Source: Buttiauxella noackiae ATCC 51607
Lineage (GTDB): Bacteria; Pseudomonadota; Gammaproteobacteria; Enterobacterales; Enterobacteriaceae
Reading direction: 5' to 3'
NCBI RefSeq assembly: GCF_001654865.1
Contig: NZ_LXEO01000062.1
Location: 1 to 38,580 of the forward strand
Length of the DNA stretch: 38,580 nt
Below the pieces are notes generated by a model. That model saw only the letters and a program-made list of their open reading frames with translations. It made no database searches and had not been told where the DNA came from. Of this stretch, positions 1-38,580 are shown piece by piece (position 1 is the stretch's first letter; the number at the start of each line of letters is the position of its first letter). A program made the position numbers and the translations under genes.

Positions 1-131
1 AATTTACGAAAACCACTCTCATTTCCTCGATATAATCCTCTGAAAATCACGCCATAAACTAGTTTAACCCCCTGCCTATAAAATTCGCGCTTAAGTGAAA
101 CATTTTCAACTATCTTATGAATACTCGACAT

Positions 132-160
132 TTGACAGTCCGCGAGTTATCTTCAGCTAT
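132..160 (+). promoter_or_regulatory. Candidate sigma70 promoter of metA
   Basis: A perfect -35 hexamer TTGACA lies at 132-137. A weak -10-like stretch (agctat, 155-160) follows after a 17-bp spacer. The -10 region runs into the MetJ boxes, so repressor and polymerase would compete. The -35 is clear; the exact -10 is uncertain. Nothing else is recognisable in bases 1-131. Confidence 0.4.
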
Positions 161-186
161 CTGGATGTCTAAACGTTTAAACGTAT
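155..186 (+). promoter_or_regulatory. MetJ operator (tandem met boxes) upstream of metA
   Basis: Contiguous 8-bp units related to the met-box consensus AGACGTCT run in register: agctatct (155-162), ggatgtct (163-170), aaacgttt (171-178) and aaacgtat (179-186). MetJ with S-adenosylmethionine binds tandem met boxes cooperatively and represses methionine biosynthesis. The array ends 19 bp before the metA ATG, the position I recall in E. coli. Confidence 0.75.
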
Positions 187-205
187 GTTTTGAGGATATA
201 AGGTT

Positions 206-1135
206 ATGCCAATTCGGGTGCAGGATGAGTTACCAGCTGTCAATTTCCTGCGGGATGAGAATGTCTTTGTCATGACAACATCGCGCGCAAGCAATCAGGA
301 GATCCGTCCGCTCAAGGTGCTCATACTTAATCTGATGCCGAAAAAGATTGAGACGGAGAACCAGTTTTTACGTCTGCTTTCTAACTCTCCTCTACAGGTT
401 GACGTTCAGTTGTTACGCATTGATTCGCGCGAATCCCGTAATACACCAACTGAGCACCTCAATAACTTCTACTGTAATTTCGACGATATACAGGATGAAA
501 ATTTTGATGGGCTTATCGTTACCGGTGCGCCATTGGGCCTGGTTGAGTTTAACGATGTGGCCTACTGGCCGCAGATCGAACAAGTGATTCATTGGGCTAA
601 AGATCACGTCACCTCAACGCTATTTGTCTGTTGGGCTGTGCAAGCTGCACTCAATATTATTTACGGTATTCCTAAGCAAACGCGCAAAGAGAAATTGTCG
701 GGCGTATATGAGCATAACCTCACTTACCCGCACGCGCTGCTAACTCGCGGCTTTGATGATACTTTCCTGGCGCCACATTCGCGTTACGCCGATTTCCCTG
801 CATCGTTGATCCGTGACTACACCGATCTCGAAGTTCTGGCCGAGTCAGAAGAAGGGGATGCTTACCTTTTTGGTAGCAAAGATAAACGCATTGCATTTGT
901 AACGGGCCATCCGGAATATGATTCACACACGCTTTCAGGTGAGTATTTCCGCGACGTAGAAGCAGGTCTGAATCCAGATGTGCCTTATAACTATTTCCCG
1001 GGTAATGACCCGCAGAAGAAGCCGCATGCAACCTGGCGTAGTCACGGGAATTTACTGTTCACAAACTGGCTGAACTACTACGTTTATCAGATCACACCTT
1101 TCGATCTGCGTCATATGAACCCAACGCTCGATTAA
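206..1135 (+). CDS. metA: Homoserine O-succinyltransferase MetA
   Basis: Cytosolic enzyme that transfers succinyl from succinyl-CoA to L-homoserine, the first committed step of methionine synthesis. It has 309 residues, the usual enterobacterial length. The glutamine-amidotransferase-like catalytic triad is intact: Cys142 in [11 protein letters not shown], then His235 and Glu237 in [10 protein letters not shown]. The C-terminus [18 protein letters not shown] is typical of the family. The ATG at 206 is chosen because the protein begins [10 protein letters not shown] as in E. coli; a TGAGGA Shine-Dalgarno lies at 191-196. MetJ boxes precede it and a rho-independent terminator follows 31 bp after the stop, so it is probably transcribed alone. 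The enzyme is known to be heat-labile and feedback-inhibited in E. coli; neither can be read here. Confidence 0.98.
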
Positions 1136-1165
1136 GCGTTTCAGCATCCCGTCACCTCTACGATC

Positions 1166-1190
1166 AAGGCACCTTTGGGTGCCTTTTTTA
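1166..1190 (+). terminator. Rho-independent terminator after metA
   Basis: An 8-bp stem aaggcacc (1166-1173) / ggtgcctt (1178-1185) with a 4-nt loop is followed by a T-rich tract. It separates metA from the aceBAK promoter. Confidence 0.85.
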
Positions 1191-1270
1191 TTTTCTAAAA
1201 ACCACTTCCCTGACTGAATAATTTTTAACTTCATAAATATCAATGTGATAAAAGATTTTAAATTCAAAAA

Positions 1271-1311
1271 TGGAAATTGTTTTTGATTTTAAATAATCAT
1301 GAAGTAGTCTT
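1271..1311 (+). promoter_or_regulatory. aceBAK promoter with IclR operator
   Basis: TGGAAATTGTTTTTG (1271-1285) matches the IclR half-palindrome TGGAAAT-N-ATTTCCA in its first half and strongly resembles the E. coli aceB operator as I recall it. A -35-like TTGATT (1283-1288) and a -10-like TAGTCT (1305-1310) lie 16 bp apart. IclR binding here would occlude the -35. The upstream part of the 259-bp metA-aceB gap is AT-rich, a reasonable context for IHF, but no site was resolved. Confidence 0.6.
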
Positions 1312-1394
1312 AATCCTGTTGAGTGAAAACCAGACACTGGACGTACCAGATAGAATTGGCGTTATTGACGGGATGATATGAGGGGAGAGATCCA

Positions 1395-2993
1395 ATGACA
1401 CAACAGACAGTTAGCGCAGAGTTGGCCTTTAGCCAACCGTTTGGTGAACCAGAGCGACAGATACTGACGCCTGATGCAGTAGAGTTTCTCAGTGAGCTCG
1501 TCACCCGCTTTACACCGCAATGTAATAAGCTGCTGGCGGCACGCACCGTACAGCAGGCAGAAATTGATGCTGGAAAGCTTCCAGATTTTATTTCGGAAAC
1601 AAGTTCCATTCGTGAATCTGAATGGACTATTCGTGGAATCCCAGCCGATTTACTGGATCGACGCGTCGAAATTACAGGCCCGGTTGAACGCAAGATGGTG
1701 ATCAACGCTTTAAATGCTAACGTCAAAGTGTTCATGGCCGACTTTGAAGACTCACTGGCACCAAGCTGGAGCAAAGTTATTGATGGCCAAATCAACCTGC
1801 GTGATGCGATAAACGGCACCATTAGCTGGACAAACGAAGCAGGCAAAATTTATCAGTTGAAGCCTGATCCCGCGGTACTGGTTTGCCGTGTTCGTGGCCT
1901 GCACTTACCGGAAAAACATGTCACCTGGCGCGATGAACCTATCCCGGGTAGCCTGTTCGACTTCGCTCTTTACTTCTTCCACAACGTGGATGCCCTGCTG
2001 GCCAAAGGCAGTGGCCCCTATTTCTACCTGCCAAAAACACAATCCTGGCAGGAAGCCGCCTGGTGGAGCGAAGTTTTCAGCTTTACAGAAGATCATTTCT
2101 CGCTGCCACGCGGCACCATTAAAGCGACGCTGCTGATTGAAACACTGCCAGCGGTATTCCAGATGGACGAGATCCTGCATGCACTGCGCGATCACATTGT
2201 CGGGCTGAACTGTGGCCGTTGGGATTACATTTTCAGCTACATTAAAACCCTGAAAAATCATCCGGATCGTATCCTGCCCGATCGCCAGTCCGTCACCATG
2301 GACAAACCGTTCCTGAATGCCTATTCGCGTTTACTGATCAAAACCTGTCACCGCCGGGGAGCGTTTGCCATGGGCGGCATGGCGGCGTTTATCCCGAGTA
2401 AAGACAGCCAACGCAATGAGTGGGTGCTCAATAAAGTTAAAGCCGACAAACAAATGGAAGCCACCAACGGCCACGATGGTACATGGATTGCGCATCCAGG
2501 CCTCGCTGACACAGTAATGGAAGTCTTTACCAAAGCATTAGGCGATGACAAAAACCAGCTGCATGTTTTACGCGCAGAAGATGCTCCGATTACCGCCGAA
2601 CAGCTGCTGGAAGCGTGTCCTGGTGAACGCACTGAAGCGGGAATGCGCGCGAACATCCGCGTCGCGGTGCAATACATCGAAGCGTGGATTTCAGGCAATG
2701 GCTGCGTACCGATCTACGGGCTGATGGAAGATGCCGCGACCGCCGAAATTTCGCGAACCTCAATCTGGCAGTGGATCCGTCACGAAAAAACATTGAGCAA
2801 CGGCCAAACGGTTACCAAAGCGCTGTTCTGCCAGATGCTGGCCGAAGAGATGTTCGTGATTCAGGAAGAGTTAGGCGACAAGCGTTTCAGCCAAGGGCGC
2901 TTTGATGAAGCGGCTCGCCTGATGGAACAAATCACCACCTCCGATACGTTAATCGACTTCCTGACGCTGCCGGGCTACCGCCTGCTTGCCTGA
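1395..2993 (+). CDS. aceB: Malate synthase A (AceB)
   Basis: Condenses glyoxylate with acetyl-CoA to malate, the second step of the glyoxylate shunt, needed for growth on acetate or fatty acids. It has 532 residues (E. coli A form about 533). Family marks are DFEDS at about 116-120, the basic VCRVRGLHL near 161-169, LIETLPA near 247-253 and the malate synthase signature around [11 protein letters not shown] (270-280). It is the short A isoform, lacking the large insertion of the G form. The ATG at 1395 has the Shine-Dalgarno AGGGGAGA at 1381-1388. It is the first gene of aceBAK; aceA begins 34 bp downstream. IclR repression is inferred from the upstream operator. Confidence 0.98.
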
Positions 2994-3027
2994 ACCCTAC
3001 TTAAATAAAAATCAAGGAGCATCTGCC

Positions 3028-4338
3028 ATGACTAAAACCTCACGCACCCAACAAATCGAACAATTACAACAAGACTGGACGCAGCCACGCTGGGAAGGCA
3101 TCAAGCGCCCGTACAGTGCAGAAGAAGTGGTTAAGCTGCGCGGCTCGGTGAACCCTGAATGTACGCTTGCGCAAAATGGCGCGGCGCGAATGTGGCGCCT
3201 GCTGCATGGTGAATCGAAAAAAGGGTACATCAACAGTCTCGGTGCGTTAACCGGCGGGCAGGCGTTGCAACAGGCGAAAGCAGGCATCGAAGCCATTTAT
3301 CTGTCCGGTTGGCAGGTGGCGGCAGATGCCAACCTGGCTTCCAGCATGTACCCGGATCAATCGTTGTACCCGGCGAACTCGGTGCCGGCAGTGGTTGATC
3401 GGATCAACAACACGTTCCGTCGCGCCGATCAGATCCAGTGGGCATCGAACATTGAAGAAGGTGATCCGCGTTATGTTGATTACTACCTGCCGATCGTGGC
3501 GGATGCAGAGGCCGGTTTTGGTGGCGTACTGAATGCTTTCGAGTTGATGAAATCGATGATTCAGGCCGGTGCGGCAGCCGTTCACTTTGAAGATCAGCTC
3601 GCATCGGTTAAGAAATGCGGCCATATGGGCGGCAAAGTATTAGTTCCTACTCAAGAAGCGATTCAGAAACTGGTTGCGGCACGTTTGGCCGCTGACGTTA
3701 TGGGTGTTCCGACACTTGTTATTGCCCGTACCGATGCCGATGCTGCGGATTTGATTACTTCGGATTGCGATGAATACGACCGCGAATTCATTACTGGTGA
3801 ACGCACGCAAGAAGGTTTCTACCGCACTCGCGCGGGTATTGAGCAGGCAATCAGCCGTGGGCTTGCCTATGCGCCGTACGCCGATTTGGTGTGGTGTGAA
3901 ACCTCTAAGCCAGACCTTGAGCAGGCACGCCGCTTTGCCGATGCCATTCATGCGCGCTTCCCAGGCAAACTGCTGGCGTATAACTGTTCACCATCATTTA
4001 ACTGGAAGAAAAACCTCGACGACAAAACTATTGCTTCGTTCCAGGAGGAACTGTCAGCAATGGGCTACAAATACCAATTTATTACACTCGCGGGCATCCA
4101 CAGCATGTGGTTCAACATGTTCGATCTGGCACACGCCTACGCGCAGGGTGAAGGGATGCGCCATTACGTGGAAAAAGTGCAGCAGCCAGAATTTGCCGCA
4201 GCACCTGAAGGTTACACCTTCGTTTCCCATCAGCAGGAAGTGGGCACCGGGTATTTCGACCGTGTGACGACGATTATTCAGGGGGGAGCTTCTTCGGTGA
4301 CGGCATTAACGGGGTCAACGGAAGAAGAGCAATTCTGA
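3028..4338 (+). CDS. aceA: Isocitrate lyase (AceA)
   Basis: Cleaves isocitrate to glyoxylate and succinate, bypassing the decarboxylating half of the TCA cycle. It has 436 residues (E. coli 434). The catalytic signature KKCGHMGGK is present with the active cysteine at residue 197; the metal-binding region [10 protein letters not shown] and the NCSPSFNW motif are intact. I start at the ATG at 3028, preceded by AAGGAG (3014-3019), because the protein then begins [13 protein letters not shown] like known homologues. The reading frame is open back to about 2986 with a non-ATG codon overlapping aceB, but that extension has no ribosome site. It is followed by a paired REP element before aceK. Confidence 0.98.
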
Positions 4339-4343
4339 GTTCT

Positions 4344-4417
4344 TGTAGGGCGGATAAGCACCGAGTCATCCACCATTTAAAGTCGAAGGTGGACGACGCT
4401 TCGCTTTTCCACCCTAA
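4344..4417. repeat. Paired REP element (BIME) between aceA and aceK
   Basis: Two inverted REP-like units: the first reads tgtagggcggataagc... at 4344-4375, the second ends ...ttttccaccctaa at 4386-4417. Each can fold alone and the pair can fold together. The same family recurs near 10.9, 20.85, 27.15 and 34.25 kb. In E. coli the aceA-aceK gap also carries REP-like hairpins, thought to help keep aceK expression far below aceA. This copy is more degenerate than the others. Confidence 0.75.
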
Positions 4418-4435
4418 ATTTAGATGGGGTGCGTT

Positions 4436-6178
4436 ATGACTCGTAGGCTGGAACTGTTAATTGCCCACACTATCCTGCAAGGTTTTGACGCGCAGTATGG
4501 CCGCTTTCTTGAAGTGACCGCAGGAGCCCAGCAGCGCTTTGAACAAGCAGACTGGCATGCAGTTCAGCAGGCGATGAAAAGTCGCATCCATCTCTACGAT
4601 CACCATGTTGGCCTGGTGGTGGAGCAATTGCGTTGCATCACTGGCAGCCACAATACTGACGACGAGTTTTTACTGCGAGTCAAAGCGCAGTACACACAAT
4701 TGCTACCCGATTACCCTCGCTTTGAAATCGCCGAAAGCTTTTTCAATTCTGTTTATTGTCGACTATTCGATCACCGCTCGTTATCTCCCGAGCGGCTTTT
4801 TATCTTTAGCTCTCAGGAAGAAAAGCGTTTTCGTGAGATCCCTCGTCCGTTATCGAAATCCTTTACCCCAGCTTTAGGATGGCAGCCACTTCTGCGCTCC
4901 TTGCTAAGAGATTTGCCTTTGCGTTTGCCGTGGCAAGATTTGGCGCGAGATGCGGGTTACATCATTGCGCATCTGACGGAAACCTTTGGTTCTGATGCTT
5001 TGCAGCAGGCATCCCTTGAGGTCGCCAATGAGCTGTTTTATCGCAATAAAGCCGCCTGGCTTGTAGGTAAGCTGGTTTTGCCGAGTGGTAAAGTGCCGTT
5101 TTTACTGCCAATTCATCGCACTGATGATGGCTATCTGGTCGTTGATACCTGTTTAACCAGTGCCGCCGAAGCGAGTATTGTCTTTGGTTTTGCCCGTTCC
5201 TATTTCATGGTTTATGCGCCACAACCTGCGGCTCTGGTGGAGTGGCTACGCGAGTTGTTGCCCGGTAAAACGACGGCCGAATTGTATATGGCAATTGGTT
5301 GCCAGAAACACGGTAAAACTGAAAGTTACCGTGAATATCTGACATATATCTCTGCTACTGATGAGCAGTTTATTGAAGCACCGGGTATCCGTGGCATGGT
5401 GATGCTGGTGTTTACGCTGCCTGGTTTTGACCGGGTATTCAAAGTGATTAAAGACAAGTTCGCGCCACAAAAAGAGGTTACTGCTGAGCGGGTGCGCGAG
5501 TGCTATCAACTGGTCAAAGAGCATGACCGCGTCGGGCGCATGGCCGATACCCAGGAATTTGAAAACTTTGTGCTGTCTAAACATCAAATTAGCCAGCCAT
5601 TGATGGCGTTATTACAGCAGGAAGTGCCTGAAAAACTGACCGATCTCGGCGACCGTATTGCCATCAGCCATCTTTATATTGAACGCCGAATGGTGCCGCT
5701 GAATTTGTGGCTTGAGCAGGTAGAAGGGCAGCAATTACGCGATGCGGTGGAAGAATACGGTAACGCTATCCGCCAGCTTGCCGCCGCCAATATCTTTCCC
5801 GGCGACATGCTGTTTAAAAACTTTGGTGTGACACGCCACGGGCGCGTGGTGTTCTACGATTACGATGAAATTTGCTACATGACAGAAGTGAATTTTCGCA
5901 ACGTACCGCCGCCGCGTTACCCTGAGGATGAACTCTCTGCCGAGCCGTGGTACAGCGTAGCGCTGGGGGATGTGTTCCCGGAAGAATTCCGCCACTACTT
6001 ATGCGCCGACCCGCGTATCCGTCAGCTGTTTGATGAGATGCACAGCGATCTGTTTCGCGCCGATTATTGGCGGGCGTTGCAGGAGCGAATCCGTAACGGC
6101 CATGTGGAAGATGTTTTTGCCTATCGCAAACGCCAGCGTTTCTGCCAGCGTTTTGGACAATTACAGCAGGCGGGTTAG
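4436..6178 (+). CDS. aceK: Isocitrate dehydrogenase kinase/phosphatase (AceK)
   Basis: Bifunctional enzyme that phosphorylates isocitrate dehydrogenase, inactivating it so that isocitrate enters the glyoxylate shunt, and that also removes the phosphate. It has 580 residues (E. coli 578). Family-specific stretches are clear: ETLPD-type regulatory region replaced by the usual [37 protein letters not shown] in the kinase core, the catalytic block [18 protein letters not shown] and YDYDEI. The ATG at 4436 gives [17 protein letters not shown], matching homologues; another ATG 12 bp upstream (4424) is possible but less like the family. The Shine-Dalgarno is poor (GGGGTG at 4426-4431, close to the start) and a BIME lies just upstream, both consistent with low expression. 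Its stop overlaps that of iclR by 2 bases. Confidence 0.97.
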
Positions 6179-7008
6179 CGCCCGCCGCCATAAGCCTGAG
6201 TAATCTCCTTCGCCGCTTTAATCACTAACGCGCCTAACTCGGTAACGCGGTCATCAGTGATACGTGAAATCGGCCCGGAAATTGAAATCGCGGCAAAGGC
6301 TTCATGATGCTCGTCATAGATACACGCCGCTACACAGCGCAACCCCAACGCATGTTCTTCATCATCAAATGAATATCCGCGCTTACGCGTTTGCGCCAAA
6401 TCTTCTTTCAAATGTAACGGAGAGGTGAGCGTCGCAGGGGTATAGCTATGCAGCCCTTTGCGATGCAGCAGAGTTGCCACCTGGTCGTCACTCAAATTCG
6501 CGAGAAACACCTTTCCTGCACCGGATGCATGCATGGGTAATTTGCCACCAATTGGGGCTGACATCCGCATAAGCTGCGCGCATTGCACCTGGTCGATAAT
6601 AATCGCCTGATGATCGCTATGGTCGAGCACTGCCAGGTTCACCGTTTCGCCGGAGTCTTCCATCAACTTGCGCAGTATCGGGTGAACAATTGCCAACAGA
6701 TTGCGGCTTTGTAAGAAGCTACTACCCACAACAAACGCATGTGCGCCAATCGTCCAGTGCCCGAGATCGCCGATCTGGCGTACAAAGCCAAGTTGTTGCA
6801 TGGTGGTCAGTAGACGATGAGTCGTGGAGTTAGGTAAACCTGCTTGCTGCGCCAGCTCGGTGAGGGCAACACTACCGTGTGATTCAGCAATCCATTCAAG
6901 CAATTTCAGGCCGCGAGTAAGCGACTGAACCTGTCCGGTGGGTTGTGGTGCGGCCACTGTGGCAGCACGCGGTTTTTTTCCACGTTTGGCGGGAACGGCA
7001 GCAACCAT
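6175..7008 (-). CDS. iclR: Acetate operon repressor IclR
   Basis: Founding member of the IclR family; represses aceBAK and its own gene, with pyruvate and glyoxylate as known effectors. It has 277 residues (E. coli 274). The N-terminal winged helix spans about residues 25-90 ([15 protein letters not shown], then [20 protein letters not shown]). The C-terminal effector domain carries [20 protein letters not shown] and [19 protein letters not shown] start at the ATG at 7006-7008, which gives [12 protein letters not shown] and has AGGAG 6 bp upstream; the frame stays open further upstream, but that would overlap its own operator. It is convergent with aceK, the stop codons overlapping, with no arpA between them. 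Confidence 0.97.
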
Positions 7009-7031
7009 AACTAACTCCTGTTTTCGTATCG

Positions 7032-7046
7032 TGGAAATCATTTTCG
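7032..7046 (-). promoter_or_regulatory. IclR autoregulatory operator
   Basis: TGGAAAT-C-ATTTTCG fits the IclR palindrome TGGAAAT-N-ATTTCCA with two mismatches at its far end. It lies 24 bp upstream of the iclR start codon, where binding would block transcription of iclR. Known E. coli IclR autorepresses from a similar site. Confidence 0.6.
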
Positions 7047-7097
7047 TTTTATTTGGCGATAATGCAACCAGCATTGGACTCATCGGATCAGTCAGGT

Positions 7098-7114
7098 GAA
7101 CATGTCTCATGTTC
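7098..7114. promoter_or_regulatory. Palindrome in the iclR-metH divergent region
   Basis: GAACATG-tct-CATGTTC is a perfect 7-bp inverted repeat with a 3-bp centre, lying 79 bp upstream of the metH start. It is a plausible operator. MetR is known to control metH, but its TGAA-N5-TTCA consensus does not fit the longer spacing here, so the regulator is unknown. Confidence 0.35.
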
Positions 7115-7192
7115 CATTGCTTTGCGACTATTACAAGTTATGACAGTATGCCTTGTAGGCTGACAGGCTTGGGTAAACAGGTGGGAGTTAGA

Positions 7193-10100
7193 GTGAGCAA
7201 TAAATTAGAAAAACTGCATCAGCAGTTGCAACAACGCATTTTGGTACTGGATGGTGGTATGGGAACCATGATCCAGAGCTACCGTCTTGATGAGAGTGAT
7301 TTCCGTGGAGAGCGCTTTGCGGACTGGCCATGTGACCTGAAAGGGAACAATGACTTGCTGGTCCTGAGCAAGCCGGAAATCATTGCCGCTATTCACTACG
7401 CCTATTTTGAAGCTGGCGCTGACATCGTCGAAACCAACACCTTCAACTCAACGACCATCGCGATGGCGGATTACCAAATGGAATCCCTGTCGGCAGAAAT
7501 CAACTTTGAGGCGGCTAAACTCGCCCGTGCTTGTGCTGATGAATGGACAGCACGCACACCTGAAAAACCACGCTACGTGGCAGGTGTGTTAGGCCCAACT
7601 AACCGTACTGCCTCTATTTCACCGGACGTGAACGACCCTGCATTCCGCAATGTGACCTTTGATCAACTGGTAGACGCTTATCGCGAATCTACACGCGCGC
7701 TGGTGGAAGGTGGCTCCGATCTGATTATGATTGAGACGGTGTTCGATACTCTGAACGCCAAAGCGGCTATTTTTGCGGTTAAAACTGAATTTGAAGCGCT
7801 GGGTGTTGATTTACCGATCATGATTTCCGGCACCATCACCGACGCTTCAGGCCGTACCCTTTCCGGCCAAACGACCGAAGCCTTCTATAACTCACTGCGT
7901 CACGCCGATGCGCTGACCTTCGGTCTGAACTGTGCATTGGGGCCAGATGAGCTACGCCAGTATGTCGCTGAGCTTTCACGCATTGCTGACTGTTACGTTA
8001 CCGCGCACCCGAATGCCGGCCTGCCAAATGCTTTCGGTGAATACGATCTCGATGCAACTGAGATGGCCAACCAGATTGGCGAATGGGCTCAGGCAGGTTT
8101 CCTGAACATTATCGGCGGTTGCTGCGGTACCACACCTGCACACATTGCGGCAATGAGCAAAGCCGTAGAAGGCGTTGCCCCACGTAAAATACCAGACCTG
8201 CCAGTGGCATGCCGCCTGGCGGGGCTTGAGCCGCTGAACATTGGCGCCGATAGCCTGTTTGTCAACGTGGGTGAGCGTACCAACGTCACCGGTTCTGCCA
8301 AGTTTAAGCGCCTGATCAAAGAAGAAAAATATAACGAAGCGTTGGAAGTGGCACTTCAGCAGGTTGAAAGTGGCGCGCAGATCATCGACATCAACATGGA
8401 TGAAGGGATGCTCGACGCCGAAGCGGCGATGGTACGTTTCCTCAATCTGATTGCCGGTGAGCCAGATATTGCCCGTGTACCAATCATGATTGACTCCTCG
8501 AAATGGGACGTCATCGAAAAAGGCCTGAAGTGTATTCAGGGAAAAGGCATTGTTAACTCCATCTCCATGAAAGAAGGCGTGGAGCCGTTTATCCGTCACG
8601 CAAAACTGGTGCGCCGTTACGGTGCCGCGATGGTGGTAATGGCGTTTGACGAAGTCGGCCAGGCGGATACCCGTGAGCGCAAAATTGAAATTTGCCGCCG
8701 CGCCTACAAAATTCTGACCGAAGAAGTGGGCTTCCCGCCGGAAGACATTATTTTTGACCCGAATATCTTTGCCGTTGCGACCGGGATTGAAGAACATAAT
8801 AACTACGCACAGGACTTCATCGATGCGTGTGCCGATATCAAGCGCGAACTGCCTCATGCGATGATTTCAGGCGGCGTATCGAACGTGTCGTTCTCCTTCC
8901 GGGGCAACGACCCGGTGCGTGAAGCGATCCACGCGGTCTTCCTTTACTACGCCATTCGCAACGGCATGGATATGGGGATTGTTAACGCCGGACAACTGGC
9001 GATATATGACGATCTCTCGCAGGAATTGCGCGATGCGGTTGAAGACGTCATTCTTAACCGCCGCGACGACAGCACCGAGCGTTTGCTCGATCTGGCTGAA
9101 AAATATCGCGGTACGAAAAGCGACGATGGCGCGACTGCTCAGCAAGCCGAGTGGCGTAGCTGGGATGTGAAAAAGCGTCTTGAATATTCGCTGGTTAAAG
9201 GCATCACCGAGTTTATTGAACTCGATACAGAAGAAGCCCGTCAGCAGTCTGAACGCCCGATTCAGGTCATTGAAGGCCCGCTGATGGACGGCATGAACGT
9301 GGTTGGCGACCTGTTTGGTGAAGGGAAAATGTTCCTGCCACAGGTGGTGAAATCTGCGCGCGTGATGAAACAAGCGGTGGCGTACCTCGAGCCGTACATT
9401 GAAGCCAGTAAAGAGAAAGGCTCCACCAACGGCAAAATCGTGCTCGCCACGGTAAAAGGCGACGTTCACGACATCGGCAAAAACATCGTGGGTGTGGTGC
9501 TGCAATGTAACAACTATGAAATCATCGATCTTGGCGTAATGGTGCCTGGCGAGAAGATTTTGAAAACTGCCCGTGAAGTGGGTGCCGATATTATCGGCCT
9601 GTCTGGCCTGATTACGCCGTCGCTGGATGAAATGGTGAACGTCGCCAAAGAGATGGAGCGCCAGGGCTTTACGCTACCGCTGCTGATTGGCGGGGCGACA
9701 ACCTCGAAAGCGCACACGGCGGTGAAAATCGAGCAGAACTACAGCGGCCCGACAGTTTATGTGCAGAACGCCTCGCGTACCGTAGGTGTCGTGGCGGCAC
9801 TGCTTTCTCCGACTCAGCATGACGAGTTTGTGGAACGCACGCGCAAAGAATATGTCACTGTTCGAACCCAGCACGGTCGCAAAAAGCCGCGTACTCCGCC
9901 GGTCACTCTTGCTGCTGCCCGTGAAAACGATTTTGCATTTGATTGGGCAAGCTATACACCGCCCGTCCCGCATCGCCCTGGTGTGCAGGAAGTGACGGCG
10001 AGTATCGAAACGCTGCGTAACTACATCGACTGGACGCCATTCTTTATGACCTGGTCGCTGGCCGGGAAATACCCGCGCATCCTCGAAGATGAAGTTGTGG

Positions 10101-10876
10101 GTGAAGAGGCGAAACGCCTGTTTAAAGACGCCAACGATATGCTCGACAGATTGCATGCGGAAAAATTGCTGACGCCGCGTGGTGTCGTCGGTCTGTTCCC
10201 GGCAAACCGTGTGGATGATGACATCGAAATCTATCGTGATGAATCGCGCACCCATGTGCAGACCGTTGCACACCATTTGCGCCAACAGACCGAGAAAACA
10301 GGTTTTGCTAACTACTGCCTGGCCGATTTTGTGGCACCGAAACTCAGTGGAAAAGCTGACTACATCGGTGCGTTTGCGGTCACTGGTGGCATGGAAGAAG
10401 ACGCGTTAGCGGAAGGTTATGAAGCACAGCATGATGATTACAACAAAATCATGGTGAAAGCATTGTCTGACCGTCTGGCCGAAGCTTTTGCGGAATATTT
10501 ACATGAGCGTGTGCGTAAAGTTTACTGGGGCTACGCGCCAACAGAGAACCTCAGCAACGAAGAGCTTATCCGTGAAAACTATCAAGGGATTCGCCCGGCA
10601 CCAGGTTATCCGGCCTGCCCGGAACACACTGAAAAAGCGACTATCTGGGAACTGCTGGACGTCGAAAATGTGGTGGGGATGAAACTTACTGAATCCTACG
10701 CCATGTGGCCTGGCGCTTCGGTTTCCGGCTGGTACTTCAGCCATCCTGATAGCAAGTACTACGCCGTGGCGCAAATTCAGCGCGACCAGGTGGAAGACTA
10801 TGCGCGCCGTAAAGGGATGTCTGTTACCGATGTGGAACGCTGGTTAGCACCGAATTTGGGGTATGACGCGGATTAG
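7193..10876 (+). CDS. metH: Cobalamin-dependent methionine synthase (MetH)
   Basis: Transfers methyl from 5-methyltetrahydrofolate through methylcobalamin to homocysteine, forming methionine. With a GTG start at 7193 it has 1227 residues, the E. coli length, and a Shine-Dalgarno GGGAG at 7183-7187. Modules in order: the homocysteine/zinc domain (about 1-325; zinc ligands in GLNCALGP and GGCCGTTP), the folate-binding domain (about 350-620; [18 protein letters not shown]), the cobalamin domain (about 650-895; the [13 protein letters not shown] motif, whose His ligates cobalt), and the reactivation domain (about 900-1227; [30 protein letters not shown]). An open extension back to 7109 overlaps the divergent regulatory region and is rejected. 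The presence of metH implies that the strain makes or imports B12. It is followed directly by a BIME. Confidence 0.98.
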
Positions 10877-10885
10877 TTTTTACTT

Positions 10886-10952
10886 TGTAGGTCGGATAAG
10901 CGTTAGCGTCATCCGACAAAAAGGGTGGATGGCGTGCGCTTATCCACCCTAA
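10886..10952. repeat. Paired REP element (BIME) between metH and yjbB
   Basis: Best-preserved copy of the local REP family. Unit 1 (10886-10918) begins tgtaggtcggataagcg and closes with catccgaca. Unit 2 (10922-10952) is inverted, agggtggatggcg to ttatccaccctaa. Both form GC-rich hairpins just after the metH stop and could protect the metH 3' end. No separate terminator is seen between metH and yjbB. Confidence 0.85.
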
Positions 10953-11058
10953 ATTCCTTCCTTTTCCCCTTCTTACATCCCGAAACGTTTAAATCTCACC
11001 AGGCGTTATATACTGGAAAGAGAAGGAATTTCTTCGCTCAAACTAACCAGGAGAAAGT

Positions 11059-12687
11059 GTGCTGACTTTACTGCATTTGCTTTCTGCGGTGGCGCTATTG
11101 GTATGGGGCACGCACATTGTGCGTACCGGCATCATGCGCGTTTACGGTGCAAATCTCCGTAGCGTACTTAGCCGCAGTGTTGAAAAAAAACCGTTCGCCT
11201 TTTGCGCAGGTATTGGCGTTACCGCACTGGTGCAAAGCAGCAACGCCACCACAATGTTGGTCACCTCTTTTGTGGCCCAGGATTTGGTGGCGCTTACCCC
11301 TGCGCTGGTGATTGTGCTGGGGGCGGATGTTGGTACCGCGTTAATGGCGCGAATTCTGACCTTTGATCTCTCGTGGCTCTCGCCGTTACTCATCTTCATT
11401 GGCGTTATTTTCTTCCTCAGCCGCAAACAAACGCGTGCCGGACAACTTGGCCGCGTGGGCATTGGCCTCGGGCTGATTTTGCTGGCACTGGAGTTGATTG
11501 TTGCTGCGGTGACGCCAATTACTCAGGCATCCGGCGTGCAGGTCATTTTCGCCTCGTTAACCGGCGATATCATGCTCGATGCGTTGATTGGCGCAATGTT
11601 TGCCATCATCAGTTATTCAAGCCTTGCTGCGGTTTTACTGACCGCCACGCTGACTTCTGCGGGAATTATTTCGTTTGATGTCGCGCTATGTCTGGTGATT
11701 GGTGCCAACCTTGGCTCTGGCCTATTGGCGATGATCAACAACAGCACCGCTAACGCTGCTGCCCGTCGCGTTGCCCTCGGCAGTTTGTTGTTCAAGCTGG
11801 TGGGCGGCGTGATTGTGCTGCCGTTCGTGCATATTCTGGCGGATGCGATGCAAAAACTCTCCCAGCCGGAATCCGAACTGGTTATCTACTTCCACGTGTT
11901 CTACAACCTGATTCGCTGCCTGGCGATGGTGCCATTTGCCGGCGTAATGGCACGCTTTTGCCGTAAGGTGATTAGTGAAACGCCTGAAGTTGATGCCCGG
12001 ATGAAGCCGAAACATCTTGATGTAACGGCTCTGGATACCCCAGCACTTGGCTTATCCAACGCAGCGCGTGAAACCTTGCGTATGGGTGATGTGCTGGAGC
12101 AAATGCTGGAAACCTGGAGCAAAGTGATGCACGGAGAGCCGCGCCAGGAGAAGGAACTGCGTAAGCTCGCCGATGATGTCGATGTGCTCTATACCGCAAT
12201 CAAACTGTATATGGCGCAAATGCAGAAAGAGGAACTGGCAGAGGTTGAATCTCGTCGCTGGGCAGAGATTATTGAAATGTCGCTAAACCTGGAGCAGGCG
12301 GCAGATATCCTTGAGCGCATGGGGAGTGAAGTGGCGGATAAATCGCTGGCCACGCGTCGGGCATTCTCGCCAGATGGCCTGAAAGAGCTGGATATTCTGC
12401 TCCAACAATTAACCAGCAACCTGAAGCTTAGCCTGTCGGTATTTTTCTCCGCCGATGTGAACAGCGCGCGCCGTTTGCGCCGTAATAAACATCGCTTCCG
12501 TATTCTTAACCGCCGATTCTCACACGCCCACGTTGACCGCCTGCATCAGCAAAACGTGCAGAGCATTGAAACAAGCTCATTGCACCTTGGTTTGCTTGGC
12601 GATATGAAGCGCCTGAACTCACTGTTCTGCGCGGTCGCATACAGCGTACTTGAACAGCCTGACGATGACGAAAGGGACGAGTACTAA
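11059..12687 (+). CDS. yjbB: Na+/phosphate cotransporter-family protein with PhoU-like tail (YjbB)
   Basis: Inner-membrane protein of the Na/Pi-cotransporter II family; E. coli YjbB is reported to export phosphate. It has 542 residues (E. coli about 543). The N-terminal 310 residues are strongly hydrophobic and hold the two inverted family repeats: GVTALVQSSNATTM with GADVGTALMA, and SYSSLAAVLLTATLTS with GANLGSGLLAMINN. The last 200 residues are charged and helical, like PhoU. The start is GTG at 11059 with Shine-Dalgarno AGGAG (11049-11053). A -10-like TATACT at 11009-11014 suggests its own promoter. A terminator follows immediately. In E. coli pepE comes next; here a lipoprotein gene does. 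Confidence 0.95.
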   Translation: MLTLLHLLSAVALLVWGTHIVRTGIMRVYGANLRSVLSRSVEKKPFAFCAGIGVTALVQSSNATTMLVTSFVAQDLVALTPALVIVLGADVGTALMARILTFDLSWLSPLLIFIGVIFFLSRKQTRAGQLGRVGIGLGLILLALELIVAAVTPITQASGVQVIFASLTGDIMLDALIGAMFAIISYSSLAAVLLTATLTSAGIISFDVALCLVIGANLGSGLLAMINNSTANAAARRVALGSLLFKLVGGVIVLPFVHILADAMQKLSQPESELVIYFHVFYNLIRCLAMVPFAGVMARFCRKVISETPEVDARMKPKHLDVTALDTPALGLSNAARETLRMGDVLEQMLETWSKVMHGEPRQEKELRKLADDVDVLYTAIKLYMAQMQKEELAEVESRRWAEIIEMSLNLEQAADILERMGSEVADKSLATRRAFSPDGLKELDILLQQLTSNLKLSLSVFFSADVNSARRLRRNKHRFRILNRRFSHAHVDRLHQQNVQSIETSSLHLGLLGDMKRLNSLFCAVAYSVLEQPDDDERDEY

Positions 12688-12690
12688 TCG

Positions 12691-12724
12691 AAAAGGCACT
12701 TTCCGAAATGAAGGTGCCTTTTAC
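12691..12724 (+). terminator. Rho-independent terminator after yjbB
   Basis: A 9-bp stem aaaaggcac (12691-12699) / gtgcctttt (12714-12722) with the T-run built into its 3' arm, starting 4 bp after the yjbB stop. Confidence 0.75.
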
Positions 12725-12765
12725 TAAGTTGCCTGTTTTTTCTTCTGCTTGATATTTACACCGTT

Positions 12766-12771
12766 TATAAT
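12766..12771 (+). promoter_or_regulatory. Candidate -10 box of the lipoprotein gene
   Basis: A consensus TATAAT 38 bp upstream of the lipoprotein GTG. No good -35 lies 16-18 bp upstream, so only the -10 is supported. Confidence 0.4.
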
Positions 12772-12809
12772 CCTGCCGCTTAAATTCATAAAACCAAAGG
12801 GATTCGACA

Positions 12810-13214
12810 GTGAAAATAAAAAAATTGATGATAGCGGCACTCTGTATATCGGCGTTGGCTGGGTGTAAGGCACTCGAAAGAACGGAACCCGTTCGGACAC
12901 CACAGACCATCATCACTCAGCATGTGACAACTGAGCAGGTCAAAGACGCAATCATCAATGCAGGGCAGGGGCGTGACTGGATAATGTCAGTTGCAGGGCC
13001 AGGGGTGATTAATGCGACACAAAATATCCGTAAACACAGCGTGACTGTTCGCATTAACTACAGTGAAAGAAACTACTCGATTAACTATGTCAGCAGCGTA
13101 AATTTACTGGCATCCGACGGCGAAATTCACCGCTCGTACAATCATTGGGTGAATAATCTGGATAAAGATATTCAGAAAAAATTAGCCGTAATTGCGGCGA
13201 CGCCTGCTAAATAA
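12810..13214 (+). CDS. Uncharacterised lipoprotein
   Basis: A 134-residue protein with a lipoprotein signal: basic MKIKK, hydrophobic LMIAALCISA and lipobox LAGC with the acylated cysteine at residue 19. Residue +2 after the cysteine is Lys rather than Asp, which predicts outer-membrane sorting by Lol. The mature part has GRDWIMSVAGPG, then alternating RKHSVTVRINYSERNYSINY and IHRSYNHWVNNLDKDI. I recall this pattern from short unnamed lipoproteins in other Gram-negative bacteria, with no assigned function. The start is GTG at 12810 behind AAAGGGA (12796-12802). It has its own -10 box, follows the yjbB terminator and precedes rluF by 93 bp. It occupies the place of pepE in E. coli. It is intact with no sign of decay. 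Confidence 0.85.
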   Translation: MKIKKLMIAALCISALAGCKALERTEPVRTPQTIITQHVTTEQVKDAIINAGQGRDWIMSVAGPGVINATQNIRKHSVTVRINYSERNYSINYVSSVNLLASDGEIHRSYNHWVNNLDKDIQKKLAVIAATPAK

Positions 13215-13307
13215 TCCCCTTTGCGGGCAATGAACTTCGCGTTTGTTGCCCGAGTCTGTTCGCATCGCCCTTTATGTAAGGTATATTCCGGGTTTTACGG
13301 AGGAACC

Positions 13308-14186
13308 ATGCTGACCAACTCATCTATACGTCTGAACAAATACATTAGCGAGAGCGGTATCTGCTCCCGCCGCGACGCCGATCGTTACATCGAACAGGGA
13401 AATGTTTTTATTAACGGCAAACGCGCCGCGATTGGCGATCAGGTATTTGCCGGAGATGTGGTGAAGGTCAACGGTCAGTTAATCGAGCCCCGTGACGAAG
13501 ACGATCTGGTACTTATCGCACTGAACAAGCCGGTGGGCATTGTGAGTACCACCGAAGATGGTGAGAAAGACAACATTGTCGATTTCGTTAACCACAGCAA
13601 ACGCGTTTTCCCTATTGGACGCTTAGATAAAGATTCTCAGGGGCTGATTTTCCTCACCAATCATGGCGATCTGGTGAATAAAATTCTGCGTGCCGGCAAT
13701 GACCACGAAAAAGAATATGTCGTTACGGTAAACAAACCAGTAACCGATGAGTTCATTCGCGGGATGGGGGCGGGCGTTCCGATGCTGGGAACCGTAACCA
13801 AGAAATGCAAAGTGAAGAAAGAAGCTCCCTTTGTGTTTCGTATCACGTTGGTGCAAGGACTCAACCGCCAGATTCGCCGTATGTGCGAACATTTTGGTTA
13901 TGAAGTGACGAAGCTTGAGCGTACCCGCATCATGAATGTCAGCATGAAAGGGCTGCCATTGGGTGAGTGGCGTGACTTGACCGACGATGAGTTAGTTGAA
14001 TTGTTTAAGCTGATTGAGAACTCTTCTTCTGAAGCAAAACCGGCAAAAACTGCAAAGCCAAAGGCTAAACCAGCCGCGGTGAAAAAACCGGTTGTCAGCG
14101 GACCGAAAAGTACCGCTAAAACCCCGGCAGAGCTAGCTTCACGTAAACGCTTTGCCCAGCCAGGGCGTAAGAAGAAAGGGCGCTAA
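13308..14186 (+). CDS. rluF: 23S rRNA pseudouridine synthase RluF
   Basis: RsuA-type pseudouridine synthase, known to modify U2604 of 23S rRNA and tRNA-Tyr in E. coli. It has 292 residues (E. coli 290). An N-terminal S4 RNA-binding domain (about 7-65; [20 protein letters not shown]) is followed by the catalytic core, with the nucleophile Asp107 in [10 protein letters not shown] and the [14 protein letters not shown] block. The tail from about 240 is rich in Lys, Pro and Ala and ends GRKKKGR. The ATG at 13308 behind GGAGGA is chosen; the frame is open back to 13221, but the added residues do not resemble the family. It ends one base before the convergent yjbD stop. Confidence 0.97.
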
Positions 14187-14187
14187 G

Positions 14188-14460
14188 TTAGCGCTTTCCA
14201 CGAGAGTGGTTGTTTGCAGACCAGGAGTAGGTTGCAGACGTATCCTGTTTTGCTGTTTTTTGTTTTTTAACCTGGCGGGCTTTTTTAGCTGCCAGTTCGC
14301 GTTCCGCAATCAATTGGTCAATATAGGTTTTTTTAACGTGGTTAATTTCTGAGTTTGTCAGGGGGCGACCATGGGCGATGCGTGCGCGGTCTAGCCGCGT
14401 TTTCAATTCGCGCTGCTCGGCTTCGGTCATGTCTTGCTGTGTAAGTTTGGATGTGGACAT
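14188..14460 (-). CDS. yjbD: DUF3811-family small protein YjbD
   Basis: A small, very polar protein of 90 residues, the length of E. coli YjbD. Segments such as MTEAEQRELKTRLDRARIAHGRPLTN (split here as MTEAEQRELK and RARIAHGRPL) and ATYSWSANN match the family as I recall it. It has no signal or membrane segment; the middle is a Lys/Ala-rich helix. No function is known. The ATG at 14458-14460 has AGAGG 8 bp upstream. It is convergent with rluF with a single base between stops, so the transcripts must overlap. Confidence 0.85.
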   Translation of the reverse strand: MSTSKLTQQDMTEAEQRELKTRLDRARIAHGRPLTNSEINHVKKTYIDQLIAERELAAKKARQVKKQKTAKQDTSATYSWSANNHSRGKR

Positions 14461-14610
14461 CGTTGCGGCCTCTTAAGAAGTGGCCTCCAGTGTAAAGCAA
14501 ACCGCCCTCAAGCTCAGTAAAAATCAGCTTCTGGTATCAACGTTACCCCTAAAGTGTAGATAATTTTGTTCAACTACACCGACTTGCCCGCCAGCGTTTC
14601 GGTTTGATAA

Positions 14611-14642
14611 AAGCAAAATGCCCGGTTTCCCGGGCATTTTTT
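14611..14642 (-). terminator. Bidirectional terminator downstream of panS
   Basis: A perfect 11-bp stem aaaatgcccgg (14615-14625) / ccgggcatttt (14630-14640) with loop tttc. T-runs exist on both strands. On the minus strand it ends panS transcription, keeping it out of yjbD. Confidence 0.85.
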
Positions 14643-14657
14643 GAGATGAGAAATCAC

Positions 14658-15605
14658 TCATGCACGATGCTTTTTCAAACGCTTTTCCTTTTCTTCATCA
14701 ATAGGTTTACCGGACCAGTATCCCGCAAGAAGAGAGCCAGAAAGGTTATGCCACACCGAGAACAGCGCGCCAGGAAGTGCCGCCAGTGGTGAGAAGTATA
14801 TTTTACCCAGTGTCGCAGCAAGACCTGAGTTCTGCATCCCTACTTCAATTGCCAGCGTACGGCAGGTGGATTCATCGAAACCGAATAGACGTCCACCCCA
14901 ATAGCCGCTTAGTAAGCCAATTCCGTTATGCAGAATGACTGCAACAATGACCATCAAACCTACAGAGGCGATGTGAGAGGCTGAGCCTGCTACCACAGCG
15001 CTGATAATTGCCAGAATACAGACCATCGAAAATGCAGGTAGATAGGGCTCAACGCGCTTCACAAGGCGTGGGAATAGATGATGCACAATCAAGCCAAGAC
15101 CAATCGGGATAACCACAATTTGCAGGATGCTTAATAACATGCCCATCACGTCTACTTTGATATCTGCATCAACATACAGACGTGTAAGGAGCGGTGTCGC
15201 AAAAACACCGACCAGAGTGGAAACGGAAGATATAGTCACCGAGAGCGCCACATCCCCTTTTGCCAGATAAATCATTACGTTTGATGCAGTCCCGCTAGCC
15301 ACGCTTCCAACCAAAACCATACCCGCGGAGAGGTCAGGTGGCATATGAAACAACTTCGCCAAAACCCAGGCCGCCAGCGGCATAACCAGGTAATGCAGGA
15401 AGGTTCCAGCCGCTACGGGCGCGGGTCGCGACAGCACGCGTTTAAAATCATCAATGCGCAGATGTACGCCCATCCCGAACATGATCAGCATCAAAAGTGT
15501 GCTGACCCACGGGCCAATGGGGGTAAAGGTATTGGGAGTAAAATAGGCGAGTACAGACAGCAGCACCGCCCACAGCGGAAACAGTCGGGTTAATGAAGCG
15601 AGCAT
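14658..15605 (-). CDS. panS: Bile-acid:Na+ symporter-family transporter, PanS-like
   Basis: Inner-membrane transporter of the BASS/SBF family, 315 residues and about ten hydrophobic segments. The two family sodium-site regions are present: [19 protein letters not shown] near 100-118 and [15 protein letters not shown] near 252-266. The sequence closely resembles the enterobacterial ketopantoate/pantoate/pantothenate transporter PanS as I recall it; the substrate is inferred from that and not visible. The ATG at 15603-15605 is preceded by AAGGA. It lies downstream of lysC on the same strand beyond a strong terminator, so it needs read-through or its own promoter in a gap of under 100 bp. The gene is not in the E. 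coli K-12 arrangement I recall. Confidence 0.8.
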
Positions 15606-15640
15606 AGTGAGATCCTTGCAAGTGTTGTGTTGTTTTATGG

Positions 15641-15670
15641 TTATAAAAATGCCGGGATCGAGCCCGGCAT
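15641..15670 (-). terminator. Rho-independent terminator after lysC
   Basis: An 8-bp stem atgccggg (15649-15656) / cccggcat (15663-15670) with a 6-nt loop, followed on the minus strand by TTTTATAA. It sits between lysC and panS. Confidence 0.85.
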
Positions 15671-15702
15671 TTGGTATTAATTACTTTAAGTAAGTGGAAA
15701 TT

Positions 15703-17058
15703 TTATTCAAACAGATTGTGGTGAAGTTTTTGCACCACTTTTTCAGCGTCGTCGCCAGGCACTAGGAAGCACAGGTTGTAGCTGGATGCGCCATAGCAAA
15801 TCATGCGGATGTTAAACGGGTCGAGCACGCCAAACACCTCTTTGCCCACACCACAGGCTTTAGAAAGCTTATTACCGATGATGGCAATCAGGGCGAGGTT
15901 TTCTTCCACTTCGACACGACACAGTGAGGAGAGCTCAGTCAGGAGCGATGTGGTCAGCGGGCTATCACTATTGGAAGTTGAACCCGTAGTATCGAGCGTC
16001 AGCGCAATGCTAACTTCTGAAGTGGTAATCAAATCAACAGAAACATTATGTTGCGCCAGAATATTGAACACTTCCGCCAGGAAACCATGGGAGTGCAGCA
16101 TGCTCAGGCTATTGAGTGTCACCAGGGTTTGTTTACGACGTAGTGCCAGAGCACGGAACAGCGGTGGATTTTCTGTTTTGTTACAAACCAGTGTACCGCC
16201 CGCTTTGGGATCTTTGCTGGAGCCGACAAACACTGGGATATCGCTACGCACTGCAGGCATTAATGTTGCCGGATGCAGTACTTTTGCGCCGAATGTTGCC
16301 ATTTCAGCTGCTTCTTCAAAGGCAATTTTGTCGATGCGTTTTGCCGCTGGCACGACACGTGGGTCGGTAGTGTAAATCCCTGGCACGTCAGTCCAGATAT
16401 CAACTCGGCTGGCATGCAGTGCTTCACCCAACAGTGCCGCTGTATAGTCGCTGCCGCCACGTCCAAGCGTGGTAGTGCGGCCTTTCGCTTCACTACCAAT
16501 AAAACCTTGAGTGATGACCAGAGATTGAGCCAGGCGAGGTTGAAGCTGTTGGCTTGCAAGTTCTGCTAATGTGGCGACATCTGGTTCAGCACGGCCAAAG
16601 CGGTCATTGGTGCGCATGATTTTGCGGATATCGAACCATTGGGCATCGACTTTTCGCTCACGCATAATCTCGACAAACAGCAGCGTAGACATCAATTCAC
16701 CATGGCTAACCAACTCATCGGTTAACGCTGAGGAAGTAGCAAGGGATGCCGCTTCAGCTAAAGTGGTGATGTTTTCAAGCAGACGTTCAACTTCTTCGCG
16801 GATGATTTGCGGATTTGCCAGACGCTCAACAATGTCATATTGGATTTTGCGAATCGCATCGAGCTTAACAAAACGCTCTGTTGCTTCAAGGCCGCTTGCC
16901 AACGCAACCAGCAAATTGGTGATACCCGCTGATGCGGAAAGGACAACAACGCGAACGTTTTCGTCAGCCAGCACCACGTCGGCGCTGCGGTTCATCGCGT
17001 CGTAATCAGCAACGCTGGTGCCGCCAAATTTGGCAATAACGGTTTGTGGGTAGGACAT
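15703..17058 (-). CDS. lysC: Lysine-sensitive aspartokinase III (LysC)
   Basis: Phosphorylates L-aspartate, opening the pathway to lysine, diaminopimelate, threonine and methionine; this isozyme is inhibited by lysine. It has 451 residues (E. coli 449). The kinase domain starts KFGGTSVADYDAMNRS and holds TTLGRGGSDYTAALL and the DIWTDVPGIYTTDPR block. Two C-terminal ACT domains follow. Residues tied to lysine inhibition in E. coli (M318, G323, T344, S345, E346) are conserved here, offset by two (M320, G325, T346, S347, E348), so inhibition should be intact. The ATG at 17056-17058 has ACGAGG 7 bp upstream. Expression should be controlled by the lysine riboswitch upstream, which carries an ERIC insertion. 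Confidence 0.98.
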   Translation of the reverse strand: MSYPQTVIAKFGGTSVADYDAMNRSADVVLADENVRVVVLSASAGITNLLVALASGLEATERFVKLDAIRKIQYDIVERLANPQIIREEVERLLENITTLAEAASLATSSALTDELVSHGELMSTLLFVEIMRERKVDAQWFDIRKIMRTNDRFGRAEPDVATLAELASQQLQPRLAQSLVITQGFIGSEAKGRTTTLGRGGSDYTAALLGEALHASRVDIWTDVPGIYTTDPRVVPAAKRIDKIAFEEAAEMATFGAKVLHPATLMPAVRSDIPVFVGSSKDPKAGGTLVCNKTENPPLFRALALRRKQTLVTLNSLSMLHSHGFLAEVFNILAQHNVSVDLITTSEVSIALTLDTTGSTSNSDSPLTTSLLTELSSLCRVEVEENLALIAIIGNKLSKACGVGKEVFGVLDPFNIRMICYGASSYNLCFLVPGDDAEKVVQKLHHNLFE

Positions 17059-17172
17059 TACAGCCTCGTGTCAGGGAGCCATTTTCATGGCAAAAAAATA
17101 AATAAGCCTTGGCACAAGGGAAGAGCGGGATACGGGGCAGACGTAGAATAGAAGTTCTGAACTACGATACAC

Positions 17173-17488
17173 CCAGAAGCGCCCCACCTTGTTTCCCCGA
17201 TTTCTTGACGCTACAGCGGCGTTGTCTGCGCTAACTCACCTGAATCACTTACTTAAGTAAGTTCATCGGGATTCATAAGCTTGTCGCCTTGCTGTAATGC
17301 CAATAAATTCGGGGAATAAATTGGAGCATTCGGTTGTGAAATGCTCCTGGTGACAGCCCAAGGGATTCAGCCCCCGTGGCCGATAATGCACGCTGCCATA
17401 CGCACATTACCTCGGCGCCGCTCCCCCTCCTGTGTCGTCTTCGGATTGGCTCCTCAAACACGATACCTGGGCGGCGCGCCTCTTCTGG
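17173..17488 (-). promoter_or_regulatory. Lysine riboswitch aptamer of lysC, interrupted by an ERIC element
   Basis: On the minus strand the conserved lysine-aptamer core reads CCAGAAGAGGCGCG, then GAGGAGCCAATCCG, GGAGGGGGAGCGGCGCCGAG, TATCGGCC and GGGGCTGAATCCC. Helix P1 is closed by CCAGAAG (17482-17488) and CTTCTGG (17173-17179); helix P5 by CACC (17349-17352) and GGTG (17185-17188). These arms match the E. coli lysC leader as I recall it. A typical aptamer is about 180 nt; this one spans 316 nt because 17193-17316 is an ERIC element within P5. A local hairpin (17323-17330 / 17340-17347) keeps the normal P5 tip. The 114 nt between P1 and the lysC ATG hold the expression platform and ribosome site. 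Confidence 0.88.
17193..17316. repeat. ERIC element inside the lysC riboswitch
   Basis: 124 bp, close to the usual 126-127. The ends are perfect inverted repeats TTCCCCGA (17193-17200) and TCGGGGAA (17309-17316). The ERIC core is recognisable: ctcacctgaatcacttactt, then agtaagttcatcgggattca. It lies between the local P5 hairpin and the P5 3' arm of the aptamer. Other ERIC copies in the window lie between genes. Confidence 0.88.
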
Positions 17489-17518
17489 CTTACTCACAAG
17501 TGAGCAAGTAGCCGTATA

Positions 17519-17547
17519 CAAATAAAATGTTACGTGCCAGATGTCAA
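17519..17547 (-). promoter_or_regulatory. Candidate lysC promoter
   Basis: Minus-strand TTGACA (17547 to 17542), a 17-bp spacer and TATTTG (17524 to 17519). The -35 is perfect, the -10 weak. Transcription would begin just before a small hairpin (17490-17508) that precedes aptamer helix P1. Confidence 0.5.
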
Positions 17548-17701
17548 CGTCTGAGTGCTATGAACCATACTGTTTTTCTCAGTGTAGACGGGGTCATCGA
17601 GTGTTCAGTCCACCCTGGTAACTTCTTCGCGGGCACATAATCTGAAACGGTATTCCCGGTGCAATGGTAGAAAAATCATCACAAATCCTGTTTTGTGGAT
17701 A

Positions 17702-17707
17702 TACAAT
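17702..17707 (+). promoter_or_regulatory. Candidate -10 box of pgi
   Basis: TACAAT 40 bp upstream of pgi, with no convincing -35 at the right spacing. The rest of 17548-17701 holds nothing else I can name. Confidence 0.3.
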
Positions 17708-17746
17708 TGACCGCAGTCACAGTTCTCAAATCAAAAGGGTAACGCT

Positions 17747-19396
17747 ATGAAAAATATCAACCCAACGCAGACCGCTGCATGGCAGGCTTTACAGGCGCAT
17801 TTTGACGAAATGAAAGACGTCACTATCGCTGAGCTGTTCGCTCAGGATGCCGACCGTTTTGGTAAATTCTCTGCCACTTTCGACGATTTAATGCTGGTGG
17901 ATTACTCCAAAAACCGCATCACCGAAGAAACCCTGGCCAAGCTGCAGGCGTTGGCAAAAGAGACGGATTTGCAGGGTGCAATCAAATCCATGTTCTCTGG
18001 CGAGAAGATTAACCGCACTGAAGACCGTGCTGTGCTGCACGTTGCACTGCGTAACCGCAGCAACACGCCAGTCATCGTTGATGGCAAAGATGTGATGCCA
18101 GAAGTGAACGCGGTGCTTGAGAAGATGAAAACCTTCTCTGAGAGCATCATCAGCGGTAACTGGAAAGGCTACACCGGCAAAGCGATTACTGACATTGTTA
18201 ACATCGGTATCGGCGGTTCAGACCTCGGCCCATTCATGGTGACCGAAGCGCTGCGTCCTTATAAAAACCACCTCAACATGCACTTTGTGTCTAACGTTGA
18301 TGGGACTCACATTGCCGAAGTGCTGAAGAACGTTGATCCGGAAACCACGCTGTTCCTGGTTGCCTCTAAAACCTTCACCACACAAGAAACCATGACCAAC
18401 GCCCACAGCGCGCGCGACTGGTTCCTGGCAACGGCTGGCGACAACAAACACGTCGCGAAACACTTCGCCGCGCTGTCTACCAATGCTAAAGCGGTGGGCG
18501 AGTTTGGTATTGATACCGCGAATATGTTTGAGTTCTGGGATTGGGTCGGCGGCCGTTATTCCCTGTGGTCTGCAATTGGCCTGTCCATCATCCTGTCTGT
18601 GGGTTACGAAAACTTCGTAGAACTGCTGTCTGGCGCACACGCCATGGACCAGCATTTTGCTAACACTCCGGCAGAACAGAACCTGCCAGTACTGCTGGCG
18701 CTGATCGGTATCTGGTACAACAATTTCTTCGGCGCTGAAACCGAAGCCATTCTGCCATACGACCAGTACATGCACCGTTTTGCTGCTTACTTCCAGCAGG
18801 GCAATATGGAATCCAACGGTAAGTATGTTGACCGTAACGGCAATGCTGTGGATTACCAGACTGGCCCAATCATCTGGGGCGAGCCGGGCACTAACGGCCA
18901 GCACGCGTTCTATCAGCTAATTCACCAGGGTACCAAAATGGTTCCTTGTGACTTCATCGCACCTGCGACCAGCCACAACCCGCTTTCTGACCATCATCCA
19001 AAACTGCTGTCTAACTTCTTTGCTCAGACAGAAGCACTGGCATTTGGTAAAGCTCGCGAAGTGGTTGAACAGGAATACGCAGCTCAGGGTCTGGATCCTA
19101 AAACGCTGGATCACGTTGTGCCGTTCAAAGTATTCGAAGGCAACCGCCCAACCAACTCCATCCTGCTGCGTGAAATCACGCCGTTCAGCCTGGGGGCGCT
19201 GATTGCGCTGTATGAGCATAAGATCTTCACTCAGGGTGCAATTCTGAACATCTTCACCTTCGATCAGTGGGGCGTGGAATTAGGTAAGCAACTGGCTAAC
19301 CGTATTCTGCCTGAGCTGGGTGATGCGGCAGAAATCAACAGCCATGACAGTTCTACCAATGGCCTGATTAACCGCTATAAATCCTGGCGCGCTTAA
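17747..19396 (+). CDS. pgi: Glucose-6-phosphate isomerase (Pgi)
   Basis: Interconverts glucose 6-phosphate and fructose 6-phosphate in glycolysis and gluconeogenesis. It has 549 residues, exactly the E. coli length. Catalytic residues fall where expected: Glu355 in QGNMESNGK, His386 in [10 protein letters not shown] and Lys514 in LGKQLANRI. Substrate-phosphate motifs [14 protein letters not shown] and [11 protein letters not shown] are intact. The ATG at 17747 has AAAGGG upstream. It is a single-gene unit ended by a terminator; the divergent neighbour is lysC. Confidence 0.99.
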
Positions 19397-19459
19397 TACC
19401 CATCATACTTCGAGTTATGGCGGTTTGGGCCACAACTCGAATTATTTAGGATATGGGCA
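19397..19459. repeat. Internally deleted ERIC-like remnant after pgi
   Basis: Only ERIC-like ends remain: tacccatcatacttcgagtt at 19397-19416 and aactcgaattatttaggat leading into atgggca (to 19459). The central ERIC core is missing, leaving about 63 bp. CGAGTT and AACTCG still pair. It directly follows the pgi stop and precedes the terminator. Confidence 0.6.
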
Positions 19460-19474
19460 ATAGACATGAAATAT

Positions 19475-19502
19475 AAGCCGACGTTATGTCGGCTTCTTTA
19501 TT
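19475..19502 (+). terminator. Rho-independent terminator after pgi
   Basis: An 8-bp stem aagccgac (19475-19482) / gtcggctt (19488-19495), 5-nt loop, followed by ctttatttt. Confidence 0.8.
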
Positions 19503-19829
19503 TTAATAACTATAAGACAAATCTCCTTGTCGCATAATATCCCCGCAATACTCCTCTGAGGTTAATCCTAAAAGTACCTATATCCTGATAATTTAGCTGG
19601 GTAACTTTCGGATTAATTAGATTTAACTCCTTCGAGTAAATATTTCAACCTGTTGTTTTTAATGTAATTATATAAATACAATCTCTAATCATATTATTAT
19701 TTTCCATTTATCTTAAAGCGCCATTCATATTTCCCGTTTCGGTCTGATTTTATTTCTTGTTGTGTATACTCGAAAACGCCTGAAATTCTTTTGGGCAAAT
19801 CTCCATTCATTCAATGAAGGGAAATTGTT
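19503..19829 (+). promoter_or_regulatory. AT-rich upstream region of yjbEFGH
   Basis: 327 bp without a gene and clearly AT-rich compared with its surroundings. A -10-like TATACT lies at 19765-19770, 60 bp before yjbE. TAAGA-caaa-TCTCC (19513-19526) resembles an RcsAB box (TAAGA-N4-TCCTA) with a few mismatches; E. coli yjbEFGH is known to be Rcs-controlled. The box is about 240 bp from the -10, so its role is uncertain. H-NS-like silencing is plausible from base composition only. Confidence 0.35.
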
Positions 19830-20075
19830 ATGAAGAAAGCTCTTTATGGCGCTTTAGCCATATTCTCGCTGGCAGCCGCTGGTGCGGCGAGTGCTGACCC
19901 GGTTGCTGTAGGTGAAGCCGCTGGTGCACAAGCTACTTATGAGTCCGCAGGGAGTTCGACTGCGGCCAGTGCCAGCACTGTCGGGTCAGCAGTGGGTGTA
20001 GCGCTTGCTGCAACCGGTGGCGGTGATGGTTCCAATACCGGGACCACAACAACCACAACGACCAGCACCCGATAA
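19830..20075 (+). CDS. yjbE: Small exported protein YjbE
   Basis: 81 residues with an N-terminal signal peptide ([18 protein letters not shown], cleavage likely after ASA near residue 22). The mature part is Ala/Gly/Ser-rich and ends in a run of threonines ([10 protein letters not shown]), low-complexity sequence typical of this family. E. coli YjbE is the first gene of yjbEFGH, linked to production of an extracellular polysaccharide; its own role is unknown. The ATG at 19830 has GAAGGGAAA upstream. A hairpin follows before yjbF, so yjbE may be made in excess of the other three. Confidence 0.92.
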
Positions 20076-20095
20076 ATCCCGGGTGATTTAATCCT

Positions 20096-20120
20096 AACCA
20101 CACTTCGGTGTGGTTATTTT
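20096..20120 (+). terminator. Terminator-like hairpin between yjbE and yjbF
   Basis: A perfect 8-bp stem aaccacac (20096-20103) / gtgtggtt (20108-20115) with a stable TTCG tetraloop, then attttg. The short T-run suggests partial termination or protection of the yjbE transcript. Confidence 0.65.
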
Positions 20121-20161
20121 GAACCTGCTTGTTAGCCATTTTTCGACTCCGGGGAAACCTC

Positions 20162-20800
20162 GTGCAGCGACTCGTAATTCTTCTTGTTTGCCTGTTACTT
20201 CAGGCTTGCTCTGTCACCACTAAAGGTCTTGGCTCATCGCTCTGGCACAGTATTGTGGGCAGTGACGGTGTGCAGCTTACCCATGACGATATTCAGAATA
20301 TGCGCTACGCCAGCCAGTACATGAGCATTAATAACGGCCCGCAAATATTTGTGGTTCTGGCGTATGACGAAAATGACCAACAAAAATGGGTAACACAAGA
20401 CCGGGCGATGATCGTCACCGAACAGGGCCGCATCGTAAAAACTACCGGCCTTGGGGATAACCTCCAGCAAGTGACCAATACGGATAATGACCCGTTGGTA
20501 CACGCAAATCGGATAACAGATGGCGCGAGTTGGACACGGCAAATGGCCTGGACTGAACATCAGCAGGTGCGAATGGCGACAGCGCATTCCATCTTTACCT
20601 GGAATGGTTCAGACACACTGAAAGTCGCCCAAAGCAGTACGCCCGTTCGTGTTCTGGATGAAGAAGTTACCGCTGCCGGTAAAACCTGGCATAACCGCTT
20701 CTGGATAGACAGCGAAGGTCATATACGTCAGTCAAAACAATATATTGGCCCGGATTATTGGCCTGTCACCACGATTCTGTTGAAGGCGGCGAAAGAATGA
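20162..20800 (+). CDS. yjbF: Outer-membrane lipoprotein YjbF (GfcB family)
   Basis: A lipoprotein of 212 residues, the E. coli length. The signal LVILLVCLLLQAC puts the acylated cysteine at residue 16. Family sequence is clear: SVTTKGLGSSLW, VQLTHDDIQNM, QKWVTQDRAMIVTEQGRIVKT and WHNRFWIDSEGHIRQS. It belongs to the GfcB/YjbF family of group 4 capsule and exopolysaccharide loci. The GTG at 20162 is chosen for the family match and the GGGGA ribosome site (20151-20155); the frame is open a little further upstream. Its stop overlaps the yjbG start (ATGA), implying translational coupling. Confidence 0.95.
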   Translation: MQRLVILLVCLLLQACSVTTKGLGSSLWHSIVGSDGVQLTHDDIQNMRYASQYMSINNGPQIFVVLAYDENDQQKWVTQDRAMIVTEQGRIVKTTGLGDNLQQVTNTDNDPLVHANRITDGASWTRQMAWTEHQQVRMATAHSIFTWNGSDTLKVAQSSTPVRVLDEEVTAAGKTWHNRFWIDSEGHIRQSKQYIGPDYWPVTTILLKAAKE

Positions 20801-21600
20801 AAATAAACGCCAGATTGTTAAGAACGACGAATGAACGGTTTTGTAGGTCGGATAAGCGCAGCGTCATCCGAAGGGTTTCTGCGAAATGGTGGATGGCGCT
20901 TTGCTTATCCACCCTACATTTCAGTGCTTACGCTGCCGGAAATGTAACTATTTATCCACAAAATCAAACGATTAAAAACATAGATCGGCTGGCCGACTTA
21001 GTGACTCAACCTTCACTGGTTAACGCCTGGTGGCCGGGCGCCGTCATCAGCGAGCGCAAGGCAACTGCTACTGAAGAACAACAGCATCAGAAGCTACTGG
21101 CGAATTTAGCTGGATTCGCCGCTGAAGAGGACGGTGACGATGCCGCAGCCATCAACGGCGTGCGCCAACAGATGCAGGCTATTCACGTGACAGGACGGCA
21201 GTTTGTCGATCTTGATCCCGACTGGGTGCGTGTACATCCTCGCGCCAATGTTCCGTTGCAGGGCGATTACAGTCTGTGGGCTGGCTCGCAGCCAACCACT
21301 ATCACGCTGATGGGGCTGGTGAGTTCACCGGGCACGAAACCTTTTGTTGCGGGGCGCAGCGTTGATGAATATCTCGATGGTATCGACAAACTCAGCGGAG
21401 CCGACCGCAGTTTCGCATGGGTGATTTACCCGGATGGCAAAACTCAAAAAGCGCCAGTCGCTTACTGGAATAACCGCCATGTCGAACTCACACCGGGCAG
21501 CATCCTGTTTGTCGGCTTTAAAGAGCGACTATTTAATTCTGATTTCAACGACCTGAATCAGCAAATCCTTAACTCTCTGACTCATCGGAGACCGGATTGA
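20797..21600 (+). CDS. yjbG: Periplasmic polysaccharide protein YjbG (GfcC family) with a repeat-derived signal region
   Basis: Periplasmic protein of the GfcC/YjbG family, second-to-last gene of the exopolysaccharide operon. From the ATG at 20797 it has 267 residues against about 245 in E. coli. The mature part matches the family: [54 protein letters not shown] and [17 protein letters not shown]. The N-terminus does not. Codons from about residue 16 to 41 come from a BIME (20842-20918), giving [17 protein letters not shown] and then [14 protein letters not shown], an export-signal-like hydrophobic stretch ending at the probable cleavage site AYA. The frame stays open throughout. Met33 (ATG at 20893) could start a more normal signal peptide, but has no ribosome site at usual spacing. 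Whether it is exported cannot be told from sequence. Confidence 0.88.
20842..20918. repeat. BIME inside the yjbG coding sequence
   Basis: Unit 1 (20842-20871) reads tgtaggtcggataagcg to gtcatccga; unit 2 (20888-20918), inverted, reads ggtggatggcgctttg to atccaccctaca. Both are close matches to the copy after metH. It is the only copy in a coding frame here, and adds no stop codon in that frame. Confidence 0.9.
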
Positions 21601-23696
21601 TGAAGAAAAAATATCTCTACAGCCTGCTCGCGCTGGTCGTATCCACTGCCTGCCAGGCAGAAACCTTTCCAGACCCTGTAGGCCCGTCGCAATCGGATTT
21701 CGGTGGTGTGGGTTTGCTGCAAACACCAACTGCCCGCATGGCGCGAGAAGGCGAGTTTAGCCTTAACTATCGCGATAACGATCAGTACCGCTTCTATTCA
21801 GCCTCGGTGCAGCTTTTCCCGTGGCTGGAAACCACTTTGCGCTACACCGACGTGCGCACCAGAGAGTACAGCAGCGTCGAAGCTTTTTCGGGCGACCAGA
21901 CTTACAAAGATAAAGCCTTCGACATGAAAGTGCGCCTTTGGGAAGAAGGCTATTATCTGCCGCAGGTGGCAGTTGGTGTGCGTGATTTAGGCGGTACCGG
22001 GCTGTTCGACAGCGAATATATCGTGGCGAGCAAAGCTTGGGGGCCGTTCGATTTTAGCCTCGGCATGGGGTGGGGTTACATGGGCACCAGCGGCAATGTG
22101 AAGAACCCGTTTTGTGAAGTCAGCGATGGTTTCTGCTATCGCGATAACAGCTACAACCATGCGGGTTCGTTCAACTTTAGTGGCATGTTCCACGGCCCTG
22201 CGTCACTGTTTGGTGGCGTCGAGTATCAGACACCGTGGCAGCCGCTGCGCCTGAAAGCAGAATACGAAGGTAATAATTACACGCAGGATTTTGCCGGCAA
22301 ACTCGAGCAACGTAGCAGCTTTAACGTCGGCGCTATTTATCGCGTCACCGATTGGGCCGACGTTAACGTCAGCTATGAACGCGGCAATACCTTTATGTTT
22401 GGTGTCACGCTGAGAACTAACTTCAACGACTTGCGCCCAGGCTATAACGATAATCGCCGCCCGCAATACCAGCCGCAGCCGCAAGATGAAATTTTGCAGC
22501 CTACGGTGGTAGCAAATCAGTTAACGTCGCTCAAATACAATGCCGGGCTGGCAAACCCGAATATCCAGGTGAAGGGCGATACCCTATATGTAACGGGTGA
22601 ACAGGTGAAATACCGCGACTCCCGTGAAGGCATTGAGCGCGCAAACCGCATCATCATGAATGACCTGCCAGAGAATATTCGCACCATCCGCGTGACGGAA
22701 ACCCGCCTGAATATGCCGCAGGTAACAACGGAAACGGATGTTTCCAGCCTGCGTAACCATCTGGAAGGGGAACCGCTGGGGCGCGAAACACCATTGGTGC
22801 AAAAACGTGTTGAACCGGTTATTCCGGAGAAAACCGAGCAGGGCTTTTATATCGATAAATCGAAGGTGAATTTCTCGATTAACCCGGTACTGAACCAGTC
22901 GGTTGGCGGGCCAGAAAGCTTCTACATGTATCAGGTTGGCGTGATGGGAACCGCCGACTGGTGGGTGACGGATCACCTGCTGACGACCGGTAGCCTGTTT
23001 GCCAACATCGCTAATAACTACGACAAATTTAACTACACCAATCCGCCAAATGACTCGACGCTACCGCGCGTGCGAACCCACGTGCGCGACTATGTAGAGA
23101 ACGACATTTACGTCAACAACCTGCAAGCCAACTACTTCCAGTATCTGGGGAACAGCTGGTACGGGCAGGTATACGGCGGCTATCTCGAAACTATGTACGG
23201 CGGCGTGGGCGCGGAAGTGTTGTATCGCCCGGTCGACAGCAATTGGGCGATTGGTGCCAACGCCAACTATGTAAAACAGCGTGACTGGCGCAGTGCGCAG
23301 GACATGATGAAGTTCACCGATTACAGTGCGCCAACCGGCCATATCACCGGCTACTGGACACCGCCGTTTGCTGATGACGTGTTGGTTAAACTGAGCATCG
23401 GCCAGTATCTGGCGAAAGATAAAGGCGGCACGCTGGAGATCTCCAAACGCTTTGACAGCGGCGTGGTGGTCGGGACTTATGCGACGATTACCAACGTTTC
23501 GAAAGAAGAGTATGGGGAAGGGGATTTCACCAAAGGTTTCTACGTCAATGTACCACTCGATATATTCTCTTCATCACCGACCCGCAGCCGCGCGCAAGTG
23601 AGCTGGACGCCGCTGACGCGTGACGGCGGGCAGATGGTTGGGCGTAAGTTTGAGTTGTATGGGATGACGAGCGATCGGGATATTAATTTCCGCTAA
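21600..23696 (+). CDS. yjbH: Outer-membrane protein YjbH (GfcD/WbfB family)
   Basis: Large outer-membrane protein of 698 residues, the E. coli length, predicted as beta-barrel(s) for exopolysaccharide passage (DUF940 family). Signal [20 protein letters not shown]; cleavage after CQA is likelier than lipidation because no Leu or Val is at -3 of the Cys. Conserved blocks include [60 protein letters not shown]-type [18 protein letters not shown] and [18 protein letters not shown]. The ATG at 21600 overlaps the yjbG stop (TGATGA), showing coupled translation. It ends the operon; a long hairpin follows at 23704-23731. Confidence 0.95.
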
Positions 23697-23703
23697 TGAG
23701 GGT

Positions 23704-23731
23704 TTATTGGAACCTGATGGGGTTCCAATAA
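23704..23731 (+). terminator. Hairpin after yjbH
   Basis: An 11-bp perfect stem ttattggaacc (23704-23714) / ggttccaataa (23721-23731), loop tgatgg, 8 bp after the stop. There is no strong T-run, so it may act as a 3' stabiliser or a weak terminator. Confidence 0.5.
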
Positions 23732-23758
23732 TTACGAGTATGGGCGATCGGAGGTTTT

Positions 23759-23941
23759 CCGTTCACCCATAAATCCTGTGTTCCCGGAGACACTTGCTAA
23801 CGGTGAACGTGTCAGGGGGATTACGGTGCACGGTAGCCCCCTTGATACGTTCACCGGTTCGGTAATTTCATGTATCACTGAAGGCTCGGTGAACGGAACC
23901 TTCACTGGCCTGCCATAGGACCGTCCTCCGGCAGTGAACGG
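23759..23941. repeat. Unclassified palindromic element between yjbH and psiE
   Basis: 183 bp bounded by the inverted repeat CCGTTCAC (23759-23766) and GTGAACGG (23934-23941). Inside, cggtgaacgt...ggggg (23801-23819) pairs with ccccc...acgttcaccg (23837-23856), about 18 of 20 positions. ccgttcacc (23759-23767) can also pair with ggtgaacgg (23888-23896), and ttcactg (23901-23907) with cagtgaa (23932-23938). GTGAACG or its complement occurs five times. It does not look like REP, ERIC or a known RNA that I recognise, and no convincing reading frame was seen. Confidence 0.5.
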
Positions 23942-23958
23942 TTATATAAGTAAAATAT

Positions 23959-23974
23959 TGAGATCTGCATCACA
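23959..23974 (+). promoter_or_regulatory. Candidate CRP site of psiE
   Basis: TGAGA-tctgca-TCACA differs from the CRP consensus TGTGA-N6-TCACA at one position. It lies 48 bp before the psiE ATG. E. coli psiE is known to be repressed by cAMP-CRP and induced by phosphate starvation; no clear Pho box was found. Confidence 0.55.
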
Positions 23975-24021
23975 TTTTTAACGTATAACAATACCTCGAT
24001 ACCCGAACACGAGGCGTTCCT

Positions 24022-24429
24022 ATGACAACCACTCCCGGCGTTGAGCTAATCGCTAAAGTTATGCAAATGGTCCTCAATCTGGCGTTGCTTGCGCTTGGCC
24101 TAATCCTCATCATCTTCCTGGGTAAAGAAACGCTGCATTTAGCCACATCGTTGTTTGCACCTACCGATCAAGCCAGCAAGTACCAGCTTATTGAAGGGCT
24201 GGTGGTTTACTTCCTCTACTTCGAATTTATCGCTTTGATCGTTAAGTATTTTCAATCGGGCTATCACTTCCCGCTGCGCTATTTTATATATATCGGCATC
24301 ACCGCCATTGTGCGTCTTATCATCATCGACCATAAAGATCCGGGTGACGTGCTGATTTACTCCGGTGCTATTTTGTTGCTGGTGATAACGCTGTGGTTGT
24401 GTAACAGCACCCGCCTGAAGCGCGAATAA
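24022..24429 (+). CDS. psiE: Phosphate-starvation-inducible membrane protein PsiE
   Basis: A small inner-membrane protein of 135 residues (E. coli 136) with four hydrophobic segments: [46 protein letters not shown] and [38 protein letters not shown] and the C-terminal CNSTRLKRE match the family. Function is unknown. The ATG at 24022 has ACGAGG at 24009-24014; this ribosome site is partly in the 3' arm of a small hairpin (cctcg 23994-23998 / cgagg 24010-24014). It is convergent with malG, separated by an ERIC element and a terminator that faces the other way. Confidence 0.95.
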
Positions 24430-24454
24430 AAAAAATGGCGGCCCAGGGGCCGCC
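24428..24454 (-). terminator. Terminator of the malEFG operon
   Basis: A stem ggcggcc (24437-24443) / ggccgcc (24448-24454) followed on the minus strand by eight T (A-run at 24428-24435, overlapping the psiE stop). It is oriented to end malEFG transcripts; there is no T-run on the plus strand. Confidence 0.75.
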
Positions 24455-24493
24455 GGAAATGATACTAAGGTCAAATGAGGGTTTGCAGTGGCT

Positions 24494-24616
24494 TACCCTT
24501 TATCTCTCGGGCTAGCGCTGCGTTGGCTGCCTTTATTCGCCCCAGTCTCTTACTTTAGTAAGCTCCTGGGGACTCTTGCAGTTGCCGCCTTGCTCTAACC
24601 CAATATCTATCGGGTA
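24494..24616. repeat. ERIC element between psiE and malG
   Basis: 123 bp with ends TACCC (24494-24498) and GGGTA (24612-24616). The core is classic: gctgcgttggctgc, gccccagtctcttacttt, agtaagctcctggggact and ttgccgccttgc. It lies in the malEFG 3' region, between malG and its terminator, so it is transcribed with malG. Confidence 0.88.
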
Positions 24617-24653
24617 AAATTACATAATGTGAAGCAATAACTTACAGGAAATC

Positions 24654-25544
24654 TTAACCTTTCACCCCGCCAGCCGTCAGGCCACTCACCAGCCAGCGCT
24701 GCGCCAGTAAGAACACCACGGTAATCGGGATAGCGGAAAGCACAGCGGCTGCGGCAAAATCGCCCCACAGGTAGTTTTGTGGGTTGAGATACTGCTGCAT
24801 ACCCACAGCCAGGGTGTAGCTATTGACATCACGCAGTAGCAACGACGCTACCGGCACTTCAGTAATTGCGGCGATAAACGACAGGATAAACACCACCGCC
24901 AGAATCGGTACCGAGAGCGGCAGTAACACCAGGCGGAAGGCTTGCCATGGGGTTGCACCATCCAGTGCCGCTGCTTCTTCCAGCGAGTTATCAATCGTTT
25001 CGAAATAGCCTTTAATCGTCCATACATGCAGCGCGATACCGCCAAGATAGGCGAAGATCACCCCACCATGCGTATTCAAACCAATAAACGGAATGTACTG
25101 GCCGAGGCGGTCAAATAAGGCATACAGCGCCACCAGTGACAGCACTGCCGGGAACATCTGGAAAATCAGCATCCCTTTTAGCAGCGTCGCTTTGCCAGGG
25201 AAGCGCATACGGGCAAAAGCGTAAGCACAGGTCGTTGAGAGCGTTACGATCCCCAGCGCAGTAATTGCCGCAATCTTAATCGAGTTCCACAGCCATAACA
25301 GCACCGGGAACGGCGGTGGCGTTACGCTGCCATCGGCATGTTGCACGCTGAAACCAAGCGCTAATTTCCAGTGCTCCCAGGAGATTTGGTCCGGGATAAG
25401 GCTGCCCGTTGCGAAGTTACCCGGGCGCAGTGAAATCGCAATAACCATCAGCAGTGGGAACATAATCGCCGCGATAAAAATCAGCAGCAGTAAGTGCGTG
25501 GTTAATAAACGCAGTTTCTGAGATTTGGGTTGAACCATAGCCAT
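24654..25544 (-). CDS. malG: Maltose ABC transporter permease MalG
   Basis: Inner-membrane permease that pairs with MalF in the MalFGK2 importer for maltose and maltodextrins. It has 296 residues, the E. coli length, and six hydrophobic segments. The EAA loop that docks onto MalK is [21 protein letters not shown] near residue 190-210 (the core EAAALDGA is intact). The ATG at 25542-25544 has AAGGAG upstream; 12 bp separate it from malF. It is the last gene of malEFG. Confidence 0.98.
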
Positions 25545-25556
25545 GAGTGTCGCTCC

Positions 25557-27101
25557 TTAATCAAACTTCATGCGGGTGGCTTTCAGGTTAACAATCGCTA
25601 ATGCGCCAACCAGAATGAAGATAAGCGTTGCGATAGCCGCAGCTAAGCCAAAGTCCTGACCGCCGCCGCCTTCAAAGGCGATGCGGTAGGTGTAGCTCAC
25701 CAGCAAGTCCGTGTAGCCCGCAGGCGTTGTGGTTCCGAGCCTGTCTGGCCCGCCGTTGGTTAACAGTTGAATCAGCACGAAGTTGTTAAAGTTAAAGGCA
25801 AAACTTGCGATCATCAGCGGCGTCAGCGGTTTAATCAGCAGCGGCAGCGTGATTTTAAAGAAGTTCTGGAACGGGCCTGCGCCATCCATTGCCGAGGCTT
25901 CGTACAGGTCGTCCGGGATCGCTTTCAGCAAGCCCATGCACAGGATCATCATGTAGGGATAACCCAGCCAGGTATTCACGATAATAATCATTGATCGCGC
26001 GGTGGTCGGGTCGCTGAACCAGGCCGGTTTGATACCAAACAGTGAGCTCAACATCATGTTGATTTCACCAAAGCTTTGGTTGAACAAGCCTTTGAAAATC
26101 AGGATAGAAATAAACGATGGCACCGCGTAGGGCAGAATCAGCATCACGCGATAAATTGCTTTGCCTTTCAGCGATTCCCACTGCACGACACACGCCAGAA
26201 CCATGCCTACGGCAACGGTCAGAATCACGGTAAGGATTGAGAAAATTACGGTCCAGACGAAAATTGCCATGAAAGGCTTTTGAATGCCTTCGTCGTGGAA
26301 TACCCGCAGGAAGTTTTTCCAGCCGATAGTCACGGTGTAGCCTGGGCTTAACTGCTCGTTGCCCCAGTTGCCATCAGCATTGACTGACTGATAAAAACCA
26401 ACTTCGTTGTTCGGGCGGTATTTCACGCCGCTTTGATTGTTGGTCAATTCACCCTTTTCACCCTCGGTATACAGCGGGCGAGTGCCGGAGAACTGGCGCA
26501 GGGAACTCATGGTCAGCGTGCTTTCGTCAGGCATTTCAGCGGTGATTTGCGTCAGTGCCGCACGGTTTTGCGTAATCACGCGCAGATTGCCTTTTTCACC
26601 ACCTGGAAGCGTATCCGCTTCTTTCAATTTCAGGTGTTGAGCACCACCGAACCTAAAGGTATCGGAGATAAAATTCTTGCCCGACTCGCCGTCAGTCAGC
26701 GCGAGTTGCCAATCGTCACCCGCCGGATAAAGACCGAAGTTAAAGGTTTTTCCCGCCTGATACTGGCGGTCCATCAATACCTGCTGAGCACGTTCTTGCG
26801 TCAGCTGATTGGTGCTGCTGTAGTTGGTGAAAGCGATGGCAATGGTGCAAACCAGCGGGAACAGAACGAACAGCCCCATACCGGCCAGACCTGGATAAAC
26901 ATAACGCCAGGCGTAAGCCTTACGATTTGCATAAATGTATAAACCAAGTGAGCTTAAAATCAGCGTCATAATGGCGAACAGATATTCCCCCTGGGCGTAC
27001 ATCAAGATAATCAGATATCCAACCAGCAGTCCCAACAGGCCGATGACTGACCATTTCAGTGCATCGCTTTGCCACCAGTGGCTCTTTTTAACTACATCCA
27101 T
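25557..27101 (-). CDS. malF: Maltose ABC transporter permease MalF
   Basis: Larger permease of MalFGK2, 514 residues, equal to E. coli. Hydrophobic segments begin at about residue 17; a long periplasmic P2 domain (about 93-275) contacts MalE. The EAA loop YEASAMDGAGPFQNFFKITLP sits near residue 400 (core EASAMDGAGP). The C-terminus ends LKATRMKFD. The ATG at 27099-27101 has GAGGAAGA upstream. A BIME separates it from malE, as REPs do in E. coli. Confidence 0.98.
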   Translation of the reverse strand: MDVVKKSHWWQSDALKWSVIGLLGLLVGYLIILMYAQGEYLFAIMTLILSSLGLYIYANRKAYAWRYVYPGLAGMGLFVLFPLVCTIAIAFTNYSSTNQLTQERAQQVLMDRQYQAGKTFNFGLYPAGDDWQLALTDGESGKNFISDTFRFGGAQHLKLKEADTLPGGEKGNLRVITQNRAALTQITAEMPDESTLTMSSLRQFSGTRPLYTEGEKGELTNNQSGVKYRPNNEVGFYQSVNADGNWGNEQLSPGYTVTIGWKNFLRVFHDEGIQKPFMAIFVWTVIFSILTVILTVAVGMVLACVVQWESLKGKAIYRVMLILPYAVPSFISILIFKGLFNQSFGEINMMLSSLFGIKPAWFSDPTTARSMIIIVNTWLGYPYMMILCMGLLKAIPDDLYEASAMDGAGPFQNFFKITLPLLIKPLTPLMIASFAFNFNNFVLIQLLTNGGPDRLGTTTPAGYTDLLVSYTYRIAFEGGGGQDFGLAAAIATLIFILVGALAIVNLKATRMKFD

Positions 27102-27135
27102 GGGGTCTTCCTCTACCTCTACAACGTCTTAATGC

Positions 27136-27208
27136 GGTGGATGGCACTGCGTTTATCCACCCTACAATCACGGGATATGTAGGGCGGGTAAGCTTGCGCC
27201 ACCCGCCA
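27136..27208. repeat. BIME between malE and malF
   Basis: Two inverted REP units: ggtggatggcac...atccaccctaca (27136-27166) and tgtagggcgggtaagc...cacccgcca (27179-27208). In E. coli, REPs at this same junction are known to stabilise upstream malE mRNA and help make the binding protein in excess; the same role is likely here. Confidence 0.85.
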
Positions 27209-27213
27209 TTTTT

Positions 27214-28470
<1,257 letters not shown>

Positions 28471-28505
28471 TTACGGATGTCAGTTTGCGCAGATGGCAAG
28501 TGCTT

Positions 28506-28530
28506 CTCATCCTCCTTAGCCCTACGCCCC
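28506..28530 (-). promoter_or_regulatory. MalT boxes on the malE side
   Basis: On the minus strand GGAGGATGAG (28506-28515) and GGGGCGTAGG (28521-28530) match the MalT box GGGGA(T/G)GAGG in core positions and are about one and a half helical turns apart. MalT with maltotriose and ATP activates malEFG. Confidence 0.65.
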
Positions 28531-28542
28531 CACCCTGGTATC

Positions 28543-28558
28543 TGTGATCTACATTCCA
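28543..28558. promoter_or_regulatory. Candidate CRP site, malE side
   Basis: TGTGA-tctaca-TTCCA: one perfect half site and one weak half. It lies between the MalT box clusters, where CRP sites are known in the E. coli malE-malK region. Confidence 0.45.
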
Positions 28559-28571
28559 TAACTGACAGTTA

Positions 28572-28587
28572 TGTGTACCAGAGCACA
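28572..28587. promoter_or_regulatory. CRP site in the malE-malK region
   Basis: TGTGT-accaga-GCACA, symmetrical and close to the consensus TGTGA-N6-TCACA. CRP here would bridge the MalT arrays and activate both divergent operons. Confidence 0.6.
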
Positions 28588-28663
28588 CAAAACTACCCAG
28601 AAATTTGAAACCACGATCACGAAAAACTGTCGCGCCCGCTGCAACCGGTTGCAGAATCCAGCT

Positions 28664-28710
28664 CCTCATCCTCCCGCCTCCTCCCCCATTAAAAACAGCA
28701 GGGTGGAGGA
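28664..28710. promoter_or_regulatory. MalT boxes on the malK side
   Basis: Minus-strand GAGGATGAGG (28664-28673) and GGGGAGGAGG (28677-28686), plus a plus-strand box within gggtggagga (28701-28710). The arrangement mirrors the E. coli malK promoter as I recall it. Repositioning of MalT by CRP over overlapping boxes is known there. Confidence 0.65.
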
Positions 28711-28796
28711 TTCACGAAATGTATCGATCCGTCATAGTCCGACACATCTTGAATCACCTGCCGTTTAGCAGCGTGACGGAATGAAGGGAGAAGTAC

Positions 28797-29906
28797 ATGG
28801 CAAGCGTACAGCTACGGAACGTAACGAAAGCCTGGGGTGATGTGGTGGTATCGAAAGATATTAACCTCAACATTCAAGAAGGTGAGTTCGTGGTTTTTGT
28901 TGGACCGTCAGGCTGCGGTAAATCCACACTGTTACGCATGATTGCGGGTCTGGAAACGATCACCAGCGGTGATTTATTCATTGGTGATACTCGCATGAAC
29001 GACATCCCACCTGCTGAGCGTGGCGTCGGCATGGTATTCCAGTCTTATGCTCTTTATCCCCATCTTTCCGTTGCTGAAAACATGTCCTTCGGGCTGAAGC
29101 TTGCAGGAGCCAAGAAAAGCGATATCAATCAGCGTGTCACCCAGGTTTCAGAAACCTTGCAACTGGGTCATTTATTAGAACGTCGCCCGAAAGCACTTTC
29201 TGGTGGGCAGCGTCAGCGCGTGGCTATTGGCCGTACGCTGGTGGCTGAACCGCGAGTATTCCTGCTTGATGAACCTCTTTCAAACCTTGATGCGGCACTG
29301 CGTGTGCAGATGCGCATTGAGATTTCCCGACTGCATAAGCGCCTTGGTCGCACCATGATTTACGTCACCCACGACCAGGTCGAAGCGATGACGCTTGCCG
29401 ATAAAATTGTGGTGCTGGACGCAGGCCGTGTGGCGCAGGTGGGTAAACCACTTGAGCTGTATCACTACCCGGCGGATCGTTTTGTTGCGGGCTTTATTGG
29501 CTCGCCAAAAATGAACTTCCTGCCAGTAAAAGTCACCGCTACAGCCATTGATCAGGTGCAGGTTGAATTACCGAACCGCCAACAAGTCTGGCTGCCTGTG
29601 GAAAGCAAAGAAGTCCAGGTTGGCGCCAATATGTCACTGGGTATTCGCCCGGAACATCTGCTGCCAAGCGACATCGCTGACGTCACTCTTGAAGGCGAAG
29701 TACAGGTTGTCGAACAACTTGGTCATGAAACTCAGATTCACATCCAAATCCCCGCCATCCGTCAGAACCTGGTGTACCGCCAGAATGACGTGGTGTTGGT
29801 AAAAGAGGGTGCCACATTCGCTATTGGCTTGCCGCCAGAGCGTTGCCATCTGTTCCGAGAAGATGGCACCGCATGTCGTCGGCTGCATCAAGAGCCAGGT
29901 GTTTAA
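28797..29906 (+). CDS. malK: Maltose transporter ATPase MalK
   Basis: ATP-binding subunit of MalFGK2; it also sequesters MalT and is the target of unphosphorylated EIIA-Glc in E. coli. It has 369 residues (E. coli 371). Walker [10 protein letters not shown] is at 36-44, the signature LSGGQ at 134-138, Walker B VFLLDEP with Glu159, and the switch His192. The region beyond about 235 is the regulatory fold. The ATG at 28797 has AAGGGAGA upstream. It leads malK-lamB-malM; lamB starts 45 bp downstream without a terminator. Confidence 0.98.
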
Positions 29907-29918
29907 GCATTCCCATAA

Positions 29919-31262
<1,344 letters not shown>

Positions 31263-31287
31263 TACAGCATTAATCTGAAGTGAAGAA

Positions 31288-31321
31288 ATGATGAGGAGTT
31301 TGCCACTGAACTCCTCATCAT
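31288..31321 (+). other. Intercistronic hairpin between lamB and malM
   Basis: A perfect 13-bp stem atgatgaggagtt (31288-31300) / aactcctcatcat (31309-31321) with an 8-nt loop and no T-run. It probably stabilises the highly expressed lamB message and lowers malM expression. Confidence 0.6.
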
Positions 31322-31409
31322 GATTACCCTCTATGCCAATGCCTGCTTCGATGGAAAGCGCTATTGCCTGGCTAACTTTCCACTGATTTCCCATTCGAGG
31401 TTTATAAAA

Positions 31410-32351
31410 ATGAAAATGAAAAAAAGTCTCCTCGCACTCTGCCTTTCCGCAGGGTTGCTCGCCAGCGTACCTGCCGTAAGCCTGGCTGATGTGAATATCG
31501 TTCCACAGGATATTTCTATGGCGCCGAGCGTGCCGACATCTGAATTACAACAGTTGCAATGGACGCCTGTCGATCAATCAAAGACATTGACGACAACGCT
31601 TGCTACCAGTGGCCAAACCCTGAAGGCCGGGGATATTACTGGCCCGGTTGCAGCCTATAGCGTACCTGCCAATATTGGTGAGCTGACGATTACGCTAACC
31701 AGTGAAGTGAACAAAAACTCAGTATTTGCACCGAACGTGTTAGTTCTTGATCAGAATATGACGCCTGCTGCGTTTTTCCCGGCAAGTTACTTCACCTATC
31801 AGGAACCCGGCGTAATGTCGGCTGATCGCCTTGAAGGTACCCTGAAATTAACGCCAGCTCTGGGACAACAAAAACTCTATTTACTGGTCTTTACCACCAA
31901 TAAAGACACTCAACAAACTACGACAATGATCGATCCGGCCAAAGCCTATGCGAAAGGCACGGGTAATGCGGTTCCGGATATCCCAGACCCAATTGCCCGC
32001 CATGGCACTGATGGGACTCTGAAGATTAAAGTTAAAACTTCTTCGGCATCAAGCGTACTAGTCGGCCCATTGTTTGGTTCCTCAGGCCCTGGACCGGTCA
32101 CAGTCGGGAACACCGCAGCGCCAGCTGCAACTTACGTAGCACCTGCTGCGGTTGCAGCTCCGGCCCCAGCTCCTGCAGCGAAAAAAGAACCTGTACTTAG
32201 CGATACAGAGAGTTACTTCAACCAGGCTATCAAAGATGCAGTTGCGAAAGGTGATGTTGATAAAGCCCTTAAACTGTTGGATGAAGCCGAACGCCTGGGA
32301 TCGACTAGCGCCCGTAAAACCTTTATCAGCAGTGTAAAAGGCAAGGGGTGA
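31410..32351 (+). CDS. malM: Maltose operon periplasmic protein MalM
   Basis: Periplasmic protein of unknown biochemical role, last gene of malK-lamB-malM. It has 313 residues (E. coli 306). Signal MKMKKSLLALCLSAGLLASVPAVSLA (cleaved after SLA). Conserved blocks include VAAYSVPANIGELTITLTSE, TYQEPGVMSADRLEGTLKL and VLVGPLFGSS. An Ala/Pro linker (about 255-272) is longer than in E. coli and accounts for the extra length; the end DKALKLLDEAERLGSTSA is a conserved helix. The first ATG (31410) is chosen; a second lies two codons on. The ribosome site CGAGG is at 31396-31400. Confidence 0.97.
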   Translation: MKMKKSLLALCLSAGLLASVPAVSLADVNIVPQDISMAPSVPTSELQQLQWTPVDQSKTLTTTLATSGQTLKAGDITGPVAAYSVPANIGELTITLTSEVNKNSVFAPNVLVLDQNMTPAAFFPASYFTYQEPGVMSADRLEGTLKLTPALGQQKLYLLVFTTNKDTQQTTTMIDPAKAYAKGTGNAVPDIPDPIARHGTDGTLKIKVKTSSASSVLVGPLFGSSGPGPVTVGNTAAPAATYVAPAAVAAPAPAPAAKKEPVLSDTESYFNQAIKDAVAKGDVDKALKLLDEAERLGSTSARKTFISSVKGKG

Positions 32352-32383
32352 TAGTTTCCCCGCAGTGCTGATGTTTGAAGTTT

Positions 32384-32412
32384 GGTGCGCATGTTTATGC
32401 GCACCTTTTTTT
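32384..32412 (+). terminator. Rho-independent terminator of malK-lamB-malM
   Basis: A perfect 9-bp stem ggtgcgcat (32384-32392) / atgcgcacc (32397-32405), loop gttt, then seven T. It ends the operon and precedes an ERIC element. Confidence 0.9.
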
Positions 32413-32417
32413 CCTTC

Positions 32418-32602
32418 TAAATCCTTCGAGCTGACTCTGCGTTGGCTGCACTCACAAACCCAGGTCACTTACTTGAGTAAGATCCCTGGGATAGATGAGC
32501 CTCATCGTGAGGCTCACCCTGCGGGCCAGCGCGCGCGCTGTTCAAATCTGTTCCCGACAGATTTTTTTTCCCTTGCCGCCTTGATTCAAGTCGAATGATC
32601 TA
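32418..32602. repeat. ERIC element with internal insertion, malM-ubiC
   Basis: ERIC-like arms flank extra sequence. Left: ctgcgttggctgcactca, cccaggtcacttactt, gagtaagatccctggga. Right: cttgccgccttgattcaagt. Between about 32494 and 32569 is inserted sequence with its own hairpins: gagcctca/tgaggctc, and aatctgt/acagatt followed by eight T. Total about 185 bp. ERICs with internal insertions of this size are known in enterobacteria. The outer ends are degenerate, so boundaries are approximate. It fills most of the 365-bp gap; the insert's own T-run could act as a second terminator. Confidence 0.75.
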
Positions 32603-32680
32603 GAAGGATTGATTTATCACTGCCCAGTATTGTTAAACCGATGTTGTGCTTTTGCCTGCCACCCTCTACCTATTCTGCGT

Positions 32681-32686
32681 TACAAT
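32681..32686 (+). promoter_or_regulatory. Candidate -10 box of ubiCA
   Basis: TACAAT 30 bp before the ubiC ATG. No good -35 at normal spacing. The ERIC lies upstream, so the promoter must be in the last 110 bp. Confidence 0.35.
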
Positions 32687-32716
32687 GACTGCCGGTTTTG
32701 TTTCGGAGAAATTCCC

Positions 32717-33226
32717 ATGTCTGACGCGCTTTCGCCACTGCGCGCCTTACGTTTTGAAGCTGCGATTCCAGAAGGGTTGAGTGCGTCACTCCTTGACTGG
32801 CTGTTGCTTGAAGACTCAATGACCAAACGTTTTGAGCAGTATTGTTCCAAAGTTACTGCCCGCATTGTGCGTGAAGGTTTTTTCGAATCACATGTCGTTC
32901 TTCCTGAAGCTGATATGTTGCCGGAGTCTGGCCGTTATTGGTTGCGCGAAGTTGTGCTTTGCGGTGACGATGAGCCCTGGCTTTTGGGGCGCACGGTGGT
33001 GCCTGAGTCAACCCTTGAAGGACCAGAGCTTGCTTTACAAAGGCTCGGAACCACGCCGCTTGGACGCTATCTGTTTAGTTCATCTTCCCTGACACGGGAT
33101 TTTATTGAGATTGGCCGCAGTTCGGAGCTGTTGGGGCGTCGTTCCCGCCTGAGATTAGCCGGAAAACCACTGGTGTTGACCGAGTTATTCCTTCCTGCAT
33201 CTCCGTTGTATCGAGAGGAAAAATAA
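32717..33226 (+). CDS. ubiC: Chorismate pyruvate-lyase UbiC
   Basis: Removes pyruvate from chorismate to give 4-hydroxybenzoate, the first step of ubiquinone synthesis. It has 169 residues (E. coli 165). Active-site residues are in place: Arg77 in RYWLRE and Glu156 in [13 protein letters not shown], matching Arg76 and Glu155 of E. coli. [17 protein letters not shown] and LGRYLF with [10 protein letters not shown] are conserved. The ATG at 32717 has GGAGAA upstream. Its stop overlaps the ubiA start by one base (TAATG), so translation is coupled. In E. coli yjbI lies upstream; it is absent here. Confidence 0.97.
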
Positions 33227-34098
33227 TGGAGTGGAGTCTGAAACAGGGTAAATGGCAGGCGTATCAACGTCTGATGCGGCTTGATAAGCCAATTGGCTCG
33301 CTTTTGTTGTTATGGCCCACACTATGGGCGCTGTGGCTTGCGACACCGGGCGTGCCTCCGCTAACTATTTTATGCGTGTTTATAGCCGGAGTCTGGATGA
33401 TGCGCGCTGCGGGTTGCGTGGTAAATGACTACGCTGACCGCAAATTTGATGGGCACGTGAAACGCACGGCGCACAGGCCATTGCCGAGCGGGGCGGTAAG
33501 CGAGAAAGAAGCACGTATCTTATTTGCGGTACTGGTAGTGCTCTCGTTTTTACTGGTACTGACGCTGAATACCATGACGATTTTATTATCGGTGGCGGGG
33601 CTAGCGCTGGCATGGGTTTACCCGTTTATGAAGCGCTACACTCATTTGCCGCAAGTGGTGCTAGGGGCCGCATTTGGCTGGTCAATACCGATGGCATTTG
33701 CAGCAGTGAGCGAGTCTGTTCCACTTAGTTGTTGGCTGATGTTTTTAACCAATATTTGCTGGGCTGTGGCTTATGACACGCAGTACGCAATGGTTGACCG
33801 CGATGATGATCTGAAAATCGGCATTAAATCCACAGCGATCTTATTTGGCCGCTACGACAACCTGATTATCGGTATTTTGCAGTTTACGGTGATGGTGTTG
33901 TTGGCGGTGATTGGCTGGTTAAACGGATTAGGTGGGGCGTTCTACTGGTCTATAGCGCTGGCGGGGATGCTCTTCGTCCATCAACAACGACTGACGGCGA
34001 ATCGTGACCGCGATGCTTGTTTTAAAGCTTTTCTGAACAATAACTATGTGGGCCTGGTACTGTTTATCGGGTTGGTGTTGAGTTACATACACCTCTGA
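33226..34098 (+). CDS. ubiA: 4-hydroxybenzoate octaprenyltransferase UbiA
   Basis: Inner-membrane prenyltransferase that attaches the polyprenyl tail to 4-hydroxybenzoate, using the UbiC product directly. It has 290 residues, the E. coli length, and eight or nine hydrophobic segments. Both Asp-rich diphosphate/Mg sites are present: NDYADRKFD (67-75) and [12 protein letters not shown] near 186-197. It is convergent with plsB; an ERIC and a BIME lie between and no classic terminator is seen. Confidence 0.98.
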
Positions 34099-34100
34099 TA

Positions 34101-34226
34101 TATCCCCATCGTCCTTCAGGTTGCAGGGTTTTTGGCTGCTCTCATTCACCCGAATCACTGACTGAGTAAGCTCATCGGGATTCATTCGATTGCCGCCTAC
34201 CTGCATCTCGAAGTCGCTTCGGTATA
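34101..34226. repeat. ERIC element between ubiA and plsB
   Basis: 126 bp, full length, with ends TATCCC (34101-34106) and GGTATA (34221-34226). The core reads tttggctgctctcattcacc, cgaatcactgact, gagtaagctcatcgggattc and ttgccgcctacctgca. It starts 2 bp after the ubiA stop. Confidence 0.88.
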
Positions 34227-34235
34227 AGAAACTAA

Positions 34236-34309
34236 ATGGCGGATGACACTTTGTTTATCCGCCCTACAAATAGAACCGTAGGGCTAATAAGCAATCGCGC
34301 CATCCGCCA
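34236..34309. repeat. BIME between ubiA and plsB
   Basis: Inverted REP units at 34236-34267 (atggcggatgac...tccgccctaca) and 34278-34309 (gtagggctaataagc...catccgcca), 9 bp after the ERIC and 7 bp before the plsB stop. It may serve as the 3' boundary for both convergent transcripts. Confidence 0.8.
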
Positions 34310-34316
34310 GATTTTC

Positions 34317-36746
34317 TTACTCGGTCGCAGCCTGCGACGTCGCACTTTCAATCGTCAAACGCACATCCGGCATGATCAGCTCTGCCAACATCTGGTAGAC
34401 CTTCATTGTTTCGGCGGGTTCTGCATCTCCGGTGTCGCTGATATAGCCCTCATCACGCAAGGTTAATACCAGCGAGGTGAACACAGCTTTATCGAAGAAC
34501 TCCGGTGCGTTAATGCCATGCAACACCGACAAACGTTGGGCAACGGTGCGGCTTTCGCGCTCCAGTGTCCCACGGTTAATCGATGGATTTGCACTTAGCA
34601 GCCAGAAAGTAATGGCGTAACGTTGCAGCGTTTCACGAACACCCGCGGCCAGAAGCTGCATAGTGCGTGAGCGTGCTGGGTTAATCACCACTTCTTCATC
34701 CGTAAGGGTAATCAGATCCTGACGAACCAGTTCATTGAGCAGCGCATCCATTTCGCTGGCAAGCTCAGCTTTTTCCCAACGCAGGAACAGCTCAGCCTTC
34801 AGCATTGGGTAGAGCAGCTCGACCTGACGCAGTAGCTCGCTACGAGAAATGTGGCGATGCTGCGTGATAATTGCAGCCAGCAGAGAAGGCAATACCAGCA
34901 TATGCAGGATGTTGTTACGGTAGTAAGTCATCAGCACTGCCTGCTCACGCGGCAGAATAATGATGTCACCAATCGTATCTTTCTCTACTTCAAACTTATT
35001 CATCTGCAACGCGTGTTCGATTAGCGCTTCTGCAGGCTGATCTGGTGCGGTAGCGTCCGGTGAATAGGGCACATTACGCAACAGGCTCAGGTAACAGTTG
35101 AGCTGTTCGGTTAGTTGTTCGCGAGTCAGTGAACGCTGGCGTGATGCCAGTAGCGCGGTACAACACAGGTTCATGGCGTTTGCCGCGCCTGCATTGTTAA
35201 TACGCACCATCAGTTCGGCAGCAATTTCATTAACCGTTGGCGTTAACCATGCCGGGCGGATGGCTTCAATCGGGTCGATTGAATCACGCCACTCAGGCAC
35301 TCGCTGGTTGAGGAATGTCATCAACGGCATTGGTTCGCCGAAGTTAACATAGCCCTGGCCGAGGTTACGCAGCTTGCTCAGCCCACGCACCATCTGCATG
35401 AAGCTCTCTTTCTCTTTGGTCGCCCCGCGCAGTTCTTTCGCGTAAGTCCCCACTTCCATTACATGCTCGTAGCCAATGTAAATCGGCACCAATGTAATTG
35501 GACGAGTACCGCCGCGCAGCATGGCCTGAATGGTCATCGACAGCGTACCGGTTTTCGGGTCAAGCAAACGGCCGGTACGAGAACGGCCACCTTCCACAAA
35601 GTATTCAACGGAATAGCCACGGCTGAACAGCTCACCAAGATATTCGCGGAACACGGTGGAGTAGAGTTTGCTGCCCTTAAAGGTACGACGAATAAAGAAC
35701 GCGCCCAGGCGGCGGAAAATCGGGCCTGCTGGCCAGAAATTCAGGTTGATACCCGCCGCGATGTGCGGAGGAACAAGCCCCTGGTGATAGAGCACGTAAG
35801 ACAGAAGCATGTAGTCCATGTGGCTGCGGTGGCAGGGGACATAGACAATCTCATGGCCGTCATGAGCCAGTTGGCGCACACGCTCAGCGTTATGAACGTT
35901 AATGCCCTGGTACAAACGGTTCCACGTCAGACCTAACACGCGGTCGGTCAAACGAACGGCTTCATAAGAGAAGTTCGCCGCAATCTCTTCCATCAAGGCA
36001 ACAGCATTTTGCTGCGCTTTTTCATGGGAGATTTTCTTGCTGCGCGCTTCATCTTCTACTGCACGGGCAATCGCTTTTGAGGCCAGAAGCTTATTAAACA
36101 GATCCTGACGTACCGGCAGACGCGGGCCAACAGTCGCTAAACGCTGGCGAGCAAAGTGCATACGCGCCACGCGTGCCAGTTTTTGGGCGATTTTTTTGTC
36201 TGTACCGTGATCGGTTGCCATCTGGCGCAGCGAAACAGGTGCAGAGAAACGCACAAAGCTGTCGCGCCCAAGCCACGAGACTGCGAAAAATTTCTGAATG
36301 CCGTTAAGCATTTTCAATGGCGGGTTAACTTCGCCTTTTTCGCGGCCCGGAGAGCGGCCAAACATCACCGATACCGGCACCATCTGTACATCCAGATTTG
36401 GATTGCTGCGGTGTAAGTCGAGATAATCATGGAACAGCTTGATCGACTCTTCTTTTGGCGTGTAATAGGTGAACACGCGCGGACCGCCATGGATAAAGAC
36501 ATAGCGCGGCAGTACCGCACCGTCGATCTCTAACGGTTCGAGAGGGTCGGGCAAGTTGTGCGCGAGGCATTGTGCGCGCAGGGTTAATAAGTCCGCCTTT
36601 GAGTTATAAGGCAGAACGTACATTATTGGGCGTGTGGGATCTAAGCCCAGTTCGGCTTGTGGATCAGCCGGAATGGACTTGCTCTTTACCAGAACGCCTA
36701 ATGGTAAATTAAGTAATTTGTAGTAGATTCTTGGCCAGCCTGACAT
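34317..36746 (-). CDS. plsB: Glycerol-3-phosphate acyltransferase PlsB
   Basis: Inner-membrane enzyme that acylates sn-glycerol 3-phosphate at position 1, the first step of phospholipid synthesis. It has 809 residues (E. coli 807). The acyltransferase motif HX4D (HRSHMD in [14 protein letters not shown]) is near residue 306. Further motifs are [26 protein letters not shown] and [14 protein letters not shown]. The start [15 protein letters not shown] is the family start. It is divergent from dgkA across 126 bp; in E. coli this promoter region responds to sigmaE, but I could not place a clear sigmaE site. Confidence 0.98.
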
Positions 36747-36823
36747 AAACGATGTAAAGCCTCAGGTTAATGATGCAAATTCGCCGCAAGAATATCAGAA
36801 TCTCACCCAGATTTCTGTGGCGT

Positions 36824-36829
36824 TATAAT
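36824..36829 (+). promoter_or_regulatory. Candidate -10 box of dgkA
   Basis: A perfect TATAAT 43 bp upstream of the dgkA ATG in the plsB-dgkA divergent region; the -35 is weak. Confidence 0.45.
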
Positions 36830-36872
36830 TTTGACAAGCATTGATGCAAATAATTTGAAAAGGTTTCCCAAA

Positions 36873-37241
36873 ATGGCGAGCAGTACCACTGGACTTACCC
36901 GTATCATCAAAGCCGCAGGCTATTCCTGGAAAGGGCTTAAAGCTGCCTGGATCAATGAAGCAGCGTTCCGCCAGGAAGGCGTTTCTGCCGTTATCGCCAT
37001 TGCCATCGCATGTTGGTTAGATGTCGATCCTATCACCCGTATTCTACTTATCGGTTCAGTCGTGTTGGTCATGATTGTTGAGATTCTCAATAGCGCTATT
37101 GAGGCCCTTGTCGACCGTGTTGGCACTGATTATCACGAGCTTTCAGGACGCGCCAAAGATATGGGCTCGGCCGCTGTATTAATCGCAATTATCCTCGCGG
37201 TAATTACCTGGGTCACGCTGCTTTGGTCGCATTTGCGGTGA
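36873..37241 (+). CDS. dgkA: Diacylglycerol kinase DgkA
   Basis: Small integral inner-membrane kinase that phosphorylates diacylglycerol left by membrane-derived oligosaccharide synthesis. It has 122 residues, the E. coli length, with three membrane helices. Catalytic and metal-binding glutamates are in VEILNSAIEALVDRVG (Glu70 and Glu77 counting Met1) and the SGRAKDMGSAAV loop is intact. The ATG at 36873 has AAAAGG at 36858-36863. An in-frame upstream start at 36831 would add 14 atypical residues and is rejected. Confidence 0.97.
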   Translation: MASSTTGLTRIIKAAGYSWKGLKAAWINEAAFRQEGVSAVIAIAIACWLDVDPITRILLIGSVVLVMIVEILNSAIEALVDRVGTDYHELSGRAKDMGSAAVLIAIILAVITWVTLLWSHLR

Positions 37242-37286
37242 TCTTTCCAGAATAGTTAAGTGCCTGGTTTTTTGCTTAATTTATGG

Positions 37287-37315
37287 TTCCAAATTGACCT
37301 TTGACTGTATATACT
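37287..37315 (+). promoter_or_regulatory. lexA promoter
   Basis: -35-like TTCCAA (37287-37292), a 17-bp spacer and -10 TATACT (37310-37315). The -10 lies inside the first SOS box, so LexA directly blocks polymerase. Confidence 0.6.
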
Positions 37316-37320
37316 CACAG
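37305..37320 (+). promoter_or_regulatory. SOS box 1 of lexA
   Basis: CTGTATATACTCACAG: perfect CTGT-N8-ACAG with AT-rich centre. Near identical to the E. coli lexA box. Confidence 0.92.
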
Positions 37321-37325
37321 CATAA

Positions 37326-37341
37326 CTGTATAAACACCCAG
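37326..37341 (+). promoter_or_regulatory. SOS box 2 of lexA
   Basis: CTGTATAAACACCCAG: CTGT-N8-CCAG, 21 bp from box 1 (two helical turns), ending 8 bp before the lexA ATG. Dual boxes allow cooperative autorepression. Confidence 0.88.
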
Positions 37342-37349
37342 GGGGCGGA

Positions 37350-37958
37350 ATGAAAGCGTTAACTACCAGGCAGCAAGAGGTGTTTGATCTTATTCGGGAT
37401 CATATCAGCCAGACCGGCATGCCACCGACTCGTGCCGAGATTGCTCAACGTCTGGGGTTCCGTTCTCCGAACGCCGCTGAAGAGCATTTAAAAGCACTTG
37501 CCCGTAAAGGTGTGCTTGAGATTGTTTCTGGTGCCTCACGCGGCATCCGTTTGCTGGTGGAAGAAGTCTCCGGTATTCCGCTGGTTGGGCGTGTTGCTGC
37601 AGGTGAGCCACTCCTGGCACAGCAACACATCGAAGGCCATTATCAGGTCGACCCATCACTGTTTAAACCGAATGCTGACTTTTTGCTGCGCGTCAGCGGT
37701 ATGTCGATGAAAGACATCGGCATTATGGATGGCGATCTGCTTGCGGTTCATAAAACACAGGATGTGCGTAATGGCCAGGTTGTTGTCGCGCGTATCGACG
37801 ATGAAGTTACCGTTAAACGTCTAAAACAACAGGGCAATACCGTTCATTTGCTGCCAGAAAACAGTGAGTTTGAACCGATTGTAGTTGACCTGCGTGAGCA
37901 TAACTTCTCTATTGAAGGGCTGGCTGTTGGGGTTATTCGCAACGGCGACTGGCTGTAA
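37350..37958 (+). CDS. lexA: SOS repressor LexA
   Basis: Master repressor of the DNA-damage response; RecA filaments stimulate its self-cleavage. It has 202 residues, the E. coli length. The N-terminal winged helix spans about 1-70 ([23 protein letters not shown]). The cleavage site is Ala84-Gly85 in GRVAAGEPL, with catalytic Ser119 in RVSGMSMKD and Lys156 in DEVTVKRLK. All elements for induction are intact. The ATG at 37350 follows GGGGGCGG. Two SOS boxes lie upstream and dinF follows after a hairpin, as in the lexA-dinF operon. Confidence 0.99.
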
Positions 37959-37968
37959 AATCTCTTCA

Positions 37969-37997
37969 GGTGATGCGCATTTAGAGTGCGCATCACC
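37969..37997 (+). terminator. Hairpin between lexA and dinF
   Basis: A perfect 11-bp stem ggtgatgcgca (37969-37979) / tgcgcatcacc (37987-37997), 7-nt loop, with only a broken T-run (cttaattctcttt) after it. It probably attenuates rather than ends transcription into dinF. Confidence 0.6.
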
Positions 37998-38032
37998 GTC
38001 TTAATTCTCTTTGATCTCCTTCAGGAGAGGTC

Positions 38033-38580
38033 ATGCAATTATTCTCCACGGCGGATCGTGCGCTCTGGCGCCTCGCTTTACCCATGATTTTCTCCAACAT
38101 TACCGTCCCGCTGCTTGGCCTTGTCGATACGGCTGTTATTGGTCATCTGGATAGCCCTGTTTATCTGGGCGGTGTTGCCATTGGTGCGACAGCAACCAGC
38201 TTCCTGTTTATGTTGCTGCTGTTTTTGCGAATGAGTACCACAGGGTTAACTGCGCAGGCTTTTGGAGCCAATAATCCCTCAGCGTTAGCTCGTGCACTAG
38301 TGCAGCCATTATTACTGGCACTAGGGGCTGGGGTGGCAATTGTCTTACTGCGTGATCCCCTCATTTCACTCGCTTTACAAATTGTCGGCGGCAATCAGGA
38401 TGTGCTCGTACAAGCGCAACGCTTTCTTGAAATCCGCTGGCTGAGTGCGCCAGCCTCGCTTGCAAACCTCGTTTTACTGGGATGGTTGTTAGGTGTTCAG
38501 TACGCGCGAGCTCCGGTTATCTTGCTGGTTGTCGGCAATGTCCTGAATATCGTACTGGATGTGTGGCTGGTGATGGGGTT
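38033..38580 (+). CDS. dinF: MATE-family efflux protein DinF (partial, 3' end beyond window)
   Basis: The first 182 codons of a multidrug and toxic-compound (MATE) exporter; the window ends before the stop (full length about 440-460 in E. coli). Visible features include an N-terminal MQLFSTADRALWRLALP, then ALPMIFSNITVPLLGLVDTA (first helix with the family VDTA site), GHLDSPVYLGGVAIGA, LRMSTTGLTAQAFGA and LANLVLLGWLLGVQYARAP. The ATG at 38033 has AGGAGA upstream. Its position 74 bp after lexA and the shared SOS boxes imply DNA-damage induction. In E. coli it is linked to protection from oxidative stress and bile salts. Confidence 0.95.
   Translation, partial: MQLFSTADRALWRLALPMIFSNITVPLLGLVDTAVIGHLDSPVYLGGVAIGATATSFLFMLLLFLRMSTTGLTAQAFGANNPSALARALVQPLLLALGAGVAIVLLRDPLISLALQIVGGNQDVLVQAQRFLEIRWLSAPASLANLVLLGWLLGVQYARAPVILLVVGNVLNIVLDVWLVMG

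Follow-up and report, generated by a model that had tools for sequence, protein, structure and literature searches.

Can a mobile element become a structural part of a riboswitch that goes on working? Riboswitches differ widely in their peripheral helices, and where these helices come from is seldom known. This question is raised by the lysC leader in the window, by which we mean the whole 38,580-nt stretch of Buttiauxella noackiae ATCC 51607 DNA analysed here (genome G000): helix P5 of its lysine riboswitch holds a complete enterobacterial repetitive intergenic consensus (ERIC) element. We put at roughly two in three the probability that ERIC became a peripheral helix of this riboswitch, with P5 now a three-way junction, and was kept since, the switch most likely still working. 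The features of the leader are as follows.

17173..17488 (-): lysine riboswitch aptamer of the lysC leader with its ERIC insert, RNA running 17488 to 17173 (from RF00168 and P1/P5 complementarity)
17482..17488 (-): P1 5' arm, RNA CCAGAAG, pairing with 17173-17179
17349..17352 (-): P5 base, 5' arm, RNA CACC
17323..17347 (-): P5a, the tip hairpin of P5 (from the MFE fold of the P5 domain)
17193..17316 (-): complete ERIC, the long side helix P5b (from the ERIC profile, terminal inverted repeat and fold)
17185..17188 (-): P5 base, 3' arm, RNA GGUG
17173..17179 (-): P1 3' arm, RNA CUUCUGG
17059..17172 (-): putative expression platform and ribosome-binding region (from the alignment of 12 Buttiauxella leaders)
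17107-17127 (-): conserved block of the expression platform, kept across the Buttiauxella leaders
17064-17071 (-): RBS-like ACACGAGG, within 17059..17172
15703..17058 (-): lysC, lysine-sensitive aspartokinase (from the ORF and tblastn relatives)

In the RNA, P1 is followed by P2-P4, CACC, P5a (17347-17323), a 6-nt linker, ERIC, ACAA, GGUG and the P1 3' arm. The leader matches RF00168 at 74.4 bits against a gathering score of 30 (17492-17331). The 3' end of that match, at 17331, is misplaced because the model closes P5 on the tip hairpin, short of ERIC, and so misses the actual 3' strands of P5 and P1 beyond the element. We therefore set the aptamer 3' end by P1/P5 complementarity and by alignment with 11 leaders from the same genus. 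The role of 17059..17172 as expression platform is proposed by analogy with E. coli lysC; this region is conserved across the genus (12 Buttiauxella leaders), and 102 of 110 nt 3' of P1 are the same in the window and in a second Buttiauxella genome, G002. The lysC relatives were drawn from tblastn (best 80 of 413 used), the nearest named ones being Buttiauxella; records in the plasmid collection matched just 7% of the stretch, in two records, the matched part being annotated lysC. Elsewhere in the window, positions 19464-19635 (-), directly after an ORF at 17747-19396, match the Rfam family STnc430 sRNA at 53.6 bits (cut-off 47).

The identity of the insert is clear. We searched 85 distinct P5 inserts with a profile made from 20 further ERIC copies in the window genome, the P5 copy excluded; it matched this insert with E=1.8e-29 across profile positions 6-129, and none of the bare P5s among the 85. 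The element is 124 bp long, its termini form a perfect inverted repeat of 8 bp (17316-17309 and 17200-17193), and its RNA folded alone gives z=-5.24 (200 shuffles). The original prediction of an ERIC inside P5 of the lysC riboswitch is thus borne out by the profile and by the element's occurrence beyond this genome, and its coordinates for the P1 and P5 arms, for ERIC and for the 8-bp repeat all agree with the sequence. ERIC is multicopy in the window genome, with 43 ERIC-like matches including the P5 copy (40 of 63 candidates scored); among the matches listed, the one that follows the P5 copy in score has 80% identity over 105 bases, and some shorter pieces reach 84-91%. A TA target-site duplication is unreadable in the window, where the ends have changed, and is visible by eye at a mini-ERIC in a Klebsiella leader (L105 compared with L110). 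An assembly artefact is unlikely because independent assemblies, of another species and of another genus, share ERIC at this site. Two further ERIC-like occurrences deserve mention: a second element in the window at 34114-34205 (-), 80% identical to the P5 copy of genome G236, and four same-direction matches spaced by ~127 bp on contig C8:64365-64834 of the window genome, possibly a tandem ERIC array.

The riboswitch is present in all 12 Buttiauxella genomes by RF00168, and its P5 takes several forms. Full ERIC occurs in two (G000 and G002), a part-deleted and seemingly rearranged ERIC in one (G007), a short hairpin at the same place in eight (G001, G003, G004, G006, G008, G009, G010, G011) and no insert in one (G005). 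The bare G005 carries the P5 3' arm in the same place, after the tip, rather than elsewhere as the refuting case set out for a tolerated insertion would require. Outside the genus, Cedecea sulfonylureivorans (L078, with a P5 identical to that of G236) has full ERIC at the same junction with canonical ends TATACCC..GGGTAGA, as does G114, from the same genus group as G236. A complete ERIC therefore sits at one shared junction in G000, G002, G114 and G236, that is, in two genera. The comparison of leaders across genera that had been proposed thus recovers the same junction in Buttiauxella and in the genus of Cedecea sulfonylureivorans, and the insertion turns out to be common to another genus rather than private to this genome, with the short hairpin at that place in eight sister genomes. 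Remnants of the element survive in some reduced forms: the short form of G006 and the part-deleted form of G007 keep 16 and 17 nt, respectively, of the window's ERIC 3' end, up to the junction, and in G003 and G004 the ERIC sequence is gone apart from the stem. The middle piece of the G007 insert (L037) reads like opposite-strand ERIC, mainly by eye (profile E=0.77), as if a deletion and an inversion had occurred in a joint event. Two records titled Buttiauxella agrestis ATCC 33320 carry different P5 inserts, full ERIC in L073 and a short hairpin in L074; the genomes that match them, G002 and G008, fall in separate places of the lysC tree, and one record may be mislabelled.

Across 392 genomes of the family, including 6 of the 12 Buttiauxella, P5 inserts of 101-161 nt were found in at least 7 and of 40-100 nt in at least 31, both counts being lower bounds because the search patterns need exact flanks. 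Five of the seven long forms are ERIC by profile, among them weakly G270 (L185), a degenerate ERIC in the same P5 strand (E=9e-5). The profile search gave no match for the long forms of G197 and G228, the latter a 29-bp hairpin with ERIC-like ends TATACCC..GGGTATA. A looser pattern returned 138 loci with 85 distinct inserts, ranging from bare to 158 nt (under a stricter pattern, 71 loci could be parsed and 80 could not). Klebsiella sp. BIGb0407 (L105) has its mini-ERIC at a TA beside P5b (E=8e-5), which L110 lacks, and the short P5b of Klebsiella and Kosakonia resembles ERIC at its ends only. In E. coli, none of 5,426 genomes had a place covering 80% of an ERIC-bearing P5 query.

Folded in isolation, the P5 domain is branched in all four full-ERIC forms, with the P5 base, P5a and the ERIC helix as its arms, which supports in modelled form the expectation that P5 becomes a three-way junction. 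Domains with short inserts of the Buttiauxella-Klebsiella-Kosakonia-Cedecea kind are also branched, with a CACC/GGUG base, P5a and P5b; the P5b hairpin sits 0-3 nt before a conserved CAAGG, and L105 has a further hairpin, the mini-ERIC. For covariation we used the 38 of 51 distinct extended forms that share a register, giving 23 distinct arm pairs, and left out 13 with another P5 type or a shifted register, including the degenerate ERIC L185 and its relative L197. Over 7 pairs and 23 arm pairs, 90.7% of cells were paired against 71.5% after shuffling, with a covariation score of 0.584 against 0.228 (0 of 500 shuffles as high in either case) and scores of at most 0.158 in slid registers. Two other measures are weaker: both partners changed in six pairs, a number equalled in 11 of 500 shuffles, and there were 13 further pair types (6 of 500). 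For all of these measures, the arms were taken from MFE folds, and kinship by itself may outdo shuffles of this kind. Pairing fails in 7 of the 23 at the outermost position and holds in every one at the second, as A-U, C-G, G-C or G-U. The aligned arms thus show a predicted P5b stem preserved through compensatory changes. Among the four full ERICs, compensatory double changes occur in 2 of 41 pairs, and 2 of 41 pairs are broken in the window copy.

The rest of the aptamer points to a working switch. The window retains 77 of 78 near-invariant core positions (the same in >=97% of 42 distinct bare-P5 cores), in keeping with the earlier view of an intact core; the sole exception, an A-to-G change in P4, also occurs in G002. 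All 78 are retained in L078 and L184 (G114). The 316-nt aptamer folds with z=-5.86 (100 shuffles). In whole-aptamer ViennaRNA folds, a model that takes in neither tertiary contacts nor lysine, the pairing probability of the P5 base is just 0.07 in the window, 0.11-0.12 in five relatives without full ERIC (G003, G004, G006, G007, G009), ~0.39 in G010, ~0.57 in L078 and 0.76-0.90 in G001, G008, G002 and G005, with G002, a full-ERIC form, at 0.89. We rejected ERIC as the cause of the weak base because its removal in silico lowers pairing in all three cases tried (to 0.01 in the window, 0.62 in G002 and 0.05 in G236) and the five relatives without full ERIC are also weak. Tolerance of the insert, as originally proposed, receives partial support: the value of 0.07 calls for caution, and tolerance of a longer P5 fits what the available text of PMC6614840 describes, a B. 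subtilis lysC aptamer with P5 extended by 15 bp for surface attachment that served a single-molecule study of lysine binding. Because of that construct, and because P4 and P5 stack in the crystal structure (also PMC6614840), an outward lengthening of P5 would be compatible with lysine binding. From sequence conservation, we infer that the switch still binds lysine and regulates lysC.

The switch seems to have been lost repeatedly among relatives. Among 34 lysC regions examined in Enterobacter, Citrobacter, Lelliottia, Atlantibacter, Dryocola and others (L079, L080, L085, L088, L096, L098, L100, L103, L104, L107-L109, L113, L114, L118, L120, L121, L123-L126, L131-L133, L136, L137, L141-L147, L150), 33 had no RF00168 match at the gathering score, L147 being the sole match, and three of the five genomes of group g96 had none. 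In three Citrobacter regions without the riboswitch (L141, L142, L143), inspection by eye shows an ERIC-like element a short way upstream of lysC. Enterobacter sp. Bisph1 (L104) seemingly has just the 3' part of the riboswitch left (by eye; no Rfam match).

When the insertion took place can be approached from the lysC tree (89 rows, midpoint root, reduced from 136 stretches to 103 long enough and then to distinct ones, with some genomes present twice). G000 and G002 fall in separate subclades of a group with support 95/80 that also contains the short forms of G003, G004 and G006 and the part-deleted G007. Cedecea colo (L092), which is bare, groups with G114 and G236 at 83/59, a branch that is not firm, and the branch joining these three to Buttiauxella has support 91/72. 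The tree favours an ancestral full ERIC with at least four later deletions in group 95/80 as the simplest account, because the two full-ERIC Buttiauxella lie in separate subclades and another genus also has full ERIC; extra losses are needed because G005 and Cedecea colo are bare. Read from this tree, a single origin followed by trimming is probable, and the inserts are likely related by common descent.

ERIC would accordingly have landed in the 3' strand of P5 at a time when Buttiauxella and the genus of Cedecea sulfonylureivorans had not yet separated. The RNA of ERIC forms a long hairpin unaided, and P5 would therefore have become a three-way junction of P5 base, P5a and P5b, in which the ERIC helix, folding by itself, acts as a strut at the 3' strand and lengthens P5 outward. 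The lysine pocket and expression platform presumably remained whole. The full element would then have been little altered in some species and trimmed elsewhere to a short stem kept by compensatory changes. Most likely the switch still responds to lysine by lowering lysC, as its E. coli counterpart does, and ERIC forms an integral strut at its periphery. Against this account, the short forms of sister species show the full length to be dispensable.

The P5 site may instead tolerate any stem-loop, with ERIC a functionless passenger persisting by chance, a possibility we take seriously but lean against. Riboswitches are described as tolerating 'variable insertions' that fold as stem-loops (PMC2258182, available in part), and P5 inserts span bare to 158 nt, being short or absent in 9 of 12 Buttiauxella. 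Against this stand the covariation of P5b and the divergence of the element itself. Between the window and G002, ERIC is identical at 112 of 120 positions (93%), the aptamer core at 131 of 140 (94%) and lysC third positions at 249 of 409 (61%); for G236 the values are 107 of 118 (91%, with 2 gap columns), 114 of 140 (81%) and 196 of 409 (48%). P5 ERICs thus remain 91-93% identical where third positions are at 48-61%, whereas control ERICs at locus L167 reach 82% in G004 (third positions 61%) and 70% in G006 (72%), or 70-82% at 61-72% for one locus in two genomes, the G006 value perhaps understated by a partial locus match. At the other control locus, L151, near relatives are 93% (G007) and 92% (G003) alike, with third positions at 85% and 84%. 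The flanks of both loci match in G002 and G236, with ERIC absent, and locus L152 gave mostly ERIC-only matches in other Buttiauxella (86-94% alike, flanks mostly unmatched); pgi figures, from four genomes only, were left out of the comparison. The P5 copy appears constrained because its 91-93% identity exceeds that of the control ERICs at L167, as judged on few controls (two loci only), and these comparisons suggest selection for full-length ERIC.

ERIC could also have brought a new function. It is doubtful that ERIC was domesticated as the P5b of Buttiauxella, Cedecea, Klebsiella, Raoultella and some Kosakonia and that full ERIC adds lysine-dependent control; if true, a mobile element both built a riboswitch helix, whole or eroded to its terminal stem, and extended its function. 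Somewhat less likely, ERIC would introduce a cleavage site for RNase E or RNase III, or slow down folding, and thereby change how lysC mRNA decays or when the switch acts. ERIC does form a long duplex, ERICs in Yersinia can unmask an RNase E site (PMC10969869, PMC2229807), and the E. coli lysC leader, which controls translation, also has RNase E cleavage under its control, with lysine exposing the sites (PMC5584792, PMC5234074). Sister species nevertheless manage without the long duplex, and the Yersinia effect, as given in the accessible text of those two sources, is ribosome-induced, orientation-dependent and found at gene 3' ends, unlike the lysC leader.

Like ERICs might have entered the same hot spot separately in each lineage, recently or by gene conversion, but we consider this quite improbable. 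ERIC-type sequence did reach P5 in other lineages (the mini-ERIC of L105 and the degenerate ERIC of G270/L185), Cedecea colo is bare, and ERICs at places with unmatched flanks can be 93-94% alike. On the other side, junction and orientation are shared, 16-17 nt from the 3' end of that ERIC survive in G006 and G007, and no donor resembling the P5 copies was found among the matches listed elsewhere in seven genomes (G000, with 40 of 59 candidates scored, G002, G236, G114, G312, G379 and G433): the P5 ERICs are 91-98% identical to each other, and with the G236 P5 ERIC as query, other matches listed were at most 86% identical over more than 60 bases, apart from one 54-base piece at 91%. The P5 copy as query finds one match in G236 at E<=1e-10, and the idea that it is almost the sole ERIC there was dropped, other ERIC queries finding at least three more.

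That ERIC disrupts P5 and leaves lysC constitutive is very improbable: P5 touches the floor of the lysine pocket (PMC3764141, seen in part), the window's P5 base is weak in the computed fold and many relatives lost the switch entirely, but the core is kept (77/78 in the window, 78/78 in L078 and L184) and is 94% identical to that of G002 against 61% at third positions, and the P5 base is no stronger once ERIC is removed in silico.

We return to ERIC as a built-in peripheral helix, one riboswitch helix traced to a named mobile element. The presence of the whole ERIC or a short hairpin at one place in relatives suggests that a regulatory RNA has incorporated mobile DNA. Close relatives whose P5 is full, part-deleted, short or empty make up a natural series suited to testing how mobile DNA turns into regulatory RNA and how P5 length affects lysine sensing. 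For annotation, covariance models can place the end of a riboswitch ahead of such an insertion. No report of ERIC inside a riboswitch was found in the openly accessible literature (most subscription papers fell outside this scope), in agreement with the original prediction, to which no such description was known. In its available text, a 2024 review of MITEs calls MITE-made riboswitches merely 'conceivable' (PMC10969869), and PMC2965389 puts forward that BIMEs and IS terminators were exapted as attenuators.

Several known systems offer points of comparison. The E. coli lysC type of lysine riboswitch (RF00168) has the same core, lysC leader and conserved expression platform, but here P5 is a predicted three-way junction that carries the 124-nt helix of ERIC, and the Rfam 3' end is misplaced. 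ERIC itself, a 127-bp MITE, has the same length, palindromic fold, central motif, inverted repeat and multicopy nature; here, by contrast, two genera carry it at one shared position within a riboswitch aptamer, and in the window its ends read TTCCCC..GGGGAA instead of TATACCC..GGGTATA. BOX repeats with possible T-box motifs (PMC10969869, in the part available) likewise link a repeat to a riboswitch-like RNA. The BIME- and IS-derived 'mobile attenuators' of PMC2965389 are also mobile repeats taken into a regulatory RNA leader, but they are terminators or attenuators, and the accessible portion of that paper does not describe a repeat in a ligand-binding aptamer. The 'variable insertions' of riboswitches (PMC2258182) similarly place a stem-loop at a tolerant site outside the core; compared with the account available there, the source of the insertion is here identified as a mobile element.
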